Origin: Opitutus sp. GAS368
GTDB taxonomy: Bacteria > Verrucomicrobiota > Verrucomicrobiia > Opitutales > Opitutaceae
Assembly: GCA_945874455.1 (NCBI GenBank)
Contig: CAMCHO010000010.1
Coordinates: 1 to 47,492 of the forward strand
DNA: 47,492 nt
Reading direction: 5' to 3'
Shown here: piece by piece, positions 1 to 47,492 of the stretch
Layout of the letters: every line of letters begins with the position of its first letter
Numbering within the stretch: the first letter of the stretch is position 1
Program-made: the position numbers and the translations under genes
The notes under the pieces: generated by a model
Told to the model about the DNA's origin: nothing
Databases searched by the model: none
What the model saw: only the letters and a program-made list of their open reading frames with translations

Positions 1-909
1 CGCGGGGGCGACGCCGCGACGATCGCGCAGCGCAGCCTGCGCATCGATGTGTTTCAAAACGACGCGCACCAGTTGGTGAACAACGCCCGCGCATGGATCA
101 CGCAGTTCAATCCGACGTTTTCGACCGCGCAGGTGGACGCCGAGATTGCTCGTCAAACGGGACTTTCCCTCGAGGAGCAAAATGAACTCCAACTCCCCGA
201 TCCTGGCATTTCCTCGACCCAAGACGTGGAGTCGCGCGGCACGGAGATCGAGTTGAATTTCAATCCGAATAAATACTGGACGGTGCAGTCGTCGTTCAGC
301 GACACCGAGACCATCAACACCAACGTCAACCCCGCAACCACCGACTGGATCGCGCGCCGAATGCCGTTTTGGACGAAGATCGTCGATCCGCGCACGGGCA
401 CGCTGTGGTGGGATACTCCCTACGGCGGTAATACGGCGCACAGCTATTTCACCAACAGCGTCGATCTGCCCTTCAAGATTCTCCAGCAGCAGCAGGGAAA
501 ATCGAATCCGCAGATTCGCCGGTATCGCGTCAAAGCCTCGACGAATTACCAGCTGGCTGGGCTCACGCAGCACCGCATCCTGCGGAATTTTAATGTCGGC
601 GGCGCGGTGCGTTGGGAAGACAAAGGTGGCATCGGCTATTACGGTGTGCAGAAATTCCCCGCGTCGATCACCGAGCTCGATCCGAATCGTCCTATCTACG
701 ACAAGTCCCATTATTATGTGGACGCGTTTGTGAGCTACCGGATGAAACTCTTCGCCAATAAGGTCGGCGCCAGCATCCAGCTCAACGCCCGCAACCTCGG
801 TGAAAACGGTCGACTGCAACCCGTGGGTGCTTTCCCAAATGGCACGCCGCTCGCCTACCGCATCGTCGATCCTGCGCTGTATATTTTGCAGGTGAAGTTT
901 GATCTGTGA
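1..909 (+). CDS. TonB-dependent receptor, C-terminal part (5' end outside window)
   Basis: The reading frame is open from base 1 to a TGA at 907-909, so the start lies upstream; the GTG at 49 is internal and not a start. The visible 302 residues look like the end of an outer-membrane beta-barrel: alternating polar/aromatic strands, a carbohydrate-receptor-like stretch RYRVKASTNYQL, and an end of the form GTPLAYRIVDPALYIL...FDL. That ending is typical of the large TonB-dependent receptor families in Opitutaceae. The last residue is Leu rather than the usual terminal Phe. Such receptors import ligands such as glycans or siderophores using TonB energy; the substrate cannot be read here. The following beta-helix remnant starts at a GTG overlapping this stop, which suggests a former two-gene glycan-uptake unit. 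The family call is fairly safe; the substrate is unknown. Confidence 0.82.
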   Translation, partial: RGGDAATIAQRSLRIDVFQNDAHQLVNNARAWITQFNPTFSTAQVDAEIARQTGLSLEEQNELQLPDPGISSTQDVESRGTEIELNFNPNKYWTVQSSFSDTETINTNVNPATTDWIARRMPFWTKIVDPRTGTLWWDTPYGGNTAHSYFTNSVDLPFKILQQQQGKSNPQIRRYRVKASTNYQLAGLTQHRILRNFNVGGAVRWEDKGGIGYYGVQKFPASITELDPNRPIYDKSHYYVDAFVSYRMKLFANKVGASIQLNARNLGENGRLQPVGAFPNGTPLAYRIVDPALYILQVKFDL

Positions 910-1279
910 GGTGTTGCGGTGGGCGTTCGCGCAGGTGGGAAAAACGATTCGCTTTCTTGGCGATCGCCGCCGCGTGCACCGCGAGCGGCGTGGATTTCTA
1001 CGTGGCACCGAACGGTGATGATGCGAATCTCGGAGCCGCCAAACCCTTCGCGAGCCTCACCCGCGCCCGCGACGCCGTCTGCTCCGCGAAATTCCGCGCC
1101 CCCAATCACGATTGCGAATTTCTTCTCCGCGAGGGCGTCCACCGTCTCAGCGAAACCGTCGTCTTCTCCCTCGCCGACTCCGACTAAAGCCGGAATCGCC
1201 CGGGCTCAAACTCGGCTTCCGGCAGATCGATCGGTCGCAAATCGGCCTCCTGCCCCAGCACCCGTTTTTCCGTTTATAA
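906..1279 (+). pseudogene. Remnant of a right-handed parallel beta-helix (polysaccharide-active) protein with central deletion
   Basis: A GTG at 906 overlaps the receptor stop and opens a 93-codon frame. It has a signal-like start (FAFLAIAAACTASG) followed by DFYVAPNGDDANLG, FASLTRARDAV and LLREGVHRLSETVVF, the usual N-terminus of secreted pectate-lyase-like beta-helix proteins. It stops at TAA 1185-1187. In another frame, about 1184-1279, the sequence reads LKPESPGLKLGFR followed by QIDRSQIGLLPQHPFF and a stop. That matches the ending seen in the same family (pattern LrPdSPafklGF.pi...iGL). N- and C-terminal pieces are therefore joined with the several-hundred-residue beta-helix missing and the frame shifted. 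I infer an inactive deletion remnant. The exact enzyme class cannot be told. Confidence 0.72.
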
Positions 1280-1339
1280 CCTCAGCAGATCGGCGTCCAC
1301 CGTTGTGATTATCGATCGCGCTTTTCACCCCATGAGACC

Positions 1340-1807
1340 TTATTTTTTCTTGTAAACCGTGGCGGGGTCGAAGAGCGGCTGGCTCGTAAACTCGAGCTTG
1401 AAGGACGCCGGGTCGGCGGGGCTAACGTCGGTGGCGAGTTTTCGGTAGAAGCAGGATTTGTAGCCGTTGTGGCAGCTGGCGTTCGCGGCGCCGGTTTGCT
1501 CGACCTTAATGAGGAGCACGTCTTGGTCGCAGTCGGTGCGGACTTCGCGGAGGTGTTGCACGTTGCCGGACTCTTCGCCTTTCACCCAGAGTTTGTTGCG
1601 CGAGCGGCTCCAGTAGGTGGCTTTTTTTGTCGTGAGCGTGTGGCTGAGCGACTCGGCGTTCATGAAGGCGAACATCAGGACTTCGCCCGTGTGGATATCT
1701 TGAGTGATGCACGGGATCAGGCCGTCGGGGCCGAATTTTGGCTGGAGCGTCGCGCCGAGTTCGATGGCGGCGGTCGTGGTGCGGGCGGGGAAGACGTAGG
1801 TGCTCAT
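1340..1807 (-). CDS. hisI: Phosphoribosyl-AMP cyclohydrolase
   Basis: HisI opens the adenine ring of phosphoribosyl-AMP, the third step of histidine biosynthesis, in the cytoplasm. The 155-residue protein has the family's conserved blocks in order: DGLIPCITQDIHTGEVLMFA, FMNAESL, a TYWSRSRNKLW segment, KGEESGN, the metal-binding TDCDQD block (about residues 91-96) and the zinc-ligand block CHNGYKSCFYR near residue 112. The length fits a monofunctional HisI with no HisE domain. An ATG start lies at 1807. It is convergent with the beta-helix remnant and separated from the upstream DUF971 gene by about 117 bp containing a palindromic repeat, so it is probably transcribed separately. No other his gene is in the window. 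Confidence 0.95.
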   Translation of the reverse strand: MSTYVFPARTTTAAIELGATLQPKFGPDGLIPCITQDIHTGEVLMFAFMNAESLSHTLTTKKATYWSRSRNKLWVKGEESGNVQHLREVRTDCDQDVLLIKVEQTGAANASCHNGYKSCFYRKLATDVSPADPASFKLEFTSQPLFDPATVYKKK

Positions 1808-1866
1808 GAATGGAGAGATGCGTGGTGGAAGAGCGTACAGGTAGGCGATGCAAAAATGAAAGGTCG

Positions 1867-1893
1867 GCGCATCGCCCGCAAGCGGGCTCCTAC
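1867..1893. repeat. REP-like palindromic element
   Basis: A perfect inverted repeat GCCCGC-AA-GCGGGC sits at 1874-1887, flanked by GCGCATC on the left and TCCTACC on the right. It lies just beyond the 3' end of the DUF971 gene and before hisI. High-GC bacteria carry many intergenic palindromes of this shape; copy number in this genome cannot be seen. It could also act as a weak terminator or mRNA-stabilising hairpin for the upstream minus-strand gene. Confidence 0.5.
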
Positions 1894-1924
1894 CTCGGAC
1901 TCGCGTTAGACTGCGGTGATCGAC

Positions 1925-2224
1925 TCACGTGGCCGCGAGCCGCCGCAAATAGTCGTAACTGTAGAGGCCGGTATTGTGACCATCGCTGAAATCGAAACGG
2001 ACGGCGTAGTTGCCGACGATGGCCCAGCCGACGACGTGCACGCCGGGGAATTTCTTCGGGCCGTCGCCGCCGTATTTATTACCAAGGATATCGGTCTCGC
2101 CGATGTTGGCGGCGCTGGGCGACGCCGCGCGGAGTTTTTCAAAGGTCACATAACTTTCCGCACCGTCGTCCCAGACGATGGCGACTTCACTGCCGATGAG
2201 CTGGAGGTTGGTGGGTGCGTGCAT
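1925..2224 (-). CDS. DUF971 (gamma-butyrobetaine hydroxylase-like N-terminal domain) protein
   Basis: A 99-residue stand-alone domain. It shows AIVWDDGAESYV near the N-terminus, FEKLRAASPSA, and the closing signature YAVRFDFSDGHNTGLYSYDYL. These match the small DUF971/GBBH-like N-terminal fold, which in other proteins is attached to dioxygenases or to Mrp/ApbC iron-sulfur carriers. By family knowledge it is probably cytoplasmic and connected with metal or Fe-S handling; no catalytic activity is established. It lies 112 bp downstream of apbE on the same strand and may be read from the same transcript. The ATG at 2224 is the only good start. Confidence 0.85.
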   Translation of the reverse strand: MHAPTNLQLIGSEVAIVWDDGAESYVTFEKLRAASPSAANIGETDILGNKYGGDGPKKFPGVHVVGWAIVGNYAVRFDFSDGHNTGLYSYDYLRRLAAT

Positions 2225-2336
2225 GGGTGGGCGGCAAGGAAGGATTTTTCCGACGCGGAAGGACAGTAAATTGTCCGGGGGCTGGTTTCCGACGGCCGAG
2301 CGGACGATGAGGAATCCCGGTACAACCTGAGCCCGA

Positions 2337-3185
2337 TCAGATGGAGGCGATGGCCGGATAACTGGCGAGCGCGCCGTGGACGTTCAGTTGCGTGGAGGAG
2401 ACTGCGCTGGCGCCGCCGATTTCCGGATGGGCGGCGCAGAACGCCGCGATTTCCTCCTCGGAAAAAATAAAAAACGCCGTGGAAAGCGCGTCCGACAGTG
2501 CGGCGGTTGGGGCGAGGGCCCAGGTGCGGGTGGCGCGCGGCGAGGGTGCACCGGTGCGGGGATCGATGAGGTGAGTGCCTTGCACGGCGATGCCAGAACC
2601 ACTGAGCGCGATGTCCGTGAGCGTGAGCATCCGGTGTGTCACGTCCTCTCCGATACCGATGGGCCAGCCGGTATGTCCGGCGGGAGCTGCCAGGGTGAGT
2701 GCGGTGCTGCCGCCACTTTGCAGGCAGGCGGTGGTGATGGCCCACTCGCGAAGTTGCGCGGCCATACAGTCGAGGGCGTAGCCTTTGCCGACGGCGCCGA
2801 GGTCGAGGTGCAGTCGAGCGGTGTGCGACGTGAGCGTGTGGGCGGCCGGGTCGAGGGTGAAGAGGGGTGCGTCCACGGGTTGATCCGGGAAGCGCTCCGA
2901 GGCGTAGGCGGCATCGAAGGCACGATCGGTCGCCAGTGAGGCGTCGGCGGCGATCAGCATCACGTGGAGCGCATCTTCACCGATGGAGATCGTTTCGCCA
3001 GCGGCGAGCCGGTTGGCGCGGGCGATATCGCTGGATTCGACGTAGCGGCTGAGTTCGCTTTCGAGGCGGTCGAGCTCACGGAAAGCGGCGGCGGCGGCTT
3101 GGCGCGCATAGTCGCGGGGGTGGTCGGCGATGACGATGGCGAAGGTGGTGGCCATCGCTTCGTGGTGAAATGCGGGCCATTTCAT
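2337..3185 (-). CDS. apbE: FAD:protein FMN transferase (ApbE family)
   Basis: ApbE enzymes attach FMN covalently to a Thr/Ser of a target flavoprotein using FAD and Mg2+. The 282-residue protein shows the family blocks in order: AMATTF near residue 10, LDRLESELSRYVESSDIARAN, LDLGAVGKGYALD (about residues 125-140), QSGGSTAL, GTHLIDPRTG and ALSDALSTAFFI with the metal-site Asp. It has no signal peptide or lipobox, unlike many periplasmic ApbE lipoproteins, so it may act in the cytoplasm. Its ATG overlaps the stop of the upstream glycosyltransferase by 4 nt, so it is co-translated with that gene. No flavin-accepting Rnf, Nqr or reductase subunit is nearby, so the substrate protein is unknown. 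Confidence 0.88.
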   Translation of the reverse strand: MKWPAFHHEAMATTFAIVIADHPRDYARQAAAAAFRELDRLESELSRYVESSDIARANRLAAGETISIGEDALHVMLIAADASLATDRAFDAAYASERFPDQPVDAPLFTLDPAAHTLTSHTARLHLDLGAVGKGYALDCMAAQLREWAITTACLQSGGSTALTLAAPAGHTGWPIGIGEDVTHRMLTLTDIALSGSGIAVQGTHLIDPRTGAPSPRATRTWALAPTAALSDALSTAFFIFSEEEIAAFCAAHPEIGGASAVSSTQLNVHGALASYPAIASI

Positions 3186-3883
3186 GGCCGGGCGCGGAGG
3201 ATGCGGCGGAGGCGAAACATCGCGAGCGTGGGGCGCAGCCAGAGTTGGCGGAGGCCGTATTTGGCTTCGCCCCGGGTGCGTGGGTGGTGGCGCACGCGGA
3301 ATTCACCGAGGCGGAAACCGGCGGAAACGACGATGGCGGGGAGAAACGATTGCAGCAGTTCGAAGGGGAAGAGGCAGGCGACGACTTCGCGGCGCATCGC
3401 GCGAAGTTGGCAGCCGCTGTCGTGGAGGTGGTCGCCAAGTACGCGGCCACGGACGAGATTGGCGAGGCGCGACATGCGGCGGCGGAGCCATGAGTCGTGG
3501 CGGTCGTGGCGCCAGCCGCAGGCGACATCGAGCGTGCCGGCCTCGACGGGTGCGATCAGGAGAGGGAAATCGCGCGGGTCGTTCTGGCCGTCGCCGTCCA
3601 TGGCGAGGAGAATTTCGCCGCGGGCGGAACGGAGTCCGTCAAGGAGTGCGGTGGCTTGCCCGAGGTTGCGCGGTTGGTGGAGTGCGCGGCATTGTGGCCA
3701 TCGGGCGATGCAAGCGGAGATTTCGGCGGCGGTGGCGTCGGTGCTGCCGTCGTTGACGAGAATGATTTCAAAGGGGTGTGGGAGAGTGTCGAGGACTTCG
3801 ACGGCGGTGGCGATGAGGGGGGAAATGTTGCCCGCTTCATTGTAGAAAGGAACGACGAGGGAGTAGCGTGGGGGCGACGTCAT
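3182..3883 (-). CDS. Family-2 glycosyltransferase (dolichyl/undecaprenyl-phosphate sugar synthase type)
   Basis: The 233-residue protein has a GT2 (GT-A fold) domain: SLVVPFYNEAGNI at the N-terminus, EIILVNDGSTDAT, the nucleotide-sugar/metal motif MDGDGQNDP near residue 95, and the DPM1-like tail RTRGEAKYGLRQLW. This subfamily moves a sugar from a nucleotide sugar to a polyprenyl phosphate on the cytoplasmic face of the membrane. It lacks the two C-terminal membrane helices found in some relatives. It overlaps the membrane glycosyltransferase upstream by 4 nt and apbE downstream by 4 nt. The pair suggests a two-step route: this enzyme charges the lipid carrier and the multi-pass protein uses it on the outer face. 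The sugar is not known. Confidence 0.88.
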   Translation of the reverse strand: MTSPPRYSLVVPFYNEAGNISPLIATAVEVLDTLPHPFEIILVNDGSTDATAAEISACIARWPQCRALHQPRNLGQATALLDGLRSARGEILLAMDGDGQNDPRDFPLLIAPVEAGTLDVACGWRHDRHDSWLRRRMSRLANLVRGRVLGDHLHDSGCQLRAMRREVVACLFPFELLQSFLPAIVVSAGFRLGEFRVRHHPRTRGEAKYGLRQLWLRPTLAMFRLRRILRARP

Positions 3884-5343
3884 GGGCGTGTGGTGACAGG
3901 CGTGAACACTACGCAGAGGAAACCGGGGCGAAGTCCAAGGTAGGATTCGTGGTAGTCACCGTGGAGTCGGGCGCGAACGGCGACGGCGTGGGTGGCTGAA
4001 GCGATGACGAGGGCGCCGTCGCAGTCGGCCGGTGGCGAAGACCAGTAGCCGACGGCGGCCGCCGGGACGGCGCGCAGATACCACGGCAGCGGCCAGTATT
4101 CTTCGCTGATGACGCGAATGGTGGCGCCGGGAGCGCGAGCGAGGGCGGAGTCGGCGAGCGCGCGGATTTTACGGACGTCGGGGGAGCTGTGAACGTAGGC
4201 GTAGGGATTGCGAGCGTCGGCGGGGCGGAGGAAAGCGGCGAGGTGGGTTTGGTTGATTTGCAGGAACAGAACCCCGCTGGCGACGGCGAGGGCCAGCGGA
4301 CGAAACGGGAGGGCTGCCAGTGCTCCGGCGGCGAGGATGGCGAAGCCGGGCACGAGGTGAACGGCGTGCCACGGAGTTTTGTAGGGCGTGAGCGAGAGGG
4401 CGACGACGACGAGCAACGTGTAAAGGGCGGCCCAGCGGAGAATTTTTTGGTGCTTGGCAAACGCGACGACGAAGCCGGCGGCGGCGAGTAGGGCAAACGC
4501 GAGCTGTTGCCACAGAAGTCCTCCCTCGCGGTGCCAGCCGAAGAGGCTGAGATAATACCAGAAGGGTTTTTCGTGTCCGCTGGCGCCGGCGGCCGCGCGA
4601 CCACCGGCGTGGGTGTAGGTCGCGATGGCGTCGTGAAGGCCGGTGAGGTGAGTACTGAACGAAGAATAGAAGAGTGCGGCGACGACGAGCGCGGCCGACA
4701 GAGCGAGGACGAGGTCGCGAGTGAGGCGGGCCGAGGCCGGGCGTGCGCGGACCACGACGGCGAGGGCGATGAGAGCGGACGCGGCGAAGAGCGGCGCGCT
4801 GGCTTTCGTCGCTTGCATGAGGCCTGCACACGCGCCGGCGGCGATGATCCATATCGGGCGTCCCGTGCGCCACCAACGTTGGCCGCAGATGAGCGCGGCG
4901 AGGAAAAAGGTTACGAGGAGGGTTTCTTGGACGAAGTAGCGGCTGTAGTAGACCGAAGCCGGAGCGACTGCCATGAGTGCGGCGGCGGCGAGGGCGGGCC
5001 AGTGACCGAGGGGCGAGGCGAGGGCGAAGAGCAGCAAGACGCCGAGTGTCCCGGCGAGTGCGGGCACCAGGCGGACGGTGGTTTCGTCGAGCGAGGCGAT
5101 GGTCGTTTGGCCACGTGCCCACGCGATCGGTAGTGCAGCGTAGTAGAGAGTGGGGCCGTGATGGTCGCGTGGGTCGAAGGCGTAGCGACCGTGTTCGAGC
5201 AGGTCCCCGAATTTGATGGCCTGATTGGCCTCGTCGGCATGCATCGGGCGCCGCGCGAGGTCATGGGTCCGGAGCCAGAGCGCAGCCAACACGACTAGCG
5301 CGAGGGGCAGCCAACGGCTAAAGGGGGCGAACATGGGTAGCAT
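3880..5343 (-). CDS. Multi-pass membrane glycosyltransferase, Agl23/TIGR03663-like (GT39/83 superfamily)
   Basis: The protein has about ten hydrophobic helices. After the first helix comes a loop with RPMHADEANQAIKFG and FDPRDHHGPTLYY. This acidic first-loop pattern, with DE and HHGPTLY, is the hallmark of the Agl23-like family, related to lipid-sugar-dependent mannosyl/arabinosyl transferases. The predicted role is transferring a sugar from a polyprenyl-phosphate donor outside the membrane. The longest frame begins with TTG at 5370, but that codon lies inside a terminator-like hairpin; ATG at 5343 (or 5334) is preferred and gives 487 residues. The stop overlaps the GT2 start by 4 nt, so both genes form one operon with apbE. 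The acceptor is unknown. Confidence 0.82.
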   Translation of the reverse strand: MLPMFAPFSRWLPLALVVLAALWLRTHDLARRPMHADEANQAIKFGDLLEHGRYAFDPRDHHGPTLYYAALPIAWARGQTTIASLDETTVRLVPALAGTLGVLLLFALASPLGHWPALAAAALMAVAPASVYYSRYFVQETLLVTFFLAALICGQRWWRTGRPIWIIAAGACAGLMQATKASAPLFAASALIALAVVVRARPASARLTRDLVLALSAALVVAALFYSSFSTHLTGLHDAIATYTHAGGRAAAGASGHEKPFWYYLSLFGWHREGGLLWQQLAFALLAAAGFVVAFAKHQKILRWAALYTLLVVVALSLTPYKTPWHAVHLVPGFAILAAGALAALPFRPLALAVASGVLFLQINQTHLAAFLRPADARNPYAYVHSSPDVRKIRALADSALARAPGATIRVISEEYWPLPWYLRAVPAAAVGYWSSPPADCDGALVIASATHAVAVRARLHGDYHESYLGLRPGFLCVVFTPVTTRP

Positions 5344-5369
5344 TGAGACGTGCGTCGTGTCCGGATACA

Positions 5370-5400
5370 AGAAAGGGCGGACAAATCGTCCGCCCTTTCT
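5370..5400 (-). terminator. Perfect 13-bp hairpin, likely intrinsic terminator of the DoxX-oxidoreductase-discoidin operon
   Basis: AGAAAGGGCGGAC (5370-5382) pairs perfectly with GTCCGCCCTTTCT (5388-5400) around a 5-nt loop. It lies 24 nt beyond the stop of the discoidin-domain gene in its direction of transcription. Read on the minus strand the right arm ends in TTTCTTG, a short U-rich tail, so termination may be partial. It also removes the TTG at 5370 as a believable start for the next gene. Confidence 0.75.
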
Positions 5401-5424
5401 GAATGTGATGAACTCTGGGAGAGC

Positions 5425-6087
5425 TTACTTTGCGACTGAGCCGTGAATTTCGACTTCGCAGTAGTGGTTCAGTTCGTCGGACGTGTTGCCGTTGCTATAC
5501 AGGCGAACGTAGCGACCGACGGCACCCTTGGCTTCGAAGAGGCGGCCTTCGAAATTCTCGATGTAGGCGAGATCCTTGCCCTTGCCGAGTTTCGACGAGT
5601 TGTCGTCGTCGTTATTATAAACGGTCGTGACGCCGGTCTTGAAATCCTTGTCGTTCGACACCTGCACCACGACGTCGTGGTAGACGCGTGCTTGGGAATG
5701 GAAGTGCCAGACGGCGATGGCGGCGACTTTGGCGGAGGCACCGAGGTCGATCTGCACCCATTGAGGGGTTGGCCCGAGCTCCACGTAGGTGCCGTCCGTG
5801 CCGGATTTGTCACCGTCGGTGAGGAACGTGAGTTCGCCGATGACGGGGAGAGGGTCACTGCTGGTGACGGTTTTCCCCTTGGAGAGATTGACGGTGCCGG
5901 CGGGGACCATGAGGTCGGGACGTTTGCCAGAGCGGGGTTTCTCGAGGTTGGGGAGTTGGATGGGGCGAGGAGTGCCGGCGAAGAGTGGCTTGGGCAGCTC
6001 CAGTTTGAGCGGGACTTGCTCCGCAGCTTGGGCCGCGCTCGTGAGCGCGATGAGGGCGAGGAGGAGAGACAGACGGGAACGTTTCAT
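5425..6087 (-). CDS. Secreted discoidin (F5/8 type C)-domain protein
   Basis: A 220-residue protein with a clear signal peptide (KRSRLSLLLALIALTSAAQAA, cleavage near residue 21). A proline-rich spacer is followed by one discoidin-like domain from about residue 65: LSKGKTVTSSDPLPVIG, then FLTDGD, QWVQIDLGASAKVAAIAVW and the closing strand GRYVRLYSNGNTSDELNHY..VEIHG. This jelly-roll usually binds carbohydrate or calcium and often sits on exported glycan-active enzymes; here it stands alone. It is 27 bp downstream of the Gfo/Idh/MocA gene on the same strand. Shared export and operon position suggest both act on an extracytoplasmic sugar, which is an inference. Calling it a carbohydrate-binding accessory protein is reasonable but unproven. 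Confidence 0.8.
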   Translation of the reverse strand: MKRSRLSLLLALIALTSAAQAAEQVPLKLELPKPLFAGTPRPIQLPNLEKPRSGKRPDLMVPAGTVNLSKGKTVTSSDPLPVIGELTFLTDGDKSGTDGTYVELGPTPQWVQIDLGASAKVAAIAVWHFHSQARVYHDVVVQVSNDKDFKTGVTTVYNNDDDNSSKLGKGKDLAYIENFEGRLFEAKGAVGRYVRLYSNGNTSDELNHYCEVEIHGSVAK

Positions 6088-6114
6088 GGGAAGGATCGGG
6101 AGGAAGAGTTAAGA

Positions 6115-7500
6115 TCAGGCGATGAAATCGCCGGGCGCAAAGGTGAGGGTCTTTTGCGCGGCGACGGCCTCGTTGATCTTGAGAATGGTGACGGCGGTGG
6201 CAAACGCGGATTCCCCGGAGCAGTTGAGCGGAGTGCCCTTGCGGATCGCGTCGAAGAAGTTTTCGAGGTGGGGCTGGTGAATCGCCTTGTCGAGGGTGAC
6301 CGGAATGTCCCACGCGGAGAGTGCGGCGGTCTCGCGGACGTCGACGGTGGCCTTGGACGGGCCGCCGAGTTTCTTGACGCCCACTTTTTCCCATGGCTTG
6401 ACGGCCGGAGGAGCGCCTTCGCCGGACAGAGGAGCGGCCACGACGCCCTTGGTGGTCCACTCGTCCCACTCGGGCGCGCGGGCTTCGCGGTAGAGTTTGG
6501 TCGCTTTCGGGCTCTCCGAAATTTTCAGCGCACCTTCGTCGCCCATGAAATATTCATGATAGCCTCCGCCCGCACTGGTGGTGGTGAGCACGTTGTAGGT
6601 GGCGCGGACGATGCCCTCCTTGGTGGGATACTCGAAGATGGCGATCGCGTTGTCGTACCATTCGTGAGTTTTGTAGTAATCGACGCCGCCGCTGGCCATG
6701 CAGGAGCTGGGATTGACGCCGAGCATCCAATTGTAGACGTCGATTTGGTGGGCTCCGAGGTCGGACATGGGGCCTCCGGCATATTTTTTAAACCAACGCC
6801 AATTGCGAAACTCGTGCATGTTGGCGTAGCCGTACTCGGCGAGTTTGGCGTCCGTGAGGCCTTTGCCGACGGGGAAGCCGAGGTCGGCGGAGACGGCACG
6901 GTGCCATTCGCCGGTGATGTTCGTGATCCGGCCGAGGAGGCGATTGCCCGTGACGATCTTATCCTTCGCGTGTTGGTAGCGAGGATTGCTGCGGCGCTGG
7001 TGGCCCAGCTGGAGAAGTTTCTTGGATTCGCGGGAGGCGACCACCATAGAGCGGGCGCCTTCCACGGTGTTGGACATGAGTTTCTCGCAGTAAACGTGCT
7101 TGCCTGCCTTGTGTGCGGCGACGGTGTGTTCGGCGTGCTTGAAGTCGGGCGTCGCGATAATCACGGCGTCGAGATCCTTCACGGTGGCGAGCAACTCGCG
7201 GTAGTCCTCGAACGGCTTCGGATCGTGACCGAACTTCTTCAGGATGTTCTCTGCGTAGTTGCGGTTGACGGACCAGATATCGCAGACGGCTTTGAAACGG
7301 ACGCCGGGGATTTTGAGCGCAGCATTGATCAGAATGCGGCCCTGTTCACCGCAGCCGATGACGGCCACGTTGACTTGATCGGGTCCCGTGCCGTCGGCAC
7401 CGCGGGCCACGTAGGGGGCAGCGGCGATGAAGGCTCCGAGCTTCGCGCTCGTGCTCAGGAAATCACGGCGGGACAGGGGAGTGGAGGAGAGGTCGGACAT
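6115..7500 (-). CDS. Tat-exported Gfo/Idh/MocA family oxidoreductase
   Basis: The 461-residue protein starts with a twin-arginine signal (SRRDFLSTSAKLGAF, residues 10-24; processing near ARGA). The Rossmann fold follows: VNVAVIGCGEQGRI, FKAVCDIW, DAVIIATPDFKHAEH and HVYCEKLMSN, where Glu-Lys is the catalytic-site EK (the usual Pro after it is Leu). A C-terminal alpha/beta domain carries YAGGPMSDLGAHQIDVYNWM. Family members oxidise or reduce sugars and related alcohols with NAD(P). Tat-exported forms carry the cofactor in already folded and are abundant in Verrucomicrobia and Planctomycetes. It lies between the DoxX gene (31 bp upstream) and the discoidin gene (27 bp downstream). The substrate cannot be predicted. 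Confidence 0.92.
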   Translation of the reverse strand: MSDLSSTPLSRRDFLSTSAKLGAFIAAAPYVARGADGTGPDQVNVAVIGCGEQGRILINAALKIPGVRFKAVCDIWSVNRNYAENILKKFGHDPKPFEDYRELLATVKDLDAVIIATPDFKHAEHTVAAHKAGKHVYCEKLMSNTVEGARSMVVASRESKKLLQLGHQRRSNPRYQHAKDKIVTGNRLLGRITNITGEWHRAVSADLGFPVGKGLTDAKLAEYGYANMHEFRNWRWFKKYAGGPMSDLGAHQIDVYNWMLGVNPSSCMASGGVDYYKTHEWYDNAIAIFEYPTKEGIVRATYNVLTTTSAGGGYHEYFMGDEGALKISESPKATKLYREARAPEWDEWTTKGVVAAPLSGEGAPPAVKPWEKVGVKKLGGPSKATVDVRETAALSAWDIPVTLDKAIHQPHLENFFDAIRKGTPLNCSGESAFATAVTILKINEAVAAQKTLTFAPGDFIA

Positions 7501-7531
7501 GGCGGGTCGTGGGCGTTTGGTTTGAGCCAGG

Positions 7532-7975
7532 TTAGTCCCGGGCGAGGGCGAAACGGTTGTATTGAACGAGCAAGAGGCCGGCGATTGCCAAGATGACGTG
7601 CATGCCGAGCCACGCGACGCCTTCGCCTTCTTGGACCACCATGAGGCCGAAAGAAAGTGCGACGTAAAGGAGACCGTGGGCGAGGAGCGTGAGACGCGTT
7701 TTGATGCCGAGGAGGAGGGTCACGCCGACGAGGATCAGCAAGTAGCCGATGCTGTGGGCGAAGGGCCTCGTGGTCCAGAGCGGGAGAAATGACGCGCCCG
7801 TGATACCGGAGGCCATGCGTCCCATATTCTCATAATAAGCGGTGAACGAGTAGGCGCCCCCTTTTTCGAATTTTTCTAGGCCGGCGAACAACGCGCGGAG
7901 GCCGAGCCAGAGGCGGATGAGAAAAAATGCGTAGGTGTAGGCGCAACGCGTGTCGTTTGAGGAGGATTCGCTCAT
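7532..7975 (-). CDS. DoxX-family membrane protein
   Basis: From the ATG at 7975 the product is 147 residues with four hydrophobic helices. It contains FFLIRLWLGLRALFAGLEKF in the first helix region, AYYENMGRMASG in the loop, then IGYLLILVGVTLLLGI and a last helix near HVILAIAGLLLV, which matches the small DoxX/DoxD-like fold. The frame extends upstream to 8380, but those residues are arginine-rich with no family match, so the inner ATG is chosen. It is the first gene of the minus-strand trio ending at the 5370-5400 hairpin. DoxX proteins are inner-membrane redox-associated proteins; here the role may be to support the exported oxidoreductase, which is a guess from context. Confidence 0.78.
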   Translation of the reverse strand: MSESSSNDTRCAYTYAFFLIRLWLGLRALFAGLEKFEKGGAYSFTAYYENMGRMASGITGASFLPLWTTRPFAHSIGYLLILVGVTLLLGIKTRLTLLAHGLLYVALSFGLMVVQEGEGVAWLGMHVILAIAGLLLVQYNRFALARD

Positions 7976-8533
7976 GATTTTTGGGTTGGTAGGGATAGGA
8001 ACAAAAGAAAAAGAGACTGCGTGTGGTTGGCAGGGGCGGGGAGGGTGGCCGGCAATTCTGATGGTCGTGTTTGGGAATCGAACTAATCGGAAGGGAAGGT
8101 GAACGACGTGGAAGTCAATTCGTATGGATTTATCGCGGGTGACGTCGAGCCTGAGTTTCAAAAAGACGAAAACAACGCGGCGCGCGTTTCGGGAGCGAGC
8201 GCTATTTACCCCCAACAGTTCCACTGCTCCGAAGCAGGCTGCGCCTGGTTGTGAGCGTGAGCGTGCGAGCGTGATCGCGACGATGGTCGAATGAGCGTGA
8301 AGCTGACCGGTGCCCTTTTCCACCCGCCGATCATTCGCGGAGGTTATGTCCTCGTTTTGAGCGTTCGGATGTCGGCTCAAGGTTCGCGGCTCGCTGCGTC
8401 CGGTTCGCCTCCTGCGAACGTGATCCGCGGTGGCCGAGGGGCGGACTGGACCTTTTTTCCGGGCATTTTGATGGGGAGGTTTCGATTGCGAATAACTTGT
8501 GCGAAAAAAACTGCATTTTCATAGGTAAATTCC
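7976..8533. other. Divergent intergenic region between DoxX and the dcw cluster
   Basis: About 560 bp with no convincing gene. The frames on both strands are arginine-rich shadows without family features or good starts. A short run of GAGCGTG-type direct repeats lies near 8250-8272. The region must hold the DoxX-operon promoter on the minus strand, which I could not place, and upstream sequence for the dcw promoter. GC falls from about 8480 onward toward the mraZ control region. Confidence 0.5.
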
Positions 8534-8551
8534 TTGACGATGGGATAAAAT
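8534..8551 (+). promoter_or_regulatory. Possible dcw promoter elements
   Basis: TTGACG at 8534-8539 resembles a -35 box, but nothing at the correct 17-bp distance resembles a -10 box. TAAAAT at 8546-8551 is a 5/6 match to a -10 box with an upstream TG, but has no -35 at proper spacing. The two cannot be used together. Either way transcription would start at about 8558-8570, overlapping the MraZ boxes. This is a tentative assignment by eye. Confidence 0.35.
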
Positions 8552-8575
8552 GGGGGGAAATGTTGTGAAATGGGA
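8541..8575 (+). promoter_or_regulatory. MraZ operator: TGGGN boxes on a 10-bp period
   Basis: TGGGA (8541-8545), TGGGG (8551-8555), a degenerate TGTTG (8561-8565) and TGGGA (8571-8575) are each separated by exactly 5 nt. In Escherichia coli MraZ represses its own operon by binding TGGG-type direct repeats spaced by 5 nt. The same geometry directly in front of mraZ here strongly suggests conserved autorepression of the whole dcw cluster. The third box departs from consensus, leaving three good boxes. Confidence 0.8.
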
Positions 8576-8596
8576 TTCAGAGAATCCCGAATACCC

Positions 8597-9070
8597 ATGC
8601 CGCAGGCCCAACAACCGAGTTATACGAGTCACTTCACGCACTCGTTGGACGACCGGAATCGCATCACGATTCCGTCGGCTTGGAGGTTCGCGCACGATGC
8701 CGACGACGTGTTGCTGGCGGTGCCGCAAAATGGACGGAACGGAAATTACATTGCGGTGTTGCCGCCTGCCGAGGCGGCGAAATTGCGTGCGAAAATCGAA
8801 CTCGTCGCGCTGAGCGACGATGCCGGTCAGGACTTCATCGCGACCTATTTTGCACAGACCCAGCAGCTGTGGTTCGACAAAGCGGGGCGCATCTCGATTA
8901 ACGCCGAACTGCTCGCCCACGCCGGGATCAAGGTCGGCGAAAAAAGTGGTGAGGCGGTCCTCGTCGGCGGGTTCACGAAGTTCAATGTCTACAACCCTGC
9001 GTGCTGGGCTGAAGTCCAGGCGAGTGCGGTCAAGGAAAAGGGCGAGACGATGCGCCGACTCGGAATTTAA
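8597..9070 (+). CDS. mraZ: Transcriptional regulator MraZ
   Basis: MraZ is a ring-forming AbrB-fold DNA-binding protein that regulates the division/cell-wall cluster it heads. From ATG 8597 it has 157 residues with two SpoVT/AbrB-like halves: FTHSLDDRNRITIPSAWR at about residues 13-30, and QLWFDKAGRISINAELLAHA with VLVGGFTKFNVYN in the second half. An in-frame ATG at 8570 would add nine residues, but it lies inside the MraZ boxes and would leave almost no leader, so 8597 is preferred. A hairpin (8572-8588) sits just before the chosen start. It is the first gene of the cluster and probably binds the boxes at 8541-8575. Confidence 0.93.
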   Translation: MPQAQQPSYTSHFTHSLDDRNRITIPSAWRFAHDADDVLLAVPQNGRNGNYIAVLPPAEAAKLRAKIELVALSDDAGQDFIATYFAQTQQLWFDKAGRISINAELLAHAGIKVGEKSGEAVLVGGFTKFNVYNPACWAEVQASAVKEKGETMRRLGI

Positions 9071-9073
9071 CCC

Positions 9074-9325
9074 ATGCGTCGCTTTACCAAAACCAAGGTT
9101 GCAGTCGCGCACCGACCTGTGCGCAAGACGGTTGTCGTGCCTTCCGCGCTCTCCCTCCCTTCCCGGCGTGGGTTGCCAGCGTGGATCGCCGCCGCTGGGC
9201 GCACGGCGGCATTTCCCGCCGCGACGGTGACCTCCCGAGTGCGCGACGGGCTCGTGCTTCGCGCCGTGGGGGTGAAGGAAAAGGCCACAGTGAGGAAACC
9301 ATCCCATGCCGCTGGCGCTCGGTGA
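9074..9325 (+). CDS. Small basic hypothetical protein between mraZ and rsmH
   Basis: An 83-codon frame starts with ATG 3 nt after the mraZ stop and ends inside the first codons of rsmH. The peptide is very basic (many Arg and Lys, few acidic residues), with no signal, helix or recognised motif. Its position fills an otherwise unusual 235-bp gap in a tight operon, which favours a real gene. Against it, the composition resembles shadow frames and no ribosome-binding site is clear. It may instead be a spacer. Function unknown. Confidence 0.3.
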
Positions 9326-10262
9326 GATTTTTCCTGCGACCATGACCCTTGGTCATCAACCGGTGTTACTGCGCGAAGTGCTCGAGCTGCTGGCGCCGCG
9401 CACGGCGGGACGCTATTTGGACTGCACCTTTGGGGGTGGCGGTCACACGCGGGCGATCCTCGCAGCCGCGCCGAACTCTCACGTGATCGCGCTCGATCGT
9501 GATCCGGCCGCAGCGCCGCGGGCCGCCGTATTAAGTGCTGAGTTCGCCGGACGATTTGAACTGGTCGATCGCGACTTTGGCCTGCTCGCGGCGTGGCCGT
9601 CTGAGGGCTTCGACGGCATCCTCTTCGACTTTGGTGTTTCGTCGTTTCAGCTCGACGAGAGGGAGCGCGGCTTCTCCTTCCGGCACGATGCGCCGGCGGA
9701 TATGCGCATGGACCCGCGCAGTGGCGTGCCCGCGAGCCGCTGGCTGGAGACGGCGACGGAAGCGATGCTCGTCTCGGCGGTGCGGGATTGCGGTGAGGAA
9801 CAGCATTGGCGGAGCGTGGTGCGCGGGTTGCTGGCGGCTCGCGGCACCGGGGCGCTGGCGCGCACGTCATCCCTGGCGGCGGTCATCGCCGAAGCGATTC
9901 CGCCGCGTGATCGCCACGCTTCGAAGATTCATCCGGCGACGCGCACATTTCAGGGGCTGCGGATCGCCGTGAACGACGAGCTCGGGGCGATCGAGCGCGC
10001 GTTGCCCGCGGCCTTTGCGAAGCTCCTCCCGGGTGGCGTACTGTGTGTGATCAGCTTCCACTCGCTGGAAGACCGGCCGGTGAAGCAATTTTTCCGTCGC
10101 ATGTGCGGTCAGCCGGAAACCGCCACCGACAGCCTCCCGCAGGATCTGCGCGTGAAGCTAGCTGAGCCGCTCACCCGCAAGCCCACGACGCCGAGTGAGG
10201 CAGAGATCGCCCACAATCCCCGCAGCCGTTCGGCCAAGCTTCGCGCGCTCCGCAAGCTTTGA
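9306..10262 (+). CDS. rsmH: 16S rRNA (cytosine1402-N4)-methyltransferase
   Basis: RsmH (MraW) methylates N4 of C1402 in 16S rRNA using S-adenosylmethionine and is a standard dcw member. The 318-residue protein shows the SAM-binding [19 protein letters not shown], the family motif [20 protein letters not shown] (usually LFDLGVSS), [22 protein letters not shown] and the C-terminal [14 protein letters not shown]. The ATG at 9306 has a GAGG ribosome-binding site about 10 nt upstream; ATG 9342, just before GHQPVLL, is an alternative that would cut 12 residues. It is followed after 48 bp by the ftsL-like gene. Confidence 0.95.
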
Positions 10263-10310
10263 GCCGCCTTACCCTCTCCTCCGCTCCCACCGTTCAGCCC
10301 GCTCCACCCC

Positions 10311-10700
10311 ATGCGCAAAAACGACAACCATGCATTTGTTAATCAAGTGCTCGTTTGCCTCCTCCTCACCTTTGGCTGCGGAGGCGCCCTCGGCCTCGGT
10401 GCCGTGTGGGTACGTCACCAGATTTCCGTTACCGCAAAATCCAACCGCGCGCTCCAGACCAGTATCGCCGAAGTGAAGCGCCGTTTGGATGCCACCGCGG
10501 CGATCGTCGAGTCCGAACAAAGCTACGACGCGTTGACGCGCCGCAACGTCGCATGGCACCTCGGGCTCGCGCCGGCAACGGACACGCAAGTCGTGCGGGT
10601 GACCGAAGATCCGGTGATGCGGCTCGCGCGTCGCCGTGACCGCAACCTTTTCAACGACGGGTTTATGCCCGTCACATTTCGAGTCGCGCGGGGGAACTAG
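10311..10700 (+). CDS. ftsL: FtsL-like divisome protein
   Basis: A 129-residue bitopic protein: a short cytoplasmic N-terminus, one membrane helix (VLVCLLLTFGCGGALGLGAVW, about residues 14-34, written here as the helix core), then a heptad-like stretch around ISVTAKSNRALQTSIAEVK. FtsL proteins are poorly conserved and usually recognised by this layout and by lying between rsmH and ftsI, exactly as here. FtsL pairs with FtsB to activate FtsW-FtsI. The name therefore rests on position and topology rather than sequence match. It is 3 bp upstream of ftsI. Confidence 0.68.
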   Translation: MRKNDNHAFVNQVLVCLLLTFGCGGALGLGAVWVRHQISVTAKSNRALQTSIAEVKRRLDATAAIVESEQSYDALTRRNVAWHLGLAPATDTQVVRVTEDPVMRLARRRDRNLFNDGFMPVTFRVARGN

Positions 10701-10703
10701 ACG

Positions 10704-12788
10704 ATGTCGAAGGGCTTCGCTTCTAACTATCGGATTGTCCTGCTCGCGGGCTCGCTCCTGCTGTGTTTTGGATTCGTCGGCGCGCGGCTGGTGTGGTTGC
10801 ACGTCATCCATCGCGACGAACTTCTCGGCAGCATCGTCAAAACGCGCCAGCAGCTGATCGTCGACCCCTCGCGTCGCGGTGACATCTTTGACGCGCGTGG
10901 GGCGCGGCTCGCGACCAGCCGTTCGGTGCTCCAACTCGGCGTCGATCCGCATTCGCTGCGCAAGGAAGATGAGAAAAAATGGCCGCAACTCGCCGCGTTG
11001 ATCGGGAAATCCGAAACCGAGTTGCGCCGAATCTTTACCACCAAGTTCCGGACGGCATCGTCCGCGATGCTGAGCGCTGCGCCTTCGTCCGGCACCGCGC
11101 CGACTGCGGCCGTGACGGGCTTGGTGTTTAATCTCAAAGGGGCAACCGGCGGCGCCTCCGGACCGGCGTTGCCGGCCGCCGCTGAGTCCTCGGCGCTGGC
11201 GACTGACCTCGCTGCTGATCCCTCTGATGCGGTTACCGGCCCGGCGGTTGCTCTTGCTGCGTCCGCCGGCGCCGCCGACGACACGGAGTATGCCGGGGAC
11301 GAGGACGCTGACGGCCGTCGGAAGATTCAATGGGCGAAAATCGCGGATGAAATTTCGGAGTCCACTTACGACGAGGTGAAGAAACTCGGGATCAAGGGCG
11401 TTTACGCCACTGGCAGTTTCCGCCGGGCCTACCCGCACAACCAACTGGGCTCCCATTTGGTGGGTTTTGTCGATCAGGCGCAGCGGCCGATAGCTGGGGT
11501 GGAGCGATTCGCCGATTTCTATCTGCGCGGCCAAGATGGCTGGCGCGAAGGTGAGCGTGACGGGCGTGCGAAGGAACTTCCGCAATTCAGCAGCCGCGCC
11601 GTTGAGCGTGTCGATGGCTATGGGGTCAGGCTCTCCCTTGACACCAACGTCCAAAACATCGTCGAGCGCGAACTCGCCTACATTGCCGACAAATACCGTC
11701 CGGTGAAGGCGACCATTGTCGTGAGTCGCGCGGATGACGGTTTCATTTTGGGACTCGGCAATTACCCGACGTTCAATCCCAACGAATACAACAAGGTTCC
11801 GCCCGACCAGCTAGCGCGCTTGAAGAACATCGCGGTGTCTGACGTTTATGAACCCGGTTCCGTGTTTAAGATTGTCGCAGCGGCGGCGGCGCTCGATCAG
11901 GGGCTCGTGACGGCGGACAGCCTCTTCGACTGCTCGATGACGAAGATCGAATATCGGAATAAGCTGCGTGGTCTGCCCCGCGAGGACCACGCTTTCGACC
12001 ACCCGTTGTCGGTCGCTGAAATTGTTTCACGTTCCAGCAATCGCGGCGCCGCTCAACTCGGGATGAAGCTCGGGGAGCAACGCTTTTACGACTACGTGCG
12101 CGCGTTCGGCTTCGGCCAAAAGACCGGGTTTCCTGGCGGCCACGAGGCGCCTGGTATCTTGAGCCCGCCGAAACGCTGGGATGATCTGACCATCACGCGC
12201 ATGCCGATGGGCCATAGCATCGCCGTGACGGTGTTGCAAATGCACCAAGCGATGGCGGTGATCGCGAGTGGCGGTGTCCTGCTCGAGCCCCAGATCCTTC
12301 GTGATGTCCGCGATTCGGCGGGAGTGCCGCTCTACGGCTTCGAGCGAAAGGAAATCCGCCGCGTCATTTCTGAGCGTACCGCGCGCACGATGGCAGAGTT
12401 GCTCACGCATTGTGCGATGGTGGGCGGGACCGCGCCCGAAGCGGCGATCCCCGGCTATGAAGTCGCGGGCAAGACCGGCACGACCCAGAAATATCTGCCC
12501 GAGCTGATGCCTAGTGGGAAAATCAAGCTCATGCCCTCGCGCAAACACCACGTCGCGTCCTTCGTCGGATTCTTTCCGGCCAGCCGCCCCCAGATCGTGA
12601 TCTCCGTCATTGTGGACGATGCCGACGCCGCGTGCCCCGGCGGGATCGCCTATGGCGGCAAGGTCGCCGCGCCATCCTTTCGCCGCATCGGTGAACAACT
12701 CATCCCACTGCTCGACCGTAGTGCCGGCAGCCGCACGTTGCCGGCTCCGACCGGCAACCGCGTCGCCCTCAAAGGAGCCCGCCCGTGA
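10704..12788 (+). CDS. ftsI: Peptidoglycan transpeptidase FtsI (PBP3-type)
   Basis: FtsI cross-links septal peptidoglycan. The 694-residue class-B penicillin-binding protein has an N-terminal membrane anchor (about residues 10-33), the non-catalytic domain starting with RRGDIFDARGARLATS, and the transpeptidase domain with all three active-site motifs: SVFK (nucleophile S386), SSN (444-446) and KTG (590-592). There are no PASTA domains. Residues about 117-205 form an Ala/Ser/Pro-rich, then acidic segment that looks like an insertion in the N-terminal domain. Its stop overlaps the murE GTG. It should act with FtsW, FtsL and FtsQ, all encoded in this cluster. Confidence 0.95.
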   Translation: MSKGFASNYRIVLLAGSLLLCFGFVGARLVWLHVIHRDELLGSIVKTRQQLIVDPSRRGDIFDARGARLATSRSVLQLGVDPHSLRKEDEKKWPQLAALIGKSETELRRIFTTKFRTASSAMLSAAPSSGTAPTAAVTGLVFNLKGATGGASGPALPAAAESSALATDLAADPSDAVTGPAVALAASAGAADDTEYAGDEDADGRRKIQWAKIADEISESTYDEVKKLGIKGVYATGSFRRAYPHNQLGSHLVGFVDQAQRPIAGVERFADFYLRGQDGWREGERDGRAKELPQFSSRAVERVDGYGVRLSLDTNVQNIVERELAYIADKYRPVKATIVVSRADDGFILGLGNYPTFNPNEYNKVPPDQLARLKNIAVSDVYEPGSVFKIVAAAAALDQGLVTADSLFDCSMTKIEYRNKLRGLPREDHAFDHPLSVAEIVSRSSNRGAAQLGMKLGEQRFYDYVRAFGFGQKTGFPGGHEAPGILSPPKRWDDLTITRMPMGHSIAVTVLQMHQAMAVIASGGVLLEPQILRDVRDSAGVPLYGFERKEIRRVISERTARTMAELLTHCAMVGGTAPEAAIPGYEVAGKTGTTQKYLPELMPSGKIKLMPSRKHHVASFVGFFPASRPQIVISVIVDDADAACPGGIAYGGKVAAPSFRRIGEQLIPLLDRSAGSRTLPAPTGNRVALKGARP

Positions 12789-14380
12789 TCGGCTATCTCA
12801 CTCATAATTATTCGCTCATTCATGCGTTCCAGCCCAGCCCGGTGCGCCGGACCCGTGGTGAAACGCTCGCCCTCAATCGCGTCTTTAAGACGGCGCCGAA
12901 ACTTTCGGACTACTTTCGCGAAGATGAAATCCTCGCCGTCAAGGGTGAGCTGGAGCGTCCGATCTCGGGGCTCGCCACCGACAGCCGTCGGGTAGTGCCG
13001 GGCAATGTGTTCTTCGCGCTCCCCGGCCGTCGGGCCGATGGCATTTCCTACGTTGATGAAGCCATCAGTCGCGGCGCCGTGGCGATTGTCGCCCAAAAAA
13101 TACCCCCGTTTACGCCGGCGAAGGTGACGTTCATCCGCGTCGGTGATGCACGCCAAGCTCTCGCGCTGGTCGCCCAGCGTTACTATAAGTTTCCCGATCG
13201 GGATATGACGGTGATCGGCGTGACCGGCACCAGCGGCAAGACGACGGTCGCGCACATCCTGAAACATTTTCTGAACGGAGATCAGCGGGTCGGGCTGCTC
13301 GGCACGATCAGCTACGAACTGGGCCACCGGACCGTGCCCTCGTATCAGACGACGCCCGGCTCGCTCGACGTTTACGGCCTGATGGCGCAGATGCGCGACG
13401 CTGGGTGCAAACACGCGGTGATGGAGGTGAGCTCGCACGGGATTGATCAACAGCGGGTGCGGGGTGTTCAGTTTGGGGCCGCCGTCTTTACGAATCTGTC
13501 GAGCGACCATCTCGATTACCACCAGACGCTGGCCGCTTATTTCGAGGTAAAATCACGGCTGTTCAACGGAAGTACGGGGGCGCCGCCCAAGGTCGCGGTC
13601 GTCAATCTCGACGATGCGCATGGCGCCAAACTCGTGGCGAAGATCTCCAGCGAAGTCCCCGGCGCCCGCATCGTGACGTTTGGTGAAGATGCCCACGCCC
13701 TCGTCCGCGCCGAGAACGTGCAGCTCACGGCTGCCCGCGCCACGTTCAAGCTCATCTGGCCGCAAGGGGAGATGCTGATCGATTCGCCGCTGGTCGGTCG
13801 TTACCACGTGAGCAATCTGCTCGCCGCCATCGCCACCGCGTGGGGCCTGGGACGCGATCCGCTGGTGTTTCTCGCCAAACTCCGTGCGCTTAAGGATGTG
13901 CCGGGCCGTCTCGAGCGAATCGACGAAGGACAGCGCTTCAACGTGCTCGTCGATTACGCGCACACCGAGGATGCGTTGCGGAATGCGCTCGGTATGCTCC
14001 GCGCCATTACACCGGGTAAAGTGCGCGTCGTGTTTGGGTGCGGTGGCAACCGCGACCGCACGAAGCGACCGCTCATGGTCCGCGCGGTGCAGGCGACGGC
14101 TGATCACGCCTACGCGACGGCTGACAATCCTCGCACCGAAGCGATCGGGCAAATTTTCGATGACATGAAAACCGGGGTGACCGCCCCAGACCACATCTCC
14201 TGGATCGCTGATCGTCGTCGCGCGATCAGCGACGCCATCGAGGAGTGCGAGCCTGGGGATTCCCTGCTCATCGCTGGCAAGGGGCATGAGATTGTCCAAG
14301 AATGCGCTGACACGGTGTTTCCTTTCGACGACCGGCAGGTCGCGCGTGAACTCCTCCGCAGCAAGCTAACGACGACGTAA
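12785..14380 (+). CDS. murE: UDP-MurNAc-tripeptide synthetase MurE (meso-diaminopimelate type)
   Basis: MurE adds the third residue to UDP-MurNAc-L-Ala-D-Glu. The 531-residue protein has TDSRRVVPGNVFFA, the ATP-binding GTSGKTT (148-154), SSHGIDQQRVRG, the carbamylated-lysine region EVKSRLF, VLVDYAHTEDAL, and DNPR (447-450). DNPR is the motif of meso-diaminopimelate-adding enzymes, so the peptidoglycan is probably of that type. The GTG at 12785 overlaps the ftsI stop (GTGA). It gives a longer N-terminus than usual by about 35 residues; the only other nearby start is GTG 12842. murF starts immediately after the stop. Confidence 0.96.
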   Translation: MIGYLTHNYSLIHAFQPSPVRRTRGETLALNRVFKTAPKLSDYFREDEILAVKGELERPISGLATDSRRVVPGNVFFALPGRRADGISYVDEAISRGAVAIVAQKIPPFTPAKVTFIRVGDARQALALVAQRYYKFPDRDMTVIGVTGTSGKTTVAHILKHFLNGDQRVGLLGTISYELGHRTVPSYQTTPGSLDVYGLMAQMRDAGCKHAVMEVSSHGIDQQRVRGVQFGAAVFTNLSSDHLDYHQTLAAYFEVKSRLFNGSTGAPPKVAVVNLDDAHGAKLVAKISSEVPGARIVTFGEDAHALVRAENVQLTAARATFKLIWPQGEMLIDSPLVGRYHVSNLLAAIATAWGLGRDPLVFLAKLRALKDVPGRLERIDEGQRFNVLVDYAHTEDALRNALGMLRAITPGKVRVVFGCGGNRDRTKRPLMVRAVQATADHAYATADNPRTEAIGQIFDDMKTGVTAPDHISWIADRRRAISDAIEECEPGDSLLIAGKGHEIVQECADTVFPFDDRQVARELLRSKLTTT

Positions 14381-15781
14381 ATGCCCGTGTTCTCACCAGA
14401 CACCCTTGCGCAATGGACCGGTGGCCGCTGGACGGTCCCACCGTCGAGCCCGCTCACGGGCTTTGCCATCGACACGCGGGAAGTGCGCCCTGGCCAGATC
14501 TTTGTCGCCCTCAAGACGGACCAGCGTGATGGCCACGAATTTGTGGCCTCGGCGGACGCTGCCGGTGCGAGTGCGGCGCTCGTGGCGCAAGCTAACCCGG
14601 CCGTTGCGCTGCCCCAGCTCGTGGTCGCGGACCCGTTAGGCGCGTTTCAGGCGATCGCCCGAGCACATCGGCGCAATTTCCGCGGCCCCGTCGTCGGCAT
14701 CTCCGGCAGCGCGGGGAAAACGTCCACCAAAAATCTCCTCGCGCTCCTGCTCGGGGGCGCGGCCGGCGGAGTGCTCTCAACTGAGGGGAATTTCAATAAT
14801 CACTTGGGCGTACCGCTGACGCTCACGCGGCTCAATCCGGCCGAGCATGCCTTTGCTGTGATCGAGGCCGGCATCAGCGGTCCCGGGGAGATGCGCGTGC
14901 TCGCCGATATGATCGAGCCCGACGTCGCGCTCATCACGCTCGTCGCTTCCGCGCACACGCAACAGCTCGGCGGCATTGAGGGCGTAGCTCGGGAGAAAGC
15001 CGTGCTGCCCGGAGCGATACCACCCGCGGGCGTGGCGATTTTTCCGGAGCAGGTGGCGAAGTTTGCGGCGTTTCGAGCATTGGGCGTGCGCACGATGGTG
15101 GTCGCGCCGGTCGATGTCATCGGGCCCGTTGAGCCGTTGCAGGACCAGGTGTATTTTGCGGTGACGCAGCGCGGGGATTCGACCGCGATCTCGCTCGCGT
15201 GCGGCCTACTGCCGCCGCTTGTGTTTACGTTTCGTCGCGTCACCGAAGGCATGGCGCAAAATGCTGCGCTCGCGATCAGCGCCGCGTGGTGGCTCGGCGT
15301 ACCACGGGAAGCGATCCAAGCCCGATTGGCCGGCTGGTTGCCCGCGAAACTCCGCGGGGAAATCCGACGCGAAGACGACCGCCTCCTCTACCTCGATTGT
15401 TACAACGCCAATCCGGCCTCGATGGCCGACGCGCTCACGACGTTTACGGCGATCGCTCCGGCCGGGGAACCGCGGCTCTACGTTATCGGGTGTATGGAAG
15501 AACTGGGTGCGGAAGCACCCGCCCACCACCGCCACCTCGGCCGCTCGCTGCCGCTGCGCGAATGTGACCGGCTATTCGTCATTGGGGCCCAAGCCCACGA
15601 GGTCTGTGCGGGTGTGCTGGAACAGGACGATTTCCAGCGCCAGATCCGCATCGTTTCGTCGTTGCAGCCGGTCGCCGCGTGTCTCGCCGAGTGGCGTGGT
15701 TCGGTCTTCATCAAGGGCAGTCGTCGTTATGAGCTCGAGCAAGTCCTCGTACCCCCAGCTGTCTTCGCCCCGCCATGCTAA
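14381..15781 (+). CDS. murF: UDP-MurNAc-pentapeptide synthetase MurF
   Basis: MurF joins D-Ala-D-Ala to the UDP-MurNAc-tripeptide. The 466-residue ligase shows AIDTREVRPGQIFVAL, the P-loop GSAGKTS (109-115), TEGNFNNHLGVPLTL, IEAGISGPGEM and the C-terminal YNANPASMADAL. Its substrate dipeptide comes from ddl further along the same cluster. The start follows the murE stop without a gap, and its stop overlaps mraY by 7 bp, so the three genes are tightly coupled. Confidence 0.96.
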   Translation: MPVFSPDTLAQWTGGRWTVPPSSPLTGFAIDTREVRPGQIFVALKTDQRDGHEFVASADAAGASAALVAQANPAVALPQLVVADPLGAFQAIARAHRRNFRGPVVGISGSAGKTSTKNLLALLLGGAAGGVLSTEGNFNNHLGVPLTLTRLNPAEHAFAVIEAGISGPGEMRVLADMIEPDVALITLVASAHTQQLGGIEGVAREKAVLPGAIPPAGVAIFPEQVAKFAAFRALGVRTMVVAPVDVIGPVEPLQDQVYFAVTQRGDSTAISLACGLLPPLVFTFRRVTEGMAQNAALAISAAWWLGVPREAIQARLAGWLPAKLRGEIRREDDRLLYLDCYNANPASMADALTTFTAIAPAGEPRLYVIGCMEELGAEAPAHHRHLGRSLPLRECDRLFVIGAQAHEVCAGVLEQDDFQRQIRIVSSLQPVAACLAEWRGSVFIKGSRRYELEQVLVPPAVFAPPC

Positions 15782-16902
15782 GCTATCTCGCAGACTACGA
15801 GAATTTTTTCGGCCCGTTGCGCGTGTTTCGCTCGCAGACTTTTCGCACGGTGGGCGCGGCCGTGACGGCAGCGCTGATCGGATTTCTCATTGGGCCGTGG
15901 TTGATCGCGAAACTGCGGAAACTGAAATTTGGACAGCATTATGATGATGATCGGACGGGGGACCTCGCCGCGCGTTTCGACAAAAAGAACACGCCCACAA
16001 TGGGTGGTCTGCTTATATTTGCCGCGGTATTTTTCAGTTCGTTCCTGTGGGCCGCTCCGAATATCTGGGTCGTCATCGCACTCTTTGTTTACACGGCTCT
16101 GACCGCCGTGGGTTTCCGTGACGATTGGCTCAAGGTGGTCCGGAAGAATCGCCACGGCATTTCCTCGCGGGAGAAAATTTTCTGGCAGACGCTGGTTACG
16201 GTTCTCGCGCTCGCGGCGCTCCTGTGGCATCCGGCGAGCACGGACAAGATTCGCGAGCTATGGGTGCCGTTTGTGAAATATCCGGTGCTCACGTTCTCTG
16301 GGCTGCTGGGTCTGCCCGCGTTGTTTGTTTTCATTTACCTCTGGCTCGTGGGCTTCAGCAACGCGATCAACCTCACCGACGGTCTCGACGGCCTGGCGAT
16401 CGGCTGCACGATTTCGGTCACCCTAGTGTATGGAATTCTGGCCTACATCGCCGGCAACGTCATTTTGTCGGAGTACCTCTTGGTCCCCTACGTCGCAGGG
16501 GCGGGTGAGCTCACTGTCGTCTGCGGAGCGATCGTCGGGGCGGGTTTGGCGTTCCTGTGGTACAACTGTTATCCCGCCGAACTGTTCATGGGTGACACGG
16601 GCTCACTCGCCCTCGGCGGACTGATTGGTATCATGGCGTTTATGGTGCAGCAGCCGCTGACACTGGTCATTGTCGGAGGGGTGTTCGTTTGGGAAGCGGT
16701 TTCGGTTATCATTCAGGTGGCGGTCTTCAAATACACCAAGCGGCGCAGTCCGACCGGTGAGGGCCGGCGGTTTTTCCTGATGGCGCCGATCCATCACCAT
16801 TATCAAAAGCAAGGCTGGCCCGAGACGAAGGTGGTCATGCGTTTTTGGATACTATCGCTGATTTGCGCGCTCGCCGGCCTCGGCACGCTGAAACTCCGTT
16901 GA
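15775..16902 (+). CDS. mraY: Phospho-N-acetylmuramoyl-pentapeptide transferase MraY
   Basis: MraY transfers phospho-MurNAc-pentapeptide to undecaprenyl phosphate, making lipid I in the inner membrane. The 375-residue protein has about ten membrane helices and the signature residues: KKNTPTMGGLLI, the Asp pair in GFRDDWLK, NAINLTDGLDGLA, FMGDTGSLALGG and the cytoplasmic HHHYQKQGWPETKVVMRFW. The length is normal. It begins inside the end of murF. Instead of murD, the usual next gene, a short gap and a LysM gene follow. Confidence 0.97.
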   Translation: MLSYLADYENFFGPLRVFRSQTFRTVGAAVTAALIGFLIGPWLIAKLRKLKFGQHYDDDRTGDLAARFDKKNTPTMGGLLIFAAVFFSSFLWAAPNIWVVIALFVYTALTAVGFRDDWLKVVRKNRHGISSREKIFWQTLVTVLALAALLWHPASTDKIRELWVPFVKYPVLTFSGLLGLPALFVFIYLWLVGFSNAINLTDGLDGLAIGCTISVTLVYGILAYIAGNVILSEYLLVPYVAGAGELTVVCGAIVGAGLAFLWYNCYPAELFMGDTGSLALGGLIGIMAFMVQQPLTLVIVGGVFVWEAVSVIIQVAVFKYTKRRSPTGEGRRFFLMAPIHHHYQKQGWPETKVVMRFWILSLICALAGLGTLKLR

Positions 16903-16904
16903 GC

Positions 16905-17066
16905 ATGGACGATCCCGCCAAACCTTTTCGTCTTCACGCTGCGGGCGCAGCGCGGGTGAACCGCGCGGCGCCGGACGGGACCCGTTTTATCGGTCGGAAG
17001 GAAGACTCGTCCGTCGGTCGTCCGAGCACCCCGATTGAAGTAGCTTTCACCTTTCCCAGTCTTTAG
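16905..17066 (+). CDS. Short ORF after mraY, doubtful
   Basis: A 53-codon frame starts with ATG 2 nt after the mraY stop and ends with TAG 21 bp before the LysM gene. The peptide (MDDPAKPFRLHAAG at its start) has no signal, helix or family feature I recognise. Position and tight spacing favour translation; the lack of motifs and the small size argue against. It shows no resemblance to MurD, whose gene normally lies here. Confidence 0.25.
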   Translation: MDDPAKPFRLHAAGAARVNRAAPDGTRFIGRKEDSSVGRPSTPIEVAFTFPSL

Positions 17067-17087
17067 AGCTCACCCAATATTCCTCCT

Positions 17088-17999
17088 ATGAAAATCCTGA
17101 AAATTTTCGGCATCGTCGTGGGTATCCACGTATTTGCCCTCGTTCTCATTTTTGCCAACCCCGGCTGCAGTTCATCATCCAAGCCGGTGCCGGCTCCGGC
17201 CGATACCGTGGCGAAGACTGAGCCCGCACCGCTCATCTCGGTGCCCACGACGTCGCCGGGCCTGACGGTGGACGCGCCGCCGCCGCCGATCGCCTTCAAC
17301 GCTGACGCCGCGGCGACGCCGGTTGCGAGCGGTGGAGTGCGTTTCACGCCGACCCGGCCCAATACCCCGGCCGCGTCGACGTTGCTGGCCGAGCCGGTCA
17401 AGGATGTGACGCCGATGACGACCTACACCGTCAAATCCGGCGACAGTCTTTGGAGTATCGCGAACAAGAACAAACTCAGCTTTCAAGAACTCGCCTTGGC
17501 CAACAACCTGAAGAGCAACGCGGCACTGCAGCCCGGACAGAAACTGATTATTCCTGGTGTGTCGCTCGGGCGCTCGTCGGCCCCCGTGCCCGCAGCGGAA
17601 TCGGCCAATGGAAAATCCGCCGCCGCAGCGACACCGAAGTCCTCAGGTAGTGGAATGAAGCATACGGTAAAGTCCGGTGAGTCGCTCAGCATGATTGCCC
17701 AAAAATATGGTGTCCGGCAGCGCGATATCGCCATCGCGAACAACATTACTGATCCCCTGAAACTCGCGGCAGGAAAAGAGATCATCATCCCTGGTTGGGA
17801 TGGTGCGACGGGCAAAGGAGCTGCCAAGTCGTCGGGTGCTGCGCCCGCGCCGAAGGCCCCGGTCGAGAGCAAGCCGCTCTTCGCAACCCCGCAGCTGGAT
17901 CAGCCGGCTCCGGTGATCAGCGCCCAGCCACCTACCCCCGCTTCAGGCGAGGTACCGGTGATCCGGGTGGATGAAACTCCCGCGCCCAAGAAACCGTAA
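17088..17999 (+). CDS. Exported protein with two LysM domains, in the dcw cluster
   Basis: The 303-residue protein begins with a signal or anchor helix (about residues 5-24) ending at NPGCSSSS. That may be a non-canonical lipoprotein site, since the cysteine lacks the usual L-x-x pattern. A Pro/Ala-rich linker follows, then LysM 1 (about 112-157, YTVKSGDSLWSIA to KLIIPG), a second linker, LysM 2 (about 191-236, HTVKSGESLSMIA to EIIIPG) and a Pro-rich tail. LysM domains bind the GlcNAc backbone of peptidoglycan. There is no peptidase domain. Its place between mraY and ftsW suggests it works at the growing septal wall, perhaps as an adaptor; this role is inferred. Confidence 0.9.
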   Translation: MKILKIFGIVVGIHVFALVLIFANPGCSSSSKPVPAPADTVAKTEPAPLISVPTTSPGLTVDAPPPPIAFNADAAATPVASGGVRFTPTRPNTPAASTLLAEPVKDVTPMTTYTVKSGDSLWSIANKNKLSFQELALANNLKSNAALQPGQKLIIPGVSLGRSSAPVPAAESANGKSAAAATPKSSGSGMKHTVKSGESLSMIAQKYGVRQRDIAIANNITDPLKLAAGKEIIIPGWDGATGKGAAKSSGAAPAPKAPVESKPLFATPQLDQPAPVISAQPPTPASGEVPVIRVDETPAPKKP

Positions 18000-18022
18000 T
18001 CGTTGCGTCCGTCGGAAACGCT

Positions 18023-19186
18023 ATGGCTCACGATCGGTTCGCTGACAGGCCCCGTGCTTGGTTCCTCATGAACCCCGCGACGATCATCGTCGTGTGCGCC
18101 CTCGGACTGACGAGTCTGGGCCTGTCGATTTTGTTTAGCGCGAGCGCGTCGTTTAAGACGAAGCAGGGCGTGGAGGTGCCGTATCAGTATCTTCAAAAAC
18201 AGCTGGTGGGTGTCGCCGCCGCGGCGTTGATCTGTTTCATCGCGAGCCGGATCAACCTCGATTATCTGAGACGCTATGCGTGGTGGATCGGCGGGGTGCT
18301 GCTCGTGCTGTTGGTTTTGGTGCTCATTCCGCATATTGGTCTCGCCGTGAAAGGCAGTCGACGATGGCTCGGCTATGGATCGGCGCGTCTGCAGGTCTCC
18401 GAGTTTGCCAAGTTTGGTCTGATTTTCTGTCTCGCGCACTATCTTGCGCTGAACCAAACGCGCATCGGTGAATTCAAACGGGGGTTCGTGCTGCCCTTAG
18501 CGATCATTGGTAGCTTCGCGGGCCTGGTTGTGTTGGAGCCGGATTTTGGCACAGCGGCTCTGATGGTCGCGGTGGGCCTGCTGCTCCTCTTCCTTGCCGG
18601 GGCGAAATGGCGATACACGGTGCCGACGATCGCGTTGGTCGTGGGGGCGTTTGCCGTGCTCGTGGTGAACAATCCCAATCGGCTGCGCCGCCTGACGGAA
18701 TTTCTGAGCGAGGAAAAATCCTACCAACTGCGGCAGGCGCTCGCCGCCTTCGCGGCGGGTGGTATGGAGGGCACGGGACTTGGCCAGGGGCGGCAGCAAC
18801 TGAGTTACCTCCCGGAGGCGCACACGGATTTTATTTTCTCTATTATCGGCGAAGAGCTCGGGCTTTGGTTCACGATTGGAGTGGTGGTCGTGTTTACCGT
18901 GATGTTCATCGCGGGGATCGTCCATCTGCGGCGGGCGCCGAACCTCTTTCATTTTCTGCTCGTGACTGGCTGTTTGTTGATGATCTGCCTCCAGGCGGTC
19001 ATCAATCTCGGCGTGGTCACCGGGATCTTTCCGACCAAGGGCATCTCGCTACCGTTTATCAGTGCCGGGTTGTCTAATCTGCTGCTCATGGGATTGCTCC
19101 TGGGGATTCTGCTGAACACGCAACGCACGTGGGCGCGCGTGGCTTTGCCCGATGATGCACGCGCGATGCGGGAGGTCATGGCATGA
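18023..19186 (+). CDS. ftsW: SEDS peptidoglycan glycosyltransferase FtsW
   Basis: FtsW polymerises lipid II into septal glycan strands together with FtsI. The 387-residue protein has about ten membrane helices and the SEDS signatures: VKGSRRWLGYG, LEPDFGTAAL, GGMEGTGLGQGRQQ, PEAHTDFIFSIIGEE (with the catalytic-type Asp) and PTKGISLPFISAGLSNLL. An ATG at 18023 is used; ATG 18068 just before the first helix is possible. It starts 23 bp after the LysM gene, and its stop overlaps the murG ATG (ATGA). Choosing FtsW over RodA rests on the cluster context. Confidence 0.95.
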   Translation: MAHDRFADRPRAWFLMNPATIIVVCALGLTSLGLSILFSASASFKTKQGVEVPYQYLQKQLVGVAAAALICFIASRINLDYLRRYAWWIGGVLLVLLVLVLIPHIGLAVKGSRRWLGYGSARLQVSEFAKFGLIFCLAHYLALNQTRIGEFKRGFVLPLAIIGSFAGLVVLEPDFGTAALMVAVGLLLLFLAGAKWRYTVPTIALVVGAFAVLVVNNPNRLRRLTEFLSEEKSYQLRQALAAFAAGGMEGTGLGQGRQQLSYLPEAHTDFIFSIIGEELGLWFTIGVVVVFTVMFIAGIVHLRRAPNLFHFLLVTGCLLMICLQAVINLGVVTGIFPTKGISLPFISAGLSNLLLMGLLLGILLNTQRTWARVALPDDARAMREVMA

Positions 19187-20310
19187 GGAAATACCTGATC
19201 TCTTGCGGTGGCACGGGTGGTCATCTCTCGCCGGGCATTGCGCTCGCCGAAGGCTTGGCGGCGCGTGGGCACGAAGCCGTGCTGCTCGTCAGTCAGAAGA
19301 AAGTGGATTCACGTTTGCTGGAAAAATATCCGCACCTGCGCTTCGAGCGCCTGCCGGGCACCGGTTTCTCGCTCCAGCCGCTGCAGCTCTTAAAATGTAT
19401 CTGGTCGCAAGCGCGCGCGTTTTTGCAGTGCGTGCGGCTCGTGCGGGCGTGGCGTCCCGTGGGCTTAGTCGGCTTCGGCGGGTTCACGTCGACCCCGGTC
19501 GTCTTGGCCGGCCGGTTGCTCGGCGTACCTGTGGCCTTGCACGAATCCAATCGGGTGCCGGGTCTGGCGATTCGCGCGCTCGGGCGTTTTGCGCGACGCG
19601 TTTATCTTCCGCCTGGCATCACTCTCCCGGGTATTCGTGGGGCCGCCACGCGCCACCTCGGCTTGCCGGTGCGTCGAGAATTTGTCCGCCAGTCACCCGA
19701 GGCGGCGCGCGTCGAGCTGGGGTTGGATCCCCGGCAAAAGGTCCTCGTCGTCCTCGGCGGCAGTCAGGGCTCCGGTGTACTCAATGACTGGATGCGTACC
19801 GAACTCGCATCCTTGGCGGGCGCAGGCGTGCAAGTTTACGGAGTCACTGGATTGGGTAAGGGGTCGGAGGGCGTGACGATGCTGTCATCAAAGCTTGGCG
19901 TGCCCGTGCGGACGGAATCGGTGGTTTTCAGCGACCGTGTCGCCCAACTCCTTTCCGCCGCTGATCTCGTCGTTTCCCGGGCGGGAGCGGGGACGCTCGC
20001 CGAACTGATTCGCTGTGAAACCCCGGCCATCCTCGTCCCGTTCCCGGAGGCGGCCGATGATCACCAACGGGCCAACGCCGCTTACTTCGCCTCTCAGGGC
20101 GGTGGCATTGTCGTCGAGCAAACGCGCCGCGAGAACCTGACGGCCGAGGTGCTCCGGATTATTTTCAACGAAGAACGGATGCGGGAGTTTCGGTCCAACC
20201 TCCAGCGTTTGGGGCGCACGGACGCGCTGGAATTGATGTTGAATGATCTCGAGCAGCTGACCGCGGCTTCTCCCTCTGCCGCGCGGAACTCCCGGCACGC
20301 CTCCGCATGA
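19183..20310 (+). CDS. murG: UDP-GlcNAc:lipid I GlcNAc-transferase MurG
   Basis: MurG adds GlcNAc to lipid I to give lipid II on the inner face of the membrane. The 375-residue GT28 enzyme has the N-terminal SCGGTGGHLSPGIALAEGL, GFGGFTSTPVVLAG, HESNRVPG, the second-domain GGSQGSGVLNDWM, SRAGAGTLAELI and PFPEAADDHQRANA. Its start overlaps ftsW and its stop overlaps murB by 4 nt each. In many bacteria murC lies between murG and murB; here there is no room for it. Confidence 0.96.
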   Translation: MRKYLISCGGTGGHLSPGIALAEGLAARGHEAVLLVSQKKVDSRLLEKYPHLRFERLPGTGFSLQPLQLLKCIWSQARAFLQCVRLVRAWRPVGLVGFGGFTSTPVVLAGRLLGVPVALHESNRVPGLAIRALGRFARRVYLPPGITLPGIRGAATRHLGLPVRREFVRQSPEAARVELGLDPRQKVLVVLGGSQGSGVLNDWMRTELASLAGAGVQVYGVTGLGKGSEGVTMLSSKLGVPVRTESVVFSDRVAQLLSAADLVVSRAGAGTLAELIRCETPAILVPFPEAADDHQRANAAYFASQGGGIVVEQTRRENLTAEVLRIIFNEERMREFRSNLQRLGRTDALELMLNDLEQLTAASPSAARNSRHASA

Positions 20311-21290
20311 AAGCTGAGCCACAAGTCCCGAACGTCGACGAAGGGAAGCCGGTGGGCGGATGGTCTGAATTTTTCGAGGCCGTGAAGCCCTTGGTCTCGG
20401 CGGCGACGAAGATTGTCCACGAGGAACGCCTCGGGACTAAGACGACGATGCGCGTGGGCGGTGCCGCGCGGATTTATGCCGAGCCAGCCTCGGTCGCCGA
20501 TCTTCAGGTGCTGCTGCGCGAAGCCCGGGCTTGGGGTGGCGCAGTGCTCATGCTCGGGCGAGGTTCGAACGTCATCGTGCCGGACGAGGGTGTGAACGGA
20601 TTGGTGGTGTCGCTCGCTCATCAGGCGTGGTCGAGTTTTGAACCCCGCGAGGACGGACGGGTGGCTGTCGGAGCCGGGTTGCGGTTGAAAAATTTATGCG
20701 GGCTCGCGGCCAAAGCGGGGCTGGTGGGCTTTGAGTTCCTCGAAGGTATTCCCGGCAATATCGGGGGCGCGCTCCGCATGAACGCCGGGGCGATGGGTGC
20801 GTGGATGTTCGATGTCGTGGAGGACGTGCAGCTCATGACGAGAGGGGGCGAGGTCCGGACGCTCACGAAGGCGGCGATGCACGTCGGCTATCGCCATTGT
20901 GAGGAGTTGCATCAAGGGATCGCGTTGGGCGCCCTGCTGCGACCGGCGACGCGGTCGGACGCGGAGACCGTAAAGCGTCAGATGGATGCTTACTCTCGCA
21001 AGCGGCACGAGTCGCAACCGCGCGAGCCGAGCGCGGGCTGCATTTTTAAGAATCCACCGGGAAATTCTGCTGGTCGACTCATCGATGAGAGCGGCTTGAA
21101 GGGCGTGCGCGTGGGCGACGCCGAGGTCTCACCGACGCACGCGAATTTCATCGTGAACCGGGGGAGCGCGACCGCCGCCGATGTGATCGCGCTTGTGCGG
21201 CGAGTGCGCGCCCGAGTGCGGGAGGTCAAGGGCGTGGACCTTGAACCCGAGGTGTTGCTATACGGCAAAGAATGGAAAGACGTTTTATGA
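20307..21290 (+). CDS. murB: UDP-N-acetylenolpyruvoylglucosamine reductase MurB (type II)
   Basis: MurB reduces the enolpyruvyl group to lactyl, giving UDP-MurNAc, using FAD and NADPH. The 327-residue protein has TTMRVGGAARIYAEP, LGRGSNVIVPDEGVNGLVV, EFLEGIPGNIGGALRMNAGA, SAGCIFKNPPGNSAGRLID and the end EVSPTHANFIVNRG. The short form of the last domain indicates a type II enzyme. The usual catalytic Ser in the SAGSxFKNP block is Cys here (residue 245). The start overlaps murG by 4 nt and the stop overlaps ddl by 4 nt. Confidence 0.95.
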   Translation: MKAEPQVPNVDEGKPVGGWSEFFEAVKPLVSAATKIVHEERLGTKTTMRVGGAARIYAEPASVADLQVLLREARAWGGAVLMLGRGSNVIVPDEGVNGLVVSLAHQAWSSFEPREDGRVAVGAGLRLKNLCGLAAKAGLVGFEFLEGIPGNIGGALRMNAGAMGAWMFDVVEDVQLMTRGGEVRTLTKAAMHVGYRHCEELHQGIALGALLRPATRSDAETVKRQMDAYSRKRHESQPREPSAGCIFKNPPGNSAGRLIDESGLKGVRVGDAEVSPTHANFIVNRGSATAADVIALVRRVRARVREVKGVDLEPEVLLYGKEWKDVL

Positions 21291-22228
21291 GCCTACCGTT
21301 ACCGATCATCGCTGTGTTTGCCGGAGGCAGTTCCGCCGAACGAGACGTTTCACTGGGTTCGGGGAAAGCCTCCGCCCTCGCGTTGGCGCGCTCGTATCCG
21401 ACTCGCTTGTTCGAGTTGAATACCGACGCGCTGCCTGCGGGGCTCGACCCGCAACGGCATGTGGTGTTTTCGACCCTCCACGGAACCTTTGGTGAGGATG
21501 GCGGGATGCAACAGCTGCTCGATGCGGCGGGCGTGACCTACGCTGGGTGTGACGCCGCGAGCAGTGCGTTGACCATGGACAAGACGCGCACGAAGGCAGC
21601 AGCCGCCGAGCGGGGCGTGCGCGTGGCGGATGCTTGTGGCTTCATGGCGACGGAAAAACCGACCGCAGAAACGGTGGTGGCGAAACTCGGCGAGAACGTC
21701 GTCGTGAAACCGAATAATGAAGGCAGCAGTTTCGGGTTGAGTGTCATCACCGGCCGGGCGGCGCTGGCTGAGAAGCTCGCCGCGATCACGAGCGGTTCGT
21801 GGCTCATCGAGCGGCGGATCGTCGGTCGTGAACTGTCGGTGGGGGTCCTCGGGGGCAAGGCGATGGGGATCGTGGAAATTCGGCCCAAGTCCGGCGTCTA
21901 CGATTACACGAGCAAATACACCAAGGGCCTCACGGAGTATTTTGCGCCGGCGCCGCTCGACGCGGCGACCACCGCGCGGGTGCAGACGGCAGCGGAGGCC
22001 GCCTTCGCGGCGTGTGGCTGTCGCGATTATGCGCGGGTTGATTTTATTCTACCTGAGCAAGGCGACGCGTTTTTACTGGAAATCAATACACTGCCCGGCA
22101 TGAAAGAGACGAGCTTGTTGCCGATGAGTGCGCGGTGCGTGGGGATGGATTTTACGGGATTGGTTCGGGAGCTGGTGCGACCTGCGCTGCTGCGTTTTCA
22201 ATCGGCGGTGTCTGCTCAAAAATCGTGA
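21287..22228 (+). CDS. ddl: D-alanine--D-alanine ligase
   Basis: Ddl makes D-Ala-D-Ala for MurF. From ATG 21287, which overlaps the murB stop (ATGA), it has 313 residues. It is an ATP-grasp enzyme with IIAVFAGGSSAERDVSL, STLHGTFGEDGGMQQLLD, SALTMDKTRTK, VVVKPNNEGSSFGLSV, ELSVGVLGGKAMGIVEI, YARVDFILPE and LLEINTLPGMKETSLLP. The last two blocks hold the metal ligands and substrate loop. A TTG/ATG five codons earlier (21272) is in frame but deep in murB. ftsQ begins at a GTG overlapping its stop. Confidence 0.96.
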   Translation: MSLPLPIIAVFAGGSSAERDVSLGSGKASALALARSYPTRLFELNTDALPAGLDPQRHVVFSTLHGTFGEDGGMQQLLDAAGVTYAGCDAASSALTMDKTRTKAAAAERGVRVADACGFMATEKPTAETVVAKLGENVVVKPNNEGSSFGLSVITGRAALAEKLAAITSGSWLIERRIVGRELSVGVLGGKAMGIVEIRPKSGVYDYTSKYTKGLTEYFAPAPLDAATTARVQTAAEAAFAACGCRDYARVDFILPEQGDAFLLEINTLPGMKETSLLPMSARCVGMDFTGLVRELVRPALLRFQSAVSAQKS

Positions 22229-23160
22229 GTAAAGATCTACACATCGCCCCCACGGCCCGCAGCTGGAGAGAAATTCCCCAGCCGGTGAAACCGCGCGCGA
22301 TGTCGCGCGAGGGCAAGTGGCGGCGGATGACCTCGGTCTTGCGCGCCATGGGTGCGACCCTGGTGGTGGGCGGGGTTGCGTGGGGCCTGTGGGAAGTCAC
22401 GCGTACCTTGCAGGAAACTCCGCGGAAAATGCCTGAGGCCGCGCGCGCGGTGGCGATCAAGCAGCTCGAGCTGCGCACCGACGGGGTCTTGGACAACGCG
22501 TGGCTCGCCCGCACGCTGGCGCTGCCGAAGGCGGTCTCTCTGATGGAGCTCGATTTGCAATCGCTGCGCCTGAGGCTCATGGCCAGCGGGCAGGTCAATG
22601 CGGCGACTCTGACAAAAAATTTCCCTGACACGCTCAAGGTACAGGTCGGGGAGCGTTCGCCCGTGGCACGGGTGATGGCCAACTGGCGGGGCGAATCGCG
22701 GGCGCTCGTCGTCGCGCGAGATGGTGTGGTGTTCGAGGGCGTCGGCTATGGGGCCGCCATGCTCGCGACGCTGCCGTGGCTTGACGGCGTTAAGCTCACG
22801 CGTACGGCGGACCACTACCAGCCGGTTGAAAACATGGGGCTGGTGGCCGAGCTGTTGGCCCGCGCACGGCTGGATGCGGAGCATCTTTACCAGACGTGGC
22901 AGGTCGTTTCCTTGGCGCGGCTGGAGTCCGACGGCGCGATTGAGGTCCGCACCAAGCCGGGCACGACGGTGGTGTTTGGGGTGAACGGAGATTTTCTCCA
23001 GCAGTTGGCCAAACTTGACTACCAGTGGGAAGCATTGGCGACGGCACCCAACCCTCCGCGAAAAATCGATCTTTCGCTAGGGCGCGAAGTCTCCGTCTCT
23101 TTTCAGCCCTTGCCAAACTTCAACCTTGTTCCGCATTCCCTGCTTAAAACGAAACTGTGA
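22225..23160 (+). CDS. ftsQ: Cell division protein FtsQ
   Basis: A 311-residue bitopic protein starting at GTG 22225, which overlaps the ddl stop (GTGA). It has a basic cytoplasmic tail, a membrane helix around VLRAMGATLVVGGVAWGLW, a POTRA-like region (about residues 75-140 with FPDTLKVQVGERSPVARV) and a C-terminal FtsQ domain. FtsQ scaffolds the divisome through FtsL/FtsB. Sequence conservation is low; the POTRA block and the position between ddl and ftsA support the name. The frame extends upstream into ddl, but those codons are not needed. Its stop overlaps the ftsA GTG. Confidence 0.88.
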   Translation: MSKDLHIAPTARSWREIPQPVKPRAMSREGKWRRMTSVLRAMGATLVVGGVAWGLWEVTRTLQETPRKMPEAARAVAIKQLELRTDGVLDNAWLARTLALPKAVSLMELDLQSLRLRLMASGQVNAATLTKNFPDTLKVQVGERSPVARVMANWRGESRALVVARDGVVFEGVGYGAAMLATLPWLDGVKLTRTADHYQPVENMGLVAELLARARLDAEHLYQTWQVVSLARLESDGAIEVRTKPGTTVVFGVNGDFLQQLAKLDYQWEALATAPNPPRKIDLSLGREVSVSFQPLPNFNLVPHSLLKTKL

Positions 23161-24371
23161 GCTCACGCCCCACCTTCCTCGGTGCCGTTGAAATCGGTAC
23201 CTCCAAAATCAGTGTCTTGGTTGGCGAATACACCGGGCGCGAGCTCGCGATCATCGGCTGCGGGGAGTGTTCCTCGCGCGGGGTCATCAAGGGCGGTGTC
23301 GTCGATTACAAGGCGGCCAGCGAATGCACCCACAGCGCCCTCGAGCAGGCGGAGCGGGACGCCGGCGAGCGCATCGACCACGTGTTTCTCGCCCAGACCG
23401 GTGGGCATCTGGAGGGTTTCTACAACGAGGCGACGGTGACCGTGAAGGCGCTGGATAATATGATCGATGCGGGCGACATCCGCACCGTGTGCGACCTCGC
23501 GAAGTCGAAGGAGCTCCCGACGGGACGGGCAGTCGTGCATCACATCCGCCGACCGTTTCGCGTTGATGGTAGCTTGGTTTCCTCCATGCCGGAAAATATC
23601 GGCGGCCAGCGGCTCGAGGTCGGCTACTGGACCGTCCACGGCCAGGAGCAGCGGCTCGCGGACAACATTCACGTCATCCGTGGATTTAATTTAGAGGTGC
23701 GCGAGCTCGTCTTGGCGAGTCTCGCCGCGGGTCACATGGTCACGACGCCCGAGGAGCGGCGGCACGGGGTGCTCGTGCTCGACATCGGTGCCGGGACGAC
23801 CGACTACGTGCTCTATCGCGATGGGGCTCCGCATACGACCGGAGTCGTGCCCGTCGGGGGGACGCACCTCACGAACGATCTCAGCATTGGCTTGCGCCTG
23901 ACGGACGGCCAGGCGGAGAAGCTGAAGCTCCGCTTCGGCCGTGCGAGCGTGACGACGAAAGACAAAGCGACGAAGGTCATGCTCGACGGTAATTTTGCGA
24001 TCGGCGACCGCCAGTTTCCGCAGCAGGCCATCGAGCAGATCACGGCAGCGCGCACGTGGGAACTCCTCGAGGTGGTGAAGAAAAAACTGGGCAACGCGTT
24101 CAGTCCCGAGACTTGTGCCGCCGGGGTAGTGTTGACCGGTGGCACGGCGAAACTCGCCGGCATCGCTGACGTGGCCGCGAAAGTATTCGGCGTCTCGGCG
24201 CATCTTGGCGAAGCGCCCACTTGGGTGAGCGAAAATCTCCGCGATCCGGCTTACCATACGAGTCTTGGTCTCCTCTACTACGGAGTCAGCTCGCAGGCGG
24301 ACAAGTCCCCGCCGATCCGCCGCGTAGGCGGATTCATCGACGGCGTGAAACGCCTTTTCGCCAATTCCTGA
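23157..24371 (+). CDS. ftsA: Cell division protein FtsA
   Basis: FtsA is the actin-like membrane tether of the Z-ring. The 404-residue protein shows the phosphate-1 block AVEIGTSKISVLVGE, the SHS2 insertion, the phosphate-2 block LVLDIGAGTTDYVLYRDG, VPVGGTHLTNDL and VVLTGGTAKLAGI. It ends with an amphipathic membrane-targeting helix GGFIDGVKRLFANS, as in typical FtsA. It starts at a GTG overlapping the ftsQ stop and lies 10 bp before ftsZ. Confidence 0.96.
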   Translation: MSSRPTFLGAVEIGTSKISVLVGEYTGRELAIIGCGECSSRGVIKGGVVDYKAASECTHSALEQAERDAGERIDHVFLAQTGGHLEGFYNEATVTVKALDNMIDAGDIRTVCDLAKSKELPTGRAVVHHIRRPFRVDGSLVSSMPENIGGQRLEVGYWTVHGQEQRLADNIHVIRGFNLEVRELVLASLAAGHMVTTPEERRHGVLVLDIGAGTTDYVLYRDGAPHTTGVVPVGGTHLTNDLSIGLRLTDGQAEKLKLRFGRASVTTKDKATKVMLDGNFAIGDRQFPQQAIEQITAARTWELLEVVKKKLGNAFSPETCAAGVVLTGGTAKLAGIADVAAKVFGVSAHLGEAPTWVSENLRDPAYHTSLGLLYYGVSSQADKSPPIRRVGGFIDGVKRLFANS

Positions 24372-24381
24372 GCCGCTCGCC

Positions 24382-25692
24382 ATGAACCTCAACGAACTTC
24401 CCCTCGAGCACGGGCTCCTTACGGATCGCAATATCGCGATCAAACTCGTCGGCGTGGGCGGCGCGGGCTCCAATGCCGTGGACCGTCTGAAAATGGAAAA
24501 TCTGGAGCGCCTGCAAATGGCGGTGATCAACACCGACTATCAGGCGCTCGCCAGCTCGCCGGTGCAGGACAAAGTACTCATCGGCATGGGGGTCACGCGT
24601 GGCCTTGGGGCCGGTGGTGATCCTGAGCTGGGCCGCGTCGCCGCCGAGGCCGACCGCGAGAAAATCGCGACGGTCGTGAAGAATTGTGATCTCGTTTTTA
24701 TCGTGACTGGGATGGGCGGTGGCACGGGCAGCGGCGCGTCACCGGTGGTGGCGGAGATCGCGGCGGAGACGGGCGCACTCGTCATCGCATTTGTCACCAT
24801 GCCGTTTTCGTTTGAGGGCGGTCGCCGTCTCAAGCAGGCCGAAGAGGGGCTCGCGGCGCTGCGCAAGGTGTGCGATGCGGTGATCCCGCTCCCCAATGAC
24901 GTGCTGTTACAGGAAGGGGCGGACAACGAGACGGTGCTCGACTCGTTTGCGCGGGCGGACGAGTGGATCGGCCGCGGGGTGAAATCGATTTGGGCGATGC
25001 TCTTTAAGACGGGGCTGATCAATCTCGATTTCTCGACGCTCCGGCAGGCCTTCAACCAACGCGGGGGCAAGACGCTCTTTAGCCTCGGTGAGGGCACCGG
25101 TGAAAACGCCGTGCTCGACACGATTTCGAGCCTCAAGCTCTGTCCGCTCCTGCACACACCGGAGTTTTCCCGCAAGGCCGACCGGCTGCTCGTGAATATC
25201 CTCGGCGGGGCCGATCTCACGCTCCCGAAAGTGAACGAGCTGATGAGTGCGATCACCGACCAGTTTGGTAGCGACTCCCATATTATTATGGGGGCGGTGA
25301 TTGACGAAACGATGGCGGGTCGCGTCGAAGTGTGCGTGTTGGGCACGAGCGACATGGGTGGTCGGGGAGTGGCCTCGCGGCGTTCGGTGCTGCCGGCGCG
25401 AGGGAAAACGCCGACCCTGTTGGCGCCCCGCTCGGTGGGGCCGACCGCGCACACGCCCGCGAATCAGCCGTCAGTCGTGGAGCAGGAAGAGTTGCCGGTG
25501 ACGAGCGGAGGGAGTGCTGCGGACAGCGCCGAGGCGCGGAATCTTCATGCGGCGAAGGTGGCCCAAGACGAGTTTGGTTTTGGGGAAGTCGAGCGTCGCG
25601 GGCATTTTGAGAAGACGGACCGGAACCTGTTCGACGGCCACGATCTCGACGTGCCGACCTACCTGCGCAAAGGGATCAAAATTTCGATTTGA
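24382..25692 (+). CDS. ftsZ: Cell division GTPase FtsZ with altered T7 loop
   Basis: FtsZ polymerises with GTP to form the division ring. The 436-residue protein has KLVGVGGAGSNAVDRL, NTDYQAL, RGLGAGGDPELG, the tubulin signature GMGGGTGSGASPVV (about residues 111-124), then the T7 loop as NLDFSTLR (214-221). In standard FtsZ this loop reads NxDFAD; the first Asp is kept (D216) and the second is Thr here (T219). A linker of about 85 residues leads to the C-terminal peptide LDVPTYLRKGIKISI, which resembles the usual FtsA-binding tail followed by a basic end. The altered loop could lower GTPase activity or change its metal dependence; polymerisation may still work. Confidence 0.95.
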   Translation: MNLNELPLEHGLLTDRNIAIKLVGVGGAGSNAVDRLKMENLERLQMAVINTDYQALASSPVQDKVLIGMGVTRGLGAGGDPELGRVAAEADREKIATVVKNCDLVFIVTGMGGGTGSGASPVVAEIAAETGALVIAFVTMPFSFEGGRRLKQAEEGLAALRKVCDAVIPLPNDVLLQEGADNETVLDSFARADEWIGRGVKSIWAMLFKTGLINLDFSTLRQAFNQRGGKTLFSLGEGTGENAVLDTISSLKLCPLLHTPEFSRKADRLLVNILGGADLTLPKVNELMSAITDQFGSDSHIIMGAVIDETMAGRVEVCVLGTSDMGGRGVASRRSVLPARGKTPTLLAPRSVGPTAHTPANQPSVVEQEELPVTSGGSAADSAEARNLHAAKVAQDEFGFGEVERRGHFEKTDRNLFDGHDLDVPTYLRKGIKISI

Positions 25693-25723
25693 AGCGGGTT
25701 GGGTGGTTTTTACCTGCTGGTGA

Positions 25724-26809
<1,086 letters not shown>

Positions 26810-27096
26810 GTGCGCGCTTCACGGGTTTATTTAAGGCGCATCGCGGGACAGGTAGGGCTGCACCGAGGACGCGGGCGCTGCAGAATCAGTGATGAGGGCG
26901 GACCGACCCTCTTACGATCCGTCACCGGGATTGACGGCTGGCAGGCAACGTAGCGCTATGGGGTCTTCATTATGAACGCGCGCGCAATGATTGTTCTGGC
27001 CGACCGGGCCGTGCTGGTTTTTGCGGAGGGTAAACAGATCGACACAATGACGACGGACTCCCGCTCAAAGGGAATTGCGTTCTGAGGCGTGGCGCA
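26810..27096 (+). other. Intergenic region with a 37-codon ORF
   Basis: The 287-bp gap between obgE and the LysE-type gene contains one small frame, 26972-27085, encoding 37 residues (starts MNARAMIVLADRAV, ends KGIAF). It stops 11 bp before the next start, so it could be a leader peptide, but no supporting motif is seen. A 6-bp dyad with a 7-nt loop at 26919-26937 is too weak to call a terminator. Nothing else recognised. Confidence 0.35.
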
Positions 27097-27744
27097 ATGG
27101 ACGAGTACAAGGTCGAGTTTTTCAAGGTGGCACTCGCTCACCTCCTCGCGGTGGTGAGTCCGGGACCGGATTTTGCGGTCGTGCTACGGCAGAGCCTCAC
27201 GCACGGGCGACGCACGGCGATCTGGACGAGTGTGGGTGTCGGGACAGCGATTCTGCTCCATATTGGGTATTCGTTATTGGGGCTTGGTCTGCTGATCCAG
27301 AGCTCGGAGGTGTGGTGCGCTGTGGTGAAATATGCGGGGGCAGGCTATATCGCTTGGCTGGGGTTGCAGTCACTGCGCGTGAAGCCCCGGACGGAGGCGG
27401 AGGTTTTCGCCGGGCGAGGCGAAGCGGGTGGGGCGGGTCTGCCGACGTCACGCGCCGCGTTTGTGACAGGCTTCGTGACGAATGCGCTTAATCCGAAGGC
27501 GACGCTATTTTTCGTTTCGCTGTTCGTGATGGTCGTGAGTCCGCAGACGCCGAAACTCGTGCAGCTGGGCTATGGCGTGTGGATGGCGCTGGGGACGATG
27601 GCGTGGTTTTCGTTGGTCGCGGTTTTCTTCACCCGCGAAGACGTGCGGCGGGGATTTTTGCGGTTGGGTCACTGGATTGATCGCGTGCTGGGTGTGGTGT
27701 TTCTCGCCCTGGCCGGCAGTCTGGCGTTCGCTGCCGTGCAGTGA
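27097..27744 (+). CDS. LysE/RhtB-family amino-acid exporter
   Basis: A 215-residue inner-membrane protein with about six helices. The N-terminal signature LLAVVSPGPDFAVVLRQSL, followed by AIWTSVGVGTAILLH and later GFVTNALNPKATLFFVSLF, identifies the LysE/RhtB family, which exports amino acids and related metabolites. The exported compound cannot be predicted. The gene stands alone on the plus strand after obgE; no LysG-type regulator is adjacent. Confidence 0.92.
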   Translation: MDEYKVEFFKVALAHLLAVVSPGPDFAVVLRQSLTHGRRTAIWTSVGVGTAILLHIGYSLLGLGLLIQSSEVWCAVVKYAGAGYIAWLGLQSLRVKPRTEAEVFAGRGEAGGAGLPTSRAAFVTGFVTNALNPKATLFFVSLFVMVVSPQTPKLVQLGYGVWMALGTMAWFSLVAVFFTREDVRRGFLRLGHWIDRVLGVVFLALAGSLAFAAVQ

Positions 27745-28130
27745 ATCGTGAGGCGGGGGCGCTGCTATCAACGTCCTGTTGACTCTGGACTTTCCGGTAG
27801 CCGCGAGCGCCCGCGAGTGGCGATCCGTCCACGCGCTGGTGCTCGCCGGCTACCTGGCAAAGCAAAGTCTGAATCTTTTGGGCGATTGCTATGGTTCGTT
27901 GGTGATGCCGCCGAATCCATCCCGGTCTTCCGGTGCGCCGTAATCCCACGGCCCTTTTTACTCGGCCGCGAGGAGGTTTGTGCGGTTGGGGGTTCAGGTA
28001 AATGGAGAGAACCGTGGGTACCCGTTTTTTGGTGACGCGCAGGTGCGGGTTGTCGAAATCTATCTGCCGACGGAGGGCGGCGGATAGATCGGCCGTTGGG
28101 CCCGCTCCCAGGACTGTGCTCGAAAAGTCC
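27745..28130. other. Gene-free gap
   Basis: A convergent region of 386 bp between the exporter and mnmA. Open frames exist on both strands, but none has a start with family features; they read as arginine/proline-rich shadow translations. No RNA gene, clear terminator or repeat was recognised, apart from a weak ACCCG/CGGGT dyad near 28020-28050. Confidence 0.4.
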
Positions 28131-29234
28131 CTACACGTAGACTCCGCCACCCAGCAGGCGTTCGCCTTCGTGGAGCGCGACGATTTGGCCGCTGGCGAGT
28201 CCGCGTTGCGGGGACTGAAATGTGATGAGCGCGGTGTCACCGCCTGTGGGAATAAACTCAATCCGGACGCGGGGGTCGCGGTAGCGGACGCGGGCTTCGA
28301 GCGGGCGCGGGGTGAGGATCGGTGGCGTGTTCCACTGCAGCGAGTGCACGCGGGCTTCGCGTTGGAAGAGGCCGGGGGCATCGGGGTGATCGAAAGCCAC
28401 GAGGAGGGCGCGGTCGGTGGCACGTTTGCCGACGACGACGTAGGCTTGATGGTCGGCATTCGAGGGGACACCGATGCCTTTGCGTTGGCCGAGCGTGTAG
28501 AAATGCAAGCCACGGTGGTGGCCGAGCGCGCGTCCATCGTGAGCGCGGATGATCGGGCCGGGGGCGTCGGGGACGTAGGCGCGGAGGAAGTCGGACATCT
28601 TGACCTCGCCGATGAAGCAGATGCCTTGGCTGTCTTTTTTGTCGGCGGTGCTGAGGCCGGCGTCGCGGGCCAAAGCGCGGAGCTCGGGTTTCGGGAGGTG
28701 GCCGATCGGGAAGCGGGCGTCGGCGAGCTGAGCCTGTGAGAGCAGCGCGAGAAAGTAGGATTGGTCTTTGTTTTTGTCGGCCCCTTCGTGGAGGGCGTAG
28801 CAGGGGTTTTCGATTTCAGGGTTTTGATTTTTTATGGGGATGCGTTGCGCGTAGTGGCCGGTAGCGACAGCGGCGAAGCCGTGATCGCGCGCATAGAAGC
28901 GGAACACGCCGAATTTGATTTCGCGGTTGCACATGATGTCGGGGTTCGGCGTCAGGCCCTGCGCGTAACCGTCGAGGAGATACGCGACCACGCGCTCGCG
29001 ATACTCCTGCATGAGATTCACGACGCGGAACTCGATGCCGAGGCGGTCGCAAACGGCGCGGGCATCGTCGATGTCCTGCTGCCACGGACAGTGACCGATG
29101 ATTTCATCCTCGTTGATCCAGTTTTTCATGTAGGCTCCGACGATGGGCACGCCTTGGCGTTGGAGGACGAGGGCGGCGACGGAGCTGTCGACGCCGCCGG
29201 ACATGGCGACGAGAATTTTTTCGGGGGCGGACAC
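28131..29234 (-). CDS. mnmA: tRNA-specific 2-thiouridylase MnmA
   Basis: MnmA thiolates U34 of tRNA(Lys/Glu/Gln) at position 2. The 367-residue protein starts with GTG at 29234. It shows the PP-loop [13 protein letters not shown], the catalytic-cysteine block [13 protein letters not shown], the second cysteine in [20 protein letters not shown], and the C-terminal [12 protein letters not shown] and YVVVGK. All key residues are present and the length is normal. It stands between a convergent gap and a short repeat region on its 5' side. Confidence 0.96.
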
Positions 29235-29241
29235 AGGTGGA

Positions 29242-29298
29242 GACGAGGACGAGGGGACGAGGACGAGGGGACGAGGATCCCTGCTCTCACGAGCAGGG
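29242..29298. repeat. 14-bp tandem repeat plus adjacent 8-bp palindrome
   Basis: Two copies of GACGAGGACGAGGG (29242-29255 and 29256-29269) and a partial third unit are followed by CCCTGCTC-TCAC-GAGCAGGG (29279-29298), a perfect hairpin. The element lies in the 96-bp gap between mnmA and the upstream minus-strand gene. The hairpin may terminate that upstream gene, though no T-run follows, or belong to a dispersed REP-like family. Confidence 0.6.
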
Positions 29299-29330
29299 CT
29301 ACGGGGACGGTTACGGCGACGGCGAGGGCG

Positions 29331-30623
29331 TCATTTGGGTTGGAGCTTAGCTTTTGTTTCGGGCGGGAGCGGGGCGGTGGCGAGCCACGCTTCGGCGGCG
29401 GGGGCGTCGTGGAGGAGCCAATAGGAGAAGGGCCCGGTGAGGCCGGCGAGTGGGAGTGTGGCTGGTTTTTGAGTGGCGGCCCAGAGCGTGGCGGCGGCAG
29501 GTTCGCTGTGGGCCCACGCCGAAGTTGCTGAGACCAGCGCGGCTTGGCGGGCGGATTCGTGGGCGAGATTTTGGGCCCACGCGATGGCGCGGGCGGGTGC
29601 GCGTGCGGCCAGCAGTCCGGCGTAGTGGGTGGCGGCGGAATCGAGGCCGGGTCCCGGCGGGAGTTTTTCGAGGTAGGGCGCGGGTGCGGTGTCGTCGCGG
29701 CGGACCCACTCCGTCAGGATATTGTTCAACGCGAGACGTTGGACTTGGCCGGGGGGCAAGGTCGTGAGCCACGTAATCGCGGCGTCGGGGTCCTTGGCTC
29801 CGAGGGCACGAGCGACGGCGACGGCCGCGAAGGTCTGGGTCTCGCCGGGAGGCAGGAGTGGGACCAGCGTGGAGGCGCGTTGAGGATCGGTGGCGGTGAG
29901 AGTTTGGAGCGAGGCGAGCACGATGCGGTCGAGCGCCGGACCAGTGAGGATTTTCTGCGCAAGTTCGATGGCCTGGAGTGGATCGCGGGCGAGCACATTG
30001 TGCAGCGTGGTTTCCAGAGCGGGAGTGCGGTCGGCGAGGTCGGGCAGGCCCTGGGCCCAGGCCAAGGCGGCGGGTGTGTCGCGGGTGGCCCAAATATCGG
30101 CGAGCGCGCGGAGGGCATTCTCGCGAGGCAGACCCGGGGGCACGGCGGCGAGACGCTGTACCGCCGAGGGGAGCTCTTCGCGGGCGAAGCGGTCGAAGAG
30201 CAGGCTGTAGAGATTGGCTTCGTCGTGGGTGCGGACGAGTTCGCGGGCGAGCGTGAGGGCGCGGTCGGGCGCGGAGCGGGCGAGCGCGTCGAGCGTGGCG
30301 ATGAGGGCCGAGGTGCGTTCGGGTCCGAGCGGCAACGTGCGGGCGTGGGCGAGGGCGAGTTCGGGTTCGCGGGCGAGCAGCGCCAGAAAAGTGGAGCCGA
30401 ATTCCTGGGCAGGGGTGCGCGGATCCGGGGTGCCAAGGGCACGAGGGAGGTCCCCTGGAGTGGGGGCGGAAGCCGACGGCAGCGTGGGCGGGGGAGGTGT
30501 AGGGGTTGCGCTAACTGGGGCCGACGGCGGCGGTGCGTGCGGGCGCCGGAGGGTGACGAAGAGCACCCCGACCAGAACGAGCAACGCGGCGATGGGCCAG
30601 AAACGTGAAGTGAGTGTGGACAT
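29331..30623 (-). CDS. Membrane-anchored Ala-rich helical-repeat protein
   Basis: From ATG 30623 the product is 430 residues: a single N-terminal membrane helix (SRFWPIAALLVLVGVLFVTL), a Pro-rich linker, and about ten degenerate helical repeats of 30-35 residues with the recurring pattern ALAWAQxLP..., e.g. LALAHARTLPLG, AALAWAQGLPDLAD, AAITWLTTLPPGQ and RAIAWAQNLAHES. Similar anchored TPR/HEAT-like proteins are common in Verrucomicrobia and have no fixed function. The frame extends upstream to 30950 but only as Pro/Arg-rich residues, so the inner ATG is chosen. It may present a protein-binding solenoid in the periplasm; this is inferred. Confidence 0.7.
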   Translation of the reverse strand: MSTLTSRFWPIAALLVLVGVLFVTLRRPHAPPPSAPVSATPTPPPPTLPSASAPTPGDLPRALGTPDPRTPAQEFGSTFLALLAREPELALAHARTLPLGPERTSALIATLDALARSAPDRALTLARELVRTHDEANLYSLLFDRFAREELPSAVQRLAAVPPGLPRENALRALADIWATRDTPAALAWAQGLPDLADRTPALETTLHNVLARDPLQAIELAQKILTGPALDRIVLASLQTLTATDPQRASTLVPLLPPGETQTFAAVAVARALGAKDPDAAITWLTTLPPGQVQRLALNNILTEWVRRDDTAPAPYLEKLPPGPGLDSAATHYAGLLAARAPARAIAWAQNLAHESARQAALVSATSAWAHSEPAAATLWAATQKPATLPLAGLTGPFSYWLLHDAPAAEAWLATAPLPPETKAKLQPK

Positions 30624-30735
30624 TGAGACGGCGGAATTTTGCCGACGACGGCGCAGATGGCCGCAAAAAAGAGGGAGGGGCGCAAGCCATGCGAACAACG
30701 CGGCCACCCGTCGCGCGCAGGGCGGCGCGGTTCGT

Positions 30736-33700
30736 TTACGGGAGCTCGTAGACTTCGAGGAGGGCGGTGCCCGTCGCGCCGGCCGCTCCCGTGACCTGCG
30801 CGGTGTAGGCGCCGGGCGAAAGGTTGATAAGGAGGGCCGCGTCGGCGCTCGTGGCACCGAACACGAAGGCACCCACGCGGGCGGCGGCGTCGACAATCGA
30901 GGCGGCATCGGCTGAGGTGGACCAACCGGAGTTCTGCGCGAGGACGGCACCGGCGGCGGAGAAAAGCGAAAGGGCCGGGCGCGGGAGTGCGCCGGTGACG
31001 CCGAACTGGGTGAGTGACGGGCCGGCGGCGCGGATGAGCACGCGTTTCGGCGCGGAGCCGCCGACGACGAGGCCGGAGATCAGTGTGCCCTCGCCGGTGC
31101 CGACGGCGGCTCGGATGGAGAGGTTGCTGAGCTTCTGCGCGCGGGAGCCGCCGGAGAGATCGTAAATCTCGATGAGGCCGACGCCGAGTTTGGCATCGGA
31201 GGCGCTCATCAGGGCGGTGTAGGTGCCGGGCGCGAGCGTGGTGAGAATCACCGAGTCGGCGCTACCGGCGGCGAGTGGGAAGGCGCCGGAACGAGCGGCG
31301 GCGTTGGCGATTTCGGCGGCGTTGCCAGTGGTGGTCCACCCGTTGTTGGTCGCGAGGAGCACGCCATTGGCGCGGAGTTCGAGGCGGGGCGCGGTGAGGG
31401 CAGTCGTGACTCCGAGGCCGCGGAGGGCGGGACCGACGGCGCGGAGGAGGACGGGTTTCGATTCGAGGCCGGTGATGACAAAGCCGACGATGGCGACTTG
31501 GTCGCCGCTGCCGGCGGTGGTGCGCGTAGAGAGATTTACGATACGCTGCTGGGCGAGGGCGGCGGAGGTGTCGGCGAAGCCGGTGAAGGTTGTCGTGGAT
31601 CCAGCAGCGGTGGTGGCGGTGGCCGTGATACCCCCGGTTTCGGGAGTGAGGGCAAGGACGAGGACCTGCGAGGTGGGCGTGGTGATGGACAGACGGCCAA
31701 GGGAATCCACGATGCCGGTGCCGGCGTCCAAGCCGAAGGTTCGATCGGGTAGGACCATGGCGAGGCGATTGCGCCCGAGACCTTCGACCGAGGAAGCGGG
31801 GGCGCCCGCGATGGGGTTGTCGTTGCACAGCACGACCACGACGGCCGGTCCCGTGGGGCTGACGATCGCAAGCAGTTGAGCTGAATTGGACGAGCTGCCC
31901 GCGGTGTAAAAGCCAGCATAGCCGGCAGTGGAGCCGGTATCGGGAGACTTCTGCGCACTCAACGATGACGATCCGGCGAGCAGGCCGTTCAACGCGCCTC
32001 TCTCGGAGATGCTGCCGGTAACGGAGACGGGACGGATCATGAGGCCGGACGTGGTGGTGGCAGGAGGCGCCGGCACAGGCATGACGCCGCCGGTGGATGC
32101 GGCCGCTGGGCGGTAAGCCGCTGCGGTGAAATCGAACGCACCGCTGTCGCTGATCGCGAAGCCTTGGGCGATGGACGTGACGGTGTGAGCGAAATAGCCA
32201 CCCGACGGGAGGTCGTCGAGGAAGGGGGAGATACGTTCAAAGGCGAGCAGAACGCCGGAGTTTTCGTCGTTCACCAGCAGGGCAAACGCACCGCCCCTCG
32301 ACCCACCGGGGCCGCCCGAGGCGGGGATGGTGCCAATGTAGGTGCCCGCGTAGCTGCGGGCGATTACGCGAAGGGTGACGGTCGAGGAAGTGACGGTGCC
32401 GGCGGAGTTGGTGACGGTGACGGAGTAACCTCCGGAGTCTGAAGATCGGAGATCGGCGATGGTCAGAGTGGCGGCGGTGGCCCCGGTGAGCGCGGTTCCG
32501 TACTTGTTCCACTGATACGTAGGCGCGGGCGCGCCGGTGGCGACGACGGTGAACGTGGCGCTGCGGCCAGCGAGGGCGACGACGTTGCCGGGTTGGCGCG
32601 TGAACACGGGGGCGGTCGCGGTGGCGCTCACCGTGAGGCGTGCCAGCGAACTGATGACAGAGCGGACAATGTTGGTGACGACGACGTCGTAACCGGCGGC
32701 GTCGGTGGATTGGACGTTGGTGAGCGTGAGCGCCGCGGAGGTGGCGCCGGCGAGGTCTGTGCCGTTCTGGCGCCACTGGTAGGTGGGGGCGGGGGTGCCG
32801 GTGGCGGTGACGGAGAAGGCGGCGGTGCCGCCGGTTTGCGCGACTTGCGGGAAGGGTTGCGTGGTGATGCGGGGCGTGACGTAGGTGAAGGGAGGCTGCG
32901 CAACCGCGAACGAAAGGTCGACCGGGGCCGCCGCATTGTAGGAGGAGTTGCCGACTTGGGAGGCGCGGACGACGACGGTGCCGGCGGCACCGGTGAGGGT
33001 GAGCGTGTTGTCGCTCACCGTGGCGGGACCGGAGACGAGGGTGAAGGTCATGGGGAGGCCGGAGGTCGCGGTGGCGACGAGGGTGAAGGGGCCGGCGGTC
33101 GAGAGCTGCGTGGTGATCGTCGACGTGAAGGCGATCGACTGCGCGAGTTTGCCGGGGGTGAGAGTGATCTCGGCGCTGAACGTGAGATCATCGATTCCAA
33201 GGCCGTCATCGCTGCCGGCGTCGTCGACGTCGGTCCAGCGGAGGACGAGAGTTTGGCCGGGAGCCCAGGTGAGGCCGGTGATGGTAACGGGGGCGATCAC
33301 GACGCGATTGACCGCGAGGTTACCGTCGAGGGAGGACGTGGTGGCGGTGAAAATGGGGGCGGTGAAATCGAGAGCCGTGGCGGCGGTGAAGCCGCCGTTG
33401 GCCACGGTGTTGAGATCGATCGCCCCGGTGGCGTAGGAGAAGGCGAGCTTGTTCGGGATGAGGGCACCGCCGTGGCGCCACTGTTCGCCTGTGTAGCCGA
33501 GCGTAAACGTGGAGAGGGTTTGGCCGGTGGTATTGACAAATGAAATACCGTAGCGGGCGGCGAAGGTGCCGCTGCTGAGGGAGCCGAGGGCGCGGTCGGG
33601 GGCGGAGGTGGTGCCGTAGGCATGGGTGGCGCCGGAATTACTGGCGCCGTTGTCGAATTTGAAGAGGGCCACGCTGCCGGAGCCGGAGCCTTTGGCAAAA

Positions 33701-36700
33701 CTCCAGCCAGCCAGACCGCTGGCACCGACGCCGTTGGGTTGAGCGGCTTCGAGAGCGTAGGGACCGGGGCCGGTGAAGGTAAACGTGCCAGTGGCGGGCA
33801 GGCCGTCGAAGTTCTGCACGTAGGTGCCGCCGGCGTAGTTGGTCTGCGGGCCGGCGGGAGGGAGCGTGACGGTGAGCGCGACGGCGGTGGTGGGGGTGGC
33901 GGAGGCGACGGAGTTGGTCACGATCACGTCGTAGTTACCGGCGTCGGCGGTGGTGATGGCTGTGAGGGTGAGGGTGGCACCAGTCGCGCCGGAAACGGTC
34001 GCAGCGTTCGTGACGGCACCATTGACGAGGGGGACGCCGCCCTTGCGCCATTGATAGCTGAAGGGGGTGGTGCCGCTGGCGGCGACGGTGAACGTCGCGT
34101 TGTTGCCGTAGAGAAGGGTGGCGGCGACCGGCGCGGTGGTGATCGTGGGCGCAGTGGGTATGACGGTGAGCGCGACGGCGGCGCTCGTGATGCTGCTCAC
34201 GGAATTGGTGACGACGACATCGTAAGGGCCGGCGCTGGCGTCGGCGGCCTGGACGTTGGGGAAAATCAACGTGGACGTGGTGGCGGAAGCGTGGCCGGTG
34301 ATGTTCACGGCGTTCTTGCGCCACTGATACGCGAGGGGCGTGGTGCCGCTGGCGACGACCGTGAAGGTGGCGCTGGTGCCGGCATTGGCGGTCTGCGCGG
34401 TCGGCGCAGTCGTGATCGTGGGTGCGACGGCGGCGGCGGTCGTGAAGGTTAACACGGTGTTCGCGGCGGGATGGAGCGTGTTCGTGGCGGTGTCGGTGAT
34501 TTGGGCGGCGACGATCGTGACGGTGACGGTGTCATTGTCGGTGAAGTTGACGGGCGGCGTAAACGTGTAGGTCGTCGGGCCGCCGGTGACGGTGGCGGCG
34601 ATGCCGCCGTTGAGTGCGCTGTTGATGGTGAACCAACCGGTAGCGACGGCCACGGATTGGTTGAAGGTGACGGTGATCGGGGCATTTCCGGCGACCCCGG
34701 TGGCGGCGGTGACGGGGGTGGTAGCGGTGACCGCCGGGATGAGCGGGGCGCCTGCGGCCGTGTTGAGCGTGACCTTGAGATCGTCGATGCGCCAGTTGGC
34801 GGTGTTGGCTGCGGGGCTGCCAGCGCCGCTGTGACCGTAGATGCGGAAAGTGATGGCGGCGCCGGTCGTGCCGGTGACGGCGGTAAAGGCCGGTAATTGC
34901 AGCGCCCACACGCTGGTGGCGCTGAGGGTGCCCGTGGCGACTGCGGTGGTGTAGTTGTCCGTGTTGGAGAAAATTGAATACGCCTGGGGGCCTGTGCTGG
35001 TGCTACGGGACCCGAAGGTGAAGGCGGAGACGGACAGTTGTTTGTTGGCGGCGGGGGTGAGGGTGAATTCGAAAAACGCCGAGCCGGCGGCGGAAGTGTT
35101 CAGAGCGCCGATCTGGGCGGCGGCGCCGGCGTTGTTGCCAGCGGAAAAATCGCTGTAGGTATTCGCAACCGAAACGGCGGTGACGAGCGTCGGGGTCCCG
35201 TTATTGTTGCCCGAGGTGACCGTGCCGCCGGTCACGTCGGCGGGCAGACCGCTGGTGGGCGCGGCGGACTCCGTGCCCGCTCCGGCACCGAAGTTCCACG
35301 CCACTGTGCTCGGTGAGGCGACGGCGCTGACGGTGAGGACGGCTACTGCACTGGTGGCGTCGGGGTTAAGCCCATTTGTAACGACCACGTCAAAATTTCC
35401 GGCGTCGGTGAGTTGGGTGTTTGTCATTGTGAGCGTAGCGGTGGTGGCCCCGGTGAGGGTGGAGCCGTTGCCGGTGACGCCGTTGGTGACAGGGGTGCCG
35501 CCTTTGCGCCATTGGTAGGTGAACGGTGCGGTGCCGGTCGCGATGACCGTGAACGTCGTGATGTTACCGACGATGGCAGTCTGGGTGGCAGGTGGGAGGG
35601 TAATGGTCGGGGCGGCGGCTGTGACGGTGAGGGTGGCCCCGGCGCTGGTGGCGTTGGGCAGCGTCGGGTTCGCGACGACGACGTCGTAGGTGGCGGCGTC
35701 GCCGGCTTGGACGTTGGTGATGGTGAGGGTCGCACTAGTGGCGCCGGTGATGTTGGCGGTATTGGTCAGGTTGTTACCGCCTTTGCGCCATTGGTAGGCG
35801 AGGGTGGGGGAGCCGTTGGCAGAGACGGTGAACACGGCGGTGGTGCCGGCGACTTTGGTGAGGGAGGCTGGCGGGGTGGCGATGATGGGCGGCAGGCCGG
35901 TGATGACCAAGGCGGCCCCGGCGCTCGTGATGGAGCCGATCGGATTGGTAACGACGACGGTGTAGATCGCCGCGTCGGCGGCTTGGACGTTGGTGAGCGT
36001 GAGCGTGGCGGTCGTGGCGGAAGCGTTACCGGTAATGGGATCGTCGTTATTGAGCCACTGATACGTAAGCGTGGAGGCGGGGTTTGAGGTAGCGGTCACC
36101 GAAAACCGGGCGCCGCCGCTGACGGCGGTGGTCTGGGTCGAGGGCGGCGTGGTTATGGTGGGAGCGCCGGTGGCGGTTTGGCCGTCAACCTGCGCGCGGA
36201 GGGTGGGGGCGAACGCGGAGAGTGCGGGATCGGTGAAAAACGTGTAACCGGTGTCGGTCTGGAGTTGGGCGGCGGAGGTGACGTATTGTTGCCACGGGTT
36301 GCTGCGGACGCCGGCGGTATTGGGAATCTTGATGGCGATCACGCGAGTCGTGGCCGTGATGCGGCTGAGCGCGGTGCCGGCGCCGAGGGGGACGACGACA
36401 GCGATTTTCCAAGTGAAGGCCGGGATGGAGACACCACTCGCGATGGTGGAGCCGGCAAATCCACCGGGGCCGGCGATGATGAGGACCTCGTTACCGGTAT
36501 CCGCGAGCGTGCGACAGTAGGTCTCGAAGCTGGCCCAGACGCCTTGGTTGTTGTCGGGGGCCTGAGGCATCATGTTCGACATGAAGAATACGACGTCGTT
36601 GTCGGCGCGGGTGACGGTGCGGTCGCCGGAAGGGCAGAGGTGGCCGCGGTCGTAGCCCGAGCCGCTGTAGTCCGTCGGCAGCACGGGGTAGAAGCCGGTG

Positions 36701-36984
36701 GGGAGGGTGGTGTCTTGGAAAAAATCAGGAGAGCGACCGCTGGAGCCGACGTCACCGGAGGTGAGATTCCACGCGACCCAGTTGGCCTCGCGGGTGGTGT
36801 CGTTGTAGCTAAAGGCGTATTGGGCCCGCTGGATGAGGAAGTTCGTGCGGTTAACGACCGGATTGGTGGCGGCGGCACTCGGATTGCCGGTCTGCATTTG
36901 CAGCACCGGGTTGATCGTCGCGAAGGCGGTGACGGCGGACAGGAATAAGGCGACGAGGGCGAGGGCGGAGGAGTAAATTTTCAC
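30736..36984 (-). CDS. Giant secreted DNA/RNA nonspecific nuclease with Ig-like stalk
   Basis: A 2,082-residue secreted protein starting at GTG 36984 with a signal peptide (cleavage near AFA, about residue 22). Residues about 30-265 form a beta-beta-alpha-metal nuclease: DRGH (112-115, catalytic-type His), SNMMPQAPDNNQGVWASFE with metal-site Asn and Glu, and EVLIIAGPGG. Then come, in order, three Ig-like domains with the Y-Q-W-x-K core, a jelly-roll-like segment, a Big_5-like domain (ITVTFNQSVAV), two Ig-like domains, a second jelly-roll-like segment, an MBG-like domain, two more Ig-like domains and a beta-rich region. The end is two copies of one module (about 1811-1948 and 1949-2082). The nuclease likely degrades extracellular DNA; the stalk probably displays it away from the cell. 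Confidence 0.88.
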   Translation of the reverse strand: MKIYSSALALVALFLSAVTAFATINPVLQMQTGNPSAAATNPVVNRTNFLIQRAQYAFSYNDTTREANWVAWNLTSGDVGSSGRSPDFFQDTTLPTGFYPVLPTDYSGSGYDRGHLCPSGDRTVTRADNDVVFFMSNMMPQAPDNNQGVWASFETYCRTLADTGNEVLIIAGPGGFAGSTIASGVSIPAFTWKIAVVVPLGAGTALSRITATTRVIAIKIPNTAGVRSNPWQQYVTSAAQLQTDTGYTFFTDPALSAFAPTLRAQVDGQTATGAPTITTPPSTQTTAVSGGARFSVTATSNPASTLTYQWLNNDDPITGNASATTATLTLTNVQAADAAIYTVVVTNPIGSITSAGAALVITGLPPIIATPPASLTKVAGTTAVFTVSANGSPTLAYQWRKGGNNLTNTANITGATSATLTITNVQAGDAATYDVVVANPTLPNATSAGATLTVTAAAPTITLPPATQTAIVGNITTFTVIATGTAPFTYQWRKGGTPVTNGVTGNGSTLTGATTATLTMTNTQLTDAGNFDVVVTNGLNPDATSAVAVLTVSAVASPSTVAWNFGAGAGTESAAPTSGLPADVTGGTVTSGNNNGTPTLVTAVSVANTYSDFSAGNNAGAAAQIGALNTSAAGSAFFEFTLTPAANKQLSVSAFTFGSRSTSTGPQAYSIFSNTDNYTTAVATGTLSATSVWALQLPAFTAVTGTTGAAITFRIYGHSGAGSPAANTANWRIDDLKVTLNTAAGAPLIPAVTATTPVTAATGVAGNAPITVTFNQSVAVATGWFTINSALNGGIAATVTGGPTTYTFTPPVNFTDNDTVTVTIVAAQITDTATNTLHPAANTVLTFTTAAAVAPTITTAPTAQTANAGTSATFTVVASGTTPLAYQWRKNAVNITGHASATTSTLIFPNVQAADASAGPYDVVVTNSVSSITSAAVALTVIPTAPTITTAPVAATLLYGNNATFTVAASGTTPFSYQWRKGGVPLVNGAVTNAATVSGATGATLTLTAITTADAGNYDVIVTNSVASATPTTAVALTVTLPPAGPQTNYAGGTYVQNFDGLPATGTFTFTGPGPYALEAAQPNGVGASGLAGWSFAKGSGSGSVALFKFDNGASNSGATHAYGTTSAPDRALGSLSSGTFAARYGISFVNTTGQTLSTFTLGYTGEQWRHGGALIPNKLAFSYATGAIDLNTVANGGFTAATALDFTAPIFTATTSSLDGNLAVNRVVIAPVTITGLTWAPGQTLVLRWTDVDDAGSDDGLGIDDLTFSAEITLTPGKLAQSIAFTSTITTQLSTAGPFTLVATATSGLPMTFTLVSGPATVSDNTLTLTGAAGTVVVRASQVGNSSYNAAAPVDLSFAVAQPPFTYVTPRITTQPFPQVAQTGGTAAFSVTATGTPAPTYQWRQNGTDLAGATSAALTLTNVQSTDAAGYDVVVTNIVRSVISSLARLTVSATATAPVFTRQPGNVVALAGRSATFTVVATGAPAPTYQWNKYGTALTGATAATLTIADLRSSDSGGYSVTVTNSAGTVTSSTVTLRVIARSYAGTYIGTIPASGGPGGSRGGAFALLVNDENSGVLLAFERISPFLDDLPSGGYFAHTVTSIAQGFAISDSGAFDFTAAAYRPAAASTGGVMPVPAPPATTTSGLMIRPVSVTGSISERGALNGLLAGSSSLSAQKSPDTGSTAGYAGFYTAGSSSNSAQLLAIVSPTGPAVVVVLCNDNPIAGAPASSVEGLGRNRLAMVLPDRTFGLDAGTGIVDSLGRLSITTPTSQVLVLALTPETGGITATATTAAGSTTTFTGFADTSAALAQQRIVNLSTRTTAGSGDQVAIVGFVITGLESKPVLLRAVGPALRGLGVTTALTAPRLELRANGVLLATNNGWTTTGNAAEIANAAARSGAFPLAAGSADSVILTTLAPGTYTALMSASDAKLGVGLIEIYDLSGGSRAQKLSNLSIRAAVGTGEGTLISGLVVGGSAPKRVLIRAAGPSLTQFGVTGALPRPALSLFSAAGAVLAQNSGWSTSADAASIVDAAARVGAFVFGATSADAALLINLSPGAYTAQVTGAAGATGTALLEVYELP

Positions 36985-37100
36985 GGAAAAAAGGGGACGA
37001 GGCTGCGGCGACGACGAGACGGGTGTGAGGGACTGCCCAGATCAGATGAATGGGAACGGAGGGTGCGGGCGGGAGAAATGTCACGTCCGGAAATCAACCG

Positions 37101-37114
37101 TCACGGACACGTGA
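37101..37114. promoter_or_regulatory. Palindrome TCACG-N4-CGTGA between divergent genes
   Basis: The 238-bp gap between the giant nuclease gene (minus) and the GH13 gene (plus) contains the perfect dyad TCACG/CGTGA with a 4-nt spacer. A related half-site, TCACGTCCG, lies at 37081-37089. The geometry fits a dimeric regulator site controlling one or both genes, but no regulator is adjacent. No clear -35/-10 pair was found. Confidence 0.3.
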
Positions 37115-37222
37115 CGCCGGGAGCAGCGGGGTTGGTTTTGCTGAGGATTTGTCGCCGATCGTCCTCGTTCGACGCTTTCCCGCTTGTCGCACGCCGGGTG
37201 CGGAGAAAGCTTTGCGCTCCAC

Positions 37223-39697
37223 ATGGCAGAATCTCCGCATCTTATCGTCCGGGCGTGGCTCGAATCCCTCACCACGGGCGTGGTTGAGCTGGATCGTGAT
37301 TGGACTTCGAAGGTGCCTCCGCGTTTTACGCTCGGGGCGCAGTGTCCCTCCCCAGCGGGACTTTCGGCGGACACCGGCCTGATGGCCGCCTGTAGCTACC
37401 GTTACTTTGTGAATGGGGTGGGGGAGATGGTGTTTGCGCTCACGCCGGAGCGAGGCTCCGCAATCGATCTGACGCGCGACACGCTCTATGTCGCGGGAGA
37501 TTTTAATGGCTGGCAGGAGGCGGTCGGCAATGAGTCGTGGCGGTTGCAGCCGGAGGAACTGGATGGCGAGCACGTGTTGATGTGGCGGGGCGCCGCGGCG
37601 CGTTTTCTGGAACCGGCGGGACAGCGCTTCAAGTTCGTGACCGGTGAATATCACTGGTTGAGTCTGCCGGATAACGTACCCAACGGAGTGCGCGACCGAG
37701 ACGGTAATATGAACCGCGTGATCGACCCGGCGCGGACTGGTCGACATCTGTGGCGTTTTTCGTTGGCGCAGCCGCTCGATCTCGCTGAGGCGCTGACGGT
37801 GGCGTGGGCGGGGACGAGCGAGGCGACGGCCGAGGTCGGAGTGCCGCTGGTGCCGGGAGTTTTCTTTCACGAATTGAAAACCGACCTGCCGCTCGGGGCG
37901 TTGGTGCGGGAGGACGAGACGGTGTTCCGGTTGTTTGCGCCGAGGGCGCGGGGGGTCACCCTTTCTCTGCGCTACGCACTGGGCGAGCAGAGTGAGATCC
38001 AAGAATTTCCGTTGGTGCGGCGGCCCGATGCGGATGGTGCGGCGGGTGTGTGGGAAGTCGCGCTCGGGCGCAATCTGCACGGCTGGTTTTACTGGTATGC
38101 CGTGGATGGCGTGCTCACCGGGCCGGGGAAATTTGAGCCGAAGATGCGGGTGCTCGATCCCTATGCGCTCGCGACGGTCCATCACGATGGACCGGGCGTG
38201 GTGCTCGACCGCGCGTGGGTGGGGCAGGGCGACCGGTCCTTCAAAACACCGGCGTGGCATGACCTAATCATTGCCGAGGCGCACGTGCGGGACCTCGCGA
38301 CCAATGCCCCGGTGAAGGCGCTGCCCGGGGAACGCTGCGGCTTTACGGGTCTGCGCAAGTGGGTCGAGAGTCCGGATTTTTATCTGCATCATCTCGGGGT
38401 GAACTGTGTGGAACTGCAGCCGGTGCAGGCGTGCGACAACGTGGACGTGGAAGACTACCACTGGGGGTACATGACGAACAACTACTTCGCGCCGGAGAGC
38501 GGCTACGCGCTGGCGCCGGAAGCCGCATCGGGTGTGCGCGAGTTGCAGGAATTGATTGCGGCGTTTCACCGGCGCGGCATGGCGGTGCTGCTCGATGTCG
38601 TTTATAATCACGTCGGCGTGCCGGCGCATCTGATGTTCATCGACCGGCTTTATTATTTTGAACAAGACGCCGCGGGCAACCTCGCCAATTTCAGCGGGTG
38701 CGGGAACGATCTACGGGCGCGTTCCGCGATGTCGAAACGCCTGATCATCGACAGCTGCGTTTACCTGATCGAGGCGTTTGGAGTGGACGGATTTCGCTTC
38801 GACCTCGCGGAGCTCATCGGCGCGGATGTCTTGCGGGATATCGAGGTGGCGCTGAAGCGCGTGAAGTCCGACGTGATCCTGATCGCGGAGCCGTGGAGTT
38901 TTCGCGGGCACATTGCGGGGGCTTTGCGCGACACCGGTTGGGCGTCGTGGAACGATGGTTACCGCGATTTCGTGCGCGACTACGTGCGGGGCGGCGGGAC
39001 AGCGGAACGCATGGAGTATTTTCTGCGTGGCTCGCCGTGGTATTTTGCCAAGTGGCCGGCGCAGACGGTGAATTACACGGAGTCGCACGACGACCGCGCG
39101 TGGATCGACATGATCACCGAAAACGAAAACGCCAACGGCTTCATACCGACGGCCAACGACCGCCGCCGGACGCACCTGATGGCCGCGCTCTTGTTCATGT
39201 CGCTCGGCATCCCGATGCTCGCGTCAGGGCAAGATTTTCTCCGCTCCAAGCACGGCGTGAATAACACCTATCTGCGCGGTGATCTGAACGCGCTCGATTA
39301 CCGGCGGCTCTATCGGCATCTCGGCACACACGCGTATTTCGCCGACTGGATCGCGTTTCGCCGGAGTGGGACGGGGCGGTTGCTGCGACAAGGCGCGATG
39401 CCGAGCGAGGGCTTCTTCCGGTTTTTCCGCGCGTCCGGTTCGCCGGCGTTCGCGGTGATCTACAACGCGGACGGCTCGCAGGGCGCGGAGCGTCTGTTGT
39501 TTGCAGTCAACCCCACGCTGGGTGACGTGACGATTCCCGTGGGCGCAGGAGTCGCCGGCGCGGTGGCGGGTGCGTGGGAGCAGTTGGCCGACCACGAACG
39601 GTTTTTCGCCTCGGAAGGACATGGGGCGAAGCAGCCGGTCGAACCCGAACTATTCGTGCCAGCGCTCGGCTGTGCGCTGTGGTTGAGCGACGAGTGA
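37223..39697 (+). CDS. GH13 alpha-glucan debranching enzyme, type I pullulanase-like
   Basis: From ATG 37223 (MAESPHL) the product is 824 residues; a TTG at 37184 would be the alternative start. There is no signal peptide, so it is probably cytoplasmic. The N-terminal half holds beta-sandwich modules (VAGDFNGWQEAVG, then a CBM48-like ETVFRLFAPRARGVTL). The catalytic barrel follows with the four GH13 regions: LLDVVYNHVG, GVDGFRFDLAELIG (nucleophile Asp), ILIAEPWSFRG (acid/base Glu) and VNYTESHDD. GVNCVELQPVQ and the YHWGYMTNNYFAPES loop are typical of pullulanase/isoamylase branches. It should cut alpha-1,6 links of glycogen-like glucans. It stands alone. Confidence 0.9.
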   Translation: MAESPHLIVRAWLESLTTGVVELDRDWTSKVPPRFTLGAQCPSPAGLSADTGLMAACSYRYFVNGVGEMVFALTPERGSAIDLTRDTLYVAGDFNGWQEAVGNESWRLQPEELDGEHVLMWRGAAARFLEPAGQRFKFVTGEYHWLSLPDNVPNGVRDRDGNMNRVIDPARTGRHLWRFSLAQPLDLAEALTVAWAGTSEATAEVGVPLVPGVFFHELKTDLPLGALVREDETVFRLFAPRARGVTLSLRYALGEQSEIQEFPLVRRPDADGAAGVWEVALGRNLHGWFYWYAVDGVLTGPGKFEPKMRVLDPYALATVHHDGPGVVLDRAWVGQGDRSFKTPAWHDLIIAEAHVRDLATNAPVKALPGERCGFTGLRKWVESPDFYLHHLGVNCVELQPVQACDNVDVEDYHWGYMTNNYFAPESGYALAPEAASGVRELQELIAAFHRRGMAVLLDVVYNHVGVPAHLMFIDRLYYFEQDAAGNLANFSGCGNDLRARSAMSKRLIIDSCVYLIEAFGVDGFRFDLAELIGADVLRDIEVALKRVKSDVILIAEPWSFRGHIAGALRDTGWASWNDGYRDFVRDYVRGGGTAERMEYFLRGSPWYFAKWPAQTVNYTESHDDRAWIDMITENENANGFIPTANDRRRTHLMAALLFMSLGIPMLASGQDFLRSKHGVNNTYLRGDLNALDYRRLYRHLGTHAYFADWIAFRRSGTGRLLRQGAMPSEGFFRFFRASGSPAFAVIYNADGSQGAERLLFAVNPTLGDVTIPVGAGVAGAVAGAWEQLADHERFFASEGHGAKQPVEPELFVPALGCALWLSDE

Positions 39698-40174
39698 GCG
39701 AGGGCGGGGCGTGGTGGGGGATTCGCGTCATGGACCGACGCTCAACCGAGGCTCAAACGCTAGCCCGTGAAATGCTCACCTGAATACAACCTGAATATAG
39801 CCAAGGCAGGAGTCACAGAGGACACGGAGCGCAACCACAGAGGGCACCGAGGAAGACAGCGTGTTTATATTGCGAGGAAACTGGGTTTGCGGGGAGGGGA
39901 GGGGTTTAAGGGGAGGGGCATGGTGGGATTCAGCGGTCCCGATGGGCTTGGCGATAGATAGCGAGTAGCAGTGTCAGCGTTTCGGCGGCGGCGGGGCGTC
40001 GGCTACAGAAGCCGTCAGGCTGAGGGCGTTCACTGTGATGGCGGTGATTACGGGCGTGGCTGTCACGGTCGCAGCCGTGGCTGAGGTCGGCGGAGTGGGC
40101 GGAGTGGGCTGGGGATTATGGGTAATCATAGCGGTGGCCAGCGAGCGCCTCGGCGCTCCCCTGACCACCCAATG
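39698..40174. other. Accessory intergenic DNA with short repeats and a G-quadruplex motif
   Basis: No credible gene. It contains two near-identical 16-mers, CACAGAGGACACGGAG (39814-39829) and CACAGAGGGCACCGAG (39836-39851), 22 bp apart. This CACAGAGG-type motif looks like a dispersed intergenic repeat. Next is a G-run array at 39891-39918, five runs of four Gs separated by A, A, TTTAA and A, then low-complexity GGCGGAGTGGGC repeats near 40090-40110. The frames here are Val/Gly-rich or Pro/Thr-rich and not convincing. Confidence 0.55.
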
Positions 40175-40459
40175 TCAACTGCTTGGCTCGATTGGATCAT
40201 TCCGGGCGTTGCGGCGGCGGAAAATATTAAACGTTAATGCCTTTTTTGCCTTTTCCTGCGGCGAGGCGGTTCCTTGGAAGAAGGCGGCGAAGGCTTCCGG
40301 CGCGTTGTGGTCGATGCGTTTTTCGAGCAACTTGTGGTCTAGCGCGTTTACCGCGTAGGCCACCGAGTAGCGTTTATGATAGTTGATTACAGTATAGAGG
40401 GTAGCAGTGCCAAAGACATCCCCATCGACCTTCGGTGCGGCTTTTTCCTTAGCTGCTTG
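40175..40459 (-). pseudogene. Protein-like fragment, probably a broken gene
   Basis: An open frame of 94 codons lacks a good start: it is bounded upstream by TGA at 40460-40462 and the first possible start is GTG 40363. Yet residues before that GTG look protein-like and continuous with the rest (KVDGDVFGTATLYTVINY, HKRYSVAYAVNALDHKLL, EKRIDHNAPEAFAAFFQG). The composition is balanced, unlike the shadow frames nearby. I do not recognise the family. It is probably the C-terminal part of a decayed or truncated gene; the upstream DNA is AT-rich with no matching frame. Confidence 0.4.
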
Positions 40460-40681
40460 TCATGTTGCCTGACCCTTTTTGCCTCTTTTTTCAAACGCCT
40501 CGCAAGGTGATTGCAAAATGCAAAGTTTGGCCCTCTTTACTCTTTTTTCTCCCCTTTTTTCGGCTAGTTTTGAGTCTCGAACATGTGGATCGTTCTTTCT
40601 AGGGTTTGGGCTCAACGATCTCTCTTGTTCAATTTACGGGGTATGCCCCAGTCAGGCCGTCAAACCACATTCCCATAAAAA
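40460..40681 (+). other. T-rich leader upstream of the SIR2-like gene
   Basis: A 222-bp stretch clearly lower in GC than the dcw region, with several runs of C/T and TTTTTT. It must contain the promoter of the SIR2-like gene, but I could not pick a trustworthy -35/-10 pair. A short plus-strand frame (40479-40685) has no protein-like features and is not called. Confidence 0.35.
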
Positions 40682-41710
40682 ATGAGTGACCTTACAATCC
40701 CATCCCAAGCCCGTAAGGTGGTAATCATTGGAAGTGGTTTCCACCGGTCGGTGCTCGGTGATCTCCAGCACCCGCTGGCTAATTGGTCGCTGCTCCTGCA
40801 GGAGGTCGCGCGCCGGGTCGGCTGCCGGCTGGAGCCATCCGAATGTAAGGAGCCGACGCTGGCCTGGGAAAAGGTCTTGTCGCAATATGTCAGGAAGAAG
40901 CGCGGTGAGCTGTCCGTCAGCGAAGCGGAAAAACCGTTGAAGCAGGCGGTGGCGGAAGTGCTCAGGGAAGCTACGGCGGGGAGCCAAGCGGTCTATCGGG
41001 CGCACGCCATAACCCGGCAGGTCGAGGCGTTTCTGGCGCGCGGTGGCGGCCACTTGATCTCGCTCAACTTTGATCAGCTATGCTATGACGGATCTAGCGT
41101 GCTGAATAATCCGGTCAATCTCCGCAAGGGGGCGGACGGTGTCAGGAAGCCGGACCTGAGGCTCCTCCACGAACGGATCGTGCGTAAGGCGGGGACGTCA
41201 GCGCCTTCCATGATCTGGCATCCCCATGGATGTATCCGGCGCTTCGATTCCATCAGGCTCGGCTACCGAGATTACGGTCTGCTCCCGGCTTCGTACTTGC
41301 ACGCTTTCGCTCAGTTCAAGAGGTGGGAAAGCGAGCGGACTAAGTCTCCCAGGAAGTCAGGTAGGCAAGGCTCGAAGGATTTTCGCCAGCGCTTGCTGGA
41401 TGCGCTAGAGTCCTTGGATTGCGGTCCAAAAAATGCGAGCGACCGGGCGGCGGATCATTGGGTGACGCGGTTCATGGTGCTCCCGGTGCAGGTGATTGGC
41501 GCTGGCATCTCTGAGCATGAATTGGGGCTCCGGTGGCTGTTCGTGCAGCGGCAGCGAAATTTCCAGCGGCATCCGGAAAATGGGCCCCCTATTTTTCACC
41601 GGGAGCTTCAGCCCTTTGCAGGACCGTGGATGAGTGACGTAGTTGATCACTCCTCTTGGTCCCAAGCTTGGTATACGGTTTTCGGCCCCCCCGCCTCGCC
41701 TGCGCAATAA
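40682..41710 (+). CDS. SIR2-like domain protein, possible defence effector
   Basis: A 342-residue soluble protein. The N-terminus KVVIIGSGFHRSVLG (12-26) resembles the nucleotide-binding loop of SIR2-like proteins and is followed by LANWSLLLQEVA, a usual next helix. LISLNFDQLC (125-134) corresponds to the family's T-N-Y/F-D block and IWHPHGCI (178-185) to its catalytic-His block. VIGAGISEHELGLRWLF (271-287) matches the closing G-x-S-x-x-E...W segment of SIR2_2-type proteins. Such domains bind or cleave NAD and occur as effectors of several antiphage systems. No known partner gene is adjacent; 14 nt downstream starts the RCC1-repeat giant. The SIR2 call is from motifs only, and the defence role is inferred. 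Confidence 0.68.
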   Translation: MSDLTIPSQARKVVIIGSGFHRSVLGDLQHPLANWSLLLQEVARRVGCRLEPSECKEPTLAWEKVLSQYVRKKRGELSVSEAEKPLKQAVAEVLREATAGSQAVYRAHAITRQVEAFLARGGGHLISLNFDQLCYDGSSVLNNPVNLRKGADGVRKPDLRLLHERIVRKAGTSAPSMIWHPHGCIRRFDSIRLGYRDYGLLPASYLHAFAQFKRWESERTKSPRKSGRQGSKDFRQRLLDALESLDCGPKNASDRAADHWVTRFMVLPVQVIGAGISEHELGLRWLFVQRQRNFQRHPENGPPIFHRELQPFAGPWMSDVVDHSSWSQAWYTVFGPPASPAQ

Positions 41711-41724
41711 GGATTTTATCTGGT

Positions 41725-44700
41725 ATGAAATCCGTCCTAATCCGGCCCCTCAGCCGATCCTGGGCTGCCGCCATCTCCAGCGTTATTGTTGGAGCAGGGC
41801 TGCCGCACCTCGCGTTCTTGATCGTATTGTGTACGTCCAGTCTCGTTGCGCAGACCGCGCCCGTGATCGCGACCCAACCTGCTGACCAGGTGGCGTCAAT
41901 TGGGGGCATTGCGAAGTTTTCCGCGTCTGCAAGTGGAACGGGCCCCTTCAGCTACCGCTGGTATCACGAAGGTGCCGAAATCGGCGGAGCGAGTGATTCA
42001 TCACTGACGATCAACCCCGTGAGACCAACTGATGAAGGAGACTACTTCGTGGAAGTACGCAGTGACGCAACCCAGATCAGCAGTATTGCTGTCGGACAGG
42101 GAGTCGCCATGTATGTGCAAGGGGGCAAGCTATGGGCGGCTGGAGATAACACTTACGGCCAGCTTGGTGTAGGTTTCGCCTCGTCGATTCCATCGCCAGT
42201 ACCCCTGCAGGTGGCTAGCGGAGTGGTCAGCGTGGCTTGTGGGCAGTACCACACGCTCTTCGTGAAAGCTGATGGCACCCTCTGGGCGACGGGCTTCAAC
42301 AGTTCTGGCCAGCTGGGTGATTGGACGATTACAAACCGAAGCACGCCGGTTAAGGTCGCGAGCGGGGTTTCAAGCGTGGCAACCGGAGAAAGTCACACGC
42401 TATTCGTGAAGACCGATGGGACGCTGTGGGCGATGGGCGCAAATGGATCTGGCCGGCTTGGAGATGGTTCGACGACGAACCGGAGTTCGCCGGTGCAGGT
42501 TGCCAGTGGGGTAAAGGGAGTGGCCTGCGGGGGGGCGCACACACTGTTCGTGAAGACGAACGGGACACTCTGGGCGACGGGCAGCAACAGCTACGGCCAG
42601 CTTGGAGATGGGACGACAACGAACCGCAGCACGCCAGTTCAGGTGGCGAGCGGGGTTTCCAGCGTTTCAGCCGGAGGCTGGTGCACTCTTTTTGTCAAAA
42701 CAGACGGTACCGTGTGGGCGTCGGGCTACAACGGGCTAGGCCAACTAGGCGATGGCACGATTACAAACCGCAGCACGCCAGTTCCGGTGGCGAGCGGGGT
42801 AACGGGAGTGGCCTGCGGGGGGGTGCACACGCTGTTCGTAAAGACGAACGGTACACTCTGGGCGACGGGCTACAACAGCTCAGGCCAACTGGGCGATGGG
42901 ACGATTATAAACCGCAGCACGCCAGTTCAGGTGGCGAGCGGGGTTGCCAACGCAGCGGGTGGATACCAGAGCACCCTTTTCGTCAAGGCCGACGGCACGC
43001 TTTGGGCGATGGGCTCGAACGAATGGGGTCAACTATTTCGTGGATTCAAGACTTTACCGGTGAAGGTCGCGAGGGGCGTTTCAAGCGTGGCAGCCGGAGA
43101 CAGTCACACGCTATTCGTAAAGACCGATGGGACGCTGTGGGCGTCGGGCTTCAACGGGCAAGGCCAGCTGGGTGATGGGACGATTACAAACCGAAACATG
43201 CCGGTTAAGGTCGCGAGCGGGGTTTCAAGCGTGGCAACCGGAGAAAGTCACACGCTATTCGTGAAGACCGATGGGACGCTGTGGGCGATGGGCTACAACG
43301 GGCAAGGCCAGCTGGGTGATGGGACGACGACGAACCGGATTTCGCCAGTGCAGGTGGCGAGCGGGGTTTCAAGCGTGGCCTGTGGGCAGGACCACACTCT
43401 ATTCGTGAAGAGGGATGCCACTCTCTGGGCGACAGGTGACAACATCTACGGCCCGCTTGGAGATGGGACGATGACAAACCGCAGCACGCCAGTTCAGGTG
43501 GCGAGCGGGGTTTCCAGCGTTTCAGCCGGAGGCGACTACACTCTTTTTGTCAAAACAGACGGTACCCTGTGGGCGGCCGGTCGGAACGACTGGGGCCAAC
43601 TGGGCGATGGCACGACTAGAGGAAAGTTTGGTGCCCAAGTGCAGGTGGCGAGCGGTGTGTCTAGTGTGGCAGCTGGACGGGCCCATACTCTCTTAGTAAA
43701 AACCGACGGAACGCTTTGGGCGACAGGTGACAACAGCTACGGCCAGCTTGGAAATGGGACGACGACGAACCGGAGTCGGCCGGTGCAGATGGCGAGCGGG
43801 GTTTCCAGCGTTTCAGCCGAAGGCGACGGCACTCATTTTATCAAAACAGACGGTACCCTGTGGGCGGCCGGTCAGCACCACTGGGGCCAACTGGGCGATG
43901 GCACGACGACGAATCGCGGCACGGCGGTACAGGTTGCATCTGGGGTGGTTAGCGTGTCGGCTTCTATTTTCGTAAAGGCTGACGGAACACTATGGACGAA
44001 TATAAACGGGCTAGGCGTAGGCGATGGCGTTCCTTCGTCTGGTGGAATCACCTCAACTCCCTTGCGGACGGTTGGCGGGGTCGATTCGGTAATTGCGACT
44101 CTGACTCTAATGCCCGCTATAACTTCTCAACCGCAGCCATGGGTAGGCTCGATTGGGCAGTCGGTGAGCTTTTCCGTAGTGGCAACGGGCACGGCACCGC
44201 TAGCGTACCAATGGCGCAAATTCGGGGTAAGCATCGCAGGAGCCACAGCCTCGACTCTCGCTCTCTCGGCTGCGGTTGAGGCGGATGCAGGCAACTACGA
44301 CGTCCTCGTGTCTAATGCCGTGGACAGCGTGACCTCTGAATCCGCCACACTGCGGTTCAGATTCAGGCCTGTGATCAATTGGGCGACGCCGTCGGCGATA
44401 AGCCAAGGCACGGCTCTTTCAGGCACGCAGTTGAACGCGACATCAAGCGTACCGGGCACTTTTGTCTACACGCCCGCGGTTGGGTTGGTGCCCGGCGGCG
44501 GCAGCCAGTGTCTCTCCGTAAAGTTTACGCCAGATGACACGACTAACTATATCACCGCGACGGAAACTAGGTGGGTCATGGTGGATTACGTGCCGGTGAT
44601 CACATCCCAGCCGCAATCTCAGTCCGTTGCGGCGGGCCAGAGAGTAAGTTTCGGGATTGTGGCCAGCACCGGAGCTACGGCCGCGGTCGCGGGCGGTTGG

Positions 44701-47277
44701 TCGCACAGCTTGTACTTGAAGACGGATGGCACGCTTTGGGCGATGGGAGATAACGGTAGCGGTCAGCTCGGTGACGGGACCAAAATCAGCCGCAGCACAC
44801 CTGTCCAGGTGGCGACCGGGGTGAGCGCCGTCGCTGCGGGCACTCAACATAGCCTGTACCTGAAAACGGACGGTACGCTCTGGGCTGTAGGTAGCTCTAC
44901 CCATTATTGGTTTGACGTAGGTAGCCATAGTTGGGTCGACGCTAGCAGCGGCACCGCAGTGCAAGTGGCGAGCGGCGTAAGATCCCTGGCGGCGGGTCCA
45001 GAGCACAGTTTGTATTTGACGGCGGAGGGCGCTCTTTGGGCGATTGGATACAACACCTATGGCCAACTGGGAGACGGGAGCACCAATTCGCCGAGCCGGC
45101 CAGTGCAAGTTGCGGCCGGAGTGAGTTCCGTCGCAACCGGAAGTTATCATACCCTATACGTTAAAACGGACGGCTCGCTTTGGGCGATGGGAAAGAATAC
45201 CTATGGCCAACTGGGGGATAGAACTACGACGGACCGCCGTACTCCCGTGCAAGTGGCGAGTGGGGTGAGCACGGTTGCAGCGGGTGTCGACAGCAGTTGG
45301 TATATAAAGTCTGACGGAACACTTTGGGTGATGGGGCATAATGATTACGGCCAACTCGGTGTCGGACTTTATGCCGTCGTGCCTACTCCCGTGCAGCGAG
45401 CTATTGGCGTGGTTGCGGCGGCCGCAGGACAACAACATGGCCTTCACCTTAAGACGGACGGTGAGCTGTGGGCTTCTGGAGAAAACTTGTCGGGACAATT
45501 CGGTAATGGGAGCACGTCAATGAGTAATTATCCTGTGAAGGTGGCGGGTGGCGTGAGCGCAGTGGCCGCTGGCTGGAACCACACTCTGTATGTCAAGACG
45601 GATGGGACGCTCTGGGTCATGGGCCGCAATGTTGACGGGCAATTGGGGGACGGAGCCTCCCCATCAAGTCGCAGCACCGCCCTGATGCTGGCAGGTGGGT
45701 CCCTCCCGCTGAGTTACCGGTGGTCCAAGGATGGGATCCCGATCTCCGGGGCGACTGGAGCGACGCTGACGTTGAGCAGTGCGCTGCCGGCTGACGCGGG
45801 AAATTACACGGTGTCTCTAGATACCAGTAGGGGCACCGCGATCTCGAGCCCGGCCACCCTGCGGTTTCTGCAATCAATCACGTTCGGCGCGCTGTCGTCC
45901 AAGGGGTTCGGCGACTCCGTCTTTTCCCCGGACGCCACGGCGAGTTCGGGCCTCGCCGTCAGCTATGCGAGCTCCAATCCCGCGGTAGCCAACGTCAGCG
46001 GCGTCACGGTGACCATCGTGGGCGCGGGCACGGCGACCATCACCGCGAGCCAGGCGGGCAACGGCACCTACGCTGCGGCGACGGAGGTGCAGCAAACGCT
46101 CGTGGTCGGAAGGGCGAGCCAGTCGATCACGTTCGGAATGCTTGCGACCAAGGCCTATGGGGACGCGCCCTTCAGCCTCACCACGACGGCGAGCTCGGGC
46201 CTGCCGGTGAGCTATGCCAGCTCCAACCCGGCAGTCGCGACCGTAAATGGCAACACTGTGACAATTGTTGGCTTAGGCTCGACAACGATCACCGCGAGCC
46301 AAGTGGGGAACTCGAACTACAATCCCGCGACGAACGTAAACCAAACCCTGAACGTGGTTTTGTCGCCTTCGATCACGACGCAGCCGGTGGCGCGTCTCGC
46401 CGGAACAGGCACGGGAACAATGTTTGCGGTGGTGGCGAACGGCACCGCCGCGCTGAGTTATCAGTGGAAGAAGAACGGCACCACGCTCGCTGATGGCGGA
46501 ACAATATCGGGTGCCACCACCGCAACCCTGTCGTTGTCGAATCTCACTACGGGTGACGTTGGCAACTATACCGTGGTGGTGGCAAACGCGGGTGGTACGG
46601 CGACGTCGAACGCCGCCACGCTGACGGTGGTGGACGCGCAGGCGACGCACGCGGTCGTCGGTTCGGGTTACATTGCCGGCGGTACGGTGACCTTGACGCA
46701 GACCCTAACCTTTTCGGGTAGTTGCTCGGGCCTGCGCTGGCAGATTCTGTTGCCGACGGGCTGGAGCTATGCCTCTGGTGGCGGCAGTCAGGGCGACGTA
46801 AAGCCCTCCGCTGGGGCGACGAGCCTGCTGGAGTGGGCGTGGACCAGCGTGCCCGTAAGTCCGATCACGTTTACCGTCACACTCAACGTGCCCGTGGGCG
46901 AGACCGGGGACCGCAACGTGACGGCCTTGTCCGTTTTCCGGGTGAGCGCCGGGGCGGCGAACCTGCTTGTGACGCCGGATCCCTTGGCGGTGTCGCAGGT
47001 GACGACGCACAGTGCGGACGCGGATCGCAACTTCCGCATCAGCCTCGTCGAGCTGACGCGCGTGATCCAAATCTACAATACGCGCAACGGCACCAACCGC
47101 ACGGGGTGCTACGCCGTGCAGGCGGGGACGGAAGACGGCTTTGGCGTGGACGCGGCCCGTGCTGCTTCAGCTACCGTCACGCTGGGCGCGTACCACAGCG
47201 CGGACTCAGATCACAACGGCAAGATCAGCCTCTTCGAACTCACTCGGGTGATTGAGCTATATAAGGTTCTTCGCTGA
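41725..47277 (+). CDS. Giant secreted RCC1-repeat / Ig-like protein with EF-hand-like C-terminal module
   Basis: From ATG 41725 the product is 1,850 residues with an N-terminal signal helix (processing near SLVAQT). Approximate order: Ig-like domain (45-125); RCC1 array of 14 units (128-770) with the pattern VKTDGTLWATGxNxxGQLGDG; Ig-like domain and a linker (795-965); a second array of 7 units (985-1322); Ig-like (1322-1382); two MBG-like repeats (1382-1545); Ig-like (1545-1637); a cohesin-like beta domain (1638-1755). The C-terminal module (1758-1850) has two matching halves, ADADRNFRISLVELTRVI and ADSDHNGKISLFELTRVI, resembling dockerin/EF-hand calcium loops. RCC1 arrays fold as seven-bladed propellers and bind proteins. 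A surface adhesion or ligand-binding role is likely but unproven. Confidence 0.88.
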   Translation: MKSVLIRPLSRSWAAAISSVIVGAGLPHLAFLIVLCTSSLVAQTAPVIATQPADQVASIGGIAKFSASASGTGPFSYRWYHEGAEIGGASDSSLTINPVRPTDEGDYFVEVRSDATQISSIAVGQGVAMYVQGGKLWAAGDNTYGQLGVGFASSIPSPVPLQVASGVVSVACGQYHTLFVKADGTLWATGFNSSGQLGDWTITNRSTPVKVASGVSSVATGESHTLFVKTDGTLWAMGANGSGRLGDGSTTNRSSPVQVASGVKGVACGGAHTLFVKTNGTLWATGSNSYGQLGDGTTTNRSTPVQVASGVSSVSAGGWCTLFVKTDGTVWASGYNGLGQLGDGTITNRSTPVPVASGVTGVACGGVHTLFVKTNGTLWATGYNSSGQLGDGTIINRSTPVQVASGVANAAGGYQSTLFVKADGTLWAMGSNEWGQLFRGFKTLPVKVARGVSSVAAGDSHTLFVKTDGTLWASGFNGQGQLGDGTITNRNMPVKVASGVSSVATGESHTLFVKTDGTLWAMGYNGQGQLGDGTTTNRISPVQVASGVSSVACGQDHTLFVKRDATLWATGDNIYGPLGDGTMTNRSTPVQVASGVSSVSAGGDYTLFVKTDGTLWAAGRNDWGQLGDGTTRGKFGAQVQVASGVSSVAAGRAHTLLVKTDGTLWATGDNSYGQLGNGTTTNRSRPVQMASGVSSVSAEGDGTHFIKTDGTLWAAGQHHWGQLGDGTTTNRGTAVQVASGVVSVSASIFVKADGTLWTNINGLGVGDGVPSSGGITSTPLRTVGGVDSVIATLTLMPAITSQPQPWVGSIGQSVSFSVVATGTAPLAYQWRKFGVSIAGATASTLALSAAVEADAGNYDVLVSNAVDSVTSESATLRFRFRPVINWATPSAISQGTALSGTQLNATSSVPGTFVYTPAVGLVPGGGSQCLSVKFTPDDTTNYITATETRWVMVDYVPVITSQPQSQSVAAGQRVSFGIVASTGATAAVAGGWSHSLYLKTDGTLWAMGDNGSGQLGDGTKISRSTPVQVATGVSAVAAGTQHSLYLKTDGTLWAVGSSTHYWFDVGSHSWVDASSGTAVQVASGVRSLAAGPEHSLYLTAEGALWAIGYNTYGQLGDGSTNSPSRPVQVAAGVSSVATGSYHTLYVKTDGSLWAMGKNTYGQLGDRTTTDRRTPVQVASGVSTVAAGVDSSWYIKSDGTLWVMGHNDYGQLGVGLYAVVPTPVQRAIGVVAAAAGQQHGLHLKTDGELWASGENLSGQFGNGSTSMSNYPVKVAGGVSAVAAGWNHTLYVKTDGTLWVMGRNVDGQLGDGASPSSRSTALMLAGGSLPLSYRWSKDGIPISGATGATLTLSSALPADAGNYTVSLDTSRGTAISSPATLRFLQSITFGALSSKGFGDSVFSPDATASSGLAVSYASSNPAVANVSGVTVTIVGAGTATITASQAGNGTYAAATEVQQTLVVGRASQSITFGMLATKAYGDAPFSLTTTASSGLPVSYASSNPAVATVNGNTVTIVGLGSTTITASQVGNSNYNPATNVNQTLNVVLSPSITTQPVARLAGTGTGTMFAVVANGTAALSYQWKKNGTTLADGGTISGATTATLSLSNLTTGDVGNYTVVVANAGGTATSNAATLTVVDAQATHAVVGSGYIAGGTVTLTQTLTFSGSCSGLRWQILLPTGWSYASGGGSQGDVKPSAGATSLLEWAWTSVPVSPITFTVTLNVPVGETGDRNVTALSVFRVSAGAANLLVTPDPLAVSQVTTHSADADRNFRISLVELTRVIQIYNTRNGTNRTGCYAVQAGTEDGFGVDAARAASATVTLGAYHSADSDHNGKISLFELTRVIELYKVLR
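42110..44060 (+). repeat. First RCC1-coding repeat array (14 units) with internal 855-bp duplication
   Basis: Fourteen direct repeats of roughly 150 nt, each coding one RCC1 unit. Copies six units apart are nearly identical in DNA: 42345-42438 equals 43200-43293 over 94 nt, and 42624 onward matches 43479 onward, both with an 855-bp offset. This points to a recent segmental duplication or gene conversion. Confidence 0.85.
44680..45690 (+). repeat. Second RCC1-coding repeat array (7 units), diverged
   Basis: Seven further RCC1 units coded by direct repeats. They are less alike than in the first array (YLKTDGTLWAMG, YLTAEGALWAIG, YVKTDGSLWAMG, YIKSDGTLWVMG and so on). One unit carries an aromatic insertion (HYWFDVGSHSW). 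The lower similarity suggests this array is older. Confidence 0.8.
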
Positions 47278-47317
47278 TTCCGGTGGGTAAGGGCAAAATC
47301 CGAGGTAAGGTGGCGGG

Positions 47318-47492
47318 ATGACACCTGAGCAATTATTCCACGAACTTTTGGGGTTGGGCCAGCAGTGGCGCGTGACGCGGTGCGAGTATGCACCGAAGGA
47401 CGGCACCGCGCGTGGCGAGCTGGATGGCGTGGTGCGGCTGTGGGTCGAAGAGACGGAGAGATTGTGGTCCGGCGAGAGTGTCGCGGCCGGCC
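47318..47492 (+). CDS. N-terminus of a possible ISL3-type transposase (cut by window end)
   Basis: ATG 47318 opens a frame that runs off the window: MTPEQLFHELLGLGQQW, then VTRCEYAPKDG, LDGVVRLWVEETERLW and SGES. The beginning TPEQLF..LLGLG..W followed by a strand ending in E-T-x-x-LW is similar to the start of ISL3-family transposases, which continue into a Cys-rich zinc-binding segment. That segment would lie just outside. No terminal inverted repeat could be confirmed in the 40 bp between the RCC1 gene and this start. The family call is tentative. Confidence 0.45.
   Translation, partial: MTPEQLFHELLGLGQQWRVTRCEYAPKDGTARGELDGVVRLWVEETERLWSGESVAAG

Follow-up and report, generated by a model that had tools for sequence, protein, structure and literature searches.

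A stalked NucA-type nuclease and a conserved downstream repeat-protein gene form a candidate two-gene unit in Opitutaceae

Anabaena NucA is a single-domain enzyme. The same type of domain heads a stalked protein of 2,082 residues in Opitutus sp. GAS368 (contig CAMCHO010000010.1), within a stretch of 47,492 nucleotides referred to as the window. This raises the question of what such a protein does, and whether it acts alone. The reading favoured here, at a probability of roughly 55%, is that of an exported enzyme degrading DNA and RNA, encoded in a two-gene unit together with a membrane-tethered partner in the periplasm that would act as an escort or inhibitor. The features of the locus are collected in Table 1.

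Table 1. Features of the nuclease gene and its downstream neighbour (positions in the window)
Feature	Residues	Position	Strand	Basis or remark
Whole ORF, multi-domain nuclease	2,082 aa	30736-36984	minus	GTG start
Likely signal peptide (VKIYSS..AFA)	1-22	36919..36984	minus	K at position 2, hydrophobic core, site between AFA and T
Endonuclease_NS PF01223	47-252	36229..36846	minus	Pfam
Ig domains 1-3	276-554	35323..36159	minus	Pfam Ig_3/I-set
Segment without Pfam match	555-749	34738..35322	minus	
Big_5	750-849	34438..34737	minus	Pfam, 42.5 bits
Ig domains 4-5	859-1045	33850..34410	minus	Pfam
Segment without Pfam match	1046-1369	32878..33849	minus	
Ig domains 6-7	1370-1543	32356..32877	minus	Pfam
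Segment before the terminal modules	1544-1812	31549..32355	minus	second half (~1684-1805) a predicted small beta-barrel
C-terminal module, copy 1	~1813-1946	31147..31548	minus	
C-terminal module, copy 2	1947-2082	30739..31146	minus	predicted PPC-like beta-sandwich, AlphaFold2 pLDDT 91.7
Partner gene	430 aa	29331-30623	minus	112 nt past the nuclease stop, same strand

The long open reading frame is a maintained gene and no chance frame, because a full-length orthologue (L198/L034) is 94% identical across residues 1-2082, dN/dS against this orthologue is low (0.275 for the whole gene, 0.17 for the nuclease domain), and the GTG start is kept in two relatives. Promoter and terminator scans gave no usable result. 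The N-terminus is likely a Sec/signal peptidase I signal peptide, a call made by eye and with a crude hydrophobicity script.

The head was proposed in the preliminary description to be a nonspecific nuclease, and this is borne out by a PF01223 score of 154.5 bits against a cut-off of 23, over profile positions 15-219 of 223. The nearest PDB sequences are 2o3b (E 4e-63) and 1zm8 (5e-63), with about 225 residues aligned, both being entries of Anabaena NucA. Alignment to these entries, with NucA residue numbering assumed for the catalytic positions, places R84, D112, H115, N146 and E154 in the head. H115 is presumably the catalytic His, N146 the metal-binding Asn, E154 the Glu and R84 the supporting Arg. 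These four are identical in all 35 distinct Ig-type sequences, and D112 is found in 33 of the 35. Loss of the catalytic His, Asn or Glu would have spoken against a nuclease; in the alignment to 2o3b and 1zm8, H115, N146 and E154 are all intact. The likeness to NucA thus covers the catalytic domain and the catalytic residues. As predicted from these features, the stalked protein very probably cleaves DNA and RNA. A very long stalk, and an end module common to many presumed exported proteins, would also suit an adhesin or matrix protein whose nuclease head binds nucleic acid rather than cutting it, but the catalytic residues do not vary among the Ig-bearing sequences and the nuclease domain has the lowest dN/dS, which makes this role most improbable.

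The stalk is largely as had been described. Seven Ig_3/I-set stretches and a Big_5 domain are matched in Pfam and, together with the signal-peptide-like start and PF01223, they make up an apparently exported nuclease on a multi-Ig stalk. Two further impressions have no counterpart in Pfam: a search at E<=1 gives no MBG family in the 2,082-aa protein, and the segments thought to be jelly-roll-like (~555-749 and 1046-1369) have no Pfam family, the likeness being a visual one. Four MBG_3 stretches occur in a relative, L082. The barrel predicted for residues ~1684-1805 is fHbp/TbpB-like (AlphaFold2 model; VIA-align Z about 10), and a PDB sequence search with this segment gave no match.

The same pairing of an N-terminal nuclease followed by Ig domains was sought in relatives and recurs at many loci. 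Among 200 genomes of the Opitutaceae family, 28 of the 112 PF01223 places lie in frames of at least 900 aa, and 30 genomes carry an Ig nuclease, as judged by open frame or by local Ig profile. The far end on this common head and stalk is swapped among at least four kinds. The tree was drawn from 38 chosen rows, a subset of the loci.

The duplicated end reported for this protein was recovered as two modules of approximately 133 aa. The module occurs in 39 retrieved open frames of the own genome, fragments included, a count taken after removal of one duplicate and exclusive of C269 and two tiny edge pieces. By sequence, it has no match in Pfam (E<=1), NCBIfam or the PDB, and PF04151, the PPC (pre-peptidase C-terminal) domain, has no match in the 2,082-aa protein at E<=1. 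In VIA-align, the module model aligns with 3afg (Z 10.0; 2.6 A, 96 aa), 1nqj (Z 9.4; 2.5 A, 92 aa) and 5sv5 (Z 9.1; 2.3 A, 93 aa), and Z is 9.0-10.0 against ColG, the B. anthracis collagenase PPC and Tk-SP. Scores close to these come from other sandwiches, with the DeCLIC N-terminal domains at 9.1 and LipL32 and GOLD at 8.8; together with calpain domain III and sandwiches of the claudin and haemagglutinin types, they span Z 7.5-9.1. All of these rows are read as sharing a common fold. The module is predicted to be a PPC-type beta-sandwich, with a margin over other sandwiches that is modest because DeCLIC, LipL32 and GOLD score nearly as high.

The module resembles PPC domains such as the ColG collagen-binding domain and the Tk-SP C-domain in its predicted fold and its C-terminal tandem on an apparently exported enzyme. 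It differs in having no sequence match to them, in its length, and in lying away from the C-terminus in 5 of the 39 own-genome frames. According to excerpts of PMC3327674, one protease has PPC domains that bind proteins. A T9SS sorting domain was set aside as the main idea for the module because of these five frames and the PPC-like fold. The SprA_N profile has no match in the own genome or in any control genome, and there are six secretin matches in the own genome. The motif strings RAIGPSL, RAVGPSL and RAAGPSL were found in no paper of the open-access literature searched.

The preliminary description saw no obvious immunity gene next to the nuclease. A conserved gene for a repeat protein, apparently membrane-anchored, in fact lies directly downstream on the same strand, and recurs across the phylum. 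Its product has an N-terminal membrane segment, a Pro-rich linker and 32-residue repeats. The hydrophobic N-terminal segment is present in 17 of 17 partner rows; L057 and L071 also have a lipobox. With a pI of about 6 in the window, and 4.9 to 9.0 across rows, the body has only a slight acidity, unlike a DNA-mimic inhibitor, and the nuclease domain is acidic too (pI 5.0). NuiA, the inhibitor of Anabaena NucA, is absent among the 15 Pfam families matched at E<=1 by the 14 partner members scanned, and PF07924 (NuiA) has no match in the own genome or in any control genome.

Judged by profile search, the repeats fit no credible Pfam family. Three candidates were set aside as helical-composition matches: Pfam ELYS (9.4e-6 in the window, 11 of 14 members, below cut-off), PDB 7te2 (0.0061) and the NCBIfam rows (best 0.00095, DegQ, one member). 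In PADLOC, with four proteins scanned, the nuclease, the window's partner and the partner of L237 have no match, and a Cas1 row for the partner of L080 (0.0058) was taken as chance.

Linkage between the two genes was followed through tblastn and profile tests, as clustering of all neighbours was blurred by the overlapping frames of GC-rich genes. A strong partner match is one with E 8e-51 or better, with a clear score gap only down to 6e-79. The 30 family genomes with an Ig nuclease consist of 15 with an adjacent partner, eight without, and seven in which the locus meets a contig end (G002, G006, G069, G094, G130, G158 and G162); these seven, and the own genome's paralogue on C12, are outside the tally. 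Of the 23 family genomes that could be tested, 15 therefore have the partner directly downstream, as do 15 of the 19 named loci with enough sequence for the test, the window included. Among the 15 genomes are G005, where it sits downstream of the nuclease's stalk, and G073, where the match is weak (8e-51) and broken in frame and is counted because of its position beside the nuclease. The next match below the threshold (G063, 1.4e-49) is on a contig with no listed PF01223 place. Partner genes are found in 21 of the 30 genomes with an Ig nuclease versus 10 of the other 170 (p 3e-14, a value that ignores genome relatedness).

The partner also follows Ig-less nucleases (L237, L080, L246 and L247); a bare nuclease precedes it in one case, and TIG/LTD-type nucleases precede it in three genomes outside the family. 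The TIG/LTD nucleases of G404, G269 and L080 share with the window a signal-peptide-like start, a PF01223 head, extracellular-type beta domains and the same partner next to them, but TIG and Lamin Tail Domain (assigned by Pfam in G404, by eye in G269 and L080) replace the Ig stalk and PPC-like end. In a sample of 387 genomes of the phylum, both strong matches outside the family are directly downstream of a PF01223 nuclease, and none of the eight genomes with weaker matches (1e-40 to 1e-51) has one beside a PF01223 gene. At the 37 module-bearing loci of the own genome, whose examined flanks are often about 1 kb long, there is no partner-like gene. The partner tracks the nuclease and not the stalk.

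The association is not obligatory. The partner is not indispensable, because ten Ig-nuclease loci with enough downstream DNA are without it: G029/L055, G047, G080, G081 (a nuclease of 485 aa with one Ig), G120/L077, G136, G151 (C91), G164, L061 and L067. Eight strong partner genes, in turn, lack a nuclease in the 2.5 kb upstream of them on the same strand (G008, G029, G061, G072, G087, G109, G182 and G193).

Inside one bacterial family, such linkage may partly be inherited synteny. If that were the whole explanation, the nuclease would be purely a scavenging enzyme and its neighbour an unrelated gene. In excerpts of PMC4890671, nutrition is the usual assumption for the role of NucA-type nucleases, similar repeat proteins are common in these genomes (as weak matches), and the ten partnerless loci fit as well. 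Against this, the gene beyond the partner, MnmA, is present in only four of the searched loci, two of them the same contig, and elsewhere in the phylum, in other families, strong partner genes come after nucleases of a different build. An unrelated neighbour is thus rather unlikely.

A neighbour of this kind also invites comparison with toxin and immunity pairs, in which the nuclease would be a contact-dependent or secreted antibacterial weapon and the downstream gene its periplasmic immunity protein. The two genes are adjacent on one strand, with the partner starting about 9-16 nt away in some loci when its earliest plausible start is taken; the link holds to the nuclease domain whatever the stalk, and the nuclease-less partner genes resemble orphan immunity genes. 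Repeat proteins beside toxin-like enzymes are known, with HEAT- and ankyrin-repeat immunity proteins (Imm-HEAT/Imm-Ank) among polymorphic toxins in excerpts of PMC3482391, and the Sel1-repeat immunity proteins of PldB, as well as an outer-membrane lipoprotein immunity protein, in those of PMC13133936. NucA-type nucleases are believed to be sometimes bacteriocides (PMC4890671, excerpts). The partner differs from these immunity proteins in that its repeats are of 32 residues and match no credible Pfam family, and in its predicted membrane tether; nearly all immunity proteins listed in excerpts of PMC3482391 are described as cytoplasmic. Polymorphic and contact-dependent toxins have a trafficking domain followed by a C-terminal toxin domain, whereas here the catalytic domain is an N-terminal head and no swappable C-terminal tip, with no toxin-trafficking family among the Pfam matches. 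The periplasm, where the partner is expected, offers a nuclease no target, and ten Ig-nuclease loci have no adjacent partner. A weapon is therefore improbable.

Scavenging, as favoured in the preliminary description, is still the most probable purpose, given that the catalytic domain forms the N-terminal head, where a toxin tip would be C-terminal, and given the ten partnerless loci. The argument from a missing neighbour fails, since a conserved downstream gene is present. In the favoured two-gene reading, a NucA/EndoG-type nuclease would be exported through Sec, its N-terminal catalytic head carried on a stalk built from Ig-like and further domains that ends in a pair of PPC-like modules, reused in this lineage on many other apparently exported proteins. 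It would most likely break down extracellular nucleic acids, taken as a nutrient or present as matrix DNA, on or close to the cell, and may be displayed on the surface or bound to the matrix, as first suggested. The nuclease would be one half of a conserved unit; the other half, tethered to the membrane, probably has its repeat body facing the periplasm and may bind the head of the nuclease while it is exported, serving as an escort, an inhibitor or both. Among the titles and abstract openings of the open-access literature searched, none describes the stalked nuclease or its partner.

The locus thus leads from a single giant nuclease to an architecture that recurs across the family, with a partner gene that can be tested. 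The terminal module points to a sizeable group of apparently exported proteins in Opitutaceae that have yet to be characterised. It can be suggested, tentatively and at less than even odds, that Verrucomicrobiota possess a two-gene module in which an exported NucA-type nuclease and a dedicated membrane-tethered 32-residue-repeat protein stay together while the extracellular end is rebuilt (an Ig stalk ending in a beta-solenoid or a PPC-like pair, TIG/LTD, or no added end at all), with the repeat protein representing a new family of nuclease-specific inhibitors or export escorts outside the cytoplasm that is sometimes found as an orphan. If the partner is an inhibitor or escort, this would be a new way of controlling nucleases of the NucA type outside the cytoplasm.

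The preliminary description of the stalked nuclease, a nuclease on an Ig-like stalk with a duplicated end, was right. Pfam places Endonuclease_NS at residues 47-252 and Big_5 at 750-849 and recognises seven Ig_3/I-set stretches; two modules of ~133 residues in tandem form the C-terminus, and a full-length orthologue with 94% identity occurs in another sampled genome (G001:C151). An NCBIfam scan of the protein matched no family. Residues 1-22 are signal-peptide-like, as judged by eye and by a crude hydrophobicity script, and the GTG start is conserved in two relatives. Codon comparison with the orthologue gave a dN/dS of 0.275 for the whole protein and 0.168 for the nuclease domain. Synonymous divergence (dS) is 0.04-0.09 in residues 555-1543 and 0.15-0.17 at both ends, and this lower value suggests recombination or gene conversion within the stalk. 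For residues 1684-1805 a small beta-barrel is predicted whose fold resembles fHbp/TbpB, with a Z of about 10 over 94 aa (2.7-2.8 A) but without sequence similarity to these proteins; it may be a common small barrel.

Coordinates of the features discussed, in the window and elsewhere in its genome (G000; C, contig; L, fetched locus)
Feature	Position	Strand	Remarks
Stalked nuclease ORF	30736-36984	-	2,082 residues from GTG; 2,101 stop to stop
Stalk region of lower dS	32356-35322	-	residues 555-1543
Predicted small beta-barrel	31570-31935	-	residues 1684-1805
Partner gene	29331-30623	-	430 aa; begins 112 nt past nuclease stop
FtsZ- and Obg-family genes	24382-26809	+	few kb from stalked nuclease
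RCC1-repeat giant frame	41656-47277	+	1,873 aa; 17-18 RCC1 repeat stretches, three Ig_3
Nuclease paralogue (L181)	G000:C12:42138-45752		1,629-aa frame; seven Ig domains
Interrupted module copy (L191)	G000:C2:66616-66885		one TGA
Interrupted module copy (L026/L193)	G000:C17:24860-25297		one TGA

The closest solved chains to the nuclease head are 2o3b (E 4e-63) and 1zm8 (5e-63), both of Anabaena NucA, followed by PDB entries for EXOG, EndoG and Serratia-type nucleases (3e-11 to 5e-18). R84, D112, H115, N146 and E154 are all present. R84, H115, N146 and E154 are invariant across 35 distinct relatives with Ig domains, 33 of which also share D112. The 59 distinct relatives that lack Ig domains all share H115, N146 and E154; 58 of them share D112 and 54 share R84. 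Conservation of these residues makes it very likely that the head is catalytically active.

PF01223 occurs at 112 places in 89 of 200 Opitutaceae genomes. By frame length, 28 places reach at least 900 aa, 69 lie at 250-450 aa and 15 elsewhere, with some frames cut by contig ends. Two size classes thus occur side by side, the long one being a family-level trait. The best matches in the named collection come from MAGs with the labels Opitutaceae, Opitutae, Opitutus, Lacunisphaera, Didemnitutus or Verrucomicrobia, and a nuclease followed by Ig domains is found in the first 23 rows (L053-L075; partial Ig in L053, which is cut short). The window's own genome carries a paralogue, whose contig ends 0.3 kb downstream of the frame. 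The RCC1-repeat frame in the window is likewise giant and similar in style, and FtsZ- and Obg-family genes lie nearby.

It had been proposed that no obvious immunity gene stands next to the nuclease and that scavenging is therefore favoured. This is wrong as stated: a conserved partner gene adjoins the nuclease. A profile of 14 partners found it in 15 of 19 named Ig-nuclease loci, window included, these being the loci with at least about 0.85 kb of DNA downstream; it was not found at L055, L061, L067 and L077, and a looser threshold agrees. By tblastn against the nuclease loci, the partner lies directly downstream of the nuclease, in the same orientation, in L054/L198, L104, L070, L082, L062-L065, L068, L075, L057, L056, L069, L200 and L071. 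It is similarly placed after a stalk in L194 and after a nuclease without Ig domain in L080, a contig labelled Spartobacteria. The gap to the first plausible start is 16 nt in L062-L065 and L070, 11 nt in L200 and 9 nt in L080. MnmA, the gene beyond the partner, is in four searched loci, two of them on the same contig.

Strong partner matches (E 8e-51 or better) occur in 31 of the 200 family genomes, at 32 places. Fifteen places follow an Ig nuclease or stalk (G000, G001, G005, G014, G073, G114, G177, G197 and, with position assigned by coordinates, G026, G031, G125, G146, G159, G172, G185). One follows a bare 284-aa nuclease (G177:C65) and three a stalk or module end truncated by the start of the contig (G004, G094, G196). 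At five the upstream DNA is too short (G002, G006, G034, G130, G151), and at eight the 2.5 kb upstream contain no nuclease on the same strand (G008, G029, G061, G072, G087, G109, G182, G193). Counted from the nuclease side, the partner adjoins the Ig nuclease in 15 of 23 testable family genomes, and is not beside it in G029, G047, G080, G081, G120, G136, G151 and G164. It occurs in 21 of 30 genomes with an Ig nuclease versus 10 of 170 without, counts that ignore relatedness. Matches below 1e-100 came from six genomes of a 387-genome phylum sample; two of the six are outside the family (G269, G404), and in both the partner is directly downstream of a TIG + LTD nuclease (by Pfam for G404, by eye for G269). 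None of the eight genomes with weaker matches had one adjoining a PF01223 gene. As a control, no partner-like gene was found at 37 module-bearing loci of the own genome, whose downstream flanks measure 0-6 kb, many of them about 1 kb.

Since a bare nuclease and TIG-LTD nucleases have the partner, whereas the module-bearing control loci do not, the partner goes with the nuclease domain and not with the stalk or end module. In a tree of 38 nuclease domains, the 34 verrucomicrobial rows group in a single branch (100/99), within which rows with and without a partner are interspersed. The partner labels change four times, versus 7.0 in shuffles, which fits an old association with later losses; repeated gain of the partner is a possible alternative.

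Near the N-terminus, all 17 partner rows examined show a hydrophobic segment, and a Pro/Ala-rich linker usually comes next; the membrane-segment reading covers this N-terminal region. In L057 and L071 the segment has a lipobox, so that the body would lie outside the cytoplasm. The body has a period of 32 residues (autocorrelation z 36 at lag 32 and 27 at lag 64, against 30 shuffles) and dN/dS is 0.33. Searches of Pfam, NCBIfam, PADLOC and PDB gave no credible match. The charge is weak and DNA mimicry is unsupported.

The duplicated module, at 30739-31548 on the minus strand, extends well beyond this protein. A profile of its two copies gave 68 matches in the own genome's fetched loci (two counted twice), in 39 open frames after duplicate removal, fragments included; it lies within 4 residues of the stop in 34 of these and elsewhere in five. 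Among 30 module-bearing proteins scanned, the first 25 of 56 families include Ig (14), LTD (3), DUF1800 (2), CotH (2) and matrixin (2), and single proteins with M60 or S8 peptidase, beta-lactamase-type, phytase-like or nuclease domains. Two stop-interrupted copies are apparently decaying family members. Of 288 phylum-sample genomes, 15 carry the pair, one of these at no better than 1e-4, and 12 of the 15 belong to the family; nine candidates were scored per genome, so that copy numbers are lower bounds. No match was found in Pfam, NCBIfam or the PDB sequence set. An AlphaFold2 model from 27 aligned copies (pLDDT 91.7) resembles PPC and collagen-binding domains (3afg, Z 10.0; 1nqj, 9.4; 5sv5, 9.1), with a best Foldseek E of 2.8e-4. 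One protease study describes PPC domains that bind proteins and says that such domains are usually cleaved off after secretion (PMC3327674); by analogy with that binding, attachment to a surface or substrate is a possible role of the module.

Head and stalk end in the module pair in the window gene, L054, L055, L056, L061-L065, L068, L070, L104 and L200. Other tails are beta-solenoid-like, as in L082 (four MBG_3, then weak DUF7305 and Bactofilin matches), short and EF-hand or dockerin-like in the own-genome paralogue, or contain 'GLSNLVEYALGLDP' in L077; labels other than Pfam names are visual readings of sequence. As the same head and stalk carry differing tails, the C-terminal part appears to act as a generic terminal module and not as part of the enzyme.

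The best-supported reading is a putative exported enzyme for degrading nucleic acids, accompanied by a dedicated partner that is tethered to the membrane. The two simplest roles for the partner are escort and inhibitor: it could keep the very long precursor export-competent, or silence the head until clear of the envelope. Six secretin matches were found in the genome. In Anabaena, NuiA is known as an inhibitor of NucA, and NucA-type nucleases are believed to be nutritional and sometimes bacteriocides (PMC4890671); a NuiA search of the genome gave no match, and no control match either. A toxin/immunity pair, with the partner as antitoxin, is the weaker explanation, since the head sits at the N-terminus and the matches include no trafficking family; the ten Ig-nuclease loci that have no partner speak against an essential antitoxin. 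Export and scavenging are plausible for the enzyme. The stalked nuclease itself is a variant of an already known kind of nuclease; what merits follow-up at the locus is its partner and the unlisted module.
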